Part shown: piece after piece, positions 1-64,000 of the stretch
Numbering within the stretch: the stretch's first letter is position 1
Layout: the number at the start of each line of letters is the position of its first letter
Origin: Chryseobacterium gleum
Lineage (GTDB): Bacteria > Bacteroidota > Bacteroidia > Flavobacteriales_D > Crocinitomicaceae
DNA: 64,000 bases
Reading direction: 5' to 3'
NCBI GenBank assembly: GCA_945888625.1
Contig: CAMDAH010000002.1
Coordinates: forward strand, 62,001 to 126,000
Program-made: the position numbers and the translations under genes
The notes under the pieces: model-generated
What the model saw: the letters and a program-made list of their open reading frames with translations, nothing else
Told to the model about the DNA's origin: nothing
Databases searched by the model: none

Positions 1-1799
1 TAATTTCTAACTACTAATTTCTTAGTAGAAATGTTTCCGTTAGAATTAACAGCAACCATGTAGATTCCATTTGCGAAATTTCCAGTGTTGATTGTTACGT
101 TTTTCGTTCCGTTAACAGTTCCCAAATTGTTGTTGTAAACAACTTTACCTGATAAATCAGTAAGTGATACAGCAACGTTTGCATTCTCAACAGAAACACT
201 AATGTTTGCTTCGTTTTCTGCAGGATTAGGGTAAACGTTCAATCCGAAGCTTGCATCGTTATCCTCAATTCCAGCTGAAGAGAAATTCATTCTTACCATT
301 GGAGTAGAAGTAGTATAATACCAAGTATTATCTGTTAAGTCTAAATAGTAAGAAGTTTGAGCTTCTGAAGATCCGGATGTACCAACAACTAAATCGTTAG
401 TCAAACCACCATCGCCATTTGAACCGGCAACGATTAAGTATGATTCACCAGCATTTAATGTAAAGGCACCAGCTGTTAGTGAAAATGTTACAATTTCGTC
501 TAAATCATTTGCTGTTAATGTGTAGGCATTTGATTCATCTACATATACAAAGTCTCCTGTAGTTGCGTCAATTGAATATAATTTTACATAACATTCTGCA
601 CCAACTTCAGCTACACCATTAATCATAACATCAATAGCACTTAATGGTGCTGTTGTGTAGATGTCAAAAATATTTCCTACTTCAAATCCAAATCCTTGAT
701 TGTATGATCCATTTGTCATATTGCCTTTGTCACGAGCATAAATAGTATTATTTATTACCAAAGTGGCTGCTGCAGGCAAAGAATTATTTGCAGGTGCTGC
801 GTCAACGGCACCAGAAGTAGTGCTGAAATTAATAACATGTGTCATTGCTACCGCTGGAGGTGTAAGCGCTGTTGGTAATGATAATGTATCTGAAGCGCCA
901 GCAACGATTGTTGATGCAGCAGACGATCCACTCCATGCTCCACTCGCAAGTGCAGCTGTAAATACGATATCTGTTTGGTTTAAAGCTCCTAAGTTGCTAA
1001 TAACTCCTGAAATATCAATTGGTGCTAATTGCGCAATTGGTATTTGGTAATATGGAAGTCTTACACCCCAAAAACCAGTTGATCCCCAGTAACCAGCATT
1101 CATTGATAAATCGTAATCATCTGGCGTCATTAATTTTACATCATCAACTGCCCAGAACCAATCGTATTGACCAGTATATTTAAAACCAATCTTAACATTT
1201 GCTTGATTGCCAAGGTATGCAGACATATTTACTTGAACTGTTTGTGGATTCGTTGAATTAGTGCTTTGAGCCATTCCAACATTCACCTCGATTTCTTGCC
1301 AAACAGCGCCTCCGTCTAAACTATAAACAATATAAGTTGATTCAGCATATCTTCTGTGTGTTTGTTGAAAAACCAATACAACCAACGGTTGTCCAGTAAG
1401 ATCAATACTATTTGCTGTTACAATCTTTGCATTCTGAGTTTCAGTTGCTCCAGCACCATCGGAATCAATAAGTGCATAACCATTTGCCGCAGAGGTATGT
1501 CCTGCAGGATTTAAAGCAGCCACCGGACCAGCATTTACATTTGTAACGATCGCCCAATCACCAGCGGTATGACCTGGAGATCCACCAGGTGCAGGTGCAT
1601 TTGAAGTTACCCAATCAGCAGGAACAGAAAAATCATTCGACCACAAAGTAATTCCTTTAGGTTCAGAAAAAATCTCTTTCTTCGCTTTAACGTCTAAAGC
1701 TTGTATTTTCTTGTCGTTCATTGGATTAGTAGTCACTTTTTGACCAAATACAAATCCTGAAACAAGTATACTAGCTAAACCAATGTATACATTTTTCAT
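1..1799 (-). CDS. T9SS type A sorting domain protein, secreted (stop codon cut by window edge)
   Basis: A 599-residue reading frame starts at ATG 1797-1799 and runs to the left edge. Its last full codon is AAT (3-5) and the next two bases read TA, so only the final base of the stop is missing. Residues 1-20 form a Sec signal peptide ending VFGQ. The N-terminal half, including DWFWAVDDVKL near residue 216, resembles the choice-of-anchor J/MAM-like fold of secreted Bacteroidota proteins. The C-terminal ~75 residues contain NVYPNPAENEA and end GIYMVAVNSNG...KKLVVRN, the classic T9SS type A sorting domain. It should therefore be exported by T9SS and surface-bound or released. No catalytic motif is visible and the substrate is unknown. 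Confidence 0.9.
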   Translation of the reverse strand, partial: MKNVYIGLASILVSGFVFGQKVTTNPMNDKKIQALDVKAKKEIFSEPKGITLWSNDFSVPADWVTSNAPAPGGSPGHTAGDWAIVTNVNAGPVAALNPAGHTSAANGYALIDSDGAGATETQNAKIVTANSIDLTGQPLVVLVFQQTHRRYAESTYIVYSLDGGAVWQEIEVNVGMAQSTNSTNPQTVQVNMSAYLGNQANVKIGFKYTGQYDWFWAVDDVKLMTPDDYDLSMNAGYWGSTGFWGVRLPYYQIPIAQLAPIDISGVISNLGALNQTDIVFTAALASGAWSGSSAASTIVAGASDTLSLPTALTPPAVAMTHVINFSTTSGAVDAAPANNSLPAAATLVINNTIYARDKGNMTNGSYNQGFGFEVGNIFDIYTTAPLSAIDVMINGVAEVGAECYVKLYSIDATTGDFVYVDESNAYTLTANDLDEIVTFSLTAGAFTLNAGESYLIVAGSNGDGGLTNDLVVGTSGSSEAQTSYYLDLTDNTWYYTTSTPMVRMNFSSAGIEDNDASFGLNVYPNPAENEANISVSVENANVAVSLTDLSGKVVYNNNLGTVNGTKNVTINTGNFANGIYMVAVNSNGNISTKKLVVRN

Positions 1800-1823
1800 T
1801 TTTAAAATTTTAAAGTTAGGGTC

Positions 1824-1851
1824 TAAAGTTACTAATAAATTAATTTATCAA
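1824..1851 (-). promoter_or_regulatory. Candidate Bacteroidota promoter of the T9SS protein
   Basis: The minus strand reads TTG (1849-1851), 17 bp, then TAACTTTA (1824-1831), one base off the TAnnTTTG -7 consensus, with the ATG 25 bases further on. The final base mismatch keeps confidence modest. Confidence 0.4.
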
Positions 1852-1897
1852 TAAGGTTTGAATCAAAAAAATTAAAAAAACTTAACTATTAGACCAG

Positions 1898-2863
1898 TTA
1901 AGCATCCCTATTTAACAAAAAGTTGGAGATTTCAAAAAACAAATCCTTATTCGTTGGGCTTTCAATAGCTGTTAAGGCATCTATTGCAAGCTTCATATAG
2001 CGCTCCTTTTCTGCATTACATTTATTAAAGATGTCCAATTCTTTGAAGAGGTGTTTTGCCTTTGATATTTTTAGTACAGGGTCCTTTTCATTAAACATTT
2101 CATCTAATAGAAGGGTGTTTTTTTGATTGGCATGCGTTTCTGCAAGAATACACAACAATGTTTTTTTGTTAGCAATTATATCGCCACCGACTTGTTTGCC
2201 TACACTTTTTGGTTCGCCATAAAGATCTAATAAATCATCTTGAATTTGAAATGCGATGCCCAAATTGATTCCGAACTCGTAAATCAATGCTTGATTTTTT
2301 TTGGATGCACCGGCGATAATTGCGCCAAATTGTAGCGCGCAACCTAGCAAAACGGATGTTTTTAGTCGGATCATTTCAATGTAAGCTTCTACCGTAACTG
2401 TTGGGAGTAACTCAAAGTCCATGTCCATTTGCTGCCCCTCACACACTTCAATGGCCGTTTTATTAAATAAGTTTAGTAAATCGAAAAGATGCTCCCTGGA
2501 TTGCTTGCTTAATTCTTGGTAGGCAATTACAAATAATACGTCCCCGGAAAGAATGGCTATATTGGAATTCCATTTTTCATGTACGGTCTGTTTTCCTCTT
2601 CGCAATGGAGCTTCATCCATGATGTCATCGTGAATCAAGCTAAAATTGTGGAATAATTCAATGGTCAAAGCAGCGGGTAAGGCAACTTCCTTTTTCGTCC
2701 CAAAAAGCTCTGCAGCCATTAGTGTTAATACGGGTCGTATTCTTTTTCCACCTATTTGGATAAAGTATTCTATTGGTTGGTATAGATTTTCAGGGGTTTT
2801 AGGCAACTCGATTTTCTCAAGCCCTTCTTCAATTAATTGAACGTATGGTTCTAACGCATTCAT
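1898..2863 (-). CDS. Polyprenyl synthetase family protein (trans-isoprenyl diphosphate synthase)
   Basis: This 321-residue enzyme condenses isopentenyl diphosphate with allylic diphosphates to make linear isoprenoids, as precursors of quinone side chains, carotenoids or undecaprenyl lipids. Family hallmarks are present: GGKRIRP at 38-44, the first aspartate-rich motif DDIMD at 79-83 followed by RRG, and the second, DDLLD, at 209-213. Chain length (C15, C20 or longer) cannot be fixed from sequence alone. Its ATG overlaps the rfbA stop as ATGA (4 bp), so the two are probably translationally coupled. Confidence 0.93.
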
Positions 2864-3726
2864 CTTCGCTTAATCAAATTTAGCAGGTAATTACCGTAGC
2901 CACTTTTCACAAGAGGGTCTGCAATTTTCTTGAGTTCTTCTTTGCTGATAAAGCCATTTCGATAGGCCACTTCTTCTATACAGCCAATTTTTAATCCTTG
3001 TCTTTCTTCAATTACTTGAACAAATTGTCCGGCTTGCATAAGTGAATGGAATGTTCCAGTGTCCAGCCATGCTGTCCCACGATCTAAAAGCGCAACCTTT
3101 AATTTTCCTAATGTTAGGTAAGCGGCATTGATATCGGTGATTTCGTATTCTCCTCTGATGGAAGGCTTAAGATTTTTTGCAATATCAATAACAGAATTAT
3201 CATAAAAATAAAGTCCAGGTACTGCAAAGTTAGATTTTGGTTTCTTTGGTTTTTCTTCAATGGAAATGGCATTCATCTCAGCATCAAATTCCACCACACC
3301 ATACCGCTCAGGATCACTTACATGGTAGGCATAAACAACTCCTCCGACTGGATTATTATTTTCTTTTAGTAAAGTATCCATTCCTACGCCGTAAAATATG
3401 TTATCTCCAAGTATTAACGCCACTTTATCTTTTCCTATAAATTGCTCGCCGATAACAAATGCTTGGGCTAGTCCATTCGGAACTTCCTGAATAGCATAGG
3501 AAAATTCACAACCCAATGATTTTCCATTTCCTAATAGTTTTTCAAAATTTGGTAAATCGTGGGGCGTCGAAATAATTAGGATTTCTCTAATTCCCGCACT
3601 CATTAAAATGGATAGCGGATAATAAATCATTGGTTTATCGTAAACGGGCATGAGTTGTTTACTCACTGCTAAGGTTAATGGATGTAACCTTGTACCCGAA
3701 CCTCCTGCTAAAATAATCCCTTTCAT
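2860..3726 (-). CDS. rfbA: Glucose-1-phosphate thymidylyltransferase RfbA
   Basis: It makes dTDP-glucose from dTTP and glucose 1-phosphate, the first step toward dTDP-rhamnose and related surface sugars. The 288 residues match the usual length of about 290. The N-terminal nucleotide-binding signature is [11 protein letters not shown] (from residue 8) with [11 protein letters not shown] following; GEYEITD and DTGTF lie in the C-terminal half. rfbB, rfbC and rfbD are not in this window. It is coupled instead to a polyprenyl synthetase, which may link sugar donor supply to lipid carrier supply; that link is inference. Confidence 0.95.
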
Positions 3727-3755
3727 TATTTTATTTTTAGTTTAAATTCTTTGTT

Positions 3756-4496
3756 TTAAAGCCATCTAAATAAGTCGACAAAAATACGTTTTCCCCAAGG
3801 GGTATTGCCGTATTCTTTTTCAATTTTTTCTTTCAAGCTAACAAGGGTATAAAATTTATTTTTTCCGACGTCAATTTTAAACGTCTCCTGAGGTATATTT
3901 TCCTGAAGCATGGCCACTTTTTTTGCGAAGTAAATAATTCCGCCATCTTCTGTTGCAATTCCCATAATTAGTCCAGGCAAACCACAAAATCCTTCGGGAC
4001 CAAAAGACGGTGTGATAGAGGTGGTGTACCAAGCGTAAATCCGAGTGGAATCATCTTTTTGATATATCGCTTTTCGACAGTTGTATCCGCTGATAACGCG
4101 CTTGCTGTCTGTTATCTTCCAAGGTCTGATGGGTAACGAGTCTTTGATATAAACATCTTGCCCAAAAATCGAAAGAATAGAAAGCTGTTTCTGTTGGTTT
4201 AGGTATTGATAATATTGGTTTTTTGTTGTCATCCATGCCATTTCATCCACCGTATTCGTTGGCACTGGTTTAAAATAAGAAATCGTATCGTTAAAGGTCA
4301 ATGTAAATTCTTCGGTTTTAATTTTATTTTCCTCGGTTACGAAGCGCTTCATTCTAGGATCGTTGAATCGTTTCATTAAATTCGTTCTTCTTTCGTAGGT
4401 AATTTTACCAGAAGAAAAAACTTGCGACCAAGCACTAACATGGAGCAAACATAAAACCATAAATAGAAATCGCTTAATGCCAGCCGGTAAAATCAT
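3756..4496 (-). CDS. GLPGLI family protein
   Basis: A 246-residue secreted protein with a signal peptide ending SAWSQ near residue 25. The family-defining GLPGLI motif is at 172-177, preceded by FGPEGFC. The family is restricted to Bacteroidota and has no established biochemical function. The gene overlaps the 3' end of the upstream beta-barrel gene by 23 bp. This pairing with a CarboxypepD_reg/outer-membrane beta-barrel protein is commonly seen and suggests the two work together at the outer membrane. An internal start such as the Met at residue 13 would also leave a signal peptide, so the exact start is open. Confidence 0.88.
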   Translation of the reverse strand: MILPAGIKRFLFMVLCLLHVSAWSQVFSSGKITYERRTNLMKRFNDPRMKRFVTEENKIKTEEFTLTFNDTISYFKPVPTNTVDEMAWMTTKNQYYQYLNQQKQLSILSIFGQDVYIKDSLPIRPWKITDSKRVISGYNCRKAIYQKDDSTRIYAWYTTSITPSFGPEGFCGLPGLIMGIATEDGGIIYFAKKVAMLQENIPQETFKIDVGKNKFYTLVSLKEKIEKEYGNTPWGKRIFVDLFRWL

Positions 4497-7221
4497 CTTC
4501 TTTGGTTTTGTTATTGTTAAACTTGTATGTCAATTTCACTAAAAAATACCGGGATATAATTTTTGTGAAGTTATCGGTAATTATATTTCCGTTTAATTGA
4601 CGTTGTACATTCAGGTTTTGATTTAGAATATCGTTTGCTTGAAGTGCAAGTATGATGTTCTGTCGTGATCCAAACTCTTTTTTAATTTCTGCATTTATTA
4701 TAAAAAGATTCCTGTTGTAGCCATTTGCTCGTTGTGAATTAATGGAATATTCAGCGTCAAATTTAAGGATAACATGCGCACGTAGTGTCCACTTGAAATC
4801 AATTCCATAGTTTTGAGACGAATAGGGTAGGCTGGAGGCAGCAGATAAGGAGCTGACAGGGTTATTGTAGCTGTACGTTTGGCTAAGCTCAATTTCAAGC
4901 GAATCTAATTTTAGTTCAACGCTAATTCCACCAGTTAAAGCAGTATTTTTAGTGACGTTTTCTTCGGTGTTTATGAAATTAGAGTACTTAGAATAAGAAG
5001 CGTTTACATTTGGAGAGAATTCAATCTTTCGGTCTAATACAGGAAAGCCAATACCGGCGAATAAATTGGCAAATAAATTACCGTTTACATTTTCTGTTTT
5101 AGAAATTTGACGCCCGAAGTTATCGAAGGTAGTGGAATTTGCAAAAGCATTATTGGTTAATGATGCATTTGCACCTGACCAGATATAACGACCCGACATT
5201 GCTTGCCAACTATTAAAGTTTATCCTTAGGTTATGTACATAATTTGGTTTTAAGTCCGGATTTCCAACCAAAAGTCTATTGGGATTACTATTATCTTGCA
5301 CAGGTTGTAAGTCGTTAATACTAGGTTGCGCTGAATTGGTAGTGTAAAATAGGCCTAATCGCGTACTCATACTTGGCTTATATTGGTAACTTATTCTTGG
5401 TAGGAAGTTGACAACTTGTTGATTAATGCTCGTATCAAGTACTAAATTGTTGTTGTTGATAGTAATTGATCGAAGGCCAAGACCGCCTATGATTGTTTGA
5501 CTATTTGTTTCGTAAATTAAAAGTGCCGTTCCCCTGTGTTGAAGTCGGTTATTATTGAATTCGTTGCTTAGGATTGAGACGTTTTGTGTGTAAGACCCAT
5601 CTCCTCGATCGAAGGTTTGGCGATTTTGACTCGATGTCCCATACTCGAATAAATACTCGACTTGCCCTTTCCAGTTTTTATTAAAAGGTTCGGTGTAGGT
5701 TAAAAAACTGTAGTGGCTAATGCTTGCGTTATTAGTTATCTTTTTTTGATCAATTGAGTCGATAGAAGTATTAAAAATAGATTGCGTAATTAAATTTCCA
5801 TTTGATTGGTTATCGAAAAGTTGGGTAATGTATTTGAACTCAAACTCCCTTCGTGGAATCCGAAATTTTCTACCAATACGAAGTTCATTTTTAAAATTAA
5901 TTCCTTTGGAATCGTTTTTATTCTGAATAATAGTTTCAAAAGTGGGAACAAAGTTTTCACTCAGAAACTTCGAAGAACTGTTATCATCGGTGTTCGCCAA
6001 ATCTATTGAAATGCTTGGTTTGATCTCAAAAGTTGTTAAAGAATCCAAGTTACTGCTTACATTAAAATTGATTTTGTGCGATTGATTAATGGAGGTATTA
6101 TTGCTTGAATCTCTTGTGTAATAGCTCGAGTCAGATAAAAAATATTGGGATAAACTGTTATTTATTGCTTGTAATTTATTGTTGTAATAGGAGTAGTTAA
6201 ATCCTATTTTCCCGGTTTTCCCGAAACGATCAGCATAGTAAATTCCGGCTTTAAGTGTTTGTGGAACACCGCCAGTATTTTTTTGTGCATTCTGATCCCA
6301 CATGTTCATGCCGCTGCTTTCGCGTTCGTTATCCAAGCCAAATTTATTCATGTCTCCCCAACCGAAATTGGATCTTGGTGTGTTTGAGCTAAGTAAAAAA
6401 ACGGAAATCTTTTGTTTTTTATTAAACTTATTGAAAAGTAGTTCTCCTTCATAAAAGCCATTTTCGCCAACGAGGCCGAAGTCAGTTGCCCCTGAAACTT
6501 TACCGAAATAGCCTCTTTTGGCATCATCTTTCAGTTTTAAATTCAACACCTGAATTTTTTCATCGTCGCCAATTGCAGCGTCTTCGTTTTCGGTTTCATA
6601 AACCTCAACAGACTCAATTCCTTTTGCTGCAAGGTTTTTTGTCGCTATGGTAGCGTCCGAACCAAAAAATTCGTCTCCGTCAACCAATACTTGGCTAATT
6701 TCGCGACCTTGGGAGGTAATTGCACCGTTTTTATCAATTTTAATTCCTGGTAGTTTTTTGAGCAGATCCTCTACTACCGCATTTTCGCCCACTTTAAATG
6801 AGTCAGCCACATAAACTAAGGTATCACCACGGTAATAAATAGGGTTTTTGTTGGCATAAATCATAATTTCATCCAATTCTTGCACTTTGGTACCCAATTT
6901 TATCGCGTTCACGTTTAGTTCTGCATTTTCTTGGTTGCCAAAAATATAGATGGTTTTCGTTTCAAAGCTTGGGTGTTCTATGTAAAGTGTGAATGTATCT
7001 ATTGCAAAACCATTAAGCTCAAATTGACCTTGAAGATTGGAATGGGTGTAACTTAGTAAAAGGGAGTCTTTAATTCTTACTGCGGAAATAGTGGCTCTAT
7101 TAACAGGATTAAGGCCAGTGGAATCCGTTATTTTTCCATTTATTTTCATGGCTTGGCTTAAGGCCTCATTTGTGAACGAGAGAAAAGCAAAAGTGATTAG
7201 AAGCAAAAAATAATTTTTCAT
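4474..7221 (-). CDS. Outer-membrane beta-barrel protein with CarboxypepD_reg and TonB-plug-like domains
   Basis: A 915-residue protein with a signal peptide ending ALSQ (about residue 23). A carboxypeptidase-regulatory-like beta-sandwich follows (about 27-110), then a plug-like domain (VVEDLLKKLPGI...VLVDGDEFFG, about 145-190), and a long C-terminal region with alternating aromatic strands typical of an outer-membrane barrel. This matches the TonB-receptor-like beta-barrel family that accompanies GLPGLI proteins. The substrate is unknown. It sits 51 bp downstream of a lipoprotein gene, and the three genes on this strand may form one transcript. Confidence 0.87.
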   Translation of the reverse strand: MKNYFLLLITFAFLSFTNEALSQAMKINGKITDSTGLNPVNRATISAVRIKDSLLLSYTHSNLQGQFELNGFAIDTFTLYIEHPSFETKTIYIFGNQENAELNVNAIKLGTKVQELDEIMIYANKNPIYYRGDTLVYVADSFKVGENAVVEDLLKKLPGIKIDKNGAITSQGREISQVLVDGDEFFGSDATIATKNLAAKGIESVEVYETENEDAAIGDDEKIQVLNLKLKDDAKRGYFGKVSGATDFGLVGENGFYEGELLFNKFNKKQKISVFLLSSNTPRSNFGWGDMNKFGLDNERESSGMNMWDQNAQKNTGGVPQTLKAGIYYADRFGKTGKIGFNYSYYNNKLQAINNSLSQYFLSDSSYYTRDSSNNTSINQSHKINFNVSSNLDSLTTFEIKPSISIDLANTDDNSSSKFLSENFVPTFETIIQNKNDSKGINFKNELRIGRKFRIPRREFEFKYITQLFDNQSNGNLITQSIFNTSIDSIDQKKITNNASISHYSFLTYTEPFNKNWKGQVEYLFEYGTSSQNRQTFDRGDGSYTQNVSILSNEFNNNRLQHRGTALLIYETNSQTIIGGLGLRSITINNNNLVLDTSINQQVVNFLPRISYQYKPSMSTRLGLFYTTNSAQPSINDLQPVQDNSNPNRLLVGNPDLKPNYVHNLRINFNSWQAMSGRYIWSGANASLTNNAFANSTTFDNFGRQISKTENVNGNLFANLFAGIGFPVLDRKIEFSPNVNASYSKYSNFINTEENVTKNTALTGGISVELKLDSLEIELSQTYSYNNPVSSLSAASSLPYSSQNYGIDFKWTLRAHVILKFDAEYSINSQRANGYNRNLFIINAEIKKEFGSRQNIILALQANDILNQNLNVQRQLNGNIITDNFTKIISRYFLVKLTYKFNNNKTKEDDFTGWH

Positions 7222-7272
7222 GGAAGCCTTTCTAAAAATTGAACGCCAAAGATACGATAAACTCGCGAAAAG

Positions 7273-8079
7273 TTATTCTTGAATAATTTCTGCATTTAGC
7301 AGACCTTGAAAAGATAGCCCATTTGCTTCAGTTATATCAGCAAACTCGACTTTAAGCCGTTTATTCAGGTATTTTTTACTGTCAGATTGTATTAATTCGA
7401 TGGCTTTAATATCAGGTTGTAATGCCAAAACAGAGTAGTAAGCGTCTTTACCTAACGAACCCACTACAATAAATTCTTTCCCGTTGGTTTCCATAAAGCT
7501 TAAAAACCGCGTTTCAAATCTTCCTGTTTGACTCAAAATTTCCATTGCCTCGGCGTAAGAGAATTTGTATTTTTTGTCAGTTAAAAAGGGTAGAGACTTC
7601 AATTTTTCTTCGTTTTTTGCTTTTCTAGTGCAACTGTACGCTACCCTTTCATTTTCTCCGAAGTAAGATTTTACTTCTTTGCAGTAACCATTTGTTTCAT
7701 GCAAAACAATGGTTTTATTGAGAGCAGAAATTAATTTGTTGTTTTTAAAGTAAAAAGTGAGCAAAATACTAGTCCCTTTACCGTTAGTATATTCTTGGGT
7801 CAATTTGAGGATTTCTCCTTTTTCGTCAATTAATCCGCTTACTGATTGCTTTTCTTCGGCGTCGTTACTGTAGGACAAACTTCTGATTTGACTTAGTGAT
7901 GCGTCGTCATCAATCTGCTTCATCGCATTGATATATTGTGCTTCGTTGCCAAAAGCGCCGTTGCCTTTTACGGAAAGAGGCGCTCCTGTATTGGGATCTA
8001 ACAAAGATTCTGTTCTTGTTTCACAAGAAAATAAGGTAATTATTGCAATGATAAATAAACTTTTTTTTGCGCCATTCAT
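7273..8079 (-). CDS. Lipoprotein of unknown function
   Basis: A 268-residue protein. The N-terminus is a lipoprotein signal with the lipobox LFSC and Cys19. The mature part is mixed and mostly polar (NEAQYINAMKQ, EEKQSVSGLIDEKGEI), with no motif I recognise. It is the first gene of a probable three-gene minus-strand group with the beta-barrel protein and the GLPGLI protein, so an envelope-associated role is reasonable. The start is the only ATG before the signal sequence. Confidence 0.75.
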   Translation of the reverse strand: MNGAKKSLFIIAIITLFSCETRTESLLDPNTGAPLSVKGNGAFGNEAQYINAMKQIDDDASLSQIRSLSYSNDAEEKQSVSGLIDEKGEILKLTQEYTNGKGTSILLTFYFKNNKLISALNKTIVLHETNGYCKEVKSYFGENERVAYSCTRKAKNEEKLKSLPFLTDKKYKFSYAEAMEILSQTGRFETRFLSFMETNGKEFIVVGSLGKDAYYSVLALQPDIKAIELIQSDSKKYLNKRLKVEFADITEANGLSFQGLLNAEIIQE

Positions 8080-8203
8080 TTTTAATCAAATTTAATTAAA
8101 CGTTTACTCCACAAAAATAAAGTTATTTCTATTGTTTTTTGTCCATTGTTATTAAAATAGTTGCTTTTGGCGGGTTAATTTATTAGGAATCTCCAACATT
8201 GTT

Positions 8204-8211
8204 TATTTTTG
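8204..8211 (+). promoter_or_regulatory. TAnnTTTG -7 element of ruvX (leaderless)
   Basis: TATTTTTG matches the Bacteroidota -7 consensus. The ATG of ruvX begins 5 bases after its final G, where transcription would be expected to start, so the mRNA would have essentially no leader. I see no clear upstream TTG at the ideal spacing. Confidence 0.5.
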
Positions 8212-8215
8212 TCAA

Positions 8216-8626
8216 ATGCAAAAAACATTGGCTATTGATTTTGGTTTGAAGCGAACAGGTTTGGCTATTACTGACGATTTGGGGATTATTGCTAGCCCAT
8301 TAACCGCCATAGCCTCAGAAAAACTCATGGATTTGTTAATTCAACTGGTTGCAAAGGAAAAAATTAAAGTGCTGGTGCTTGGTTTTCCAACTTCAATGGA
8401 CGGTTCGGATACCCACATTACTGAAAATGTGCGTTTGCTCAAGACGGCATTAGAAAAGCAGTTCAGTCTGCCGGTTTATTTACAAGACGAACGAATGTCA
8501 TCTGTTCGGGCCATGGAGGCAATTCATTTGGGTGGAAAGGCAAAACAAAAGAAAAACAAGGGCTTGGTAGATACAATTAGTGCTACGCTGATTTTGCAAG
8601 ATTTTCTCGATACCTGTGTTAGTTAA
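8216..8626 (+). CDS. ruvX: Holliday junction resolvase-like RuvX (YqgF)
   Basis: A 136-residue RNase H-like-fold protein of the YqgF family, implicated in pre-16S rRNA 5' end processing and proposed as a Holliday junction resolvase. The N-terminal strand carries the catalytic Asp in AIDFGLKRTG (Asp8). VLGFPTSMDGS and YLQDERMSS follow, and VDTISATLILQDFL closes the domain with the last conserved acid. Length is normal. No alternative start exists that keeps Asp8, so the apparently leaderless ATG is likely correct. def follows 35 bp downstream. Confidence 0.93.
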   Translation: MQKTLAIDFGLKRTGLAITDDLGIIASPLTAIASEKLMDLLIQLVAKEKIKVLVLGFPTSMDGSDTHITENVRLLKTALEKQFSLPVYLQDERMSSVRAMEAIHLGGKAKQKKNKGLVDTISATLILQDFLDTCVS

Positions 8627-8661
8627 TCTTCCTTTATTACTTTTGTATTAAATTTAATTTT

Positions 8662-9246
8662 ATGATTTTGCCCATTGTTGCATATGGCGACCCGATATTA
8701 AAATTAGTTGCTGCTGACGTTCCTGAGAATTCCAGTGAATTAGTTACGCTAATTACCAATATGTATGAAACAATGTATCAGGCAAAAGGAGTGGGTTTAG
8801 CTGCACCTCAAATTGGTCAAAGTCTTCGATTGTTTATTGTTGATGGAGCACCTTTTGCTGTTGAGGAAGGAGACGAGCCTGATCCAAAAGCGGTAGGCAT
8901 CGATTCATTCAAAAAGGTTTTTATTAATCCTGTAATCGAAGAACAAACAGGCGACGAGTGGGCGTTTCAAGAAGGATGCTTATCCATTCCTAAAATTCGT
9001 GAAAATGTAAACCGACGTGAAAAAATACGGGTTACTTATTACGATGAAAATTGGTTACTTCACGAGGAACAATTTGATGGTTATGCCGCTCGAATTATTC
9101 AGCACGAATTTGATCATTTGGAAGGGATTTTATTCACCGACAAACTTCCCCCTTTAAAAAGAAAATTGATTGCCAAAAGACTAAATAATATTTCAATTGG
9201 TCATGTTGAAGCAGATTATAAAATGAAATTTTTCAAAAAAAAATAA
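8662..9246 (+). CDS. def: Peptide deformylase
   Basis: It removes the N-formyl group from nascent proteins using a bound divalent metal. All three motifs are present: GVGLAAPQ at 43-50, EGCLSIP at 104-110 with metal ligand Cys106, and HEFDH at 148-152 with its two His ligands and catalytic Glu. At 194 residues it carries the acidic insert (EEGDEPDPKA, about 68-77) common in Bacteroidota deformylases. It lies between ruvX and a lipoprotein gene on the same strand. Confidence 0.97.
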   Translation: MILPIVAYGDPILKLVAADVPENSSELVTLITNMYETMYQAKGVGLAAPQIGQSLRLFIVDGAPFAVEEGDEPDPKAVGIDSFKKVFINPVIEEQTGDEWAFQEGCLSIPKIRENVNRREKIRVTYYDENWLLHEEQFDGYAARIIQHEFDHLEGILFTDKLPPLKRKLIAKRLNNISIGHVEADYKMKFFKKK

Positions 9247-9247
9247 A

Positions 9248-9844
9248 ATGATGAACAAGTGTTTTTTACGCTTAGTTACCTGTCTAATCGCTCTATTGTG
9301 TTTAACCGCTTGCTACAATAGCGACAGTGCTAATTCAGCCGACCAAATCAAAGGTGATTCTATGTCTAGCGCGGGATTAAAAAATGCTATTAAACAAATG
9401 GAGGATTCCATCGTCAGTATGCAAAAAACAAATAAAAATATACCTAGCTTAGTTCAAATTGAGTTAATCAATAGACTAAAGTTGTTTTATCAGGTTTTTC
9501 CAAAAGATAAATACGCAGCGGATTGTCTTTTCAAGATTCACATTAAATATTCCGATCTAAATTCGCAAAAAAATGCAATGGCATACGGTGATACCTTACT
9601 AAAAAACTTTCCGAACTATTCTAATCGTGATTTTTTACTTGAGAGTATGGGCTCAAGTTACGACGTAGCTATTGAGCCAAGAGATACGTCAAAGGTAAGG
9701 TATTATTACACCATGCTGTTGAAAGAGGGTGCCATAAGTGCAGCGAAAAGAGAGGATTTAAAGTTGCGATTAAAATACATTAAGTTAGATTTTTTTAAAT
9801 ACACTGATTTTTTAAGTACACAGGAGGCTAAGCGAAAGAAGTAA
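9248..9844 (+). CDS. Lipoprotein, possibly TPR-like
   Basis: A 198-residue lipoprotein: the signal peptide ends with lipobox LTAC (Cys22). The mature part is helical and spaced like tetratricopeptide units (KLFYQVFPKDKYAADCLFKI, then ALTYG-type and LLKNFPNY segments), resembling YfiO/YbgF-like helical repeats, but no Pfam-level match can be asserted. The start lies 1 bp after the def stop; two ATGs are adjacent at 9248 and 9251. Position suggests co-transcription with ruvX and def. Confidence 0.75.
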   Translation: MMNKCFLRLVTCLIALLCLTACYNSDSANSADQIKGDSMSSAGLKNAIKQMEDSIVSMQKTNKNIPSLVQIELINRLKLFYQVFPKDKYAADCLFKIHIKYSDLNSQKNAMAYGDTLLKNFPNYSNRDFLLESMGSSYDVAIEPRDTSKVRYYYTMLLKEGAISAAKREDLKLRLKYIKLDFFKYTDFLSTQEAKRKK

Positions 9845-9901
9845 TTTTATTTTAGTCTTGTTAATGTTCTGTTAAATTTTTCAATACAATCTTTAACAGC
9901 G

Positions 9902-9909
9902 TATATTTG
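9902..9909 (+). promoter_or_regulatory. TAnnTTTG -7 element of the DUF1573 gene
   Basis: TATATTTG is a full match to the -7 consensus, 20 bases before the ATG of the DUF1573 gene. Confidence 0.5.
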
Positions 9910-9929
9910 TAGAATAAAAATCTAAAACC

Positions 9930-10373
9930 ATGAAAAAAATTATTTTATCTTTTTGCTTATTATTTGTCGTTGCAATGATAGGTAATAATGTATCTGCTCA
10001 AATTGAAAAAGGGGCGAAAATTGAATTTTCCAAAGAATCGCATGATTATGGATCAATTAAGTACGATGGAGATCCATATTGTACTTTCGAATTCAAAAAT
10101 ACTGGAAACGAACCTTTAATCATTTCTAATGCGAAAGGTTCTTGTGGTTGCACGGTTCCTGAATGGTCAAAAGAACCGATTGCTCCAGGAGCTACAGGAT
10201 CGATTCGTGTAAAATACGATACAAAGCGTCCAGGCCCAATTAATAAAAGCGTAACGATTGATTCAAATGCTATCAATGCGCCAAGCAAAGTAATTAAAAT
10301 TGTTGGTGAGGTAGGTCCTGCCCCTGAAGGTGGTATGCCAACTAACAACACAGGTGCTCCAATCGGAAACTAA
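9930..10373 (+). CDS. DUF1573 domain-containing secreted protein
   Basis: A 147-residue protein with a signal peptide (residues 1-23, ending VSA) and one immunoglobulin-like DUF1573 domain. The family core is clear: FEFKNTGNEPLIISNAKGS, CGC at 72-74, WSKEPIAPGATGSIRVKYDT. The C-terminal tail is Gly/Pro/Asn-rich (GGMPTNNTGAPIGN). DUF1573 proteins are abundant in Bacteroidota and have no firmly assigned function. It is followed by a strong intrinsic terminator and probably forms its own transcript. Confidence 0.9.
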   Translation: MKKIILSFCLLFVVAMIGNNVSAQIEKGAKIEFSKESHDYGSIKYDGDPYCTFEFKNTGNEPLIISNAKGSCGCTVPEWSKEPIAPGATGSIRVKYDTKRPGPINKSVTIDSNAINAPSKVIKIVGEVGPAPEGGMPTNNTGAPIGN

Positions 10374-10394
10374 AAAAATTCAAACTAATTTAGG

Positions 10395-10424
10395 AAAGGC
10401 TGCTTGTAAAAGTGGCCTTTTTTA
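10395..10424 (+). terminator. Intrinsic terminator of the DUF1573 gene
   Basis: AAAGGCTGCTT (10395-10405), loop GTAA, AAGTGGCCTTT (10410-10420), then further Ts. The 11-bp stem contains two G-U pairs that form only in plus-strand RNA. Its tail enters the stop codon of the convergent RluA gene. Confidence 0.8.
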
Positions 10425-11099
10425 TTGCTCAAAAAATTGCCAGATGGGCTCGTTCGGAACGGGAGCAATAACGGTTATGGGCTCTTGTGAAGTGGGATGA
10501 GCAAAAGAAATTTCTCGCGCATGCAAACAAATGGATCCATCCGGGTTCGATCTTTTTGCACCGTATTTTAAATCACCTTTAATCGTACAGCCAATCGAAG
10601 ATAATTGGGCACGAATCTGGTGATGCCTACCCGTTTCGAGTTGTACTTCGAGCAAATGGTAGTTGTCGGATGATTTAATCAAGCGATAACTAAGCTTAGC
10701 CTCTTTTCCGCCCAATGTGGTAGGGTTGCAAACATAACTTTTATTTTGCTTTTCATTTTTTTTTAAGAAATGAACAAGTTCTCCTGTAGGCTCTTTTGGT
10801 AAATTTTCTACGATCGCCCAGTATACCTTATGCGTATCTTTTTCTCTAAATTGGGCATTTAAACGTTCGAGCCCTTTACTCGTTTTAGCAAAAATTACAG
10901 CGCCGCTGGTTGGCCTGTCTAATCGATGAATAACACCACAGAAAACATTTCCTGGTTTATTGTATTTTTCTTTAAGGTATTCCTTAATGCTATCAGGCAT
11001 TGTTTTATCACCGGTTTTATCACCTTGCACAATTTCCGAAGGCAATTTATTAACTACAATGACGTGATTATCTTCGTATAAAATATTTTCAGGGTTCAA
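10422..11099 (-). CDS. RluA family pseudouridine synthase
   Basis: It isomerises specific uridines in rRNA or tRNA to pseudouridine. The catalytic motif HRLDRPTSG is at 58-66 with nucleophile Asp61, and the family signature ETGRHHQIRAQL lies near residue 155. At 225 residues it has no S4 domain, as in the short RluA/RluC-like members. The only start before ILYEDNHVIVVNK is TTG at 11097-11099, so a TTG start is likely. It overlaps the 3' end of ccsBA by 11 bp. The exact RNA target cannot be told. Confidence 0.92.
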   Translation of the reverse strand: MNPENILYEDNHVIVVNKLPSEIVQGDKTGDKTMPDSIKEYLKEKYNKPGNVFCGVIHRLDRPTSGAVIFAKTSKGLERLNAQFREKDTHKVYWAIVENLPKEPTGELVHFLKKNEKQNKSYVCNPTTLGGKEAKLSYRLIKSSDNYHLLEVQLETGRHHQIRAQLSSIGCTIKGDLKYGAKRSNPDGSICLHAREISFAHPTSQEPITVIAPVPNEPIWQFFEQ

Positions 11100-14000
11100 T
11101 TTGTATCGTTTTAGCTGAGGTTTTGTTATAATTTTTGTTTCTGAAACCGGCGATTACGGTTAATACTAAAAATAGTATAATGGTTACTATCACCCAATTT
11201 GGCATCTTTCCTAGTCCGTCGCCTTGCGCATAGGAGTGCAGGCCAACTAACATAAAGTTAACACCGAAGAACGTAAACAAAATGGCTGAGTAACCCCAAA
11301 AAGCAGACACATTAAACACAAATTTGCTCTTCATTCCAGGAATGTAACGAAAGTGTAAAATTACAGCGTATACAAGAACCGAAACTAAAGCCCATGTTTC
11401 TTTTGGATCCCAACCCCAATACCTGCCCCAAGACTCGTTGGCCCAAATGCCGCCTAGAAAGGTACCAATAGTTAGCATAAAAATACCTATGGTCATAGTC
11501 ATTTCTGAGATGTAAGTTAATTCGGTAATATTTCGAGAGATTATTTTCCCGCTTGATGGAGTTCTAAAAATGAAGAGAATTAAATTTAGTAGGCCTAAAA
11601 TACAAGCCAGCCCTAAAAATCCGTAGCTTCCTGTAATAATTGCTACGTGTATCATTAACCAGTAAGACTTTAATACGGGCACCAATGGAGTGATTTCGGG
11701 ATCTAACAAGTTCATTTCTGTAACGAATATCATTAGGGCTGCAAGAATAGCTGTTCCGGGAAGTACAACTTCATTTTTTCGTGAAAAAAGAAACCCAGCA
11801 ATCATGGTTATCCACGCAATGAATATTACCGCTTCGTATCCGTTGCTCCAAGGGGCATGGTCGGAAATATACCATCTAAATCCAAGACCAATACCATGAT
11901 ATACAAAGAAAACAATTATGATAAAAACACATGCTTTTTTTATATTCGCTACAATTTTTTCCAGTTTTGATGCGAATTTTGCAAATACTGAAATATAAAA
12001 AAGAACTAACATTAAAAACCCGACTGCAAGGTAAACGCGCCAAGTATTGAGAAAAATCTGCATTTTATTATAGCTGACCTCAATGTTTATTTTTGATTCC
12101 GATGGAACAACTTTTGCACCGATTTCTCGCTGGAAATTTTTTATAGAAAGAAGTTGCTTGCTTGCTTCAGTGTAGTTTCCCGATTTGGCCCCTTTGTCAA
12201 CAAGCGATAAGTATTTCAGGGTTTCTATGGAAGAGGTAGAGTCTATTTTCATTAAGGACATGTTCATTGGAATGTACCATGTATTGTTAGGGTCGTTTTG
12301 GACAGGAATTATGCGCATGTATTGCCAAACAAAAATGCTATTTATCACCTCAAACTTTTCATTTAACTTGATAATTTTTTTGTCAAATTCGTCCCTGTTT
12401 GACTCTGTTTTTTGGAATGCCGCCTTGTATTCTTTCAGCCACTTAAAGTTCCCTGCATTGTTTAATTCAATAACCGAAACATTTTTTTTAAGTTTTAATC
12501 GATCGCGTAATGCCATTGGAACCGCAATAATTTTTTGTCCTGCCCAGTAGTCTGGGTACATGTGCATGCTTAAAATTACTTGAACACAGTTTAATTTGTT
12601 GAATTTGTTAGCGCCATGTATTTTTCTTAATAGTTGGTCGCTAAGTGAGTGAAATGGAACTATTCGTCCCTCATAATTTTGAACAAGTAAAGTAGCCAAA
12701 TCTTCCGAATGACTTACGCTAATAACGCGGTGTATGGGATGATTTGTTTCTTTTGCGTGGTTGTGTTGGGTAAAACTTTTGGACGAGAATAAGAGAAAAG
12801 CAATCAATAGTAATGGTAAAACACTACTTTTTTGTTCTTTTAGTTTTTTTAATTTATTGTTGAGGTCACGAAATCGGCCACTGCCAGAAAATATAGACAA
12901 AACCATTCCAAGTGACATTAATAAGTAACCTATGTAGGTAAGGTTTGTTCCTGCCTCATCAAAATTTACACTTAATCTTGTTCCTTCCTCGTTTTCTGGT
13001 GTTTTTGGGTCGTCTAGATCATAACTCGATTGAAAGAAACGATACCCTTTGTAGTCAGTAACGTTATTCATAAACACATTTCTTTTGCTTTTAACATTAT
13101 TCTTCGGATCGATTATGGTGAGCTTACTTTCAAACGAGGATGGTGCTTCTGAACCGGGGTATTTCTTGAGCGTAAAATTATTACATTCCACTGAAAACGT
13201 TAAAGGCATGCGAACCGAGCCGTATTCCAACTGTAATTTAATGCCGTTTAAATCAAAGTATTCAGGGCTTGGAAGTGCACCCATACCACCCATCAGGCGA
13301 ACTATTTTTGAGCTTTTTCCACTGCTGACTTTTAAAGTAAGGTAGTCTGCCCCAACATTTTTTTTACCCGATGGCAGTAATTTTTTTCGGGCATGCCTTA
13401 TGATTTGTTTTATCACAAACTGTTCACTTCCGGCTTGGTAAAGTGTTGTGGTACGCATGGTGTCCCACGTATTGAAGGGTAATTCATGGTAGGCACTATC
13501 CGGAATTTCTGCTCCTGTTTGTCGGGCCTTTTGCATTTGTGACATCGGAAGATAGCGAACTGGCAAGGTTGTTCTCATCAGGTAGTTGCCCCCCACAACT
13601 TTTATTTCTATTCCGGGAGAGGATAGTGCAATGCCAAATGAAAGGGGAATATTTCCCACGGTGAAGACCTCGTTTTTACCCACATAATTGGATTGCATAC
13701 CGTTTGTGATGATATCGAGAACATCTTCGTTAAACGTTTTATCGAGCTCTATGCTATCAATCATTTTAGACTGAAAATTCAGGTATTCAACCGAGATGTT
13801 TTTTTTTCCAAGGTTGACCGAATGTTTAAAATGATTGCCAAATAGTGGGATCTCCGCAGAACTCATAAAAGTTTGGAAAGTAGCTGTTTCCGTCTGCTTT
13901 CCATCATCTGCAAAAATTAAAAGTTTAGGATCTGCTGAATAAATAAAATTACTCGAAGAACCTTCTCTAATAATCATGAGTCCTTCAAACCCCATGTATC

Positions 14001-14289
14001 GGGTGAATGCTGCACCAACCATGATGATCAAAAAGGCGACGTGAAAACTAAGGACAGCTATTTTTTTAGCTTGCCACATTTGGTAGTTTATGATGTTGGC
14101 AATTAAACCAAAGCTTAAATAAATTAAAAGTATGGTAAACCATGTAGCATTGTAAACTACAATTTTAGCGGTTTGAATGCCATGAATAGATTCAAGAAAT
14201 GTTGCTGTTCCAATTGCCAAAAGGAACAATACCAGTGCCATTGAAATAAATCGCATGGCAAAAAGATTTTTTAAAAAACGTGTTAACAT
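11089..14289 (-). CDS. ccsBA: Fused cytochrome c synthase CcsBA (ResB-CcsA)
   Basis: This membrane protein carries haem to the periplasm and attaches it to apocytochromes c (system II). At 1066 residues it joins an N-terminal ResB-like part (several membrane helices and a large periplasmic region) to a C-terminal multi-helix CcsA part carrying the tryptophan-rich haem-handling segment (WGRYWGWDPKETW, about residue 955-967). I start it at ATG 14287-14289. The longer TTG frame at 14310 begins inside a TAATTTTG promoter element and would not be transcribed. No apocytochrome gene is adjacent. Confidence 0.93.
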   Translation of the reverse strand: MLTRFLKNLFAMRFISMALVLFLLAIGTATFLESIHGIQTAKIVVYNATWFTILLIYLSFGLIANIINYQMWQAKKIAVLSFHVAFLIIMVGAAFTRYMGFEGLMIIREGSSSNFIYSADPKLLIFADDGKQTETATFQTFMSSAEIPLFGNHFKHSVNLGKKNISVEYLNFQSKMIDSIELDKTFNEDVLDIITNGMQSNYVGKNEVFTVGNIPLSFGIALSSPGIEIKVVGGNYLMRTTLPVRYLPMSQMQKARQTGAEIPDSAYHELPFNTWDTMRTTTLYQAGSEQFVIKQIIRHARKKLLPSGKKNVGADYLTLKVSSGKSSKIVRLMGGMGALPSPEYFDLNGIKLQLEYGSVRMPLTFSVECNNFTLKKYPGSEAPSSFESKLTIIDPKNNVKSKRNVFMNNVTDYKGYRFFQSSYDLDDPKTPENEEGTRLSVNFDEAGTNLTYIGYLLMSLGMVLSIFSGSGRFRDLNNKLKKLKEQKSSVLPLLLIAFLLFSSKSFTQHNHAKETNHPIHRVISVSHSEDLATLLVQNYEGRIVPFHSLSDQLLRKIHGANKFNKLNCVQVILSMHMYPDYWAGQKIIAVPMALRDRLKLKKNVSVIELNNAGNFKWLKEYKAAFQKTESNRDEFDKKIIKLNEKFEVINSIFVWQYMRIIPVQNDPNNTWYIPMNMSLMKIDSTSSIETLKYLSLVDKGAKSGNYTEASKQLLSIKNFQREIGAKVVPSESKINIEVSYNKMQIFLNTWRVYLAVGFLMLVLFYISVFAKFASKLEKIVANIKKACVFIIIVFFVYHGIGLGFRWYISDHAPWSNGYEAVIFIAWITMIAGFLFSRKNEVVLPGTAILAALMIFVTEMNLLDPEITPLVPVLKSYWLMIHVAIITGSYGFLGLACILGLLNLILFIFRTPSSGKIISRNITELTYISEMTMTIGIFMLTIGTFLGGIWANESWGRYWGWDPKETWALVSVLVYAVILHFRYIPGMKSKFVFNVSAFWGYSAILFTFFGVNFMLVGLHSYAQGDGLGKMPNWVIVTIILFLVLTVIAGFRNKNYNKTSAKTIQIEP

Positions 14290-14307
14290 GAATTTTTTTT
14301 TAAAGTA

Positions 14308-14315
14308 CAAAATTA
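14308..14315 (-). promoter_or_regulatory. TAnnTTTG -7 element of ccsBA
   Basis: The minus strand reads TAATTTTG, a full consensus match, 18 bases before the chosen ATG. It settles the start codon of ccsBA. Confidence 0.55.
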
Positions 14316-14467
14316 CGCAATGAGAAGGGTTTTCTTGAAATAGATTTAACTTTTAATCTATAAACAAACACAAACTTAAAAAGGCATTTTTTTTATGTTA
14401 ATTTTCACTCCACATCCTTAAGCTCATAAAAGTTATTTAATAGTAACACTCAGTTTAAGATAAGGGT

Positions 14468-14497
14468 AAAAAAAAACCACCGATCATTGACCGATGG
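14468..14497 (-). terminator. Intrinsic terminator of the groES-groEL transcript
   Basis: Minus-strand RNA can form CCAUCGGUC / loop AAU / GAUCGGUGG (9 bp, two G-U wobbles) followed by nine U. The wobbles would be mismatches on the plus strand, which fixes the direction. It lies 80 bases after the groEL stop. Confidence 0.8.
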
Positions 14498-14554
14498 CTT
14501 TTATATAAAGTCGTCTCTAACTATCCGAATGAATCGGGAAGAAAGAAACGTGAA

Positions 14555-14570
14555 AGGGTCCGAGGACCCT
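14555..14570 (-). repeat. Palindrome just after groEL (AGGGTCC-GA-GGACCCT)
   Basis: A perfect 7-bp-arm inverted repeat 6 bases beyond the groEL stop. It could stabilise the 3' end of the transcript or act as a first, weak terminator. A smaller stem (CCGA...TCGG, 14525-14537) lies between it and the main terminator. Confidence 0.5.
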
Positions 14571-14576
14571 ATTCGT

Positions 14577-16504
<1,928 letters not shown>

Positions 16505-16553
16505 AGTTTTTATTGTTAATTAGTTAAAAATTATTCTCGAATTTAATGCCAAA

Positions 16554-16568
16554 TGACGCTTAGCGTCA
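16554..16568 (-). promoter_or_regulatory. Palindrome in the groES leader (TGACGCTTAGCGTCA)
   Basis: A perfect 7-1-7 inverted repeat with outer CAAA/TTTG arms (16550-16574, 2-nt bulge), 50 bases upstream of groES. It may be an operator, a 5' leader hairpin or a weak terminator for secG. No U-run follows it, so a terminator is less likely. Confidence 0.45.
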
Positions 16569-16615
16569 CATTTGCAGTTAATCATAATATGAAGTAAAAA
16601 TATGGCAGTTGGTTG

Positions 16616-16628
16616 TGACATACTGACA
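16616..16628 (-). promoter_or_regulatory. Direct repeat TGTCA-N3-TGTCA upstream of groES
   Basis: The minus strand reads TGTCAGTATGTCA, followed about 14 bases later by TATTTTTA, a near match to the -7 element. The position fits the upstream part of a groES promoter or an activator/repressor site for heat-shock control. The factor is unknown. Confidence 0.4.
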
Positions 16629-16664
16629 CCCTATTAAATGCTTAGTAGAATGGATTAAGCCTAC

Positions 16665-16970
16665 TTACTTTTTTTGTGGCTGCGCTTGATTAGCAGGGGC
16701 TTTACTATTTTCTTTTTTCGGCACTTGCTTCGGAACAACTGATTTGGTGCTGGGTTGGAGCATGGTGATGACAATACTACAGGCAACAATTACCCCAGCA
16801 AGTGACCAGGTTAGTTTGTCGATGAACTCATTCGTTTTTTTCACACCTCCCAATTGTGCGGGTGATCCAAAGTCAGAACTTAAACCTCCTCCTTTTGGAT
16901 TTTGTATGAAAATTACTAGGGTAAGTAGTATAGCGGCTAAGATTATTATTATTGAAAGTAAAGTACCCAT
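16665..16970 (-). CDS. secG: Preprotein translocase subunit SecG
   Basis: A small accessory subunit of the SecYEG channel. Of its 101 residues the first ~75 hold two membrane helices around the family signature FIQNPKGGGLSSDFG (about 22-36), followed by LGGVKKTNEFIDKLTW. The C-terminal tail is Lys/Gln/Pro-rich. It starts 2 bp after the stop of the upstream gene. Confidence 0.96.
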   Translation of the reverse strand: MGTLLSIIIILAAILLTLVIFIQNPKGGGLSSDFGSPAQLGGVKKTNEFIDKLTWSLAGVIVACSIVITMLQPSTKSVVPKQVPKKENSKAPANQAQPQKK

Positions 16971-16972
16971 GA

Positions 16973-17845
16973 TTAGTTAATTAATTTTTTTGACAATTGT
17001 TTTATTTGGGATGCAAATATATTCTTTTTTTCTGGAAAAATTATAATTAGTTGTTCATATACATAGATTGCTTTGGGGTAGTTTCCTTGTAGAACAAATA
17101 TTTTTGCCAAGGTTTCACTGACAGGCATTTTGTTTCCATCAATACTTTCTTTCGCTTTTTTACTTGGTGAGTAAAATTCTCGTTTTGGTTTTTCAATGGG
17201 AATCATTGTTGATTTGCGCTCGTCTTTTTCAAGTTTCTGTGAAGCACTTCCCATTTTCAACCAACTATTAAAAGATTTAGGTTCTTTATTAGGTTGTGTG
17301 ATAGTTTGTTCTTCTATCACATTGTTGTCTAAAATCACCTTCCCCATTTCTTTAGGCTCGGCAGGGTTTGATGCTTCTTGTTTGTTAAATTCGTTAATGT
17401 AAATGGTGTTTGCTACCGATGATTGTATTAATTTGTCGAGAACATCTTCAACAGGCGCTATTACTTTGGTGTTCTCTTCACTTGTTTCACTATCCGCTTT
17501 GGAAGGAATTTCTTCCATTTCAATAACATCGTCAATTTTTTTATTGTCATCCTTCTTTTCTATTGCAATCACTTCTTCTGCAGCAATCGCATTCTCGCTT
17601 TGTGTACTTTCTTTGTGAAGTAATTGATACAAAAACACACGATTTGTTATTTTAAACGCATGTTTACTTAATTCCTCCTCATAATGTATATGCCCAACTT
17701 TTTTCAGGGCTTCCAAATAGGCTATTACAAAAACACTGGCGTAGGGATAACACGAGATCAATTCCTTAAATTCGGAAATTTCACGTTCATTTAGACCACC
17801 GGAATGAAATAAATGTTGATTGATATTAACTTTGTTTAAAATCAC
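16973..17845 (-). CDS. Hypothetical helical protein between lptE and secG
   Basis: A 290-residue protein with no transmembrane segment or signal peptide. It has a helical N-terminus (HLFHSGGLNEREISEFKELI), an acidic low-complexity middle (about 90-170) and a C-terminal TPR-like unit (LAKIFVLQGNYPKAIYVYEQL, repeat-like FPEKKNIFASQIKQLSKK). Proteins of this shape sit at this position in many Bacteroidota genomes; the function is unknown. The frame has no ATG at its head. GTG 17843-17845 overlaps the lptE stop as GTGA, so I prefer it over the adjacent TTG 17846-17848. Confidence 0.78.
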   Translation of the reverse strand: MILNKVNINQHLFHSGGLNEREISEFKELISCYPYASVFVIAYLEALKKVGHIHYEEELSKHAFKITNRVFLYQLLHKESTQSENAIAAEEVIAIEKKDDNKKIDDVIEMEEIPSKADSETSEENTKVIAPVEDVLDKLIQSSVANTIYINEFNKQEASNPAEPKEMGKVILDNNVIEEQTITQPNKEPKSFNSWLKMGSASQKLEKDERKSTMIPIEKPKREFYSPSKKAKESIDGNKMPVSETLAKIFVLQGNYPKAIYVYEQLIIIFPEKKNIFASQIKQLSKKLIN

Positions 17846-18351
17846 CAATTACTCATTAATTTATTAATTAAATCTTGTACAATTTGTTCCGTAATTTCTT
17901 CTAATAATTGGTTTTCAACAGAAGATAAATTGGTCGTAGATTCAAAATCAGCAAATCGTGAACTCGTAAGGTTGATTGTTTCTTCTTTGGGAGCAGTGGT
18001 ATTGATGGAAAATTGAACGGTTAATGACAAACGATTTTTTGCTGCATTGTCGCCACTTGCTATGGCAATTGGATTAACCTGGTAATTTAAAATGCCACCT
18101 TCTATTTGTAGCTGCGCATCACTGAGTTTTGTTGCGAGTGAAAGACGTGTATTATTTTGGATGCCGTCTTTTACTTTTTCACTTAATTGAGCGCCATAAA
18201 ACAAAGGACAATTAGGTGCATTTATTTCCAATGTTTTTAGATGAAAAGCTTTCCATTCTATTGGCATTGACCCAGCGTCCTTAAAGCTAACACTAGTTGG
18301 CCAACACGAGGTAAGTACTATCAAGCAGATTGCTAACAAACCAAACTTCAT
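17842..18351 (-). CDS. lptE: LptE family LPS-assembly lipoprotein
   Basis: A 169-residue lipoprotein with lipobox LTSC (Cys16). LptE plugs the LptD barrel and helps insert lipopolysaccharide into the outer membrane. The pattern VSFKDAGSMPIEWKAFHLKTLEINAPN, followed by LSEKVKDGIQNNTRLSL, a strand region and a C-terminal amphipathic helix (LLEEITEQIVQDLINKL), fits Bacteroidota LptE. The ATG overlaps the stop of the regulator gene as ATGA. lptD is not in the window. Confidence 0.88.
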   Translation of the reverse strand: MKFGLLAICLIVLTSCWPTSVSFKDAGSMPIEWKAFHLKTLEINAPNCPLFYGAQLSEKVKDGIQNNTRLSLATKLSDAQLQIEGGILNYQVNPIAIASGDNAAKNRLSLTVQFSINTTAPKEETINLTSSRFADFESTTNLSSVENQLLEEITEQIVQDLINKLMSNW

Positions 18352-19589
18352 AATTCGGAGAGATTATATTCTTTAATCTTACGGTATAAAGTTCTTTCTG
18401 AAATTCCTAATTCGCTCGCGGCATACTTTCTTTTGCCCCTGTGCTTTTCAAGTGCTTTTTGTATAAGCTCTTTTTCTCTATCACCGAGCGATAAGGATTC
18501 TTCAAATACTTCGTGCGTTTCGAATGTTTCTGGCGCCTCCTTTTTTGAATCTGCTAAATCGGGTCTTCCAACTGGTAAAATACGAGATCCATTGTTTATT
18601 GGTTCATTTAATTCATTGTAAATGCGTTTTACAACAGCTGACTGATCATTACTTAAATCCATATTATCTCCCTGAGCAATGAGCTCAACCACTAATTTTT
18701 TTAACTCAGTTAAATCCTTTTTCATTTCAAAAAGGAATTTATACATAAGTTCTCGTTCTGAAAACGAATCGTTAACTGCATCATTTATTCGAACGGGGGC
18801 TTTGTCTGCAATTTTAGGTAAGTAACTCTCTAATAGATTGGCATTTATTTCGCGAAGTGTCTCGATGACAGAGAGTTGTTCGACTAAATTCTTTAGCTGT
18901 CGGATGTTACCAGGCCAGGGGTACGCGGTCATAAGGACAACCGCATCATCTGTAAGTTTTATTGGAGGCATTCTGTATTTGTCAGCAAAGTCTTGGGCAA
19001 ATTTCCTAAAGATCAAATGAATATCTTCCGATCGATTTCTTAATGGGGGCAATTGAATTGGAACTGTGTTAAGGCGATAATATAAATCTTCTCTAAATTT
19101 TCCACTTGAGATGGCTTTCAACATGTTTTCATTGGTTGCTGCCACTACGCGAACGTTGGTTTTAATTACTTTCGAGGAGCCCACCCGTATAAACTCACCG
19201 GTTTCCAAAACGCGCAATAGCCGGACTTGGGTTTGCATGGGCAATTCAGCTACTTCGTCTAAAAAGATAGTTCCTCCGTTGGCTACTTCAAAATAGCCTT
19301 GGCGGCTTCCACTTGCGCCTGTAAACGCTCCTTTTTCATGTCCAAATAACTCTGAATCTATCGTTCCCTCGGGAATTGCCCCACAATTTACCGCAATGTA
19401 TTCTCCGTGTTTTCGGGCGCTGAGGTGGTGAATAACCTGAGGAATAATTTCTTTTCCTGTTCCACTTTCACCGGTAACTAAAACGGAAATATCTGTTGGA
19501 GCAACTTGAATTGCAACCTCCAAGGCACGGTTTAAAAGCGCCTCGTTACCGATAATTCCAAAACGTTGTTTAACTTGTTGAATGGTCAT
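18348..19589 (-). CDS. Sigma-54-interacting transcriptional activator (no receiver domain)
   Basis: A 413-residue bacterial enhancer-binding protein. Walker A is GESGTGKE (40-47), the sigma-54-contacting GAFTGA loop is at 87-92 and Walker B is GTIFLDE (107-113). The C-terminus carries a Fis-type helix-turn-helix (YAASELGISERTLYRKIKEY, about residue 388-407). There is no N-terminal receiver, GAF or PAS domain, so the sensory input must come from another protein or from gene dosage. It is 3 bp downstream of miaB and coupled to lptE, a conserved Bacteroidota arrangement. Confidence 0.94.
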   Translation of the reverse strand: MTIQQVKQRFGIIGNEALLNRALEVAIQVAPTDISVLVTGESGTGKEIIPQVIHHLSARKHGEYIAVNCGAIPEGTIDSELFGHEKGAFTGASGSRQGYFEVANGGTIFLDEVAELPMQTQVRLLRVLETGEFIRVGSSKVIKTNVRVVAATNENMLKAISSGKFREDLYYRLNTVPIQLPPLRNRSEDIHLIFRKFAQDFADKYRMPPIKLTDDAVVLMTAYPWPGNIRQLKNLVEQLSVIETLREINANLLESYLPKIADKAPVRINDAVNDSFSERELMYKFLFEMKKDLTELKKLVVELIAQGDNMDLSNDQSAVVKRIYNELNEPINNGSRILPVGRPDLADSKKEAPETFETHEVFEESLSLGDREKELIQKALEKHRGKRKYAASELGISERTLYRKIKEYNLSEL

Positions 19590-19592
19590 TTT

Positions 19593-21032
19593 TTATTCAT
19601 TATCAATAATTTCACCTTGTAAAGTAGCAGAACTACAGGAAATGATTATTACTTGTACATATTCTCCTTTTACGCTATTTTTTTTCGGAAATACAACCAT
19701 TGTATTTCTTCCTGTACGCCCACAGAAGTGGTCTGCTGAACGTTTAGAAGGACCTTCAACGAGTACTTTTTGAATTTTCCCGATTTGTCTTTCGTTTGAT
19801 CGTAAACTATGGATTGATTGTTTGGCTATTATTTCTTCCAATCGCCTTCCTTTTATATCCTCCGGCACATCGTCTTCAAATCTTCTTTCTGCTAAAGTTT
19901 TTGGACGTTCCGAGTATTTAAACATGTAGGCATAATCGTAGTTTACTTCATCCATCAAAGACAGCGTATCATTATGTTGGGCCGAAGTCTCTCCGCAAAA
20001 ACCAGAAATAATATCTGTTGATATAGCACAATCAGGGATTATTCGTTTAATCGCGGCGATTCTTTCAAGGTACCATAATCGGTCGTATCCTCGATTCATT
20101 TTTTCTAATATGGCAGAATTTCCTGACTGCACGGGCAAATGTATGTAGGAACAAATATTTTCGTGTTTAGCCATGGTATGCAACACTTCATCATCCATGT
20201 CTTTTGGATGCGAGGTGCTAAAACGAACGCGCAAGTCCGGGGATACCTTAGCTACTAAGTCCAGTAATTCGGCAAAATTGGTGGTGGGTTCATCTGGCGC
20301 TTTAATTTCTCCTTTTGAACTAAGATTCCAACGGTAACTGTCCACATTTTGCCCCAAAAGTGTTACTTCTCGGTAACCTTCGGCGAATAGTGTTTTGCAT
20401 TCATCAACGATAGTTTTTGGATCGCGAGAACGTTCTCGACCTCTCGTAAAAGGAACAACACAAAAGGAGCACATGTTGTCGCAACCTCGTGTAATTGTTA
20501 CAAATGCAGCTATGCCACCTCGATCAAGACGAACAGGGGAAATATCCGCATATGTTTCGTCGCGCGATAAAAGCACATTTACCGCTTTTTGTCCAGTTCC
20601 AACTTCTTCAATAAGATTTGGAAGATCACGGTAAGCATCCGGACCTGCAATTAAGTCGACAAGTTTTTCTTCTTCTAAGAGTGCTTTTTTAAGTCGCTCT
20701 GCCATGCATCCAAGTATGCCAACTACCAGATTTGGATTCTTATCTTTTCTACGTTTAAATTCGGTTAGGCGGTTTCTAACTTTTGTTTCTGCATTTTCGC
20801 GAATTGAACAAGTATTCAGAAAAACAACATCCGCCTCATCAGCATTTCGAGTGGTTTGGTATCCTTGCTTAGCTAAAATAGATGCCACCACTTCACTGTC
20901 GGAAAAATTCATTTGGCAACCGTAACTCTCAAGATATAACTTTTTACTTGGGTTGCTTTTATTAATTGAATCCATGAAAAAGGCCTCGCCTTGGCGACTT
21001 TCGTCGTGCTTTTCTTCCTTGTTTAGTCCCAT
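19593..21032 (-). CDS. miaB: tRNA-2-methylthio-N6-dimethylallyladenosine synthase MiaB
   Basis: A radical-SAM methylthiotransferase that modifies A37 of tRNAs reading UNN codons. The N-terminal UPF0004 domain has [12 protein letters not shown]. The radical-SAM cluster is CDNMCSFC (about 184-191) followed by VPFTRGRE, and a TRAM domain ends the 479 residues. I start at ATG 21030-21032 ([10 protein letters not shown]). The longer frame starting TTG 21081-21083 coincides with the -33 box of the promoter. It heads the conserved run miaB, activator, lptE, helical protein, secG, groESL. Confidence 0.96.
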
Positions 21033-21053
21033 TTGAGTATTAAAATTCTCAAA

Positions 21054-21083
21054 CAAAAGTAACGAAAACGTGGCAGGTGTCAA
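21054..21083 (-). promoter_or_regulatory. Bacteroidota promoter of the miaB operon
   Basis: The minus strand reads TTG (21081-21083), exactly 19 bp, then TACTTTTG (21054-21061), matching the flavobacterial -33/-7 consensus. Expected transcription start is about 21048, giving a leader of about 16 nt before ATG 21032. Confidence 0.8.
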
Positions 21084-21182
21084 AATGTCAGTAAAAAGAT
21101 TTTTTGTTTAAAGTAAGCAAGTTTAAAGATGTCTCAAATTAAAAACAATTAAAAAATTTAACGTCGTCTATTGAATTCATTT

Positions 21183-21190
21183 TACATTTG
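21183..21190 (+). promoter_or_regulatory. TAnnTTTG -7 element of topA
   Basis: TACATTTG, a full match, 18 bases before the topA ATG. No TTG at ideal spacing; TTTA at 21157-21160 may serve. Confidence 0.5.
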
Positions 21191-21208
21191 TACCGAAATT
21201 GAAATTAG

Positions 21209-23521
21209 ATGGCAAAAAATTTAGTGATTGTTGAATCACCTGCAAAAGCAAAAACAATAGAGGGTTATTTAGGTGCTGGTTATACGGTTAAATCAAGTTC
21301 CGGTCATGTTCGCGACCTCGCAAAAAAGGGTTTGTCTGTTGATATTGAGAATGATTTTAATCCAGTTTATGAAGTTACCCCCGAAAAAAAAGTACTTGTT
21401 GCCGAATTAAAAAAACTTGTTAAAGCTGCAGAAATTATCTGGTTAGCGACAGATGAGGACCGTGAGGGAGAGGCTATTTCTTGGCATTTGTATGAAACAT
21501 TGGGTTTAACTGAAGCGAATACGCGTCGAATTACGTTTAATGAAATCACTAAATCGGCCATCCAAAAAGCCATCGAAAACCCAAGGAGGGTAAACAAGGA
21601 ACTGGTTGATGCGCAACAAGCAAGAAGAATTTTAGATCGGATTGTTGGATTTGAACTATCCCCAGTTCTATGGAGAAAAGTCAGGCCCGGTCTGTCTGCA
21701 GGGAGGGTTCAATCTGTAGCTGTTAAACTAATAGTAGATAAGGAAGATGAAATTGAAGCTTTTAATTCGGCTGGCTTTTATCGTGTAGTAGGTCAATTTC
21801 AAGCTGTAAATGGAATTTTTAAGGCTGAACTTAACAAAAACGTAAGCAACAACGAGGAGGCTAATCGATTGTTGGAGGAATGTGTTAATGCTAATTTTAT
21901 TGTTGAAAGCACACAAAAAAAACCGGCAAGTAAATCGCCATCGGCACCTTTTACTACATCGACACTACAACAAGAAGCAAGTCTGAAGTTGGGTTATTCA
22001 GTTACCAAGACGATGAGTGTTGCCCAAAAATTATACGAATCAGGTTGGATAACTTACATGCGTACCGATTCGATGAATTTATCCGATACAGCAATCCATG
22101 CTGCAAAGGATGAAATTATTCAAAAATATGGTGAGGCATATTGGAAAATGACCAAATACACTACCAAATCTGCAGGTGCACAAGAGGCCCACGAGGCTAT
22201 TCGACCTACCGATTTTTCCAAAAATGAATTTTCAGGTGAAAACGATGAAAAGAAATTGTACGACCTTATTTGGAAACGATCAATTGCGAGCCAAATGGCG
22301 CATGCAAAGTTAGAAAGAACGACCATTACAATTGGCGGTTTATCTAATGGCAATTATTTTGTTGCCAAAGGGGAAGTGATTCTTTTTGATGGCTTTTTAA
22401 AGGTTTATTTGGCCTCCAGTTTGGATGAACCTGAAGATGAAGAGAGTGGCTTATTGCCACTGGTAAGTGATTCGGAAAAGTTAAGCTACATTGAAATTCG
22501 TGCAACGGAAAGGTTTACGAGGCCACCTGCGCGATATGCAGAGGCTTCCTTAGTAAAAAAATTAGAAGAACTCGGAATTGGCAGGCCTTCAACTTATGCA
22601 CCAACGATCACGACTATTCAAAATCGTGGTTACGTGGAGAAAAAAGAGAATGAAGGTCAATTACGCAGTTATCAAGAGCTTTTATTGGCCGATAGTTCAA
22701 TCACTCCAATAATTAAGTCAGAGACGACAGGTAAAGAACGAAACCGCCTATCACCAACAGATATTGGGGTAGTGGTTACTCGTTTTTTGACTGAAAATTT
22801 CGAGAAAGTCTTAGATTATAATTTTACTGCTAAGGTAGAAGCTGAATTTGACGAAATAGCATCAGGTAGTATTAAATGGACTGCTATGCTCAAAGAGTTT
22901 TATACGCCTTTTCATTCGACGGTTGAAAATACCTTGGAACATTCTTCTCGCGCTTCAGGAGAAAGGGAGCTGGGTATTCACCCGAATGGCCGAAAAGTGA
23001 TTACTCGTATGGGAAAATTCGGTGCGATTGCTCAAATTGGTTCAGAGGAGACTGATGGAGAAAAGCCAGTTTTTGCATCGCTGCTCAAAACGCAATCAAT
23101 CCATACGATTACACTTGAAGAAGCACTCGAGTTATTTAAATTACCAAAATTGTTAGGGCAGTACGAGGAGCTCGACGTAAAAGTAAATATTGGACGTTTT
23201 GGTCCTTATGTGCAACTGGGTAAGTTGTTTGTTTCCATACCGAAAGACGAAGATCCTATGTCGCTCGATATTGCCCGTGCTATTGAATTAATTATACTAA
23301 AGAAGGAGCAAGACGCCAATAGACTCGTTAAACATTTTGATGGGCGCGATGATGTTTTTTTACTTAACGGGAAATACGGTGTTTACCTTAAAATTGGAAA
23401 ATTGAATTATAAGCTTCCCAAAGATGCCAACCTTGAATCGATAACGTTGGAGGAATGCCTTACTATCGCGGAAAATCAACCTCAAAAAACGAAAGCAAAA
23501 AAAGTATTTAAAAAGAAATAA
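21209..23521 (+). CDS. topA: DNA topoisomerase I
   Basis: A type IA topoisomerase that relaxes negative supercoils. The 770 residues begin with the TOPRIM segment LVIVESPAKAKTIEGYLG and ATDEDREGEAISWHL. The catalytic tyrosine is in WITYMRTDS (Tyr283). HEAIRPTD and LGIGRPSTYAPTI are also typical. In place of C-terminal zinc ribbons there are Topo_C repeat units (GKFGAIAQIG, GRFGPYVQLG, GKYGVYLKIG) and a basic tail KKVFKKK. It starts the run topA, ssb, gldE, gldD, folK. Confidence 0.98.
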   Translation: MAKNLVIVESPAKAKTIEGYLGAGYTVKSSSGHVRDLAKKGLSVDIENDFNPVYEVTPEKKVLVAELKKLVKAAEIIWLATDEDREGEAISWHLYETLGLTEANTRRITFNEITKSAIQKAIENPRRVNKELVDAQQARRILDRIVGFELSPVLWRKVRPGLSAGRVQSVAVKLIVDKEDEIEAFNSAGFYRVVGQFQAVNGIFKAELNKNVSNNEEANRLLEECVNANFIVESTQKKPASKSPSAPFTTSTLQQEASLKLGYSVTKTMSVAQKLYESGWITYMRTDSMNLSDTAIHAAKDEIIQKYGEAYWKMTKYTTKSAGAQEAHEAIRPTDFSKNEFSGENDEKKLYDLIWKRSIASQMAHAKLERTTITIGGLSNGNYFVAKGEVILFDGFLKVYLASSLDEPEDEESGLLPLVSDSEKLSYIEIRATERFTRPPARYAEASLVKKLEELGIGRPSTYAPTITTIQNRGYVEKKENEGQLRSYQELLLADSSITPIIKSETTGKERNRLSPTDIGVVVTRFLTENFEKVLDYNFTAKVEAEFDEIASGSIKWTAMLKEFYTPFHSTVENTLEHSSRASGERELGIHPNGRKVITRMGKFGAIAQIGSEETDGEKPVFASLLKTQSIHTITLEEALELFKLPKLLGQYEELDVKVNIGRFGPYVQLGKLFVSIPKDEDPMSLDIARAIELIILKKEQDANRLVKHFDGRDDVFLLNGKYGVYLKIGKLNYKLPKDANLESITLEECLTIAENQPQKTKAKKVFKKK

Positions 23522-23526
23522 TAAGT

Positions 23527-23534
23527 TATATTTG
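23527..23534 (+). promoter_or_regulatory. TAnnTTTG -7 element of ssb (leaderless)
   Basis: TATATTTG ends 5 bases before ATG 23540, so a transcript starting here would begin at the start codon. The adjacent GTG at 23537 is then an unlikely start. Confidence 0.45.
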
Positions 23535-23539
23535 TAGTG

Positions 23540-23983
23540 ATGAGTGGTAGTGTTAACAAGGTAATTTTAATTGGTAATTTAGGCAAAGACCCTGAGGTTA
23601 GGAGACTAGATAATGGTGTTGTCGTTGCTACATTTTCTATTGCAACATCAGAAACGTACACCGATAAGCAGTCGGGTGAAAAGAAAGAAATTACCGATTG
23701 GCACGATGTGGTTTTATGGAGAGGTCTAGCAGAAATAGCTGAAAAATATATTCGTAAAGGAACAAAAATATACGTTGAGGGCAAACTTAAAAAAAGATCT
23801 TGGCAGGACAAAGAGGGAACAATCCGTTACAATACGGAGGTAATCGCCGATGAGATGACTATTTTATCTCGATTAGAAAGTAAAGAGTCACCATCAGCGC
23901 CTTATCGCAAAGAGGAAGAAAAGCCAATCACCAGCAGTCTTGTGGATTTATCTACTGAGGATGAAGATGTTTTACCATTTTAA
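23540..23983 (+). CDS. ssb: Single-stranded DNA-binding protein
   Basis: A 147-residue OB-fold protein that coats single-stranded DNA. MSGSVNKVILIGNLGKDPEVR and WHDVVLWRGLAEIAEKYIRKG are canonical, and the acidic tail ending EDEDVLPF is the docking peptide for partner proteins. I choose ATG 23540 over GTG 23537 because of the -7 element just upstream. It precedes gldE by 5 bp; the ssb-gldE-gldD order is usual in flavobacteria. Confidence 0.97.
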   Translation: MSGSVNKVILIGNLGKDPEVRRLDNGVVVATFSIATSETYTDKQSGEKKEITDWHDVVLWRGLAEIAEKYIRKGTKIYVEGKLKKRSWQDKEGTIRYNTEVIADEMTILSRLESKESPSAPYRKEEEKPITSSLVDLSTEDEDVLPF

Positions 23984-23988
23984 ATCGA

Positions 23989-25317
23989 ATGAGCATTATC
24001 GAACCTCCCAGTTTACTCCTTCTAGATATTACCCAAGCAGGAATTAGCATAGAAACAATTATTTATGCTTTAATTGTTATTTTTCTTCTATTTTGTTGCG
24101 CCGTTATGTCGGGGTCTGAGTCAGCGCTTTTTTCTATTAATCCTGATGAGAGCAATAAGCTGAAGGCAGAGAATTCTAAAGAGGCGCAGACGATTATTCA
24201 GTTATTGGCAAACCCGAGGGATTTATTAGCTACCATTTTAATTGTCAATAATTTCGTAATCGTTGGAATTGTCATATTATCCACTTTTATTCTGGAGGAA
24301 AATTTCCCTATTCAAAAAGGAAATGAACTTGCGCGATTTTTAATTGAGGTTGTTGGCATTACGTTCATGCTTTTATTGATTGGAGAGGTAATTCCTAAGA
24401 TTTATGCCACAAATAACGCAGAGAGGGTTTCCCGTTGGGTAGCAAGACCATTGTATATTATTAGTAGAACCCCCCCTGTATCTTGGTTAAAATTATCATT
24501 GGTTAGCGGAAGTAAATTTATATCTCGGGTAAAAAAAAAGCCTGTTCAAATTTCTGCCGTCGAACTTGAACATGCAATTGCCCTAACAAAAGAAAGTTCT
24601 ACTTCTGAGGATGAGCAAAAGTTGTTGGAAGGTATTGTAAAATTTGGCCGTACCGAAGCATCCCAAATTATGAAGCCCAGAATTGAGATAGCTGCACTTT
24701 CTGCTGAAATCAGTTTCAAGGAAGTCCTCTATTTTGTCTTAGAGGCTGGATATTCCCGAATTCCTGTTTACAAGGAGAATACGGATAATGTTATTGGAAT
24801 TCTTTACATCAAAGACCTTCTGCCGCATTTATCAAAAGAGGAAAGTTTTAGTTGGGTGGAAGTCATAAGAAAACCTTTTTTTATTCCTGAAAATAAAAAA
24901 CTAAATGATTTACTCCAAGAATTTAGAAGCATGAAAATGCACCTTGCTGTTGTGGTTGACGAATATGGTGGTGCTTGTGGCTTAATTACTTTGGAAGATA
25001 TTCTAGAGGAAATTGTAGGTGACATTACCGATGAGTTCGATGACGATGTAATTTCTTTTGAAAAAATAGACGAAAATACGTTTGTATTCGAAGGGCGTAC
25101 GACCTTAAATGATTTTTACAAGGTAATTGGTAACGACGGAAAAGAGTTTGAGGCAGTAAAAGGAGACGCTGAGACAATCGGTGGTTTTATAATCGAACAA
25201 GCAGGAAGGATAATGAAAAATAAAGAGTTTATTGTTCAAGGGAATTTCAAATTAATAGTTGAATCCTCCGATAAACGGCGTGTTAAATCCGTTAAGGTGT
25301 TAATTAATCGTATCTAA
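23989..25317 (+). CDS. gldE: Gliding motility-associated protein GldE (CNNM/CBS/CorC family)
   Basis: A 442-residue inner-membrane protein of the HlyC/CorC group. An N-terminal CNNM-like domain with three to four membrane helices (FLLFCCAVMSGSESALFSI, about 35-53) is followed by two CBS domains (IMKPRIEIAAL..., VVDEYGGACGLITLEDILEEI about 322-342) and a C-terminal CorC domain. GldE supports GldD and thus gliding and T9SS function in Flavobacterium. The stop overlaps gldD as TAATG. Confidence 0.92.
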   Translation: MSIIEPPSLLLLDITQAGISIETIIYALIVIFLLFCCAVMSGSESALFSINPDESNKLKAENSKEAQTIIQLLANPRDLLATILIVNNFVIVGIVILSTFILEENFPIQKGNELARFLIEVVGITFMLLLIGEVIPKIYATNNAERVSRWVARPLYIISRTPPVSWLKLSLVSGSKFISRVKKKPVQISAVELEHAIALTKESSTSEDEQKLLEGIVKFGRTEASQIMKPRIEIAALSAEISFKEVLYFVLEAGYSRIPVYKENTDNVIGILYIKDLLPHLSKEESFSWVEVIRKPFFIPENKKLNDLLQEFRSMKMHLAVVVDEYGGACGLITLEDILEEIVGDITDEFDDDVISFEKIDENTFVFEGRTTLNDFYKVIGNDGKEFEAVKGDAETIGGFIIEQAGRIMKNKEFIVQGNFKLIVESSDKRRVKSVKVLINRI

Positions 25318-25943
25318 TGCTAAAGAAATTGTTGTCGGCTAAAAAAGGCGTGATGTTTTTGAGCATAGTTGTATTTATTGGTGTTATTTTTCTAGTTCGC
25401 AGCTTTTTAGTTCAGAAAGAGGTTTTTATTCCTAAGCCGCCTACTTATCTCAGAATTAACCTTCCTGAACATGCTTATCACGACGAAAAAGCGGCTTGTT
25501 TTGCTTGGGTCAAATCGGCAAATATATTTACCCTAAAAACGGTATTAACCGATAACAAAGGGCAATGTGCGCAAGAAATTGATCTCGGACCAATTAACGG
25601 AACTTTATACTTGTTTTACAAATCATTTGACACCAAGGATTCACTTGCGCAACTGATTAATATTTCCAATGATTTTATAGATGATCATAAAATAAAGGCA
25701 GATAGAATTGATTTTCAGCAAATTATTGATCCGAAAAGAAGGGTGTTTGGCACTTTTTTTACACTAAAAGGGAATGTTGCCACGAACTATCAATTTTACT
25801 TAACTGATTCAACTTCCCATTTCATGCGTGGAGAAGTATTGCTCAATTGTAAGCCAAATTATGACAGTTTACGTCCTTCACTCGAGTATTTAAAGGTTGA
25901 TTTACTCTATTTTGTTAATAGTCTTCAATGGAAAGAGAACTAA
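25317..25943 (+). CDS. gldD: Gliding motility protein GldD
   Basis: A 208-residue protein essential for gliding and linked to T9SS function in Flavobacterium. Family features: IPKPPTYLRINLPEHAYH (about 38-55), GTLYLFYKSF, and the C-terminal RGEVLLNCKPNYDSLRPSLEYL...NSLQWK. GldD is usually described as a lipoprotein. Here the N-terminal hydrophobic segment (about 12-30) contains no Cys and the first Cys is near residue 60, so this copy is probably held by a transmembrane helix. The start overlaps gldE by 1 bp and the end overlaps folK by 16 bp. Confidence 0.9.
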   Translation: MLKKLLSAKKGVMFLSIVVFIGVIFLVRSFLVQKEVFIPKPPTYLRINLPEHAYHDEKAACFAWVKSANIFTLKTVLTDNKGQCAQEIDLGPINGTLYLFYKSFDTKDSLAQLINISNDFIDDHKIKADRIDFQQIIDPKRRVFGTFFTLKGNVATNYQFYLTDSTSHFMRGEVLLNCKPNYDSLRPSLEYLKVDLLYFVNSLQWKEN

Positions 25944-26353
25944 ATATTGTTTATTTAGGACTGGGAAGTAACATAGGCGACAAGATTGCCAATCTTCAAA
26001 AAGCGATTTTACTTATCGAAACGAAAATTGGAGCAGTTAGCAAAAAATCAAATTTAGTTTATTCTTCGCCTCAAGGGTTTATGTCACCCAACGACTTTGT
26101 AAATATGGCGGTAAAGTTGTCGACTGTTTTTGATCCTTTTGAACTGTTAGATGGAATCGAAGAAATAGAAAAAGAGTTGGGTCGAACAGAGAAATCAAAT
26201 GGAATTTATAAAGACCGGATCATCGACATTGATATTTTATTATTTAATCAAGAAATTATTAATCATGTTCGCTTAACTATTCCTCATCCTTTAATCGATT
26301 CGCGCGACTTTGTAAGCATTCCTCTTTCCCAAATATTGGATAAAAAAAAATAG
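25928..26353 (+). CDS. folK: HPPK, 6-hydroxymethyl-7,8-dihydropterin pyrophosphokinase
   Basis: It transfers pyrophosphate from ATP to 6-hydroxymethyl-dihydropterin in folate synthesis. Motifs: YLGLGSNIGDK at the N-terminus, LELNG-equivalent EKELGRTEK, and the signature KDRIIDIDILLF (about 98-109). At 141 residues it is slightly shorter than E. coli FolK (159). Translation is probably coupled to gldD through the 16-bp overlap. folB lies 7 kb away on the other strand. Confidence 0.94.
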   Translation: MERELNIVYLGLGSNIGDKIANLQKAILLIETKIGAVSKKSNLVYSSPQGFMSPNDFVNMAVKLSTVFDPFELLDGIEEIEKELGRTEKSNGIYKDRIIDIDILLFNQEIINHVRLTIPHPLIDSRDFVSIPLSQILDKKK

Positions 26354-26402
26354 TCTTTTTATCATTTAGTTGTTGTTTATTTCGTGTTTAATTATTAATC
26401 GT

Positions 26403-26410
26403 TACATTTG
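26403..26410 (+). promoter_or_regulatory. TAnnTTTG -7 element of the OmpA/TPR lipoprotein
   Basis: TACATTTG, full match, 23 bases before the ATG. Confidence 0.5.
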
Positions 26411-26433
26411 CTCGTAATTTTAAAATATTTATT

Positions 26434-28140
26434 ATGAAATCAAATTTTTTATTCGTTTACCTATTTTTAATGTTGTGTATGGTTTTCCCAAGTTGTGACC
26501 TACTCAAGGACGTAACTTACACGGTAACTCCGAATCCTCTCGAAATGCATGGGGATAATGTGAAAACATCGGTAACAGTAACTATTCCGGAAAAAGGAAT
26601 AAAAAAGAAAGTAAAAGTCGAAATCACGCCTACTTTGGGTAATGCGAAATTGTCAACATGGACTATCCAAGGAGAAAAAGCTACAGGAAATGGACAAGTG
26701 ATTACCTTCAAGCCAGGTGGAACAGCCACATTTGAAGATGTTGTTGCCTATGATCCATCGATGGAGGCAGCTGATTTAAAGCTAACGGGTAAAATTTACA
26801 AGGGAACAAAAGAAAAAGACGCCCTTCCGGTAACAAAAATAGCAGATGGAACGATCATTACGCCCCTGTTGGTTCGTCCTGAGTTTATGATGTTACTCGC
26901 AGACGATAAGATTGTACGGTCTTTAGATAAAAACATTTCCGCTTCAATGAATTTTGAGAAGGGAAAATCAAATGTACGTAAAACAGAATTAACGGATAAG
27001 GACATACTTGATTTGGTAATTTGGTTAACAACTGCTCAAGCTAATAGTAAAATTACCATCAATTCAATTGATGTTAAGGGTTACGCATCGCCAGACGGCG
27101 AAGAAACAAAGAACGGAACTTTGTCTAAAGAGCGTTCACTAATGGCTCGAAAAGCATTTACTGATTTAATGAGCAAAGCGAAAATGATGATGTATGCCGA
27201 TACAACGATGTATTCAATTGCAGGTTTAGGAGAGGATTTTGTTGGTTTTCAATCCCAATTAGCAACCACAACTTCTGTTTCAGAATCAGATAAAGCATTG
27301 TTTTTAAGGGTTATTCAGATGTCTGCCGATCCTGCTGAAAGAGAAAAGCAAATGTTAGCACTAGGAAAAGGTTGGAAGGAATTGGAAAAAGACGTGTTTC
27401 CAATGATTAGAAGATCGGAAATTACTGTTAATTATACAGAGAAAGGCTGGACGGATGCTGAATTAGTTTCTGCAGCTTCAACCAATCCTTCTGTTTTAAA
27501 TGTAGAAGAAATGTTATTTACAGCGGGAAAATTAACAAAAGATATCGCCGAAAAAGCACGTATCTATCAGGCTGCTGCAGCTGCTTTTCCTTCTGATTAT
27601 AGAACACACAATAACCTAGGTGCTGTTAAATACATGCAAAATAAAGTTTCCGAAGCCAAAGTTAGCCTCGAAAAAGCAAATAATTTAATGGATAACGGAA
27701 TGTCTAAAAATAACTTAGCGGGTGTTGCCATGTCAAATGGTGATAGAGTAACAGCTAAAAAATTATTAGGTCAAGTGAAAGATAAATCAAATCAAACGTC
27801 TTACAACAACGCAATTATTGCTGTGCTAGAAGGTAATTATTCTGCTGCTGTTTCAGGTTTTGGTTCTGATGCTTCTTACAATAAAGCATTAGCGCTAATA
27901 CTATCAAATAAGCTAGATGAAGCAAGTAAGACCATCGCTGCAAGTATGGACAAAGAGTCTGCAGACGGCCACTACCTCAAAGCAATTATAGCTTCAAGAA
28001 GCAACGCTGGTGTTGATGCTGTGGTTAGCTGCTTAAAGTCTGCCTTTGCAAAAAATCCGGGATTGAAGTCGAAAGCGTCGAGAGACAGAGAATTTATTAA
28101 GATGATGGGGGACGCAAGTTTCTCAGCTGCGGTAAATTAA
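26434..28140 (+). CDS. OmpA-like and TPR lipoprotein
   Basis: A 568-residue lipoprotein (lipobox FPSC, Cys21). After an immunoglobulin-like N-terminal region (VTPNPLEMHGDNVKTSVTVTI, about 31-150), an OmpA-like segment follows (FEKGKSNVRKTELTD near 175, VKGYASPDGEETKNGTLSKE near 210-230). This segment would bind peptidoglycan. The C-terminal 200 residues are TPR-like (YRTHNNLGAVKYMQNKVSEA, MSKNNLAGVAMSNGD). It probably links the outer membrane to the wall. Its own promoter and a strong terminator mark it as monocistronic. Confidence 0.82.
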   Translation: MKSNFLFVYLFLMLCMVFPSCDLLKDVTYTVTPNPLEMHGDNVKTSVTVTIPEKGIKKKVKVEITPTLGNAKLSTWTIQGEKATGNGQVITFKPGGTATFEDVVAYDPSMEAADLKLTGKIYKGTKEKDALPVTKIADGTIITPLLVRPEFMMLLADDKIVRSLDKNISASMNFEKGKSNVRKTELTDKDILDLVIWLTTAQANSKITINSIDVKGYASPDGEETKNGTLSKERSLMARKAFTDLMSKAKMMMYADTTMYSIAGLGEDFVGFQSQLATTTSVSESDKALFLRVIQMSADPAEREKQMLALGKGWKELEKDVFPMIRRSEITVNYTEKGWTDAELVSAASTNPSVLNVEEMLFTAGKLTKDIAEKARIYQAAAAAFPSDYRTHNNLGAVKYMQNKVSEAKVSLEKANNLMDNGMSKNNLAGVAMSNGDRVTAKKLLGQVKDKSNQTSYNNAIIAVLEGNYSAAVSGFGSDASYNKALALILSNKLDEASKTIAASMDKESADGHYLKAIIASRSNAGVDAVVSCLKSAFAKNPGLKSKASRDREFIKMMGDASFSAAVN

Positions 28141-28170
28141 TAACATAACTCAAGTTAGTAGTTTATCCAA

Positions 28171-29136
28171 CTAAATTTTAAAGCCCTCGTCAATGACGGG
28201 GGCTTTTTTCATGCTCGCTAAATACTCCTGCTCACCTTGTCCTTTAGTTGGTATCAACATGGTTTGACACTTCAAAAATGTCGTGTCCATAAGTGTTGAG
28301 TACCCGCAATAGGACATGATAAGTTTCGCTCGAAGTAGTAGCGCATCATTCGTTTTCCAACTCGTATTTAGTTTGAAATATACTAACAAGTCGTCGGGTA
28401 TAATGGCCATGCATTCGATTGATCCAATAAGGTACTTTTCTCCATGGATGGCATGAAATGCACCTCTAAAGTGATTGATGAGTGCTGCTGAAAATTCAAT
28501 AGGGCCACTAATTAATAAGATGCATTGAATATCTTTTATAACATCAATTTCGTTTACTTGCTCCTCAAATCGCGATTGTAAACCAATATAGATGGAATTC
28601 GCATTACGTGTTCGAGCTAATTTACCTGCAAGATTTATTTTTGCGTCATCTACAATCCAAATGGTATTGAATTTTTTCATGAAAAATTGATGCAACGCCT
28701 GGATAGGCCATGCTATTTTTGGCAACGGTAAATAACATTGATGGGTGATAAAAATGCTTGGACAATTTACTGTTCGAAAACCATAGCGGTGATCGGAAAG
28801 TACTAAATTGATTTCGTGCTGTTCTACAAGTTGCGTAACGCTTTTTAATTCCTGCTTGTAACGTTTATATAAAATGCCAATAGAGGGAACTAAGCGAATC
28901 AATCGAAAGCCATCATCGCCAAATTGGAATGGGTAGGGGGCATGTTTTAGATAAGTAATGGAATGAGAAAAGTATTCTTGCAAAACAACAAAGTCACTTT
29001 CTCTTCCGGCATAAAAAAGTGTATTATTATTTTTTAGTAAAATTTGTATTATCGGAATACACCGAGATAAATGGCCGTAGCCCCAATTTAATGTTGAAAG
29101 AAGAATTCGTTTATCTTTTATGAAGGCAGGTAGCAT
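28171..29136 (-). CDS. Glycosyltransferase, GT28/MurG-like
   Basis: A 321-residue protein with a GT-B look. The N-terminal acceptor side has LNWGYGHLSRCIPII (about 16-30). The C-terminal donor-binding side has IMSYCGYSTLMD and PTKGQGEQEYLA (about 295-306), the pattern of the UDP-sugar loop in MurG-type enzymes. It probably transfers a sugar to a lipid or glycan. Donor and acceptor are unknown and no glycan cluster is adjacent. It converges on the OmpA/TPR gene, whose terminator lies in its last codons. Confidence 0.75.
   Translation of the reverse strand: MLPAFIKDKRILLSTLNWGYGHLSRCIPIIQILLKNNNTLFYAGRESDFVVLQEYFSHSITYLKHAPYPFQFGDDGFRLIRLVPSIGILYKRYKQELKSVTQLVEQHEINLVLSDHRYGFRTVNCPSIFITHQCYLPLPKIAWPIQALHQFFMKKFNTIWIVDDAKINLAGKLARTRNANSIYIGLQSRFEEQVNEIDVIKDIQCILLISGPIEFSAALINHFRGAFHAIHGEKYLIGSIECMAIIPDDLLVYFKLNTSWKTNDALLLRAKLIMSYCGYSTLMDTTFLKCQTMLIPTKGQGEQEYLASMKKAPVIDEGFKI
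28180..28209 (+). terminator. Intrinsic terminator of the OmpA/TPR gene, inside the convergent gene's 3' end
   Basis: AAGCCCTCGTC (28181-28191), loop AAT, GACGGGGGCTT (28195-28205) and a run of six T. One U-G pair favours the plus strand. The same bases encode the last codons of the minus-strand glycosyltransferase. Confidence 0.85.
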
Positions 29137-29197
29137 TATTTTGGTGCAAAATGGTAAATTTAGTATCTATTGTGATAAGGGTATCGTTGCAATTGGT

Positions 29198-29205
29198 TAT
29201 TTTTG
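29198..29205 (+). promoter_or_regulatory. TAnnTTTG -7 element of clpP-clpX
   Basis: TATTTTTG, full match, 22 bases before the clpP ATG. Confidence 0.5.
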
Positions 29206-29227
29206 AAATTCACATTAAAATAGGGGT

Positions 29228-29896
29228 ATGTTCGACAACAATGAATTCAGAAAGTATGCAACAAAACACATGGGGCTTAATAGCTTAAGCGTTGATCACT
29301 ACATAGAATCGTCTATGACACCATACATTATAGAGGAACGTCCAATGAATATGACACAGATGGATGTTTTCTCAAGATTAATGATGGACAGAATTATTTT
29401 CTTGGGAACAGGAATTAATGACCAAGTTGCAAATATTATCAATGCGCAATTACTATTTTTGGAATCTGTTGATCCTAAAAAAGATATTCAAATTTACATG
29501 AATTCACCCGGAGGATCTGTTTATGCAGGTTTAGGGATTTATGATACGATGCAGTACATTCGTCCGGATGTTGCAACAATTTGTACAGGTATAGCCGCTT
29601 CCATGGGTGCTGTGCTGCTATGTGCAGGCGCAGAGGGAAAACGGAGTGCCTTAAAACATTCACGCGTGATGATTCACCAACCCTTAGGAGGTGCTCAAGG
29701 ACAGGCATCAGATATAGAAATTACAACAAGGGAAATTCTTAAGTTGAAAAAAGAACTTTATGATATTTTGGCCCTCCACTCTAAACAAACCTTTAAAAAG
29801 GTTTCCATTGATTCTGATAGGGATTATTGGATGACAGCAAGCGAGGCGAAAGAATATGGAATGGTGGACGAGGTGTTACTTAGAAATCCTAAATAA
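29228..29896 (+). CDS. clpP: ATP-dependent Clp protease proteolytic subunit
   Basis: The serine protease barrel that degrades proteins unfolded by ClpX. The 222 residues show MNSPGGSVYAGLGIYDTM, the nucleophile in GIAASMGAVL (Ser125) and the histidine in MIHQPLGGAQGQ (His150). The N-terminus (FRKYATKHMGLNSL) is the form usual in Bacteroidota. clpX follows after 6 bp, so both are one operon. Confidence 0.98.
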   Translation: MFDNNEFRKYATKHMGLNSLSVDHYIESSMTPYIIEERPMNMTQMDVFSRLMMDRIIFLGTGINDQVANIINAQLLFLESVDPKKDIQIYMNSPGGSVYAGLGIYDTMQYIRPDVATICTGIAASMGAVLLCAGAEGKRSALKHSRVMIHQPLGGAQGQASDIEITTREILKLKKELYDILALHSKQTFKKVSIDSDRDYWMTASEAKEYGMVDEVLLRNPK

Positions 29897-29902
29897 AAAG
29901 TA

Positions 29903-31135
29903 ATGGCTAAAAATGACGCGCATTGTTCTTTTTGTGGAGCAGAACGCAAGGATGTTACGATTTTAATCGCTGGTGCCTCTGGACACATTTGCGATAGTTG
30001 TGCACTACAAGCGGTGAACATTGTCAGAGGAGAAGAGAAATTAAAATCTTCTTTGAATTTAAGTGCCTCAACAAAGCATAAAGTGCTTAAGCCGCTAGAG
30101 ATAAAAAAACGCCTCGATGAATACATCATTGGTCAAGATACTGCCAAAAAAGTATTGGCTGTTGCTGTTTACAATCATTACAAGCGTTTAGATGACCAAA
30201 AAGTTACCGACGATGTTGAAATCGAAAAGTCAAATGTTGTTTTAGTAGGAAGAACGGGAACGGGAAAAACACTGTTAGCTAAAACAATTGCTAAACTTTT
30301 AGATGTTCCTTTTTGCATTGCTGATGCAACGGTTTTAACAGAGGCAGGTTATGTTGGAGAGGATGTAGAAAGTATTTTGTCACGTTTATTGCAAGCAGCA
30401 GATTATAACGTCGATTTAGCTCAAAAGGGAATTGTTTTTATTGATGAAATTGATAAAATTGCTAGAAAAAGTGATAACCCATCCATTACGAGAGATGTAT
30501 CGGGTGAAGGAGTACAGCAGGCTTTACTTAAATTGTTAGAAGGTTCCGTGGTTAATGTGCCTCCGCAAGGAGGAAGAAAACACCCGGAACAAAAAATGAT
30601 TTCAGTAGACACGAAGAATATTCTTTTTATTTGTGGAGGTGCTTTTGATGGTGTTGAAAAAATAATTGCCAATCGAGTAAATAGACAAACAATTGGATTC
30701 TCAACAGAAGATCAGGGTTACCACGATACGGATGCCCTGTTAGAAAATATTTCGCCTGCTGATTTAAGAACATTTGGACTAATACCGGAATTAATTGGTC
30801 GCTTTCCTGTTCTATCTTATCTTGAGCCCTTAAGTGCAGAGGCATTAAAAAGAATACTTACTGAGCCCAAAAATGCCCTCATTAAGCAATTTGTTAAACT
30901 GTTTGAGCTAGATGGCATTAAGTTGACCTTTGACAAAGAAGTGTTCGATTTGATTGTTGAAAAAGCGTCTGCGTTTAATCTGGGTGCCAGGGGACTTCGA
31001 TCGATTTGTGAAGCCATCTTAATGACGGCAATGTACGATTTGCCTTCTAGTAAAACAAAACTCTTGCATGTGGATATAACCTACGCGCGAGCTCAATTTG
31101 ATAAATCTAAATTGGGGAAATTAATGGTGGCGTAA
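29903..31135 (+). CDS. clpX: ATP-dependent Clp protease ATP-binding subunit ClpX
   Basis: The AAA+ unfoldase partner of ClpP. The N-terminal zinc-binding domain has Cys8, Cys11, Cys30 and Cys33. Walker A is GRTGTGKT (116-123), Walker B is VFIDEIDK, the ClpP-docking loop reads TIGF near residue 258 and the C-terminal lid has LGARGLRSI. The 410 residues are full length. Confidence 0.98.
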
Positions 31136-31165
31136 TCCATGTGTTTATATTGCGTTAAAAGTTAT

Positions 31166-31173
31166 TAACTTTG
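31166..31173 (+). promoter_or_regulatory. TAnnTTTG -7 element of pdhB
   Basis: TAACTTTG, full match, 23 bases before the ATG. Confidence 0.45.
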
Positions 31174-31196
31174 TACTCGATTATCTTTCTATTATT

Positions 31197-32174
31197 ATGA
31201 AAACAATTCAATTTCGAGAGGCGCTAAAAGAAGCAATGTGTGAAGAAATGCGCATGGATAGGACGGTCTTTCTCTTAGGTGAGGAAGTCGCTGAATACAA
31301 CGGTGCATACAAGGTTTCACAAGGAATGCTTGACGAATTTGGTCCAAAACGTGTAATCGACACGCCAATCGCTGAGTTGGGGTTTTCTGGAATTGCCGTT
31401 GGCGCTTCAATGAATGGTTTACGTCCAATTGTTGAATTTATGACGTGGAATTTTGCCATACTTGCAGCAGATCAAATAATAAATTCTGCTGCAAAAATGC
31501 TTCAAATGTCAGGTGGGCAATACAGTTGTCCGATTGTTTTTAGAGGAGGAAATGGCCCTGCTGGACAATTAGGCGCTACGCATTCACAAAGTTTTGAAGC
31601 ATTTTATGCGCATGTACCGGGATTAAAAGTAATTACACCATCTTGTCCGGCAGATGCAAAAGGTTTACTGAAGTCCGCAATTCGCGATAATGATCCAGTA
31701 GTCTTTTTAGAGTCTGAAAAAATGTATGGCGACAAAGGGGAGGTACCTGAAGGCGAATACATTATACCAATAGGTGTTGCGGATATCAAAAGGAAAGGAA
31801 CAGATGTTACGGTTGTTTCCTTTGGTAAAATAATTAAAGTTGCCTACGAGGCGGCCGAATTATTAGCAAAGGAAAATATTAGCGTTGAAGTAATCGATTT
31901 GAGAACTATTCGTCCGATTGACTATCAAACAGTTGTCGAATCCGTTAAGAAAACGAACCGTTGTGTGGTGCTCGAAGAGTCATGGCCTTTGGCTTCAATT
32001 TCTTCCGAAATTGCCTATCATTTGCAGCGTTACGCGTTTGATTACCTTGATGCTCCCGTACAAAGGGTAACGCAAACGGATACACCATTTGCCTTTTCAC
32101 CAACTTTAATTGAGGAGGCTTTACCTAATGTAAATCGCTTGATTACCGCCATTAAGCGTACCGTTAATCGGTAA
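31197..32174 (+). CDS. pdhB: Pyruvate dehydrogenase E1 component, beta subunit
   Basis: It forms with the alpha subunit the thiamine-diphosphate E1 of pyruvate dehydrogenase, feeding acetyl-CoA into the TCA cycle. The 325 residues have the thiamine-site stretch LLGEEVAEYNGAYKVS and TPIAELGFSGIAVGASMNGLRPIVEF, then RGGNGPAGQLGATHSQ and the C-terminal transketolase domain (VVSFGKIIKVAYEAAELL). pdhA and the E2 gene are not adjacent, which is common in Bacteroidota. A branched-chain ketoacid E1 beta is the main alternative. Confidence 0.9.
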   Translation: MKTIQFREALKEAMCEEMRMDRTVFLLGEEVAEYNGAYKVSQGMLDEFGPKRVIDTPIAELGFSGIAVGASMNGLRPIVEFMTWNFAILAADQIINSAAKMLQMSGGQYSCPIVFRGGNGPAGQLGATHSQSFEAFYAHVPGLKVITPSCPADAKGLLKSAIRDNDPVVFLESEKMYGDKGEVPEGEYIIPIGVADIKRKGTDVTVVSFGKIIKVAYEAAELLAKENISVEVIDLRTIRPIDYQTVVESVKKTNRCVVLEESWPLASISSEIAYHLQRYAFDYLDAPVQRVTQTDTPFAFSPTLIEEALPNVNRLITAIKRTVNR

Positions 32175-32202
32175 TTAGCTGTGTTATCAATTCAAGATTG
32201 AA

Positions 32203-32535
32203 TTAATACATCAGTGCCTTTTTTGAATTTGTTCTCCATTGCGCGTCGTATTTACTATCGGAAAAATAAATAATCAAATCCGCATCGTATTTACTGGAAC
32301 AAAAAAAGATTTTCTTTTTTGCATCGTACTTACTAGATGCAAAAAACCACAAGCCTTTGTTATCTGTTGCATCGTATTTTGAGGAACATTTGAAAACGAT
32401 TAGATCGGCATCGTATTTCGAGGAGGCAACAAATACTTTTACATCGGCATCGTATTTGGAGTCAACTGCGTAAACAACTTGTCCAAAGGCATTCATTGAA
32501 CAAAAAAGTAAAATGGTAATAAAAAGAGTTTTCAT
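32203..32535 (-). CDS. Secreted SKYDA-repeat protein (DUF6150-like)
   Basis: A 110-residue protein with a signal peptide (ending AFGQ, residue 19). Almost the entire mature part consists of six copies of SKYDA, each followed by a hydrophobic beta-strand (VKVFVA, LIVFKC, GLWFFA, KIFFC, LIIYFS). Spacing is 13 residues except one 16-residue unit. This matches the DUF6150 family as I recall it, whose function is unknown. A small all-beta extracytoplasmic fold is likely. It is converged on by pdhB, 28 bp away. Confidence 0.82.
   Translation of the reverse strand: MKTLFITILLFCSMNAFGQVVYAVDSKYDADVKVFVASSKYDADLIVFKCSSKYDATDNKGLWFFASSKYDAKKKIFFCSSKYDADLIIYFSDSKYDAQWRTNSKKALMY
32243..32460 (-). repeat. 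Six in-frame repeats with 39-nt period encoding SKYDA
   Basis: The plus-strand core GCATCGTA (first copy GCGTCGTA) starts at 32243, 32282, 32321, 32369, 32408 and 32447, so the spacing is 39, 39, 48, 39, 39. The repeat is protein-coding; bases between cores have diverged. Confidence 0.85.
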
Positions 32536-32589
32536 AAGGAATAATTTTAAAGTTGAATTGATAATTTACTTTTCTAAAAATCTAAGCGA

Positions 32590-32880
32590 TTACAGTTTTA
32601 CGAATTTTTTATATAATCCAAGGTACGTTTCTTGTTTACCATTTATATTCTTAATCGTGTACGTAGAACACAATTTATAGTCCTCCATTTTTAAGCTTAA
32701 TGTGGTCAAAAAAGCAGCTGGCGTTGCTAGTTTATCCAATAAATCCTTTAAAAGACCACTTTCTTTATTTTCTTTTTTATACTTTTCGATAAGAAATTCT
32801 TGAAAATCCTGCTCGTTTGGATTTGTCATAAATGCAACTACTAAGCCAATTATTAATACTAACCAAAATAATTTTTTCAT
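32590..32880 (-). CDS. DUF4359-like small membrane-anchored or secreted protein
   Basis: A 96-residue protein. The hydrophobic N-terminus (LFWLVLIIGLVVAFM) runs into TNPNEQDFQEFLIEKYKKEN, the pattern that opens DUF4359 proteins. The rest ends with an ITIKNINGK-like strand pair and YLGLYKKFVKL. Function unknown. It shares orientation with the SKYDA protein 54 bp downstream and may be co-transcribed. Confidence 0.72.
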   Translation of the reverse strand: MKKLFWLVLIIGLVVAFMTNPNEQDFQEFLIEKYKKENKESGLLKDLLDKLATPAAFLTTLSLKMEDYKLCSTYTIKNINGKQETYLGLYKKFVKL

Positions 32881-33163
32881 ATCATCTAAGGTAACTAGTC
32901 CGTTTTAAAGTTAAAGGTATAATAATTAATTAAAATATGTGAACTCCCTTAAATCGAATTCGTTTTTTCACATTAATTTGGTCTGAAAACAGTATTAAAA
33001 CACGCGTAATAAGAATAGATTAACTAATGTCATTTTAATTCACCCCTATTTTTATTTTTCATCTACTTAATTAAAACAGGCAACTCAAAATATACTGCCT
33101 CCGTAATCAAATTATCAGAGGTCATTACTGAAATCCATTTATTAACATTTAAAAATTATTTTT

Positions 33164-33613
33164 ATGAAAATCAATTCAATTGTTTTGGTTGTTGTTTTAG
33201 CGTTGGCTGCAACATCTTGTAATAAAGCAGATCGTCCTATTTCTTATTCAGTCGGTGAAGAAGCACACGGCGGTATTGTTATCAAAGTAAGCGATGGAGG
33301 TTTACACGGTTTAGTCGTTGCAAAAGTTGATCAAGTTATAAGTACTGATTACCTTGATTACGTTGAATCGCTAGAGGTTGTCGCTACCTGTAGTGAAGGC
33401 GGTGCTGGTTGGCGTCTTCCAAATAAAGAGGAATTGCAACTTATCTACACAAAAAAGGCAAGTTTAGGAACTTTTAGGAACTGGTATTATTGGTCCTCAA
33501 CAAAGAATGGTAATTTTCCTTGGGCTTGTCAGTTTGGAGTGAACGCCGCTTATCCATCTAATTTTAAGTGCCCAAATAATGGCTTTAATTCACGTGCCGT
33601 TAAAGATTTCTAA
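33164..33613 (+). CDS. DUF1566-like lipoprotein
   Basis: A 149-residue lipoprotein (lipobox ATSC, Cys19). The mature part has GGIVIKVSDGGLHGLVVA, GAGWRLPNKEELQLIY and NWYYWSSTKNG, the order and motifs of the DUF1566 (Lcl C-terminal-like) fold, related to FGE/C-type-lectin-like surface domains. The family often acts in binding or adhesion; here the role is unknown. It has its own terminator and stands alone between minus-strand genes. The 283 bases upstream hold no other gene that I can see. Confidence 0.8.
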   Translation: MKINSIVLVVVLALAATSCNKADRPISYSVGEEAHGGIVIKVSDGGLHGLVVAKVDQVISTDYLDYVESLEVVATCSEGGAGWRLPNKEELQLIYTKKASLGTFRNWYYWSSTKNGNFPWACQFGVNAAYPSNFKCPNNGFNSRAVKDF

Positions 33614-33632
33614 GCGTTTAAGATTCAGGCAT

Positions 33633-33678
33633 AAAACGCATAGTAATTAGATAATTTTCTAAGCTATGCGTTTTTTTT
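33633..33678 (+). terminator. Intrinsic terminator of the DUF1566-like gene
   Basis: AAAACGCATAG (33633-33643) pairs with CTATGCGTTTT (33664-33674), with an inner TTAGA/TCTAA stem in the loop, followed by T to 33678. The right arm lies in the stop end of folB. Confidence 0.8.
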
Positions 33679-34047
33679 ATGCGAAGAAGTTACTGCCCCT
33701 TCAATGCATATTGCCACCTCATCAACGTTTCCATTTATCGGAGGAATTAATTTTCGTATTTTTAATTTTAAGTAGATGATACCGTTGATTTCATTCGTTA
33801 ATCTAGTCCATATTCGTTGACCAACATGTTCAATCAACTTAGAACGAATCGCCATTTCTGTCGTTACAATGGCATTTATTTGCACATAATCAATGGTTTG
33901 GCTTAATTCATCGTTCAGTGCTGCTTCCGAGAAGTCTGTTTCAAGGTAAACATCTACTATATAGTTTCCTCCAATTCGCGCCTCCTCGTCCATGCAGCCA
34001 TGAAACGCATACAATTTAATTCCAGTAACCTCAATGCTATGCTTCAT
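33664..34047 (-). CDS. folB: Dihydroneopterin aldolase
   Basis: It cleaves 7,8-dihydroneopterin to 6-hydroxymethyl-dihydropterin in folate synthesis, just before FolK. The 127 residues have the typical order IKLYAFHGCMDEEARIGGNY, then QTIDYVQINAIV and KLKIRKLIPPINGNVDEVAI with the catalytic lysine (of KIRK-P type) near residue 92. It overlaps gltX by 11 bp and is probably cotranscribed with it. Confidence 0.92.
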   Translation of the reverse strand: MKHSIEVTGIKLYAFHGCMDEEARIGGNYIVDVYLETDFSEAALNDELSQTIDYVQINAIVTTEMAIRSKLIEHVGQRIWTRLTNEINGIIYLKLKIRKLIPPINGNVDEVAICIEGAVTSSHKKNA

Positions 34048-35569
34048 TTAAAATTTTTTGAATGGTAGTTATCCCAATATGCATGCGGTTTAAAACGTCT
34101 TCTTTGCCTAAAAAAGCTGCTATATCAAACATGCCTGGTCCTGCACCAACGCCTGTTACAGCCAAACGAAAGGGGAGCAGAACTGCGCCTATTCCAACCG
34201 ATTGTTCCTCTAAATACCGCTTAAAGGCCACTTCGATGGAAGCAGCATCAAAAGTGGTTAACGTGGCGATTTCATCGTGCCATCCTTTCAGTAATGGAGT
34301 GGTGTCTATCTTCCATTTTTTTCTAATAGTTTCGCTATCCCAATCATTTGTCTGCGCGAATAAATAGTGTCCATCGCTATAAATATCTTGTACAAACGTT
34401 GCTCTTTCTTTCATGAGGCCACAGATTGTTTTTAATTGCTCTTGTGATTGTTTCAGCTCAGGTAAAAGTATTTTAAGTTCGATTGCTAATTGTTCGTCAG
34501 TTTGGGCGCGCAGGTATTGTTGTTGAAACCAACTGGTTTTATCAGGATCAAATTTTGCCCCCGACTTGGAAACCCTTTCTAAAGTAAAGGCTTCCACTAA
34601 TTCATCTAGGGTGAAAAGTTCTTGGGCTGTACCCGGGTTCCAACCTAATAAGGCAAGCATATTAATGAATGCACTTGGGTAATAACCTTTTTCTCGATAG
34701 CCCGAATATAATTCACCTTCTGCCGTCGTCCAGTTTGTTGGAAAAACAGGGAATCCTAAACGATCGCCATCTCGCTTAGACAATTTTCCGTTCCCGTCGG
34801 GTCGTAAAAGAAGAGGTAAATGTGCAAACAAAGGGCACTCCCAACCAAAGGCCTCATATAGCATAACATGCAAAGGTGCTGATGGCAACCATTCTTCCCC
34901 TCGAATTACGTGGCTGATTTTCATGGTATGGTCATCAACAATATTAGCTAAATGATAGGTAGGCATTCCATCGCTTTTGAAGAGTACTTTATCATCTAAA
35001 TTATTGGTGTTAACCACGACCCATCCACGAATGATGTCGTGAAAGCGGATATCTACATTTCGAGGCATTTTCATTCTAATAACGTAAGGCGCACCATCGC
35101 TTAATAATTGTATTACCTCTGATTGTGGCAAGGTAATGGAATTTCTTAAACTCGCTCTTGTTACGCTATTGTATTGCCAATTCGGCATACCCATCTGTTT
35201 TGATTTTTCTCGCATCGCTTCTAATTCCTCAGGTGTATCAAAAGCATAATATGCTTTTTCGGTGGCAATTAATGTTTCTGCAAATGGCTTATACATTTCT
35301 TTTCTTTCGGATTGCACATACGGCCCATAATCTCCTCCAATTCCGGGGCCTTCTGTCGGCATTATACCACACCATTCCATAGCATCCATGATGTAATCTT
35401 GTGCGCCTTCAACAAAGCGTGCCTGATCGGTATCTTCAATCCGAATGATAAATGTCCCGTTATGTTTTTTAGCAAATAGGTAATTATACATTGCTGTTCG
35501 CACACCGCCCATGTGAAGTGGTCCTGTTGGAGAAGGGGCAAAGCGTACACGAATAGGTTTGTCAGTCAT
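34037..35569 (-). CDS. gltX: Glutamate--tRNA ligase
   Basis: A class I aminoacyl-tRNA synthetase of 510 residues. The HIGH-type motif is in SPTGPLHMGGVRT (residue 12 on), IRIEDTDQ follows, and the KMSKS-type motif is LSKRDGDRLG (about 265). The C-terminal anticodon-binding part is present and complete. A minus-strand TATCTTCG at 35584-35591 (one mismatch to TAnnTTTG) may be the -7 element. Confidence 0.98.
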   Translation of the reverse strand: MTDKPIRVRFAPSPTGPLHMGGVRTAMYNYLFAKKHNGTFIIRIEDTDQARFVEGAQDYIMDAMEWCGIMPTEGPGIGGDYGPYVQSERKEMYKPFAETLIATEKAYYAFDTPEELEAMREKSKQMGMPNWQYNSVTRASLRNSITLPQSEVIQLLSDGAPYVIRMKMPRNVDIRFHDIIRGWVVVNTNNLDDKVLFKSDGMPTYHLANIVDDHTMKISHVIRGEEWLPSAPLHVMLYEAFGWECPLFAHLPLLLRPDGNGKLSKRDGDRLGFPVFPTNWTTAEGELYSGYREKGYYPSAFINMLALLGWNPGTAQELFTLDELVEAFTLERVSKSGAKFDPDKTSWFQQQYLRAQTDEQLAIELKILLPELKQSQEQLKTICGLMKERATFVQDIYSDGHYLFAQTNDWDSETIRKKWKIDTTPLLKGWHDEIATLTTFDAASIEVAFKRYLEEQSVGIGAVLLPFRLAVTGVGAGPGMFDIAAFLGKEDVLNRMHIGITTIQKILNEA

Positions 35570-35730
35570 GATTTAAATTTTTACGAAGATACCAAATTTC
35601 TCTGTTTACGTCTTTGTGAAAATCAGTTATAATTATTAAGTTGGCTTGGAAGAGCAACTTATTTTAGGCGTGAAAAATTATCCAATTAAATGGAGCATAA
35701 TTCGAAATGTATATTTCAATAAGTCATTAT

Positions 35731-36630
35731 CTATACTACTTTGATTGTATCTGCGCTAAATAATTGTTGATCAAAATCAAGATCAATTCGCCCAAGATTT
35801 ATTCCTCCCCATCCTGTTTGGTTGATAAGAATGGGGTCTCCATCTAAGTTTTTTTCTAATAAAGGTCGCTCCAGGAAGGTGTGCGTGTGGCCACCAAGAA
35901 TCAGGTGTATATTTCTTGTTTTTTTTGCCATTAAGCGATCAGATGGTTTATCGTCTTTGTATTCATACCCCAAGTGAGAAAGGCAAATAATTAAATCGCA
36001 ACCCTTCGCTTTTAATTCCGCTGCTTGTTCATTGGCAGTTTCAAAAGGATCTTTGTAAATCATTTTTCCATAATTTGCATCGGGTACGAGGCTGGATAAA
36101 TTTACGCCAATTCCAAATACGCCAATTTTTATTCCGCCTTTGTAGAAAACGGTATTTTTTTTCGTTTTTCCATTCAAAATGGTATCGGTAAAATCATAAT
36201 TGGAGCACAAAAATGGAAAGTTGGCGTGTTCTTGAGCGCTCAAAAAACCTTCTAATCCAATGTCAAAGTCATGGTTGCCCATTGTTGCAGCATCGTAGCC
36301 CATGGCCGTCATGAGCTTCATTTCTAAATGTCCTTTGAAGGTATTGAAATAAGGTGTGCCTTGAAAAATATCACCGGCATCAAATAACAAAACGTGTTGT
36401 TCTTCACTTCTTATTTTTTTGATTATGGAATGTCTTTTAGCAACACCCCCCATGCCTGGGTATTTAGGGTGGTTGTCAGGAAAGGGATCAATGTTGGAAT
36501 GGGTGTCATTGGTATGCAAAATGGTAATTCGCTTACTTTTTTTTACCAAGGTTTGTCCAAATCCTTGTTGAACAACTGCCATTGCTGTTATGCCTAGTCC
36601 AGCTTTTTTTAAAAATCCCCGTCTTTCCAT
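35731..36630 (-). CDS. Metallophosphatase/5'-nucleotidase catalytic domain, Tat-exported
   Basis: A 299-residue calcineurin-like phosphoesterase of the UshA type, expected to dephosphorylate nucleotides outside the cytoplasm. It starts with a twin-arginine signal (RRGFLKKAGLG, residues 3-13). Metal-site motifs in order are HTNDTHSN (about 38), FDAGDIFQG, MGNHDFDIG (about 117), LSHLGYEYKDD and LGGHTHTF. It lacks the C-terminal 5'-nucleotidase domain, which the overlapping upstream gene (TAATG) encodes separately. It is last in a four-gene operon with nuclease and receptor genes. Confidence 0.92.
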   Translation of the reverse strand: MERRGFLKKAGLGITAMAVVQQGFGQTLVKKSKRITILHTNDTHSNIDPFPDNHPKYPGMGGVAKRHSIIKKIRSEEQHVLLFDAGDIFQGTPYFNTFKGHLEMKLMTAMGYDAATMGNHDFDIGLEGFLSAQEHANFPFLCSNYDFTDTILNGKTKKNTVFYKGGIKIGVFGIGVNLSSLVPDANYGKMIYKDPFETANEQAAELKAKGCDLIICLSHLGYEYKDDKPSDRLMAKKTRNIHLILGGHTHTFLERPLLEKNLDGDPILINQTGWGGINLGRIDLDFDQQLFSADTIKVV

Positions 36631-37328
36631 TACCGAATTCTTTTATCTGTTGTTTCAATTAAATCTCCTTGGAACATTGCTTCTTCAATCAGAGCGTCTC
36701 TTAGTGTTTTGGTGTATTTCGTGTAGTTGGTCCCTTTTTTAAAAAAGAGCATGTTGTCGCCTCCATTTGCTAAGTAATCTGAGGTGATAATCCATACATG
36801 TGTATGGTTTTGGTTTAGTCCGTTAACGTGTAGTTGGCCATTCTCCAAGTAGGCATTGGATAAGGGTTCTCCGCCTGTTTTTAGTAGAAGGGTAGCGATT
36901 TCAGGTAATACCTCAACAGGAACTTCAACCCATGTAATTAAATTGTCAAATGGCATTAGTTTGAACATGTCTCCCATCAATATTTCCCCTTTATTTAAGG
37001 TAGAACGAATACCACCAAAATTTAACAGACAAAATACGGGTTGGGTTAAGCGAATTGTTTTTGTTTGATTGACAAACAAGGCATCTGCTACCCAGTTCAT
37101 TAAATTCGAGGAGGGGCGCTCCATAATAAAGTTTACAGGTGAGTTTCCGACATGAATGTTCATCATTTTTGACATTGAATCTCTGTATGGCTTGATTACT
37201 TGTTCGGTTTCTGAAATACTCATACCATCTTTGGAGACTGGTACGAGTGTGGTTTGGTGCAGGACTAAATGCGAAGAGCAAGCCACAAGGCTTGCTCCTA
37301 AACATAAAATCCAAATTAGCTTATTCAT
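36630..37328 (-). CDS. 5'-nucleotidase C-terminal domain lipoprotein
   Basis: A 232-residue lipoprotein (lipobox LVAC, Cys17). The mature part matches the 5_nucleotid_C domain: SPVNFIMERPSSNLMNWVADAL (near 60-80), FGGIRSTLNKGEILMGDMFKLMPFDN and TSDYLANGGDNMLFF, the substrate-base-stacking and hinge region of UshA-like enzymes. It starts 1 bp within the nuclease stop and ends 1 bp within the next ATG, so the three are translated together. It is likely the partner of the Tat-exported catalytic protein. Confidence 0.9.
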   Translation of the reverse strand: MNKLIWILCLGASLVACSSHLVLHQTTLVPVSKDGMSISETEQVIKPYRDSMSKMMNIHVGNSPVNFIMERPSSNLMNWVADALFVNQTKTIRLTQPVFCLLNFGGIRSTLNKGEILMGDMFKLMPFDNLITWVEVPVEVLPEIATLLLKTGGEPLSNAYLENGQLHVNGLNQNHTHVWIITSDYLANGGDNMLFFKKGTNYTKYTKTLRDALIEEAMFQGDLIETTDKRIR

Positions 37329-39598
37329 TATTCAATGATAAAAGAACGGTTGGTTTTTCCAAGTTCTGTACTTACTTCAATTATATACTTTCCGGCTTTT
37401 AGTTGGTTGCCATCTAGTTCTAAAACAGCCGCGTTAAGCATGTTATTTTGTAGTATAGTTTTTCCAAGTATATCCGTTACAACATACCCAGTAATGTTCA
37501 AACCATTTACTTGTGCGAATACTTTACCATTAGATGGAACAGGGAATACGCTAAAGTTCATAGCTAATTGCTCTTCTAATCCCACATTACAATCAACAGC
37601 TAAATAAGTCATGTTTGAAAAATTGACGTGACAAGCATAATTAACTGAATCGATGAATGGATTTCTATTTCCTTGCGTACTAAAAATATATTCTTGTCTA
37701 GCTATTTCATAATTGTCCGGTAAATCTGCAAAATGCCAATTTTTCAATGATGTTTGATCTTGGTATTGAGGCAGTGACCAATTATTTCCACTGATACCAT
37801 TATAGCAAGTGGCCATGTAAAATATTGCACGAGCTGCATTTCCTTTTTGCGACGCTCTTGGTTCGTAGACCATTTGCGCTCCATTGTAACCAACACTTCC
37901 TTCTAAATAGGTGAATACAACATTACCTGTAATGTCCATTAAAGGCAGATTACTTCGAGGGGTGTTTGCATTCTGTAAATTCGTTGGATATAAATTATGT
38001 TGATCGCTGTATTCCATTAATTCAGGATTATCAGCTGGAAATGTTGGCATCCAAGAATGGCAATAGCTATGTTCTCGAGAGTAACCTTGTGTTGTCCAAT
38101 CAAAAGGATCATTAAATACTTTTCTTTCGCCTGAATAAGCACAAATCACAAACGATTGACCATTTGTGGTGTCCCTCACCTCAAATTGATTCATAACCGT
38201 TTGTTTGTAATTGAAGTAACTGATAACAGTGTGCGGATTGATAAGGTTAGATAAGCTCGACAAAAAGGTGGGTGAAGATGAATTCATTGCTGCATAATAA
38301 TTCCCGATTGCAAGTCCTGTACTACTGGTATTTCCAATTGCAGGACCAGTTGTTTTGTAATTCTCAAATCCAGCCGGACCATTAAAGGCAAAAACAGCAA
38401 AATGATAGGATTGATTTGCAATAATTCCTCTAGGTGTAAAGGATGTTCCCGGACCTATGTATGCCACTTTAGCATCACCAATGACATCGCCTCTCAAATA
38501 AGAGCTTCCATCTGTTGGAACGGCAGTAATAGCTCCGCCATTTTTCCAAAGAACGATGTACTTTTCTGCATTTACTCCGTCATTGTATGCTCCAGCAAGC
38601 GTGTATGCTTGTACATTTGAAAATGTTAAGCTGCTTGGATTACTAGTTGGTTCAGTAGCTAAATTGTCATTTCCAACAGCAATGAAATTAATCAGGTATG
38701 GATTTTCGTCAATGTCTGAATTACTAATAGAAATAGAGGCATACCTTGAACCAGGTCCTGCTGGGTTAAAATTCAGTGTGTAGTTTTGGTTAGCTCCACC
38801 CGGAATAGTTGCTGTATTTAGGTTGGTTGTATAATCGGCAGCATTAACTCCAGAAAGGGTTGCTGCTGTTACGCTAAGGTTTTGAACGCCTGTATTTTCT
38901 ATTGTAATGGAATTAATTGCGGTATTTCCAATGATGTATGAACCATTGTTTAGTACTGTTGCCCCATTAATTTTTACATTAATTTCATTTAATGGCGCTA
39001 CATAAGCTACGATATCGTTCGTGCTTCTTGGAACAATTTGATAATTTGCATTAAATTGACCAAGCACCCCTGTTATGGTAACTGGACCAGCTAGGATTGC
39101 GCTACCATCAATATTTGTTGTCCCGTTTATGCGAACATCTAATGTATTCGTTCCATCTGAAATTTGAACAGTACTGTTTCCTGCTGCGAATGTACCACTT
39201 TGTACAAACGTCACGTTTTCAATTGTCACAAGTTGAGCCTCTAAAGGTTCTCCCGCACTTGTAATTGGTATATTAAGAGGGATATTATTGGTAGTTGGGC
39301 CGTGGTTGGTAAATGAACTTGTTGGGGAAATTTCTAATAGCCCGTTGAAGTCAAATAATACACCTGTAGCTGTGATAGAATCACCTTTTAATATGCTGCT
39401 AAGGTTATTTCCATAACAGGGAATTGCTGCGGTTCCGTCTTGTATGTAGCGAATAGCACCTAGTTCAGCACCATTAGAAGATACACCAGTGACTGTGACT
39501 GTTTGGCCAATACCGGCGTTTCGAGCGGTGGCAATGTTTTGTGCAAACAACGCAGTTGAAGATGCGATAATTGATAAACTTAGAATGATTTTTTTCAT
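37328..39598 (-). CDS. T9SS-exported endonuclease I family protein
   Basis: A 756-residue secreted nuclease: signal peptide (ends LFAQ, about 20); an OB-like region (TARNAGIGQTVTVTGV, about 25-205); a choice-of-anchor D-like region (VLNNGSYIIGNTAINSITIE, about 215-305); then the endonuclease I domain (about 430-660), with REHSYCHSW near 500-510 and GNAARAIFYMATCY. The C-terminal ~80 residues (FSVFPVPSNGKVFAQV ... KAGKYIIEVSTELG) form a T9SS type A sorting domain. Endonuclease I family enzymes cut DNA and some cut RNA. The gene lies 17 bp behind the TonB receptor. Confidence 0.92.
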   Translation of the reverse strand: MKKIILSLSIIASSTALFAQNIATARNAGIGQTVTVTGVSSNGAELGAIRYIQDGTAAIPCYGNNLSSILKGDSITATGVLFDFNGLLEISPTSSFTNHGPTTNNIPLNIPITSAGEPLEAQLVTIENVTFVQSGTFAAGNSTVQISDGTNTLDVRINGTTNIDGSAILAGPVTITGVLGQFNANYQIVPRSTNDIVAYVAPLNEINVKINGATVLNNGSYIIGNTAINSITIENTGVQNLSVTAATLSGVNAADYTTNLNTATIPGGANQNYTLNFNPAGPGSRYASISISNSDIDENPYLINFIAVGNDNLATEPTSNPSSLTFSNVQAYTLAGAYNDGVNAEKYIVLWKNGGAITAVPTDGSSYLRGDVIGDAKVAYIGPGTSFTPRGIIANQSYHFAVFAFNGPAGFENYKTTGPAIGNTSSTGLAIGNYYAAMNSSSPTFLSSLSNLINPHTVISYFNYKQTVMNQFEVRDTTNGQSFVICAYSGERKVFNDPFDWTTQGYSREHSYCHSWMPTFPADNPELMEYSDQHNLYPTNLQNANTPRSNLPLMDITGNVVFTYLEGSVGYNGAQMVYEPRASQKGNAARAIFYMATCYNGISGNNWSLPQYQDQTSLKNWHFADLPDNYEIARQEYIFSTQGNRNPFIDSVNYACHVNFSNMTYLAVDCNVGLEEQLAMNFSVFPVPSNGKVFAQVNGLNITGYVVTDILGKTILQNNMLNAAVLELDGNQLKAGKYIIEVSTELGKTNRSFIIE

Positions 39599-39615
39599 TT
39601 AATTGAGTTTAATTC

Positions 39616-42360
39616 TTAAAATTGAAGACCAATAGCGACATTAAAGCGAAAACCTCCACCAAACATAACGGTAGCTGATTGTGCATCAAAGGTATTATAA
39701 ACATCGTTTGCATTGTTCGTGGCATCGGAAATATATTGTGTATTTAATAAATTGGTGATGGAACCACTAGCAATTAGGGTGGTTGTTTTAAGTGGGAATT
39801 TATAACCAGCAAATAGATTTAATAGAAAATAAGAAGGCATTACCCAAGATTCTCTTCCGGCGTTATCGCCTTGTAACGAAAAAGGATCAAAATTGGAATA
39901 GTATCGATCAAAATACTGTGATTGTACTTTAACATAAAAATTATTAAAGGGTTCATATCGAATAGAAGCGGATAAAGCTGTTTGTGCGGCATCACCTACG
40001 TGAACTCCTTTGGCATCAAAGGTTATTTCCAGTGAATCATACTGCGGGATAAGAACGGTCTTGTCTGAATTCCAATACCAGTTGCCATATGACACCATGA
40101 ATTCGGCACTTAACTTTTTAGTGATGTTGAATGCGATATCAAGTTCGCCTCCAAGGTGAATGGCATCCATTCCGTTTATGTTCACGCGAATAGATTCTGT
40201 TGGGTCATTAGGATCTGGTACGGAAACGCCATATGGGAATGGTTTGTTTTTCCAATTTGTTGCATAGCCATTTAAATTAATGCCAAATTTATTGTCGGCA
40301 TATTTCATTCCTCCTTCAAGTGCCAAAATGAGTTCGTTGGTGAAGGTGCCAAAGAATGCATTGGTGTTGTTATCGATTACATTTGAAAATTGAGGTGTTC
40401 GATTTAAATATCCTAAGTTGACGTAGGTACTTGAATATTCATCTCCGGAATAAGCCACACCACCTTTTAGTGTATAGCCAGGCAAGAATTTCCAATCTGT
40501 TTGGTCATTTTCCAACCCTTCGGATGCCGAGGTATAGGTTTGACCTTGATATTGAATCGTATCTCCTGTGCCAATTCGAAAGGTAGTATCTCCTATTTCC
40601 AATACTTTTTTCTGGAAATAATCAATGCCTTTATATCCGTTTAAGATACTAGTAACATTCACAAAAAACGATAGTTTGTCTCCTGTGTAAGACATTTGTC
40701 CGAATGCGCCCGTCCATTGAACTAATCCACTTCGGTCTGCATTAAAAGTATTTTTAGCGATTTTATCGCCCACTCTTTTCATAGGAGTCGCAGCGTTTTT
40801 ATCAGTATTATCTAAGTAATAATCACCGCCTAATAAATCTGAAACCACTTGATAATGCCTTCCTTCATAGTAACGCAAATCGATTCCGCCTGACAACTCT
40901 ACCTTCTTTGACAAATCATAATTAAATTGTCCTAAATACCCCGCCCAAAAATGATTATTTATACTTGCGATGATTAGCTGACTTGATTTTATTTCAGTAG
41001 GGGAGTATAGAGGATCTATATTTGGGGTGCCAAATAAGGAGTTGAATTTATTTTCTTTTTCCATCAGATCCCAATTTATCAAATTATTGGAATCCCTAAG
41101 CACTGCAGAAGAATTATAAATACTTGTTCCTCCGCCGCGTCCTATTGAAAAATAGGCCATGTTAGAAACGGATAATTTATCATTTACTTTCCAAAAGTCC
41201 TTTAAGGTTAGTTGTGGCTTAGTATAAAAATTTTCGCGTTCAGACAGTATCTCTCTTTTTCCGTTTTCCGTTCGATATCCCCAATGTTGGTTATATCGAA
41301 TTCCCATATCAAATAATTGAATATTTGTATCAATGCTTGTTCCTAAATTTCTTGCGGCATCTTTATCCCAATATTGAATTGCTTGGGTGTAGGAACGTTG
41401 ACCGTGTTTTTGGGGGGCAGCAAATCCTGAAAGGGTTATTAAATGAGAGTTTATCTTTTTTGATATTTTTGCGTAGCCAAATAATCCTTGACTATATGTT
41501 CCATCTACCCAACCATCAGCTTGTTTGTAGGAAGCTGAAACCGTTACACCCCAGCCTTTTGGTGTCATCCCTGTATTGTATGAAAAACTGGATCTAAGCA
41601 AGTTTCCTGTTCCATATTCTTGTTTAAAACTTCCTCCTTTTTTATTTCCGATTCCTTGTGTAATGATATTAATCGTTCCACCGATTGAAGGCATGGCAAT
41701 TTTGGTTGCTCCTAAACCTCTTTGAACTTGCATTTGTGCTGTTATCGCATCGAGACCAAACCAATTTGACCAATATACAGCGCCATTTTCCATGTCATTT
41801 ACTGGAACTCCATCGATCATAACGCCCACATTTCGTTGATCAAAACCACGTACATTAATTCGTGCGTCGCCGTCTCCACCACCTGTTTGAGTAGCATACA
41901 CGCCGGGGGTTCCATTGAGTAACATGGGTAGATCACGCGAGCCTAATTCTTCTGCAATTTTTTGGAGGGATATTTTGGTAACGGCCACAGGCACATTTCC
42001 TTCATTGACTAAATTTCCGATGACTTTAACTTCCTCAAATTCTTGGTTCCCTCCAAGAAGGATCGTTAATGTATTCTCCGTTTTTGAGATTTTTATGGGT
42101 TGTGCGATAGGTTCAAAGCCAATCATACTGGCATTGGCCTGGTAAGCCCCGAAACTTAAATTGCTAATTTTACATGTTCCATCTGATAATGTAATGGCTT
42201 TGAAAATAGCATTGGGATCTGTTTCACTCGTTAAAATTACCTTAGCCCCAACAACGATTTCTCTATTTACGTCTACAACTTTGATGCTTAACGAACCTTT
42301 ATTCTGTCCTACGACAAAAAAAGATAACACGCAGGAAAAAATAAGTAGGTATGTCTTCAT
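39616..42360 (-). CDS. TonB-dependent receptor of the nuclease operon
   Basis: A 914-residue outer-membrane receptor. Signal peptide (ends FVVGQ, about 19), a CarboxypepD_reg-like domain (about 24-105), a plug domain (ELGSRDLPMLLNGTPGVY, DARINVRGFDQRNVGVMIDGVPVND, about 135-195) and a C-terminal beta-barrel ending GFRFNVAIGLQF. There is no SusD partner. It would import a ligand using TonB energy. By context the ligand may be a nuclease product or a phosphorus or metal source; this is inference. First gene of an operon of four. Confidence 0.93.
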   Translation of the reverse strand: MKTYLLIFSCVLSFFVVGQNKGSLSIKVVDVNREIVVGAKVILTSETDPNAIFKAITLSDGTCKISNLSFGAYQANASMIGFEPIAQPIKISKTENTLTILLGGNQEFEEVKVIGNLVNEGNVPVAVTKISLQKIAEELGSRDLPMLLNGTPGVYATQTGGGDGDARINVRGFDQRNVGVMIDGVPVNDMENGAVYWSNWFGLDAITAQMQVQRGLGATKIAMPSIGGTINIITQGIGNKKGGSFKQEYGTGNLLRSSFSYNTGMTPKGWGVTVSASYKQADGWVDGTYSQGLFGYAKISKKINSHLITLSGFAAPQKHGQRSYTQAIQYWDKDAARNLGTSIDTNIQLFDMGIRYNQHWGYRTENGKREILSERENFYTKPQLTLKDFWKVNDKLSVSNMAYFSIGRGGGTSIYNSSAVLRDSNNLINWDLMEKENKFNSLFGTPNIDPLYSPTEIKSSQLIIASINNHFWAGYLGQFNYDLSKKVELSGGIDLRYYEGRHYQVVSDLLGGDYYLDNTDKNAATPMKRVGDKIAKNTFNADRSGLVQWTGAFGQMSYTGDKLSFFVNVTSILNGYKGIDYFQKKVLEIGDTTFRIGTGDTIQYQGQTYTSASEGLENDQTDWKFLPGYTLKGGVAYSGDEYSSTYVNLGYLNRTPQFSNVIDNNTNAFFGTFTNELILALEGGMKYADNKFGINLNGYATNWKNKPFPYGVSVPDPNDPTESIRVNINGMDAIHLGGELDIAFNITKKLSAEFMVSYGNWYWNSDKTVLIPQYDSLEITFDAKGVHVGDAAQTALSASIRYEPFNNFYVKVQSQYFDRYYSNFDPFSLQGDNAGRESWVMPSYFLLNLFAGYKFPLKTTTLIASGSITNLLNTQYISDATNNANDVYNTFDAQSATVMFGGGFRFNVAIGLQF

Positions 42361-42377
42361 TGGAAGAATAAAATAAT

Positions 42378-42400
42378 AAAAGCCGTTTTAAACGGCTTTT
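42378..42400 (-). terminator. Terminator of the lamin-tail protein gene (symmetrical hairpin)
   Basis: A perfect palindrome AAAAGCCGTTT/AAACGGCTTTT with a 1-nt centre, between the lamin-tail gene and the receptor gene. It ends in Ts on both strands; the minus reading fits the upstream gene. Read-through into the receptor operon is possible. Confidence 0.7.
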
Positions 42401-42415
42401 ATATATTGTGAGAAA

Positions 42416-43474
42416 TTATCTTACAATTACTTTTTTAATTTCTTGCGATCCATTTTTCATGGTAATTCTCAAGAAATAAACTCCTTTATGACCATCTATA
42501 TCAATCGTCAAATTGGCTTTGTTGTCGTAAGTGTTATATGTCATTTGCTGACCGAAAGCATTTACTAACTGAACCGATTTAATGTTTTGAGCGTTTTTAA
42601 AATATACGATACCAGATGTTGGATTTGGAAACATAATTAAATCCGGAACGCTTGTTTCATTGATAGCTGCAGGATTACAATTACAGGCGTGACTCCCTAA
42701 TGAGTTCCAATTTCCATCTAAAATGGGGTTACCGTTAGTTCCATAAATAGTATCTCCGTTAGCATCTAATCTCACAATTACTGCTGGAATGGAATCCCAT
42801 TCTAATAAAGGGTCAAAATGCGAAACCGGCGTATTTACACCTTTTTCAATAGTTATTTTTCTTATCATTGAATGATCTTTCGTAACCAACTCCCCTAATC
42901 CTGTGCTGTATGGAAATTGCGAAGACCAAGCACCATCATTTCCTGCAGCGCTTCCTGAGGAGTTTGCTGGGTTCTGACCGATTTTACCAAAAATATCTAC
43001 AATCACAAAACCAGGGACATTTGTAGGATTTATTAATGCGGTAGCGGATGCAGGTAGAGTTCCTTTTGCCAACATAACAGCATCATTACCATTCCAATAG
43101 AAAGCATTGGAGGTATTGTAAACAGGGCTATAAAAGCCATCTGCTCTTGCTTGTAAGGAGTCCCAAATTGGTGCCTCTTGCCCGGTTCCCATAGGGTCTA
43201 GTTTTTCTAAAACAGCGACATACACGTCATGTGCGCCAACCATTCCGGTTAATTGAACGGAGTTAGCTACTGTGGCAGTCGAAGACCCATTCGAGTAACG
43301 AGTTACAAAATATTGACTCAAGTCGATTGGGGCTGAAGTAGGATTGTAGATTTCAAGAGCTTTGTTGTTTGACCAGCCTTCCACGTATTCTGAAATAAAT
43401 AATTGGCTACAATTAGTTTGTGCAACTACTGCATTAATAGCAAAGAAAAAAAGTAGGGTAGAGGTTATTTTCAT
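42416..43474 (-). CDS. Lamin-tail-domain T9SS protein
   Basis: A 352-residue secreted protein: signal peptide (ends VVAQ, about 19), a lamin tail domain (CSQLFISEYVEGWSNNKALE..., YNPTSAPIDLSQYFVTRYSNG, about 21-150) and a C-terminal T9SS type A sorting domain (IMFPNPTSGIVYFKN ... KGVYFLRITMKNGS, about 275-352). Lamin-tail domains frequently occur in secreted bacterial nucleases and phosphatases. I see no catalytic motif between the domains. It precedes the nuclease operon on the same strand and is separated from it by a hairpin. Confidence 0.88.
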   Translation of the reverse strand: MKITSTLLFFFAINAVVAQTNCSQLFISEYVEGWSNNKALEIYNPTSAPIDLSQYFVTRYSNGSSTATVANSVQLTGMVGAHDVYVAVLEKLDPMGTGQEAPIWDSLQARADGFYSPVYNTSNAFYWNGNDAVMLAKGTLPASATALINPTNVPGFVIVDIFGKIGQNPANSSGSAAGNDGAWSSQFPYSTGLGELVTKDHSMIRKITIEKGVNTPVSHFDPLLEWDSIPAVIVRLDANGDTIYGTNGNPILDGNWNSLGSHACNCNPAAINETSVPDLIMFPNPTSGIVYFKNAQNIKSVQLVNAFGQQMTYNTYDNKANLTIDIDGHKGVYFLRITMKNGSQEIKKVIVR

Positions 43475-43585
43475 GGTTAAAAATTTTATTTTACAAAAGT
43501 AATTTAAAATTTAGTTAATAACACACCACATTGGTTGTTTAAGATTAAATTTTTTAGCCCTATATATTAATTAAAGTTTAACAAG

Positions 43586-43593
43586 TATCTTCG
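43586..43593 (+). promoter_or_regulatory. TAnnTTTG-like element of the S9 peptidase
   Basis: TATCTTCG, one mismatch to the consensus, 20 bases before the ATG. Confidence 0.4.
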
Positions 43594-43613
43594 TCACTTA
43601 AAAAACAAATATT

Positions 43614-45770
43614 ATGAAAATTATTTTTTGCGCATTCTTTTTAGTGAGTTTACAGCTGTATGCTCAAGATATTACAGTCGAAAAAATATGGAAAAATTAT
43701 GAGTTTTATCCAAAAAGTGTAGGTGGGTTTAAGTCCATGAAGGATGGCGAGCACTACACAAAGACAAATGAAGATGGTTCTATTTTTAAGTACAAATTGT
43801 CGGATGCGAACGATCAAGGTACCCTTATTGTCGCCTATGAATCATTAGTTTACAAGGATTCATTAATTTCTTTCGATGACTACGAGTTTAACAGCGACGA
43901 AACTAAGATATTATTAATGACGCAAATTAAGCCTGTGTACCGCAGAAGTTTTACGGCGATTTATTACCTCTATGATTTGGGCACTAAAAAATTATCACCA
44001 CTCGACGAAAAACATTCGCCTCAGTCCTTGGCAGCGTATTCACCCGATGGAAAATCAGTTTCTTTTATTTTTGGGAATGACATTTTTGTAAAGCAAGTTG
44101 CGAATGGGAAAGTCGTAAAAATGACAGAAGATGGAAAAAGAAATAAAATCATTAACGGATCAACCGATTGGGTTTATGAGGAAGAATTTAGCATTACCAA
44201 AGGATATGATTGGTCGCCGGATTCCAAATGGATTGCTTTCTTACGGTTTGATGAGAAGTCAGTAAAGGAATTTAATTTGACTTACTACAATGACCTATAT
44301 CCCGAATTATACAAATACAAATACCCCAAAGCAGGTGAGGACAACAGCAAAGTAACAGCAAATTTATTGAATGTCTCAAATGGAACTGTGACACCCATTA
44401 ACCTTGGGGAATACGAGTATATTCCACGACTATCTTGGTCAAAAACGGCAAACAAACTTATCCTTCAGACCCTTAATCGGCATCAAAACCAATTACAATA
44501 TCATTTAGTTGACATGACTGAAAAAAAAATGAAACACAAAATGTTTTTCGAGGAAAAGTCGACCACTTACGTTGAAATTGACAACAACTTATTGATTCGA
44601 AAAGATGGAAACGCCATTTTAAGAACGAGTGAGGCAGATGGGTTTAATCATATTTATCAACTTGATTTTAATGGTACTAGCACCCAGATAACTAAAGGCG
44701 AATGGGATGTAATTGATTTATATGGCGTCGATGAAAACGCTAACACCATTTATTTTTCGGCGGCAGAAGTTTCTCCGATGATTAAAACCGTTAGTGCCAT
44801 TCAGGGCGACGGCACCTCAAAGCGTCTGATTTCTCCAGCAACAGGAACTAATGATGCAGAATTTACACTAGGAATGAAATTTATGGTGCTTTCACACTCT
44901 GAGGCAAACGTACCGCCAACACAAACGCTCAACACAAATGATGGAAGTTTAATCCAAATTTTAGAAGAAAATCAATTGTTAAAGGGTAAGTTAGAGAAGT
45001 TATCGCTTAGTAAAAAAGAATTTATCACTTTTAATGTAAATGGAAATACCTTGAATGCTTGGATTATGAAACCCGCCAACTTTAATTTGGCAAATAAATA
45101 CCCGGTATACATGACGCTGTATGGAGGGCCTGGACACAACGAGGTTGTTGACGCTTGGGACAATACCGATTACATGTATCATCAATTATTGACTCAAAAA
45201 GGATACGTCGTCATTTGTATTGAGCCTCGGGGTACACTTTACAGAGGAGCTGCATTTAAAAAATCAACCTATTTGCAATTAGGAAAATTAGAAACGGAGG
45301 ATTTAATCGCTTCGGCTATGGAAATACAAAAATTTGCATTTGTTGATCCTGCTCGAATCGGAGTAATGGGGTGGAGCTATGGCGGGTTTATGGCAGCATT
45401 AGCAATTACAAAAGGAGCTGATGTATTTAAAATGGCAATAGCCGTTGCGCCGGTTACAAACTGGAGGAATTATGACAATATTTATACCGAACGTTTTATG
45501 CGAACACCAAAAGAAAATCCTGATGGCTATGATGCTAACTCTCCCGTTAATTTTGTGAAATTAATGAAGGGTAAGTTTTTACTTATACATGGATCGGCAG
45601 ATGATAATGTGCACTATCAAAATTCGATGGAATTGGTTAATGCCATGGTAAAAGCTGATAAGCAATTTGATTTGTTTATTTATCCAAATAAAAATCATGG
45701 AATTTATGGTGGAAATACCAGAAACCATTTATTTACTATGATGTTACAGTTTATTGAGGAAAACCTATAA
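43614..45770 (+). CDS. Dipeptidyl-peptidase IV-type S9 family peptidase
   Basis: A 718-residue serine peptidase expected to remove Xaa-Pro dipeptides in the periplasm. A signal peptide (ends LYAQ, about 18) precedes the DPPIV N-terminal beta-propeller (about 100-440) and the alpha/beta-hydrolase domain. The catalytic triad is visible: Ser588 in GWSYGGF, Asp663 in HGSADDN and His695 in NKNHGI. The EE pair typical of DPP-IV appears as VYEEEFS near residue 190. It stands alone between divergent and unrelated genes. Confidence 0.94.
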   Translation: MKIIFCAFFLVSLQLYAQDITVEKIWKNYEFYPKSVGGFKSMKDGEHYTKTNEDGSIFKYKLSDANDQGTLIVAYESLVYKDSLISFDDYEFNSDETKILLMTQIKPVYRRSFTAIYYLYDLGTKKLSPLDEKHSPQSLAAYSPDGKSVSFIFGNDIFVKQVANGKVVKMTEDGKRNKIINGSTDWVYEEEFSITKGYDWSPDSKWIAFLRFDEKSVKEFNLTYYNDLYPELYKYKYPKAGEDNSKVTANLLNVSNGTVTPINLGEYEYIPRLSWSKTANKLILQTLNRHQNQLQYHLVDMTEKKMKHKMFFEEKSTTYVEIDNNLLIRKDGNAILRTSEADGFNHIYQLDFNGTSTQITKGEWDVIDLYGVDENANTIYFSAAEVSPMIKTVSAIQGDGTSKRLISPATGTNDAEFTLGMKFMVLSHSEANVPPTQTLNTNDGSLIQILEENQLLKGKLEKLSLSKKEFITFNVNGNTLNAWIMKPANFNLANKYPVYMTLYGGPGHNEVVDAWDNTDYMYHQLLTQKGYVVICIEPRGTLYRGAAFKKSTYLQLGKLETEDLIASAMEIQKFAFVDPARIGVMGWSYGGFMAALAITKGADVFKMAIAVAPVTNWRNYDNIYTERFMRTPKENPDGYDANSPVNFVKLMKGKFLLIHGSADDNVHYQNSMELVNAMVKADKQFDLFIYPNKNHGIYGGNTRNHLFTMMLQFIEENL

Positions 45771-45917
45771 TTTATTTGGTTTTCAGTGGGTTAAACGTAA
45801 TTTTTTTAAGATGGTATTAACTTTCATATAAATTTAAAATTTATTTCACTTTTAACTGAGTTCGACACTAATTTCTTTTGTAATTTTAGGCAATAATAAT
45901 TTTTACAAATTTAAATC

Positions 45918-47204
45918 ATGAGTGAAGTTGCGAAATTAGAATTGGACGGTAAAATGTATGAACTTCCAGTAGTATTGGGTTCAGAAAATGAAAAGGGAAT
46001 AGACATTTCCAAGTTGAGGGATTTGTCGGGTTACATTACCATTGATTCTGGCTATAAAAACACAGGTGCTGCCAAAAGTGCGATTACTTTTTTAGATGGT
46101 GAGGAGGGTGTCCTTCGTTACCGTGGTTATGCAATTGAAGAATTAGCAGCAAAAGCAGATTTCATCGAGGTTGCCCATCTACTCATCTACGGTGAATTAC
46201 CTACGAAAAATGAGTTGTTAGAGTTCGACAAAAGCATCAAACGCCATACCTTAGTGAGTGAAGACATGAAGCGTTTTTTTGAGGCCTATCCCTCCAAAGC
46301 GCATCCAATGGGTGTTTTGTCTTCCATGATTTCCTCTCTTTCTACTTTTTATCCAGAGTCTTTAGATCCCAACAGAAGCAAGGAAGCCAAGAACTTAACT
46401 ATTCACCGAATAATTGCCAAGTTACCCACGCTTGCTGCTTGGTCTTACAAGAATTCCTTGAGCCATCCTTTCATGTATCCAAAAAATGAATACGGTTATT
46501 GCAAAAACTTCTTGTACATGATGTTCTCTATGCCGACAGAGGACTATGATGTTCATCCAGTAGTAGTTCAAGCTTTAAACACCTTATTAATACTACACGG
46601 AGATCACGAACAAAATTGTTCAACCTCAACAGTTCGCATGGTGGGTTCATCCCAGGCAAATTTGTACTCTGCCGTTTCTGCAGGTATTTCAGCACTTTGG
46701 GGCCCTTTACACGGGGGCGCAAACCAGGAGGTAATCGAAATGCTCGAATATATTCATAATGACGGAGGTAACGTAGACAAATGGGTGGCAAAAGCAAAAG
46801 ATAAAGAAGATCCTTTCCGATTAATGGGTTTTGGACATCGGGTTTATAAAAACTTTGACCCACGAGCCACTATTATAAAAAAGTCGTGTGACGAGGTTTT
46901 GGTTAAGCTTGGAATTAATGATCCGCTTCTTGATATTGCAAAAAAATTAGAAAAAGTAGCACTTGAAGATCCGTATTTTATTGAGCGTAATTTATACCCA
47001 AATGTCGATTTCTATTCAGGTATCATATATAAAGCACTTGGAATTCCAACAGAAATGTTTACCGTAATGTTTGCGCTTGGCAGATTGCCTGGTTGGGTGG
47101 CACATTGGAAGGAAATGACGGAAAATAAAGAACCAATTGGACGTCCAAGACAAATATTTACAGGAGCAACAGCACGAGACTACGTTGATATATCGAATCG
47201 TTAA
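45918..47204 (+). CDS. gltA: Citrate synthase
   Basis: A 428-residue TCA-cycle enzyme joining acetyl-CoA and oxaloacetate. Catalytic motifs: LHGDHEQNCSTSTVR (His in the first), GPLHGGANQ and GFGHRVYKNFDPRA, then a C-terminal Asp in the NVDFYSG segment. Size is that of the type II hexameric, gram-negative enzyme. pdhB and pckA in this window share central metabolism but are separately transcribed. Confidence 0.98.
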   Translation: MSEVAKLELDGKMYELPVVLGSENEKGIDISKLRDLSGYITIDSGYKNTGAAKSAITFLDGEEGVLRYRGYAIEELAAKADFIEVAHLLIYGELPTKNELLEFDKSIKRHTLVSEDMKRFFEAYPSKAHPMGVLSSMISSLSTFYPESLDPNRSKEAKNLTIHRIIAKLPTLAAWSYKNSLSHPFMYPKNEYGYCKNFLYMMFSMPTEDYDVHPVVVQALNTLLILHGDHEQNCSTSTVRMVGSSQANLYSAVSAGISALWGPLHGGANQEVIEMLEYIHNDGGNVDKWVAKAKDKEDPFRLMGFGHRVYKNFDPRATIIKKSCDEVLVKLGINDPLLDIAKKLEKVALEDPYFIERNLYPNVDFYSGIIYKALGIPTEMFTVMFALGRLPGWVAHWKEMTENKEPIGRPRQIFTGATARDYVDISNR

Positions 47205-47223
47205 TCACAACTGCTAGACATTT

Positions 47224-48411
47224 TTAAGTTTCATTGTGCTTACTTTTAAACTCCTTTAAACTTCCGTTAAAGGTTTCGTATGATCTAAAAGTACATGGAA
47301 TGTCTCCGTTGTAAATCGTATATTTTTTTCCAGGGCGTAGCCCTATTGATTTCGGCCCGTCTTCATTCGACGTAATAATCCATGTGGTGGATGGGTTCAT
47401 GGTGTTTTTTAACCAGTCACCTATACCCGAGTATAAGTCAAGAATATCAGCTTCTAATCGCTGTCCATAAGGTGGGTTGGTCAAAATAAAAATAGCTTCT
47501 TCCTGACTTTGAATTTCATGATAGGCTAGTGCCGAAATGGCGATGTGTTTTCCAAAACTTAGCCCGCGTAAATTGGCACGTGTTTTTAAAACCATTTCGT
47601 CGGCAATATCAGAACCAAAAATTCGACAAGGTAAGGACCGTGCATTTTTCGGTGCTTCATTGTAGATTGTTTCCCACACTTGATCGTTAAAATTCTTTAG
47701 ATTTTTGAAGGCGTAGTGTTGCCTTTCAATGGAGGAGGGAATACCTGCAGCCAACAACGCTGCTTCTATTAAGATGGTCCCAGAACCACAGAAAGGATCT
47801 AGAAAACTTGTTTTTCTATCCCAACCGGAAAGCCGTATGAGGCACGCAGCAACAACCTCATTTAAAGGTGCAGATCCAGTTTCTATTCGATATCCTCTGT
47901 GAAATAGAGGCGCACCACTTGTGTTTATTGATAAGGTCACCATATTTTCTCGAATGTATAAATCAATTAATATGTTTGGTGTCTTTAATTCAATACTTGG
48001 ACGCTCCATATTTTTATTTCTAAAACAATCCACTATAGCGTCTTTCACTAATAAGAAAGGAAAATGGGTGTTTTTGAATAAGCCAGAATTTACAGCTCCT
48101 TTTATGGCAAAAGTTTGATTACTTCGAAAAAATGAAGTCCAATCAATTTGTGCGGATTTTTTGTAAACGTCCTGTTCATCAAAGATTCTAAATTGTACAA
48201 TCTCAACCAATATGGAAATGGCACAACGTGTGTGAAGATTCAAAAAATACACATCTTTCCATGTTCCTTTAGTTTGAACGGCTCGATTTAACAAAGTAAT
48301 GTGATCGTAGCCTAATTCTTTAAGTTCCTCCGCGAGTGTTTCTTCGAACCCAAAAAAGCATTTCAAAGTAATCGTAATGTTATCTTTTGTTAAATTATCA
48401 AGTGTTGTCAT
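47224..48411 (-). CDS. THUMP-domain RNA methyltransferase (RlmL/YcbY N-terminal-like)
   Basis: A 395-residue SAM-dependent methyltransferase. An N-terminal ferredoxin-like/THUMP region (residues 10-165) precedes a UPF0020 catalytic domain: SFLDPFCGSGTILIEAA (about 205), IFGSDIADEM, and the active-site NPPYGQRL (about 310). This matches the class that makes N2-methylguanosine in 23S rRNA. The exact target (G2445-like) is inferred. It is divergent from the patatin gene, and both promoters share a 40-bp gap. Confidence 0.9.
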   Translation of the reverse strand: MTTLDNLTKDNITITLKCFFGFEETLAEELKELGYDHITLLNRAVQTKGTWKDVYFLNLHTRCAISILVEIVQFRIFDEQDVYKKSAQIDWTSFFRSNQTFAIKGAVNSGLFKNTHFPFLLVKDAIVDCFRNKNMERPSIELKTPNILIDLYIRENMVTLSINTSGAPLFHRGYRIETGSAPLNEVVAACLIRLSGWDRKTSFLDPFCGSGTILIEAALLAAGIPSSIERQHYAFKNLKNFNDQVWETIYNEAPKNARSLPCRIFGSDIADEMVLKTRANLRGLSFGKHIAISALAYHEIQSQEEAIFILTNPPYGQRLEADILDLYSGIGDWLKNTMNPSTTWIITSNEDGPKSIGLRPGKKYTIYNGDIPCTFRSYETFNGSLKEFKSKHNET

Positions 48412-48437
48412 TTTTATAAATTAAGAACCTAAATTTG
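48405..48437 (+). promoter_or_regulatory. Promoter of the patatin gene
   Basis: TTG (48405-48407), 22 bp, TAAATTTG (48430-48437). Expected start of transcription is about 48442, which excludes the TTG at 48435 as a start codon. Confidence 0.6.
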
Positions 48438-48452
48438 TACAAAAGAACAAAA

Positions 48453-50741
48453 TTGAAAACGTTTTTAGGTGCATTCTTATTTCTATTTTGTTTTACGAGT
48501 AATTTTTGTGTTGCGCAAAAGCGAGTTGGATTAGTTTTAAGTGGTGGGGGTGCAACTGGTTTAGCGCACATTGGCGTTTTGAAAGCACTTGAAGAACGTG
48601 GTATTCCCATTGATTATATTGCAGGAACCTCTGCAGGCGCTCTAGTAGGTGGACTTTACGCTTGCGGCTATGCGCCCTCTGAAATAGAGGCATTTGTATT
48701 GAGTGAAGAATTTCAATTGATGAGTGGCGGGAAACTTCCGGACAGTAAGCGTTTTCTGTTAAATGAAGAGGATAATCATGCGGGTTTTTTTGCAATTACG
48801 GCTTCAAAGGACAGCATTTTAAGGAAGTCTTTACCACTAAACCTTGTAAATCCAAGCTTGTTGGATTTCGAAATGGCAAAAATCTTTGGTCTGGTAGGCA
48901 TCTCTCATTCATCAAATTTTGATTCATTATTTGTTCCTTTTCGCTGTATTGCCTCTGATGTCGCCAATAAAAAAAGTACAATCTTTAAGGAGGGGAATCT
49001 AAATGAGGCGATTCGTGCGTCGATGACTTTTCCATTTTATCTAAACCCGATTAAAATTAATGATGTAATCTATTTTGATGGCGGACTTTACAATAACTTC
49101 CCAGTTAATGTAATGGTAGATGTTTATAATCCGGATTTTCTAATCGGAAGTAACACAGCAACGATCGCTTCTAAGCCAAACGAAAAGGACTTTATCGGTT
49201 TACTGCAAAACATGATGGAAACGCCTACAAATTACACCTTACTAAGGTCCAATGGCGTAATCATTAAAATTAATTCATCAGTGGGTACTTTTCAATTTGA
49301 TAAGGTAAAACAAGCAATTGAAGACGGTTATCGGGCAACACTGCTCCAACTGGACTCCATTGAATTGGCTGTGCCTAATAGAATTTCGTCAGATGAACTG
49401 ATAAGTAGACGCTTAGCTTTTAGGAAAAAGACCATACCCATGGTGGTGAGTTCCGGTACGATAATAAGTAATGAAAAAAGAAATCTATCCTATGTAAGCA
49501 AGTCCTTGTTTTCTGCTAAAATGCAGGTCGGTTTATCCCCGGGATTGTTCGAGAGGCGCTATTTTCGATTAGCAACAAGTCCTCAAATTAATTTCTTGTA
49601 CCCCAATTTTGAAGTAAAAAGAGATAGTACGCTTCATCTTCGTTTATTTGTTCGTAAATCAAATGATTTTAAGTTTGATGTTGGCGGTCACCTTTCCTCA
49701 AGGGCGGTAAATACAGGGTTTATTGGAATTACGTATCGTCGAGTGGGTAAAGCCGCTACAAGTATTCACGCTGAAACGTATTTCGGAAAGTTTTACGGAT
49801 CGGCTAAATTGGAGGCCAAATTAGATTTTCCAGCAGTCTTTCCAGTCTCAGCAGCCACTTATTTTGTCCTTAATCGATGGGATTATTTTCGAAGTTTTGC
49901 TACATTTTTTGAGGATGTCCAACCGTCTTTTCTTGTTCAGAATGAAACGTATTTTGGAGTGAAGGCTAAACATCCAATTTTTAATAATTCCAAAGGCACT
50001 ATTGATATTAGACGATTCAAATTAATAGATGAGTATTATCAAACGCCACAATTTACCAACAAGGATACAACAGATAAAACCTCATTAATTGGAAATAATT
50101 TTAGCTATGAAATTATCCACAATACGCTCAATAGAAAACAGTTTGCTTCATCGGGGACTTATTTTAGTCTTAAAATGAGGTATGTTCGCTCTGAAGAACG
50201 AACCACTCCAGGATCAACAGCGCTATTTGATACCGTTGTCAAGTTGCCGCACAATTGGTTTAGTCTGAATGCCGATTTTCAACATTTCCTATTTTCGAAG
50301 TCTCGGTTTCATTTGGGAATTCATTTTAGGGGAATGTTTAACAGCCAATCGCTTTTTGCTAATTACACGGCAAGTTTGCTTTCGTTACCTTCATTTTCAG
50401 TTTTACCAGATATGGACACTTATTTTCTTCCTGAGTATCGTTCTCCCCAACACTTCGGGGTAGGCTTAAATTTAGTCGGCAAATTGCGTAAGAATTTAGA
50501 ATTACGAGTAGATGCTTACTATTATCAACCGATTATCATTTTGAAAAAAAATATTGATGGTACAATTGAATACTCAAAACCGCTGGAGGGAACATCTTAC
50601 ATTGCCTCTTCTTCACTTATTTACCACACTTTTCTTGGCCCTTTGAGGGCTACAGTAAATTACTTCCCTCAGCAATTGAAACCGGTATTTTTCCAAATAA
50701 GTTTTGGTTATGTTTTATTCAATGAAAGAGCAGTTCGCTGA
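48453..50741 (+). CDS. Patatin-like phospholipase with C-terminal outer-membrane barrel
   Basis: A 762-residue protein from TTG 48453 (signal peptide ending FCVAQ). The patatin domain has the oxyanion loop SGGGATGLAHIG, the nucleophile in GTSAG (Ser60) and the catalytic Asp in YFDGGLYNN (Asp209). A POTRA-like linker and a BamA/D15-type barrel (about 350-762) follow, the layout of PlpD-like type V-d autotransporters. No ATG occurs near the signal peptide. The promoter leaves TTG 48453 as the nearest start. It is likely to expose or secrete a phospholipase A. Confidence 0.9.
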   Translation: MKTFLGAFLFLFCFTSNFCVAQKRVGLVLSGGGATGLAHIGVLKALEERGIPIDYIAGTSAGALVGGLYACGYAPSEIEAFVLSEEFQLMSGGKLPDSKRFLLNEEDNHAGFFAITASKDSILRKSLPLNLVNPSLLDFEMAKIFGLVGISHSSNFDSLFVPFRCIASDVANKKSTIFKEGNLNEAIRASMTFPFYLNPIKINDVIYFDGGLYNNFPVNVMVDVYNPDFLIGSNTATIASKPNEKDFIGLLQNMMETPTNYTLLRSNGVIIKINSSVGTFQFDKVKQAIEDGYRATLLQLDSIELAVPNRISSDELISRRLAFRKKTIPMVVSSGTIISNEKRNLSYVSKSLFSAKMQVGLSPGLFERRYFRLATSPQINFLYPNFEVKRDSTLHLRLFVRKSNDFKFDVGGHLSSRAVNTGFIGITYRRVGKAATSIHAETYFGKFYGSAKLEAKLDFPAVFPVSAATYFVLNRWDYFRSFATFFEDVQPSFLVQNETYFGVKAKHPIFNNSKGTIDIRRFKLIDEYYQTPQFTNKDTTDKTSLIGNNFSYEIIHNTLNRKQFASSGTYFSLKMRYVRSEERTTPGSTALFDTVVKLPHNWFSLNADFQHFLFSKSRFHLGIHFRGMFNSQSLFANYTASLLSLPSFSVLPDMDTYFLPEYRSPQHFGVGLNLVGKLRKNLELRVDAYYYQPIIILKKNIDGTIEYSKPLEGTSYIASSSLIYHTFLGPLRATVNYFPQQLKPVFFQISFGYVLFNERAVR

Positions 50742-50750
50742 TTGTTTTTT

Positions 50751-50758
50751 TATATTTG
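50751..50758 (+). promoter_or_regulatory. TAnnTTTG -7 element of the VOC gene
   Basis: TATATTTG, full match, 15 bases before ATG 50774. It removes the TTG at 50756 as a start. Confidence 0.5.
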
Positions 50759-50773
50759 CAAAAAATTTTTTGT

Positions 50774-51838
50774 ATGAAAAAAATTATATGTGGTATTCAA
50801 CAAGCCGGTATTGGCGTTCCTAACGTAAGCGAAGTTTGGTTATGGTATCGTGCTAATTTCGGTATTGATATAAAGATTTTTGAGGAGGCCGCAGAAGCCC
50901 CTTTAATGACTAAATACACCGGAGGAGTTGTTCAGTCGAGAACGGCCACTTTGGCTTTGAGTATGGAAGGTGGCGGTGGATTTGAAATTTGGCAATATAC
51001 TTCTCGGAACACGGAGAAACCAGCTTTTCAAGTAAAAATGGGTGACTTGGGTATTTTTGCTATTAAAATTAAATCGAGGAATATCCAAACATCGTATGAA
51101 TTCTTACGAGACAACTCGGCGGATATTGTTGCCCCACCCGAAAAAGATCATCTGGGTTATTTGTCTTTTTTTGTTCGTGATCCAAATGGAAATTTGTTCC
51201 AGGTGGTGGAAAGCGAAAGTTGGTTTAGTAACACCAATCACCCATCGCAATGTGGAGGTGTCGCTGGTGCAATCATCGGCGTTTCCAATATGAATAAATC
51301 CATCGCTTTTTATCAACATCTCTTGGATTACGACGATTTACAACTTGATGAGACGGCTGTATTCGACGATTTTTCGGGTTTGTCTGGTGGAAATAGTTTG
51401 ATGAGGCGCGTGCGTATTTCTCATTTAGAGGCACGTTGTGGTCCGTTTTCGCAGTTGCTAGGATCAAGCCAAATAGAACTCGTTCAATTGTCCGAGGTGA
51501 CGGAAGCAAAAAGAATTTTTCAAGATAGAATGTGGGGAGATTGGGGATTTATCCATCTTTGTTTTGATGTGCAAGGAATGGATGTGCTCAAGCAAGAATG
51601 TGAGGGAATGGGCTACCCTTTTACTGTGGATAGTTCGGAAACTTTCGACATGGGCGAAGCGGGGGGAAGGTTCTCTTATGTGGAAGATCCAGATGGGGCG
51701 TTGATAGAGTTTGTGGAAACACACAAAGTACCTATCATGAAAAAAATAGGATGGTATATTCGATTAAAAGATAAAAAGAAAGGCAAATCCCTTCCAAGGT
51801 GGATGTTACTTGCGATGGGCCTAAATCGTGTAAGGTAA
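50774..51838 (+). CDS. VOC (glyoxalase/dioxygenase) family protein, two domains
   Basis: A 354-residue protein with two vicinal-oxygen-chelate modules (about 1-145 and 155-320). The first has AGIGVPNVSEVWLWYRANFG and FVRDPNGNLFQVVE, the second GAIIGVSNMNKSIAFYQHLL and FSYVEDPDGALIEFVE. The terminal Glu of each module is kept, so metal binding is possible. The reaction is unknown. The upstream TTG lies in the -7 element, so I use ATG 50774. It converges on the following gene with a 1-bp gap. Confidence 0.86.
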   Translation: MKKIICGIQQAGIGVPNVSEVWLWYRANFGIDIKIFEEAAEAPLMTKYTGGVVQSRTATLALSMEGGGGFEIWQYTSRNTEKPAFQVKMGDLGIFAIKIKSRNIQTSYEFLRDNSADIVAPPEKDHLGYLSFFVRDPNGNLFQVVESESWFSNTNHPSQCGGVAGAIIGVSNMNKSIAFYQHLLDYDDLQLDETAVFDDFSGLSGGNSLMRRVRISHLEARCGPFSQLLGSSQIELVQLSEVTEAKRIFQDRMWGDWGFIHLCFDVQGMDVLKQECEGMGYPFTVDSSETFDMGEAGGRFSYVEDPDGALIEFVETHKVPIMKKIGWYIRLKDKKKGKSLPRWMLLAMGLNRVR

Positions 51839-51839
51839 T

Positions 51840-53738
51840 TTATTTTTTTCTGGCATTTACGGCCTGATACACTACGTGCTGAATTTTTGTGCGAATTCCC
51901 ATATCCCTTAGTTTCCAGTTTTCAGCGTCTGGATTTACGCGGTTGGAAAGAAAAATGAAGATGATTTCGTCTTTTGGGTCTGCCCAAGCTAATGTACCCG
52001 TAAATCCAGAATGTCCAAAGCTTTTTGCAGAAGCAAGTTCATCACATGTGCCGCCCCCATTGGCATTGGGTCTATCGAATCCAGCGCCTCTTTTATTCCC
52101 CGAAAATTGAGCTCTAGTAAAGTCATCGATGATTTTTTCTGAAAAATAATTCGTTCCAGCGTATTTTCCTTTTTGTAAAAAGAGTTGCATAATACTCGCT
52201 AAATCTGTGGCGTTACTAAACAATCCAGCATGCCCTGCCACGCCGCCTAGCATCGCTGCGCCAGGATCGTGAACGTAACCGTGAATGAGTTGTTTTCGGA
52301 AGGTTTTATCGTTCTCGGTTGGTGTAATCTGGTTTTGGGGGAAATAATCCATCGGTTTGTAACGAAGGTAACGAAGACCCATTGGAAGGTAAATATTAGC
52401 CAGCAAATAATCATTTTGCTTTTTCTGAATAATTTTTTCGTTTATTTTTTGAATAAAATAAAAGCACAAATCAGAATATTCATATTTTTTAGTGCCAAGT
52501 GGTGTATTTATAATTTGTGCATACATGCTATCGACAAAGTCATTTCTCATGAAGATACCATCTGCTACTTTTAAATCGAAGCCCACCTTCTTTTCGCCAG
52601 TAAAAATGGTAGGCAGTAAGGAACCATTTTTTAGCGTGTTGCTATAAAATCGGATGAAAGGTGTCAAGCCTGCTTGATGTGCGAGCATTTCTCGAATATT
52701 AATTTTGGAATATGTACCACTTCCTGTCGTCTCGGGGATATAATCACCTAATGTTTTGTTTATATCAAGTAAACCTTTGTCGACGAGGTGCATAGTGAGT
52801 AAAGTGGAAGCTGCAATTTTCGTTATGGAGGCTATATCATAGAGGTCTTTGTTTTTTACTTTTGCTCCATTTTTTGTTTGCTCACCAAAACTTTTTCTGT
52901 AAATAATAGCGCCTTTTACGGCAACTACAATCTGACATCCCGGATAGGCACCTTTTTCAATTCCATCTAAGGCAATTGCATCGATTTCATTTAATCTGCT
53001 TGCATCAATTCCGAAATCTTCCGGTAACCCAAACTTTAAACGCCCGTTTTTTTGCGTGCTGATACCTTCTCCCAATTTATAACTTCCTATATTCATGCTT
53101 AGGATTCCCTTGGATTCGATTGCTCCAAAAAGTAGTTGTGCGGCGCTTTTTTGCGCTAAATAATGATTTTCTTTCGCCCAAATAATAGCGTCTGCTTTTG
53201 TCGTATCAATCGAGTTGAAGATGTTTTCATCACCGAATAGAATTAAAATTTTAGTCAGTGTGGCCGGTAGTTTGTCAAGTATTTTCAGGTCTTCTTTATT
53301 AATGGAATTTTCATTTCCTTTTTCACCACTGGCGTGTAAGGATATTACACATATTTCAGCACTTTTAATGCGGTTTAAACAGGTGTCAGGGCAATTGGTA
53401 AGTTTAGAATAGTGTGCCGATTTCATATCCGCGAAGAGCCCAATTGTTTCCTGAAAAGTTTGTGGTGAGCCTCCAAGTTGAATCGTTGAAATTTGTCTAT
53501 TTAGATTGTTTAATGGGAGAATTATCGTTTTGTTTTTTAATAACACAATGTTATTTTCAATAGCCAAGGTTTGCGCGGCTAGATCAAGCTTGTTTAACCC
53601 TATAAATTCTTCACTGAACCAAATTTTAGGATCAATCATTGGAGTTTGTAGTGGCTTACTAGTTCTTGTCTTTAGACAAAATGAAACAATAAGTAGAGTG
53701 GCTAGGATAAATGGTATAGAGAAAATGATTTTTTTCAT
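51840..53738 (-). CDS. GH3 C-terminal domain fused to beta-lactamase-type serine hydrolase, GH3 catalytic domain missing
   Basis: A 632-residue lipid-anchored or secreted protein. After a hydrophobic N-terminus (about 5-20), residues 40-215 match the alpha/beta C-domain of GH3 enzymes (IENNIVLLKNKTIILPLNNL, AAQLLFGAIESKGILSMNI). Residues 230-630 are a class C-type serine hydrolase: SITK near 303-306, YEYSD near 430, HSGFTG near 580. Bacteroidota have GH3 (NagZ-like) N-domain/C-domain/beta-lactamase fusions of about 1000 residues. Here the TIM-barrel catalytic domain is absent and no GH3 frame lies upstream. A cell-wall role is likely. Confidence 0.88.
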   Translation of the reverse strand: MKKIIFSIPFILATLLIVSFCLKTRTSKPLQTPMIDPKIWFSEEFIGLNKLDLAAQTLAIENNIVLLKNKTIILPLNNLNRQISTIQLGGSPQTFQETIGLFADMKSAHYSKLTNCPDTCLNRIKSAEICVISLHASGEKGNENSINKEDLKILDKLPATLTKILILFGDENIFNSIDTTKADAIIWAKENHYLAQKSAAQLLFGAIESKGILSMNIGSYKLGEGISTQKNGRLKFGLPEDFGIDASRLNEIDAIALDGIEKGAYPGCQIVVAVKGAIIYRKSFGEQTKNGAKVKNKDLYDIASITKIAASTLLTMHLVDKGLLDINKTLGDYIPETTGSGTYSKINIREMLAHQAGLTPFIRFYSNTLKNGSLLPTIFTGEKKVGFDLKVADGIFMRNDFVDSMYAQIINTPLGTKKYEYSDLCFYFIQKINEKIIQKKQNDYLLANIYLPMGLRYLRYKPMDYFPQNQITPTENDKTFRKQLIHGYVHDPGAAMLGGVAGHAGLFSNATDLASIMQLFLQKGKYAGTNYFSEKIIDDFTRAQFSGNKRGAGFDRPNANGGGTCDELASAKSFGHSGFTGTLAWADPKDEIIFIFLSNRVNPDAENWKLRDMGIRTKIQHVVYQAVNARKK

Positions 53739-53806
53739 TGTAGAATGGTGTTTTTGTAAATTTAATTAATAATCTCCTTTATATCATTTTTCGTCTATTA
53801 AGTCCG

Positions 53807-53831
53807 GCAAAAAAGCAGTTCCCTTTTTTGC
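53807..53831. repeat. Inverted repeat in the divergent region before pckA
   Basis: GCAAAAAAG (53807-53815), 7-nt spacer, CTTTTTTGC (53823-53831). Neither neighbouring gene ends here (both diverge), so it is not their terminator. The 297-bp gap otherwise shows no gene that I can support. Confidence 0.45.
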
Positions 53832-53993
53832 ATGCGCTTAAATTTAAAATCAAAACCAAATAGCTTGTTACACTCCTATTTATAATAAAAATTTTCAAAT
53901 AACAGACAGTAAAATGGTCTTTTTTTCTTACATCAATTAATAACTTGTTGGTAAATACTTGAACTAATTTTTATGAAAATTGATTTCAGATGT

Positions 53994-54001
53994 TAATTTT
54001 G
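53994..54001 (+). promoter_or_regulatory. TAnnTTTG -7 element of pckA
   Basis: TAATTTTG, full match, leader about 30 nt. Confidence 0.45.
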
Positions 54002-54035
54002 TCAACAGATTAGCATATTAACACAATTCTTTAGA

Positions 54036-55646
54036 ATGGAAAAAACAGGAAATTTTGGTAGCGCTTCAGATTTAAATTCTATCGGGCTGTCTAATTTAAG
54101 GAATGAGTTTTGGAATTTAAGTCCCGCAGAATTGATTGAAGATTGTATTTTAAGCGGTGAAGGCATGTTAACTGATACAGGCGCCTTAGCGATTGAAACG
54201 GGGAAATTTACAGGTCGTTCGCCAAAGGATAGATTTATTGTTAAAGATGAAATAACGACAGATTCCATTTGGTGGGGAGACGTCAATATCCCTTTTCAAC
54301 CAGCAAAATTTAACTCGCTTTTTGCAAAAATGAAATTGTTTTTAGAAGGAAAAGACGTCTATGTACGCGACGTTTATGCTTGCGCAGACCCTTTTCATCG
54401 AATGAATATTCGTGTTATCACCGAGTTAGCATGGTCGAGTTTATTTGCCAACAACATGTTTATTCGTCCCGAACCAGATGAAATAGCCTCTTTTAAGCCC
54501 GAATGGCACATTGTCTGCATTCCGAGTTTCGACGCAATACCCGAACAAGATGGTACTCGACAGGCTAATTTTGCTATTTTAAACTTCACTGAAAAAATAA
54601 TTTTAATAGGAGGAACGGGATATACTGGAGAAATAAAAAAAAGTGTTTTTTCCGCGTTAAATTTTATATTACCTCATCAAAAGGAGGTGCTTTCAATGCA
54701 TTGTTCTGCAAATATTGGTGCACAAGGAGATACAGCGATATTTTTCGGTTTATCAGGAACAGGAAAAACAACGCTTTCTTCCGATGTAAATAGGCATCTG
54801 ATAGGTGATGATGAACACGGGTGGTCTAAGGATTCTGTTTTTAATTTCGAAGGTGGTTGCTACGCGAAAACAATTGATTTAACAAAAGAAAAAGAGCCAC
54901 AAATTTATGATGCTATTCGATTTGGTGCACTACTTGAAAACATTGGTTTTTTAGAGGGGACCTCAACGCCTGATTACACCGATGCTACGATAACGGAGAA
55001 CACTCGAGTGTCTTATCCAATTCATTTTATTGATAACATTATTGTTCCCTCTATTGGGAATTCTCCGAAAAATATCTTTTTCTTGACCGCAGATGCTTTT
55101 GGTGTTCTACCTCCAATTTCAAGGCTTACAACTGCGCAGGCAATGTATCACTTTATGTCTGGATATACCGCGAAAGTTGCCGGCACAGAAGTTGGTGTAA
55201 CAGAGCCGACAACGACTTTTTCTGCTGGCTTTGGTGCTGCTTTCTTACCGCTTCATCCTGCAAAGTATGCTAAATTACTTGGTGATAAATTAGCACAAAC
55301 TTCGTGTAAGGTTTGGCTAGTCAACACAGGTTGGTCAGGTGGGGCTTATGGCACTGGAGAAAGAATGAAATTAAGTTACACACGCGCTATGATTACCGCT
55401 GCGTTAACAGATAAATTAAGTAATGTCGCTTACGAGACGCTACCACTTTTTGATTTGGAATTCCCCACCACTTGTGACGGTGTGCCTTCCGAATTACTAA
55501 ATCCAAGAAATACGTGGTCGGATGCTAATCAATACGACCTAACTGCAAGTAAGCTAGCTGCAAAGTTTGTGAAAAACTTTGAGAAATTTGAATTGGAAAC
55601 TAGCCCCGAAATTTTAGCGGCATCTCCAAAAGTGGCTGCGCTTTAA
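54036..55646 (+). CDS. pckA: Phosphoenolpyruvate carboxykinase (ATP)
   Basis: It converts oxaloacetate and ATP to phosphoenolpyruvate, the entry step of gluconeogenesis. The 536 residues have RSPKDRFIV, the kinase-1a ATP loop GLSGTGKTTLS (about 238-248), the kinase-2/metal region IGDDEHGW and ENTRVSYPI. This is the full-length ATP-dependent class. Monocistronic as far as can be seen. Confidence 0.98.
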   Translation: MEKTGNFGSASDLNSIGLSNLRNEFWNLSPAELIEDCILSGEGMLTDTGALAIETGKFTGRSPKDRFIVKDEITTDSIWWGDVNIPFQPAKFNSLFAKMKLFLEGKDVYVRDVYACADPFHRMNIRVITELAWSSLFANNMFIRPEPDEIASFKPEWHIVCIPSFDAIPEQDGTRQANFAILNFTEKIILIGGTGYTGEIKKSVFSALNFILPHQKEVLSMHCSANIGAQGDTAIFFGLSGTGKTTLSSDVNRHLIGDDEHGWSKDSVFNFEGGCYAKTIDLTKEKEPQIYDAIRFGALLENIGFLEGTSTPDYTDATITENTRVSYPIHFIDNIIVPSIGNSPKNIFFLTADAFGVLPPISRLTTAQAMYHFMSGYTAKVAGTEVGVTEPTTTFSAGFGAAFLPLHPAKYAKLLGDKLAQTSCKVWLVNTGWSGGAYGTGERMKLSYTRAMITAALTDKLSNVAYETLPLFDLEFPTTCDGVPSELLNPRNTWSDANQYDLTASKLAAKFVKNFEKFELETSPEILAASPKVAAL

Positions 55647-55732
55647 TCCCTTAAAATAAAATGGCCTGATTTTTTTTTTGTGCCTCAATTTATCGGAAGG
55701 GTTTTAATTTCCGTATTTTTATCGTTTGTTCT

Positions 55733-56629
55733 ATGGATTACTTGGATGTTTTAGAGTCGGAAGCAATTTTTATCCTTAGAGAAACAGCGGCGCAATTCAA
55801 AACCCCTGTTCTTTTATTCAGCGGTGGAAAAGACAGCATTTGTCTGGTTCATTTATGCGAAAAAGCTTTTTATCCATCCAAAATACCTTTTCCATTCATG
55901 CATATTGATACCGGTCATAATTTCCCGGAGGCCTTGGAATTTAGAGATGCTTTAGTTAAGGCCTTAGACCAAAAATTAATTGTTAGAACGGTGGAAGATA
56001 CCATGGTGCGAGAAGGTCTAAAGGATAGCAATCAAAAGTTCCCGTCAAGAAATGCATTTCAATCACCCACCTTGTTGGCTGCCATTGCCGAATTTAGATT
56101 TGATGCTTGCATTGGAGGTGCTCGAAGAGACGAAGAAAAAGCGCGCGCTAAAGAAAGGGTATTTTCATTGAGAAATAATTCAGGTCGGTGGGACCCCAGC
56201 AGTCAACGGCCTGAGGTATGGAATATCGTTAACGGTTTCTTAAATGAAGGGGAAAATATGCGCGTATTTCCATTGTCAAATTGGACAGAATTAGACGTTT
56301 GGGCTTATATTCACCGTGAGAATATTGCCTTGCCTTCCTTATATTTTTCTCATGAAAGAGTGTGTGTAGAAACGCCTGAAGGACATTTAATGAATGTAAA
56401 TGAATTTGTGTCGCTTAGTGCTGAGGATCGAGTCGTTACTGAAAAAGTCCGTTATCGTACAGTGGGAGACATGACGTGTACCGCTGCCATTAGAAGTAGT
56501 GCAAATTCGGTGATTGAAATTATCGAGGAACTCAAAGTGTCTAAAATATCCGAGCGGGGAGCCACTCGTATTGATGATCGTATTAGTGATGCGGGGATGG
56601 AAGACAGAAAGAAAGAAGGGTACTTTTAA
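55733..56629 (+). CDS. cysD: Sulfate adenylyltransferase subunit 2
   Basis: The catalytic PP-loop ATPase subunit of ATP sulfurylase, making adenosine 5'-phosphosulfate from sulfate and ATP. The 298 residues carry SGGKDS at 30-35, FMHIDTGHNFPE, GARRDEEKARAKERVFS and RKKEGYF at the C-terminus. It overlaps nothing; cysN begins 17 bp downstream. No cysC, cysH or cysQ is next to it. Confidence 0.96.
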   Translation: MDYLDVLESEAIFILRETAAQFKTPVLLFSGGKDSICLVHLCEKAFYPSKIPFPFMHIDTGHNFPEALEFRDALVKALDQKLIVRTVEDTMVREGLKDSNQKFPSRNAFQSPTLLAAIAEFRFDACIGGARRDEEKARAKERVFSLRNNSGRWDPSSQRPEVWNIVNGFLNEGENMRVFPLSNWTELDVWAYIHRENIALPSLYFSHERVCVETPEGHLMNVNEFVSLSAEDRVVTEKVRYRTVGDMTCTAAIRSSANSVIEIIEELKVSKISERGATRIDDRISDAGMEDRKKEGYF

Positions 56630-56646
56630 ATTTGGGGTGTAGTGTT

Positions 56647-57867
56647 ATGAAATTGATTCGATTATTTACTGCTGGTAATGTTGACGACGGCAAAAGCACG
56701 TTAATAGGTCGTCTGTTACTTGATTCCGGAGCGGTATCTACCGATATAATTCAAGGACTTACCAAAGCGCAAAAAGAGGGGAAAGAAATAAACGCCATTG
56801 ATTTAGCATTTTTAACAGACGGTCTTCGTGCAGAAAGAGAGCTTGGTATTACGATTGACGTTGCCTACAAGTATTTTTCAAGTTCAAAAAACAAATTCAT
56901 TATTGCCGATACTCCAGGGCATTGGGAATACACGAGAAATATGTTTACCGGAGCGTCGCTTTGTGATGTGGCGATTATCCTTGTAGACGCAACAGTCGGA
57001 ATAACGGAACAAACGAAACGTCATTCTTTGATTACCACTTTGGTGGGGGTCAATAACGTGGTTTTTGCGATTAATAAAATGGATTTGAAAAGATATGATC
57101 AAACGGTTTTTGATGCCTTGGTAATCGAATTAAAGCAGCTTTCAAGGGAACTAAATATGACTGACCCATCCATTTTGCCAATAAGCGCTCTGTCAGGAGA
57201 AAACGTTGTTCATAAATCAAATTCTTTAGCTTGGTTTAAGGGACCAACCTTGTTTGATTACCTTGAAAACAATGTTTCTCTAAAGGGAGAGCCGTCTAAA
57301 AAAGTGCGGTTTCAAATACAATACCTAATTAATGACGGTCAAGCAACTGCTTACGCTGGAAGAATTGAGCAAGGAACAATTCGAGAAGGTCAAGTTTTGT
57401 TGGTTTCGCCACAAAATCAAAAAATTACGGTAAAGAAAATAATCAACAATAGAAAAATAGTAAATAGTTCAAAAGAAGGAAATTCAATTGCCATTTATGT
57501 TGAGCAGCCAATAAAATTGGATAGAGGCACAATTTTATCAGATCTTACATACCCGCCAATAATTGGCAGCCGATTTACAGCAGTTGTTTGTTGGATGTCG
57601 GAAATAAATAGTGATTTTGATAAGGACTATCTAATACAAATTGGTGCGGTAAATGAACAAGTAAAAATTGTATCGATTCAACAGAAGCATCTTAAAAATA
57701 AAGTGAATTCCGTTAATTTAACATTAAATGATATAGCTACTGTCGCAATCGAATCAAAGCAAAATATAGTTTTCGATACCTATAGCAACTCGAAATCCTT
57801 GGGTAGTTTTGTATTTATCGATTCTACGAGTTTTGAAACTACAGGAGCGGGAATAATTTTAGGGTAA
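56647..57867 (+). CDS. cysN: Sulfate adenylyltransferase subunit 1 (GTPase)
   Basis: An EF-Tu-like GTPase that drives CysD. I use ATG 56647 (MKLIRLF); the frame can be extended to TTG 56632 without support. GTP motifs: GNVDDGKST (10-18), DTPGHWEYT and NKMD. At 406 residues it lacks a fused APS-kinase (CysC) domain, so PAPS must be made elsewhere or APS used directly. Confidence 0.95.
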   Translation: MKLIRLFTAGNVDDGKSTLIGRLLLDSGAVSTDIIQGLTKAQKEGKEINAIDLAFLTDGLRAERELGITIDVAYKYFSSSKNKFIIADTPGHWEYTRNMFTGASLCDVAIILVDATVGITEQTKRHSLITTLVGVNNVVFAINKMDLKRYDQTVFDALVIELKQLSRELNMTDPSILPISALSGENVVHKSNSLAWFKGPTLFDYLENNVSLKGEPSKKVRFQIQYLINDGQATAYAGRIEQGTIREGQVLLVSPQNQKITVKKIINNRKIVNSSKEGNSIAIYVEQPIKLDRGTILSDLTYPPIIGSRFTAVVCWMSEINSDFDKDYLIQIGAVNEQVKIVSIQQKHLKNKVNSVNLTLNDIATVAIESKQNIVFDTYSNSKSLGSFVFIDSTSFETTGAGIILG

Positions 57868-57896
57868 AAAAAAACTCGGTTTTACCGAGTTTAAAA
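57868..57896 (-). terminator. Terminator between cysN and rpmH (mainly for rpmH)
   Basis: AAACTCGGT (57872-57880), loop TTT, ACCGAGTTT (57884-57892). The minus-strand RNA continues into a long U-run (rpmH direction). On the plus strand a shorter T run follows, so it may also end cysDN. Confidence 0.85.
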
Positions 57897-57897
57897 T

Positions 57898-58056
57898 TTA
57901 TCTTTTGTGTAGACCTTCATCAGAAACAGAAATCTTCTTTCTTCCTTTTCTTCTTCTCGCATTAATAACACGACGACCATTTTTAGTTGCCATTCTGCTT
58001 CTGAAACCATGTTTGTTTCTTCTTTTTCTGACGGATGGTTGAAATGTTCTTTTCAT
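57898..58056 (-). CDS. rpmH: Ribosomal protein bL34
   Basis: A 52-residue basic ribosomal protein of the large subunit. It starts [18 protein letters not shown] (residues 1-18) and has [11 protein letters not shown] and RRRKGRKKI, the universal bL34 pattern; the C-terminus [10 protein letters not shown] extends slightly past the usual 44-47 residues. It is convergent with cysN and sits alone: no rnpA or yidC follows, in contrast to the common rpmH-rnpA order. Confidence 0.97.
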
Positions 58057-58171
58057 GATGCGTTGACTTTAAACTATTTTTATTTTGGAATGCAAAGATA
58101 GGGTTTTTTCGATTAAATCAAATTCTTTCATTAAAAAAAATAAAAATTTCAAATTTAACAAGAAAGCAAGT

Positions 58172-58179
58172 TATTTTTG
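58172..58179 (+). promoter_or_regulatory. TAnnTTTG -7 element of the ABC transporter gene
   Basis: TATTTTTG, full match, 16 bases before the ATG. Confidence 0.5.
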
Positions 58180-58195
58180 TACCTAAAATAATACT

Positions 58196-60010
58196 ATGTC
58201 AGAGGGTAAAAAAGACAAAGAGAAACCACCAAAATTGTCTCGAAAACAAGTGCTCAAATTAAGAGGGGTTTTTCAATACCTGAAACCTTACGGATTTATA
58301 TTTTTTATTGGTTGGATTTTTTTGGTTTTGTCAACAAGTGCCGGGTTAGTTTTTCCATACTTAATGGGTAAGTTGTTAGGTACAACAGTCAATCCAACAA
58401 CGGTTGCAACTTCTTCAGACTTTTTGGATTTAAATAACGTTAATAGTGTTGCTTTAGCTTTGTTTATTCTTTTTGCTATACAAGCTTTGTTCTCTTTTTT
58501 TAGGGTCGTAATTTTTAATAATGTTACAGAAAATTCATTGCGCGACATAAGAAATGATGCTTTTTCAAAAATGGTATTTATGCCAATGGACTTTTTTAAT
58601 GCCAATAAAGTCGGTGAACTGACTAGCCGCGTTTCGTCTGATATAACGCAAATTCAGGAAACATTACGAACGACCATTGCTGAATTTTTTAGGCAGATTG
58701 TGATCATCGTTGGAGGAATAGCGTTTTTGTTTTTTATTTCTTGGAAGCTAGCATTAATTATGTTGGCCACGGTACCTGTTATGGCTTTAATTGCTGTATT
58801 CTTCGGACGATACATTCGACGATTAAGCAAGGAAGCACAAAATTTCTCGGCTCATTCGAATGCGATTGTGGAGGAAGCTTTATCTGGAATCGCCAACGTA
58901 AAGGCATTTACAAATGAATATTTTAACATCGGTCGGTTTAGAAAAAATACGCAAGAGCTAAGGGATTTAAATGTTCGTAGTGGTGTATGGAGAGGCTTGT
59001 TCGTTTCATTTATTATCTTCTGTCTCTTTGGTGCCATCGTATTTATTGTTTGGCAAGGGCTTCTGATGACGCAAGGAGCAAATCCAACATTATCCAAAGA
59101 AGGGTTTTATCAATTTGTATTGTTCACCATTATGATGGGTGCTTCAGTGGGGTCTTTGCCGGATTTATATGCTAATATTCAAAAAGCCATCGGTGCGACT
59201 GAAAACTTAATGGATATTATTAATGGAAAAAGTGAATTGGAGCTTCACCTTGGCACACAAAAAAGTGTGATTGTTGGTCAAATAGAATTTGAAACGGTCC
59301 GGTTTGCTTATCCACAACGTAAGGACATGGATGTCCTAAATTCTATTTCATTCAAAATTGAGCGTAATCAAACATTGGCGATTGTTGGTGCAAGTGGTGC
59401 CGGTAAAACAACAATTACTAATTTATTACTTGGGTTTTATCCAGTGGATAAAGGGCGAGTACTCATCGATGGAGTGGCGACAAGCGATTATGATCTTAAT
59501 TATTTGCGCGAAAATATGGCTATCGTTCCACAAGATGTACTTCTTTTTTCAGGATCTATTTTGGAGAATATACGTTTTGGTGCTACTTCGGCAACCGATG
59601 AGCAAGTAATTACTGCTGCCAAACAAGCCAATGCTTGGGAATTTATCGATTCATTTCCTGATAAGATGCAAACAGAGGTGGGAGACAGAGGTATTCAATT
59701 GTCTGGTGGACAAAAACAACGTATAGCAATTGCTCGCGCCATTTTGAAAAACCCAAGGATATTAATTCTAGACGAAGCAACATCTGCTCTCGATTCAGAA
59801 TCCGAAAAGTTAGTACAGGATGCACTTGCAAATTTAATGAAGGACCGAACATCGCTAGTTATTGCTCATCGTTTATCCACCATTAGAAAGGCGGATTTGA
59901 TCCTAGTTATGCAAAACGGCGTGGTAGAGGAATCAGGTACGCATCAAGAATTAATGGATTTGAAAGGTAATTACGCTAATTTAGTAAGCTTGCAATTATT
60001 AGATTCTTAA
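58196..60010 (+). CDS. ABC transporter, fused permease and ATPase (MsbA-like type IV)
   Basis: A 604-residue half-transporter. The N-terminal part (about 25-330) has six predicted membrane helices of the exporter fold. The nucleotide-binding domain has Walker A GASGAGKT (about 399-406), LSGGQKQRIAIARA (about 502-515) and ILDEATSALDSES. Typical of homodimeric lipid or drug exporters. The substrate is not predictable; bshC and eda are downstream (27-bp gap) and may share its transcript. Confidence 0.93.
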   Translation: MSEGKKDKEKPPKLSRKQVLKLRGVFQYLKPYGFIFFIGWIFLVLSTSAGLVFPYLMGKLLGTTVNPTTVATSSDFLDLNNVNSVALALFILFAIQALFSFFRVVIFNNVTENSLRDIRNDAFSKMVFMPMDFFNANKVGELTSRVSSDITQIQETLRTTIAEFFRQIVIIVGGIAFLFFISWKLALIMLATVPVMALIAVFFGRYIRRLSKEAQNFSAHSNAIVEEALSGIANVKAFTNEYFNIGRFRKNTQELRDLNVRSGVWRGLFVSFIIFCLFGAIVFIVWQGLLMTQGANPTLSKEGFYQFVLFTIMMGASVGSLPDLYANIQKAIGATENLMDIINGKSELELHLGTQKSVIVGQIEFETVRFAYPQRKDMDVLNSISFKIERNQTLAIVGASGAGKTTITNLLLGFYPVDKGRVLIDGVATSDYDLNYLRENMAIVPQDVLLFSGSILENIRFGATSATDEQVITAAKQANAWEFIDSFPDKMQTEVGDRGIQLSGGQKQRIAIARAILKNPRILILDEATSALDSESEKLVQDALANLMKDRTSLVIAHRLSTIRKADLILVMQNGVVEESGTHQELMDLKGNYANLVSLQLLDS

Positions 60011-60037
60011 AACAGCTTACTTTTTGTAAAATAAACT

Positions 60038-61627
60038 ATGTTGGTCGAATCCATTTCTCGTAGTGAATCCTATTGTTTTTCTAAGCAACAAATTCAACTT
60101 GCCGAAAATCAAGATCAATTAGTCAATTTTATTAATCGGCCTTTTGATTTAGGAAATGTTCCTGCGCAAATGAAAGATAAAAAGGCGACCTTTACGAATG
60201 GGCAACGTGAAATATTGGTGCGTGGATTAGAAGAGCAATATCATGGAATAAAACGCAATGATAAGGTAAGCAATGCCTTGAAGTCGCTATCAAATGAAAA
60301 TACCTTCACCGTTTGTACCGGACATCAACTTAGTCTTTTAACAGGCCCAATCTATTTCATATACAAAATTCTTCATGTGATTAAACTATGTGAAGCATTA
60401 AAAGAATCGTTCCCGAATACTGGTTTTGTCCCTGTTTTTTGGATGGCTTCGGAAGATCATGATTTTGATGAGGTAAAAGAAACGTCCCTTTTTAATAAAG
60501 TGCTAAGGTGGGAGTCAAGTCATCAAGGGGCCGTTGGCCGCTTTTCTACGAGTGGTTTGCACGATATAAAAAATAATGTCAAATCAATCTTCGAAAACAG
60601 TCGCATCAATGAGGTGCTTGAATTAATGGAAGCATATGCTGGTCCAACATACGGACAAGCATTTTTTCGCTTTATAAACTTTTTATTTGCGGATTTTGGT
60701 TTGGTGGTCGTGGATGGAGACAATGTTGTTTTTAAAGCTGCTTTCGCGCCAATAATTGAAAAAGAATTGGTAGAACAGTTCTCTTTTCAGTCGGTTCAGC
60801 AAGCTTCTCTTGCTCTAAATGATCTTGGGCTAAAAACGCAAGTGAATCCTCGGGAGATTAATTTGTTTTACCTGAGTCCGAATCGTCGTGAACGAATTCA
60901 AAAGAAAGGGGAAGACTACCTGATTGGAGAACAGACCTTCACTGCAGCTGAAATAATGAAAAAATTGCGTGAAAATCCAGCAGATTTTTCTCCCAATGTA
61001 ATTTTACGCCCTGTTTATCAAGAGTTTATTTTGCCAAATATCTGCTATGTCGGGGGGCTTGGTGAGTTGAATTATTGGCTGCAATTGAAAGGTGTTTTTG
61101 AAAAAGCGAAGGTGGTTTTTCCCCTCATTCAAGTTCGTTCAAGTATGTTTTACCTTGATAGCGCCTTGGTTGATAAAATAGATGGCTTAGGCTTATTGTG
61201 GAAAGATTTTTTCAAAGAAAAAAACCAAATCGTTAAAGGGTTTATAGCAGAACATGGGGAATCTACTTTTGACTTTTCCAGGCTAGACACACATTTTAAT
61301 GAATTGAAAATTCTAATTTCTACTGTTAGCGCTGACAACGACACACAATTGTCTACAGCAATTGGGGCCGATTGGTCTAAAATGGAAAGTTTACTTGAAA
61401 CGATAAAAAATAAAAAGTGGCGGGCTGAAAAACAAAAGCACGAAAAAGCCATTAAGCAAATCGAGCAAATAAAGGAACGATTATTTCCTAATGGGGCTAT
61501 GCAGGAGCGTTCCATGAATTTTTTCCAAATTTGTCCTGAAGGAAATGTGAGTGAAAAATTGCAGGTAATTTATAAGGCCATCAACCCAACTAGTACTGAT
61601 ATTAATATTGTAATTGAAAGAAAATGA
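60038..61627 (+). CDS. bshC: Putative cysteine ligase BshC (bacillithiol biosynthesis)
   Basis: It is proposed to add cysteine to GlcN-malate, the last step of bacillithiol synthesis. The 529 residues show the family stretch FTVCTGHQLSLLTGP (about 88-102), PVFWMASEDHDFDEV (about 131-145) and RPVYQEFILPNICYVGGLGELNYWLQ (positions ~325-350). The C-terminal coiled-coil segment (WRAEKQKHEKAIKQIEQ) is also typical. bshA and bshB are not in this window. The stop overlaps eda by 4 bp (ATGA). Confidence 0.95.
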   Translation: MLVESISRSESYCFSKQQIQLAENQDQLVNFINRPFDLGNVPAQMKDKKATFTNGQREILVRGLEEQYHGIKRNDKVSNALKSLSNENTFTVCTGHQLSLLTGPIYFIYKILHVIKLCEALKESFPNTGFVPVFWMASEDHDFDEVKETSLFNKVLRWESSHQGAVGRFSTSGLHDIKNNVKSIFENSRINEVLELMEAYAGPTYGQAFFRFINFLFADFGLVVVDGDNVVFKAAFAPIIEKELVEQFSFQSVQQASLALNDLGLKTQVNPREINLFYLSPNRRERIQKKGEDYLIGEQTFTAAEIMKKLRENPADFSPNVILRPVYQEFILPNICYVGGLGELNYWLQLKGVFEKAKVVFPLIQVRSSMFYLDSALVDKIDGLGLLWKDFFKEKNQIVKGFIAEHGESTFDFSRLDTHFNELKILISTVSADNDTQLSTAIGADWSKMESLLETIKNKKWRAEKQKHEKAIKQIEQIKERLFPNGAMQERSMNFFQICPEGNVSEKLQVIYKAINPTSTDINIVIERK

Positions 61628-62187
61628 CAAAACAAAATAACATCCGTGAGGTATTGGCAAAGCATCCTATCATTCCAGTGGTAACCTTTACGAAACTAGA
61701 TGAGATAGATGCAAAATTGGAGGTGCTATTGCGGAACAATGTCAAATGTATCGAAATTACCTTGCGAACTCCAGTTGCTTATGATGCCATTCAAAAAGTT
61801 AAGGAAGATTATGGCGATCAGTTTACTGTGGGAATGGGAACTGTAGTGTTGGAGCAGCAAATTCGTAAAGCGATTGAATTACAGGTTGATTTTATGGTAA
61901 GTCCTGGTTTGCATGGTGGCTTGGCCGAACAATTAATGGCGAGTAAAATTGCATTTATTCCGGGTGTAGCCACGCCTAGCGATATTATTACTGGCTTACA
62001 ATATGAATGGGATACCTTCAAGTTTTTTCCTGCATTTTTGTTTGGTGGAGTAGAGGCCTTGAAAACATACGGACAGGTTTTTCCGCACCTGAAATTTTGT
62101 CCCACCGGTGGACTTACCAAAGAATCGTATCTAGATTACTTAGCCTTGGAAAATGTTATTTCTGTGGGCGGTTCTTGGATAAAATAG
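61624..62187 (+). CDS. eda: KDPG/KHG aldolase
   Basis: A class I aldolase giving pyruvate from 2-keto-3-deoxy-6-phosphogluconate (and 4-hydroxy-2-oxoglutarate). The 187-residue TIM-barrel keeps the catalytic elements: EITLRTP (Glu and Arg), GMGTVV, PGVATPSDII, and the Schiff-base Lys in FKFFPA, followed by CPTGGL. Slightly shorter than the usual ~205. edd and other Entner-Doudoroff genes are not nearby. The 4-bp overlap with bshC implies translational coupling. Confidence 0.93.
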   Translation: MTKQNNIREVLAKHPIIPVVTFTKLDEIDAKLEVLLRNNVKCIEITLRTPVAYDAIQKVKEDYGDQFTVGMGTVVLEQQIRKAIELQVDFMVSPGLHGGLAEQLMASKIAFIPGVATPSDIITGLQYEWDTFKFFPAFLFGGVEALKTYGQVFPHLKFCPTGGLTKESYLDYLALENVISVGGSWIK

Positions 62188-62201
62188 CTTGATGACCAAT
62201 T

Positions 62202-63047
62202 TTATTTCGTCCTCTTTTGGCAGAGTGGGAACTGTAGTCCAAATACCACATTGAATTGTGTCCACCAAAAATGTTGCGATGCTCGATCTTCTTCGTGCAT
62301 AGTGGTTCGAATGTCTGGCATGCTGATAAATCCACCTTTTAACTCACTTTGAATAATTAGGTACTTGAAAAATGTAAGGTGTAGAGCAGCCACACCACCA
62401 AAACCAACACCTGATAAATGAAATTCATCGTATCGCGGATTATTTAACAAAGTGGTATTAGTTCTAGGGAGTAAAACCCCAATACCCAATCCTTCATTTA
62501 CACTTAATTGAAAGTATTTCTTGTTGATTAATATGTCGGATCGCCTAAATTCGGAATTAAGGTAATTCAAGCCATCGGTATGTTCGAAAAGTAAAAAATT
62601 GGGTTTGATAACAAATGATTGCTGGTCATAGACTCCATCGTATGCTGTTCCACTGTTCGAGATGTAACCGTCAATGGTGGAAACTTGATTTGTTTTCATC
62701 ACGTATTTCATGTGGTCCGCTCCTAACGAAATTTGGTAATGTTCGTTGATGAAATATCCCATACGAAAGTTGTATTGGGGTATCGTAAATTTCGTAAAGC
62801 CAAAATAAACCTTTGGATCAAAGGGTGATTGACGATCATTCGCAATCACATTACTTAAGGTGAAATTATAGTCTGAGCCCGAAAAGTTAATGTCGCTTTT
62901 TGAGTAAGCGCCTCTGTTCCAACCCCAGTAAAAGTAAAAGGTTCCTTTCTCTCCCGGCACTTCTTTTTTAGGATAAACTATTTTCTGGGAAAATAAAAAT
63001 GATTGACCTAAGAGCAAAAATAAAGGCAGGATATATATAAATTTCAC
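62202..63047 (-). CDS. Outer-membrane beta-barrel protein of unknown function
   Basis: A 281-residue protein with a signal peptide (ends LFSQ, about 21). The rest has alternating aromatic strands (FYFYWGWNRGAYSKSDINF, YNFRMGYFINEHYQISLGAD) and ends in FNVVFGLQFPLCQKRTK, consistent with a small porin-like or OMP_b-brl barrel. The only in-frame start before the signal is GTG 63045-63047. Convergent with eda, 14 bp apart. Confidence 0.75.
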   Translation of the reverse strand: MKFIYILPLFLLLGQSFLFSQKIVYPKKEVPGEKGTFYFYWGWNRGAYSKSDINFSGSDYNFTLSNVIANDRQSPFDPKVYFGFTKFTIPQYNFRMGYFINEHYQISLGADHMKYVMKTNQVSTIDGYISNSGTAYDGVYDQQSFVIKPNFLLFEHTDGLNYLNSEFRRSDILINKKYFQLSVNEGLGIGVLLPRTNTTLLNNPRYDEFHLSGVGFGGVAALHLTFFKYLIIQSELKGGFISMPDIRTTMHEEDRASQHFWWTQFNVVFGLQFPLCQKRTK

Positions 63048-63119
63048 GAGGTAAAATTAATAAAATTCAAGGTGCTATTATTCTTTTATATTCTGATAAT
63101 TTTATAGTACATTTACACT

Positions 63120-63233
63120 ATGAAAATGACAATCTTTCTTTTTAGCGCTGCTTTAATGATTTCATTGTTATTTTCCTCCTGCTCCTCTAGTAAATCATGC
63201 ACTTGCGCTCAGGTTTTAGCTCAATATAAATAA
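63120..63233 (+). CDS. 37-residue lipoprotein upstream of the SPFH gene
   Basis: ATG 63120 opens a 37-codon frame (63120-63233). The N-terminal 20 residues (MKMTIFLFSAALMISLLFSS) form a hydrophobic signal with FSSC as a probable lipobox (Cys21). The predicted mature piece is 17 residues long with three Cys (21, 27, 29): CSSSKSCTCAQVLAQYK. It ends 15 bp before the SPFH gene, so it is likely co-transcribed. The size is extreme and the call rests on the lipoprotein signal plus position. Confidence 0.6.
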   Translation: MKMTIFLFSAALMISLLFSSCSSSKSCTCAQVLAQYK

Positions 63234-63248
63234 ATAAACTAACTAATT

Positions 63249-64000
63249 ATGGGAACATTATACATTGTCTTGGGTATTATTGTAGTTGTTGTTTTTACTT
63301 CCTTCTTAACTGTTTCTCAAGGAAGTATTGCCGTGATCACACTTTTTGGAAAATATCAGCGTATTTTAATGCCGGGTTTACGTATGAAAATTCCATTTTT
63401 TGAAAAAATATACAGGCAAATTTCGGTTCAAAATCAAAGTATAGAAATGGAATTTCAAGCCATTACCATTGATCAAGCAAATGTATACTTTAAAAGTATG
63501 TTGCTTTACAGTGTGATGGACGAGCAAGAGGAAACCATCAAGAAAGTTGCGTTTAAATTTATTGGTAATAGGGATTTTATGCAAGCGCTAATTCGTACCA
63601 TCGAAGGTTCAATACGATCGTATGTAGCGAGCCAAAAACAAGCCGAAATACTCGGTTTACGTCATGAGTTAGTGGATAGTGTGAAAAATCAAATCGATAA
63701 TACTTTAGAAATGTGGGGTTACCATTTAATTGACCTTCAAATCAATGACATTACTTTTGATCAAGCGATTATTGAAAGCATGAGCAGAGTGGTTGCTTCA
63801 AACAACTTAAAAGCGGCAGCAGAAAATGAAGGTCAAGCGCTACTTATTACTAAAACGAAAGCAGCTGAAGCTGATGGAAATGCAATTAAAATTGCAGCAC
63901 TCGCCGAAAAAGAAGCGGCTATGTTGCGTGGTCAAGGGGTTGCTTTATTCCGTCAAGAGGTTGCAAAAGGAATGTCAGAAGCAGCGGAGCAAATGCAACA
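63249..64000 (+). CDS. SPFH/Band 7 domain protein (3' end outside the window)
   Basis: The first 250 residues are visible. Residues 3-23 form a membrane helix (LYIVLGIIVVVVFTSFLTV). The SPFH core follows (SIAVITLFGKYQRILMPGL, IPFFEKIYRQISV, IEMEFQAITIDQANVYFKS; about 27-180), with a helical Ala/Glu-rich region (LKAAAENEGQALLITKTKAA) up to the edge. Related to stomatin, HflK/C and flotillins: membrane-microdomain scaffolds. Specific role unknown. The stop lies outside the window. Confidence 0.9.
   Translation, partial: MGTLYIVLGIIVVVVFTSFLTVSQGSIAVITLFGKYQRILMPGLRMKIPFFEKIYRQISVQNQSIEMEFQAITIDQANVYFKSMLLYSVMDEQEETIKKVAFKFIGNRDFMQALIRTIEGSIRSYVASQKQAEILGLRHELVDSVKNQIDNTLEMWGYHLIDLQINDITFDQAIIESMSRVVASNNLKAAAENEGQALLITKTKAAEADGNAIKIAALAEKEAAMLRGQGVALFRQEVAKGMSEAAEQMQ

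Follow-up and report, generated by a model that had tools for sequence, protein, structure and literature searches.

A SusD-less Bacteroidota locus joining a secreted EndA-type nuclease, a TonB-dependent receptor and a split 5'-nucleotidase: a probable nucleic-acid utilisation locus

Comparison with described systems

Nuclease and UshA-like 5'-nucleotidase functions are joined in YhcR of Bacillus subtilis, a single wall-anchored chain with a thermonuclease-type domain and an OB-like region. The locus described here likewise joins the two functions and has an OB-like region, whereas it encodes separate polypeptides, with an EndA-type nuclease, in place of one chain. The name YhcR is also one source's label for homologues.

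In the seafloor, extracellular DNA is an important source of phosphorus, nitrogen and carbon, and Bacteroidota may be among the foremost organisms that degrade it (PMC8289736). Endonuclease_1 and lamin-tail domains occur together in Bacteroidota in EndA1 and EndA2 of Flavobacterium johnsoniae (Fjoh_4721 and Fjoh_4723), listed in Table 1 of PMC8115612 among the phosphate-depletion genes with values of 4.66 and 4.13 in the first transcriptome column, taken here as log2 change. In these proteins the lamin-tail domain, FN3 and nuclease form one chain and the genes are given as orphan (PMC8115612), whereas in the present locus the lamin-tail protein has a gene of its own and the nuclease gene has those of a receptor and of the two nucleotidase halves as neighbours; the word "nucleotidase" is absent from the main text of PMC8115612. 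A single chain also carries the lamin-tail domain, an oligonucleotide-binding stretch and the nuclease in ExeM of Shewanella (PMC6085458). Compared with Shewanella EndA/ExeM, the present locus places the lamin-tail domain and the OB-nuclease on two separate T9SS-type proteins, has a nuclease of EndA type and co-encodes a TonB receptor. Co-encoding of an outer-membrane TonB transporter with surface and periplasmic hydrolases is shared with SusCD-type/PusCD loci (PMC8115612), from which the locus differs by the absence of the SusD/PusD lipoprotein. In Riemerella anatipestifer the adjacent RA0C_RS04915 (predicted outer membrane, pfam13620) and RA0C_RS04920 (DUF5689 and DUF5017) are essential for transformation, along with ComEC (PMC8459023). 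Compared by domain names only, an outer-membrane protein adjoins a DUF5689 protein in both cases, but the DUF5689 region of the present locus is part of a nuclease chain, and a search of the genome, which is 98% complete, gave no ComEC match.

Gene content and layout of the locus

Five intact open reading frames were identified from coordinates and family matches at 35731-43474 of the window, the 64,000-nucleotide stretch of DNA analysed, which comes from an uncultured Bacteroidota bacterium. All are on the minus strand in the order lamin-tail gene (LTD), receptor (TBDR), endonuclease (ENDO), nucleotidase C-domain gene (NUCC) and nucleotidase catalytic half, with stop-to-start gaps of 55, 17, -1 and -1 bp; both 1-bp overlaps, ENDO/NUCC and NUCC/catalytic half, read TAATG. 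A divergent S9 dipeptidyl peptidase gene (DPP; 43614..45770, plus strand) was not counted as a member of the system. The earlier note had described five neighbouring genes on one strand led by LTD and lacking SusD, and the ORFs, gaps and family matches bear this out; content and order of the five-gene locus stand, with the refinement that a terminator-like hairpin splits LTD from the other four. No SusD family was matched in the 18 genes scanned (the five and 13 neighbours), nor therefore the SusD-like lipoprotein beside a TonB receptor that marks SusCD-type PUL/PUS loci. A polysaccharide locus was rejected, the five genes being without SusD or a carbohydrate-active domain. The locus genes include neither an exonuclease nor a transporter of nucleosides nor a phosphate regulator, and no enzyme able to supply a 5'-nucleotidase with mononucleotides made from oligonucleotides. 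A scan of the window against Rfam gave no match at the gathering score. The genome encodes TatC and also SprA, a component of the T9SS, and the C-terminal sorting domains together with the genome's T9SS identify T9SS cargo.

LTD (42416..43474, minus strand) encodes a secreted protein of 352 aa with a type A T9SS sorting tail, as seen from family matches and alignment (LTD domain, 48.4 bits, cut-off 34.3; Por_Secre_tail, 38.0 bits). No nuclease domain was found in it by the family scan, and its AF2 model (pLDDT 50.8) was too poor for a fold search. Located 19 nt ahead of the LTD start, TACTTTTG (43494..43501, minus strand) fits TAnnTTTG, the consensus of the Bacteroidota -7 promoter box. An alignment of upstream regions revealed TA(C/T)TTTTG at about the same place in the close relatives L003, L005, L006, L010, L011 and L012. 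The 55-bp spacer between LTD and TBDR contains a terminator-like hairpin of 12 pairs followed by a T-rich run (42376..42402, minus strand). The seven terminator-like sites of the region are not above the shuffled mean of 6.3 (sd 3.0), and this hairpin has the most pairs among them. Spacers were compared in a sample of 43 chosen from loci with LTD and TBDR, from which two cases of overlapping genes were dropped and to which the window was then added; 29 of the 42 fold to -9.8 kcal/mol or lower, that of the window included, with differing sequences, and 13 do not. The hairpin and the similar folding of most spacers indicate that the operon in the strict sense probably comprises the four genes from TBDR onwards, LTD lying outside it and probably not wholly on the same transcript.

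The receptor gene (39616..42360, minus strand) encodes 914 aa with a Plug domain (53.5 bits, cut-off 23.9) and has no SusD partner. CarboxypepD_reg models matched only below their cut-offs, no barrel model matched at E 0.001, and no solved chain resembling the receptor was matched by sequence. The top NCBIfam matches were B12-receptor models far under cut-off, and assignment as a B12 or siderophore receptor was rejected since the matches were all far below threshold. The sequence gives no reading of the substrate, and nucleic-acid import is the presumed function.

The deduced product of ENDO (37328..39598, minus strand) is a secreted endonuclease of 756 aa comprising an N-terminal OB fold (residues 16-101; 39296..39553, minus strand), a DUF5689 region (residues 96-196; 39011..39313, minus strand; 50.8 bits, cut-off 28.6), PapD/ASH-like and FN3-like regions, an Endonuclease_1 domain (residues 447-651; 37646..38260, minus strand) and a T9SS tail. 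The Endonuclease_1 match (PF04231) scored 75.3 bits, above the curated cut-off of 25, with the REH...DxHN...NxxRSN motif intact, and the protein aligns to the solved endonuclease I 1oup. The tail scored barely above cut-off with TIGR04183 (23.9, cut-off 23) and barely below with Pfam (25.4, cut-off 27). No other DUF5689 protein was found in the genome; a second OB fold within this region is only conjecture. The active-site residues R508, E509, H510 and N545 are invariant in 76 of 76 relatives. An inactive nuclease, which the earlier note held would count against its reading, is thus not indicated at the level of sequence. The structure model had a mean pLDDT of 66.8 with values <50 over most of 453-549, for which reason the catalytic domain was left uninterpreted; Foldseek alone ranked Ig-like repeat proteins without functional meaning.

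The last two genes encode the halves of a split UshA-type enzyme. NUCC (36630..37328, minus strand) encodes a lipoprotein with a lipobox-type cysteine that corresponds to the nucleotide-binding half (5_nucleotid_C, PF02872; 47.0 bits, cut-off 23.6), and the adjacent gene (35731..36630, minus strand) encodes the Tat-type exported catalytic half, a metallophosphoesterase (Metallophos, 69 bits, cut-off 21.5) downstream of a Tat-like RRGFLKK start, consistent with TatC in the genome. In the catalytic half H39, D42, H44, D84, N119, H219, H248 and H250 are kept in 68 of 68 relatives, and in NUCC R108, F127, N129 and D191 are kept in 76 of 76, with Y185 being Y or F in all 76. For the C-domain, the roles of these residues are those in CD73. 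The metallophosphoesterase domain with dimetal ligands and the C-terminal nucleotide-binding domain of UshA/CD73-type enzymes are both present; the solved relatives 2z1a and 3ivd match both halves, and 1ush and CD73 match the catalytic half. The enzyme differs from that type in being two ORFs rather than one chain, in reverse order (C-domain first) and with lipobox versus twin-arginine export signals. The halves adjoin in 19 of 20 fetched loci of the class, the 20th being at a contig end. Each of the 93 family genomes having NUCC gave one match, indicating that the pair is the only such pair of its genome. The families themselves are plain from these matches, and the halves would be expected to pair as a heterodimer.

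Conservation and recurrent linkage

An ENDO match of at least 527 bits was obtained in 72 of 120 genomes of the host's family, and TBDR and NUCC adjoin ENDO on the same strand in 63 of these 72; among the remaining nine, G068, G107 and G094 carry the pieces on separate contigs. NUCC is missing from the vicinity of ENDO in five of the 72, and TBDR likewise in five, some of these cases being at contig ends. Of 80 related loci, 61 carry the complete five-gene series in the same order, 15 others are cut by contig ends, and four truly lack the nucleotidase (L045, L071 and L074 without both halves) or one half (L032). In some loci a gene appears as two ORFs: ENDO in L012, TBDR in L058 and L074, and LTD in L080, where a masked stretch adjoins it. 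The search for the five-gene order that the earlier note had proposed therefore shows it not to be unique to this genome, and the order is more than chance, since it recurs in relatives. L081, one of the 80 loci, belongs to a cultured relative with the five-gene order, Taishania pollutisoli CZZ-1.

Beyond the family, the locus resolves into two modules, LTD-TBDR-ENDO and the split UshA-like pair. The former genes lie near each other amid other surroundings in 16 of 20 selected loci, across 11 other families; in six of these, TBDR and ENDO are separated by small genes or a gap. The 20 come from the 114 non-family genomes with a match and were picked because their open frames are long (736-861 aa), a sample outside which shorter EndA types fall. 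In the class, where 20 NUCC loci were drawn from 112 genomes, dnaA is the neighbour of the nucleotidase pair in 16. Its coupling with nucleases takes three arrangements: in tandem with EndA and the receptor, as in this locus; divergent from nuclease and receptor in L128 and L129, which represent two genomes of a different family; and, in 14 of the 17 loci fetched from the 24 NUCC loci of the host's family that do not adjoin ENDO, accompanied by an EEP nuclease, a second receptor type (TBDR2) and DUF5689 proteins. The last was established by running Pfam on the proteins of L221, L229, L230 and L231 and, for the other loci, with profiles built on 4-5 of these together with sister sequences. Across 197 genomes of the class, matches were obtained for NUCC in 116 and for Endonuclease_1 in 117, yet the two lie within about 6 kb in only four (G000, G022, G244 and G271) when the match lists are compared by eye, indicating that the joined form is lineage-restricted.

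Proposed pathway and alternatives

The locus is probably a SusD-less nucleic-acid utilisation locus that cuts outside the cell, imports and dephosphorylates. This reading of the earlier note gains support from the conserved order, the invariant nuclease residues and, best of all, the recurrence, in three arrangements, of the nucleotidase beside a TonB receptor and exported nucleases of two families, import being the presumed step. Alongside gene content, active-site residues, export routes, order and linkage, which were observed, a nucleic-acid substrate, its import, the heterodimer and a nutritional purpose (phosphorus, nitrogen or nucleosides) are proposed from sequence. The T9SS-secreted EndA-type nuclease with its OB fold would hold and cut DNA or RNA at the cell surface, where the OB fold may fill the surface-binding role in the absence of SusD/PusD, and the lamin-tail protein may assist, by analogy with ExeM-like proteins. 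The neighbouring receptor would bring oligonucleotides into the periplasm, an enzyme encoded outside the locus would trim them to mononucleotides, and the putative two-part 5'-nucleotidase, nucleotide-binding lipoprotein with Tat-exported catalytic subunit, would free phosphate and nucleosides.

More tentatively, and with somewhat less than even confidence, the locus could belong to a widespread unnamed Bacteroidota class of SusD-less TonB-dependent nucleic-acid importers, in which a surface OB-fold DUF5689 protein passes DNA or oligonucleotides to its partner receptor, joined with EndA/EEP nucleases and split UshA for feeding, the same kind of pair being the DNA entry for transformation in Riemerella. 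In the literature searched, no description was found of the route of DNA pieces across the Bacteroidota outer membrane. The locus supplies a candidate transporter and surface partner, associated with nucleases of two types and with a 5'-nucleotidase in two halves, and bears on how DNA passes the outer membrane in transformable Flavobacteriaceae.

The nuclease might instead remodel biofilm matrix or surface DNA, in which case the receptor would import other material and the nucleotidase would be a passenger. Biofilm formation is strongly affected by Shewanella ExeM (PMC6085458), and the hairpin parts LTD from the other genes. The 1-bp overlap of the nucleotidase pair with the nuclease gene, its three arrangements with nuclease and receptor, and the persistence of the receptor near the nuclease in most chosen loci outside the family argue against this role, which is considered unlikely.

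Still less probable is DNA uptake for natural transformation, with the receptor and DUF5689 protein as the outer-membrane entry, a reading prompted by the Riemerella pair (PMC8459023). The receptor here also adjoins the genome's sole DUF5689 protein found, and mutation of tonBA or tonBB inhibits transformation in R. anatipestifer, the tonBB effect being attributed to iron by the authors (PMC8383284). The DUF5689 protein of this locus is, however, an intact nuclease co-encoded with phosphate-removing enzymes, and transformation is rendered unlikely by the lack of a ComEC match, the same search being positive in 10 of 14 control genomes.

Chromosome order might also be inherited within one family with no functional link. 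DPP is divergent in 58 of the 80 related loci, some loci being cut at contig ends, and many have gltX on the downstream side. In 23-24 loci the pairwise distances for LTD, TBDR and ENDO are correlated with the gltX distances (r 0.88-0.91) as closely as with one another, the pattern expected from plain descent; mirror-tree correlations of this kind mainly reflect shared ancestry and were given no weight as support. Inherited order alone was already disfavoured and is the least probable explanation, since LTD, TBDR and ENDO stay together in L071, L074, L080 and L081, where DPP was not found within the stretch, and amid other surroundings in 11 other families, and since the nucleotidase pair that is mostly beside dnaA in the class is beside nucleases here.

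The five-gene locus and its conservation in the family

The five genes run on the minus strand from 43474 down to 35731 in the order LTD (a T9SS cargo protein with a lamin-tail domain), TBDR (a TonB-dependent receptor), ENDO (an endonuclease I with DUF5689 and a T9SS tail), NUCC (a 5'-nucleotidase C-domain lipoprotein) and NUCN (a Tat-type metallophosphoesterase, the catalytic half of a 5'-nucleotidase). The intergenic gaps are 55, 17, -1 and -1, and the one-strand set at 35731-43474, with the last three of these gaps from receptor to NUCN, is present as claimed in the earlier note. The LTD-TBDR gap holds a 12-pair hairpin and a T-rich run; terminator-like sites in the region number 7, not above shuffles (6.3±3.0). 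Folding of LTD-TBDR spacers (n = 42, the window included) gave 29 at -9.8 kcal/mol or lower and 13 not. The spacer hairpin suggests that expression of LTD is probably separate from, or higher than, that of the other four genes.

The ENDO alignment was scanned against genome contigs, which revealed 101 relatives; 80 were kept as loci and their gene content was obtained by running five gene profiles over the ORFs. The order is not unique to the window's genome: the complete set keeps its order and shared strand in 61 of the 80 loci, and contig ends cut 15. NUCC and NUCN were missing from L045, L071 and L074, and NUCN from L032. The closest locus found (L003, from a Crocinitomicaceae bacterium MAG) has an ENDO identity of 96%, and the order persists to 50% identity (Taishania pollutisoli, L081). 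Across 120 evenly sampled family genomes, ENDO reached 527 bits or more in 72, and 63 of these have TBDR and NUCC as same-strand neighbours. TBDR was not near ENDO in five (G068, G057, G045, G107, G072) and NUCC was not near it in five (G025, G003, G094, G045, G078). NUCC was present in 93 of the 120 with a single match each, of which 69 adjoin ENDO and 24 do not.

Two modules outside the family

Among 197 genomes of the class, NUCC was found in 116 and Endonuclease_1 in 117; visual comparison of the two lists placed them within ~6 kb of one another in G000 (the window's genome), G022, G244 and G271 alone. Of 20 non-family ENDO loci picked for long open frames, 16, spanning 11 families, contain LTD, TBDR and ENDO in that order, which is absent in L122, L126, L130 and L131. 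Small genes or a gap separate TBDR from ENDO in six of the 16 (L117, L118, L119, L121, L123, L132). In some families the intervening gene encodes ~140-160 aa (L117:7278-7730, L118:11255-11683, L121:7232-7720, L123:7662-8111); a sub-threshold lipocalin-like match was obtained in L117 and none in L118. The product is possibly an accessory protein. NUCN is next to NUCC in 19 of 20 non-family NUCC loci, the remaining one stopping at a contig edge. The split pair adjoins dnaA in 16 of the 20 (L134-L147, L149, L150), accompanied in 13 of the 16 by a low-molecular-weight phosphatase and an rsmI-like gene.

Couplings of the nucleotidase pair and the competence alternative

The nucleotidase pair is coupled with a nuclease and receptor in three ways. 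The first is the tandem five-gene form of the window. In the second, NUCN-NUCC is divergent and directly upstream of LTD-TBDR-ENDO (L128, L129); the genomes concerned, G244 and G271, belong to the same single other family. The third emerged among 17 loci fetched of the 24 from the family in which NUCC is not beside ENDO. In 14 of the 17 (L221-L232, L235, L236) NUCC-NUCN is accompanied by an EEP nuclease (PF19580) and by TBDR2, a second receptor, after which come one or two DUF5689 proteins, some of them also containing DUF5017. The EEP gene lies beyond the far side of the receptor in L229 and L230, and an extra secreted protein is encoded between EEP and NUCC in L231 and L232; L233, L234 and L240 are without this arrangement. 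We infer that the three couplings arose independently. The occurrence of a genome's only nucleotidase pair with an exported nuclease and receptor, in varying orientation and with differing nuclease families, is, at the level of gene association, the strongest support for a proposed pathway in which nucleic acid is cut outside, imported via the receptor and dephosphorylated in the periplasm.

Published systems provide context. EndA1 and EndA2 of F. johnsoniae are on a list of phosphate-depletion genes (PMC8115612). In Shewanella, EndA is needed mainly for the use of DNA as a phosphorus source, and ExeM carries an LTD, a nuclease and a stretch that binds oligonucleotides (PMC6085458). Putative DNA-degradation loci have been described in a "Ca." bacterium; no description of an LTD-TBDR-EndA-nucleotidase locus turned up in searches of open-licence PMC text.

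Alternatively, the receptor and DUF5689 protein could serve DNA entry for transformation as in Riemerella anatipestifer, where a predicted outer-membrane protein and the adjacent DUF5689/DUF5017 protein are both essential for transformation (PMC8459023). The third coupling has a domain set (receptor, DUF5689, some DUF5017) similar to that pair, so that receptor-DUF5689 pairs may represent a general route of entry for nucleic acids. However, the sole DUF5689 gene found in the window's genome is the nuclease itself, and ComEC had no match in that genome (42 contigs, 2.42 Mb, 98% complete) whereas the same search was positive in 10 of 14 control genomes. For these reasons the nutritional reading is preferred for the window's genome.

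A candidate leader RNA in relatives

In relatives, a structured leader RNA precedes LTD just past a -7-like box in 43 of the 80 loci and in L116 (44 sequences, alignment A9; among them L018:6054-6106, L061:5882-5938, L081:5944-5998 and L116:4161-4215). The 55-position model comprises an outer stem, an internal loop (TCCTTGA/GAAACC) and an inner stem. Covariation is strong, with both-side changes at 15 of 16 pairs (43 of the 44 sequences distinct) and 183 both-side-change cells versus 63±7 when shuffled and 28-59 with partners slid. A search of the window with the model returned nothing significant (best 14.7 bits, E 0.84). The model matches 37 of 60 family genomes and four of the 197 class genomes, two of the four being in the family. 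Rfam at gathering score left the leader unmatched in six loci; the overlapping matches from permissive searches, which covered two leader regions, all had E of 1.3 or higher. A further 29 copies lie outside the LTD locus; 22 stand in front of genes for products with a T9SS type-B (CHU_C) tail, called by a profile built from eight Pfam-confirmed examples, and 21 terminate 14-24 nt ahead of the start codon. The leader is a candidate for an unrecognized cis-regulatory RNA of T9SS cargo genes. In L018, SAM-II scored 21.5 bits, below its gathering score of 44, immediately upstream of the leader.

Elsewhere on the minus strand of the window, 32203-32535 encodes a DUF6150 protein built of SSKYDA-type repeats (131.8 bits), and the product of 51840-53738 carries a beta-lactamase-family domain after a partial match to the glycoside hydrolase 3 C-domain that scored below cut-off.
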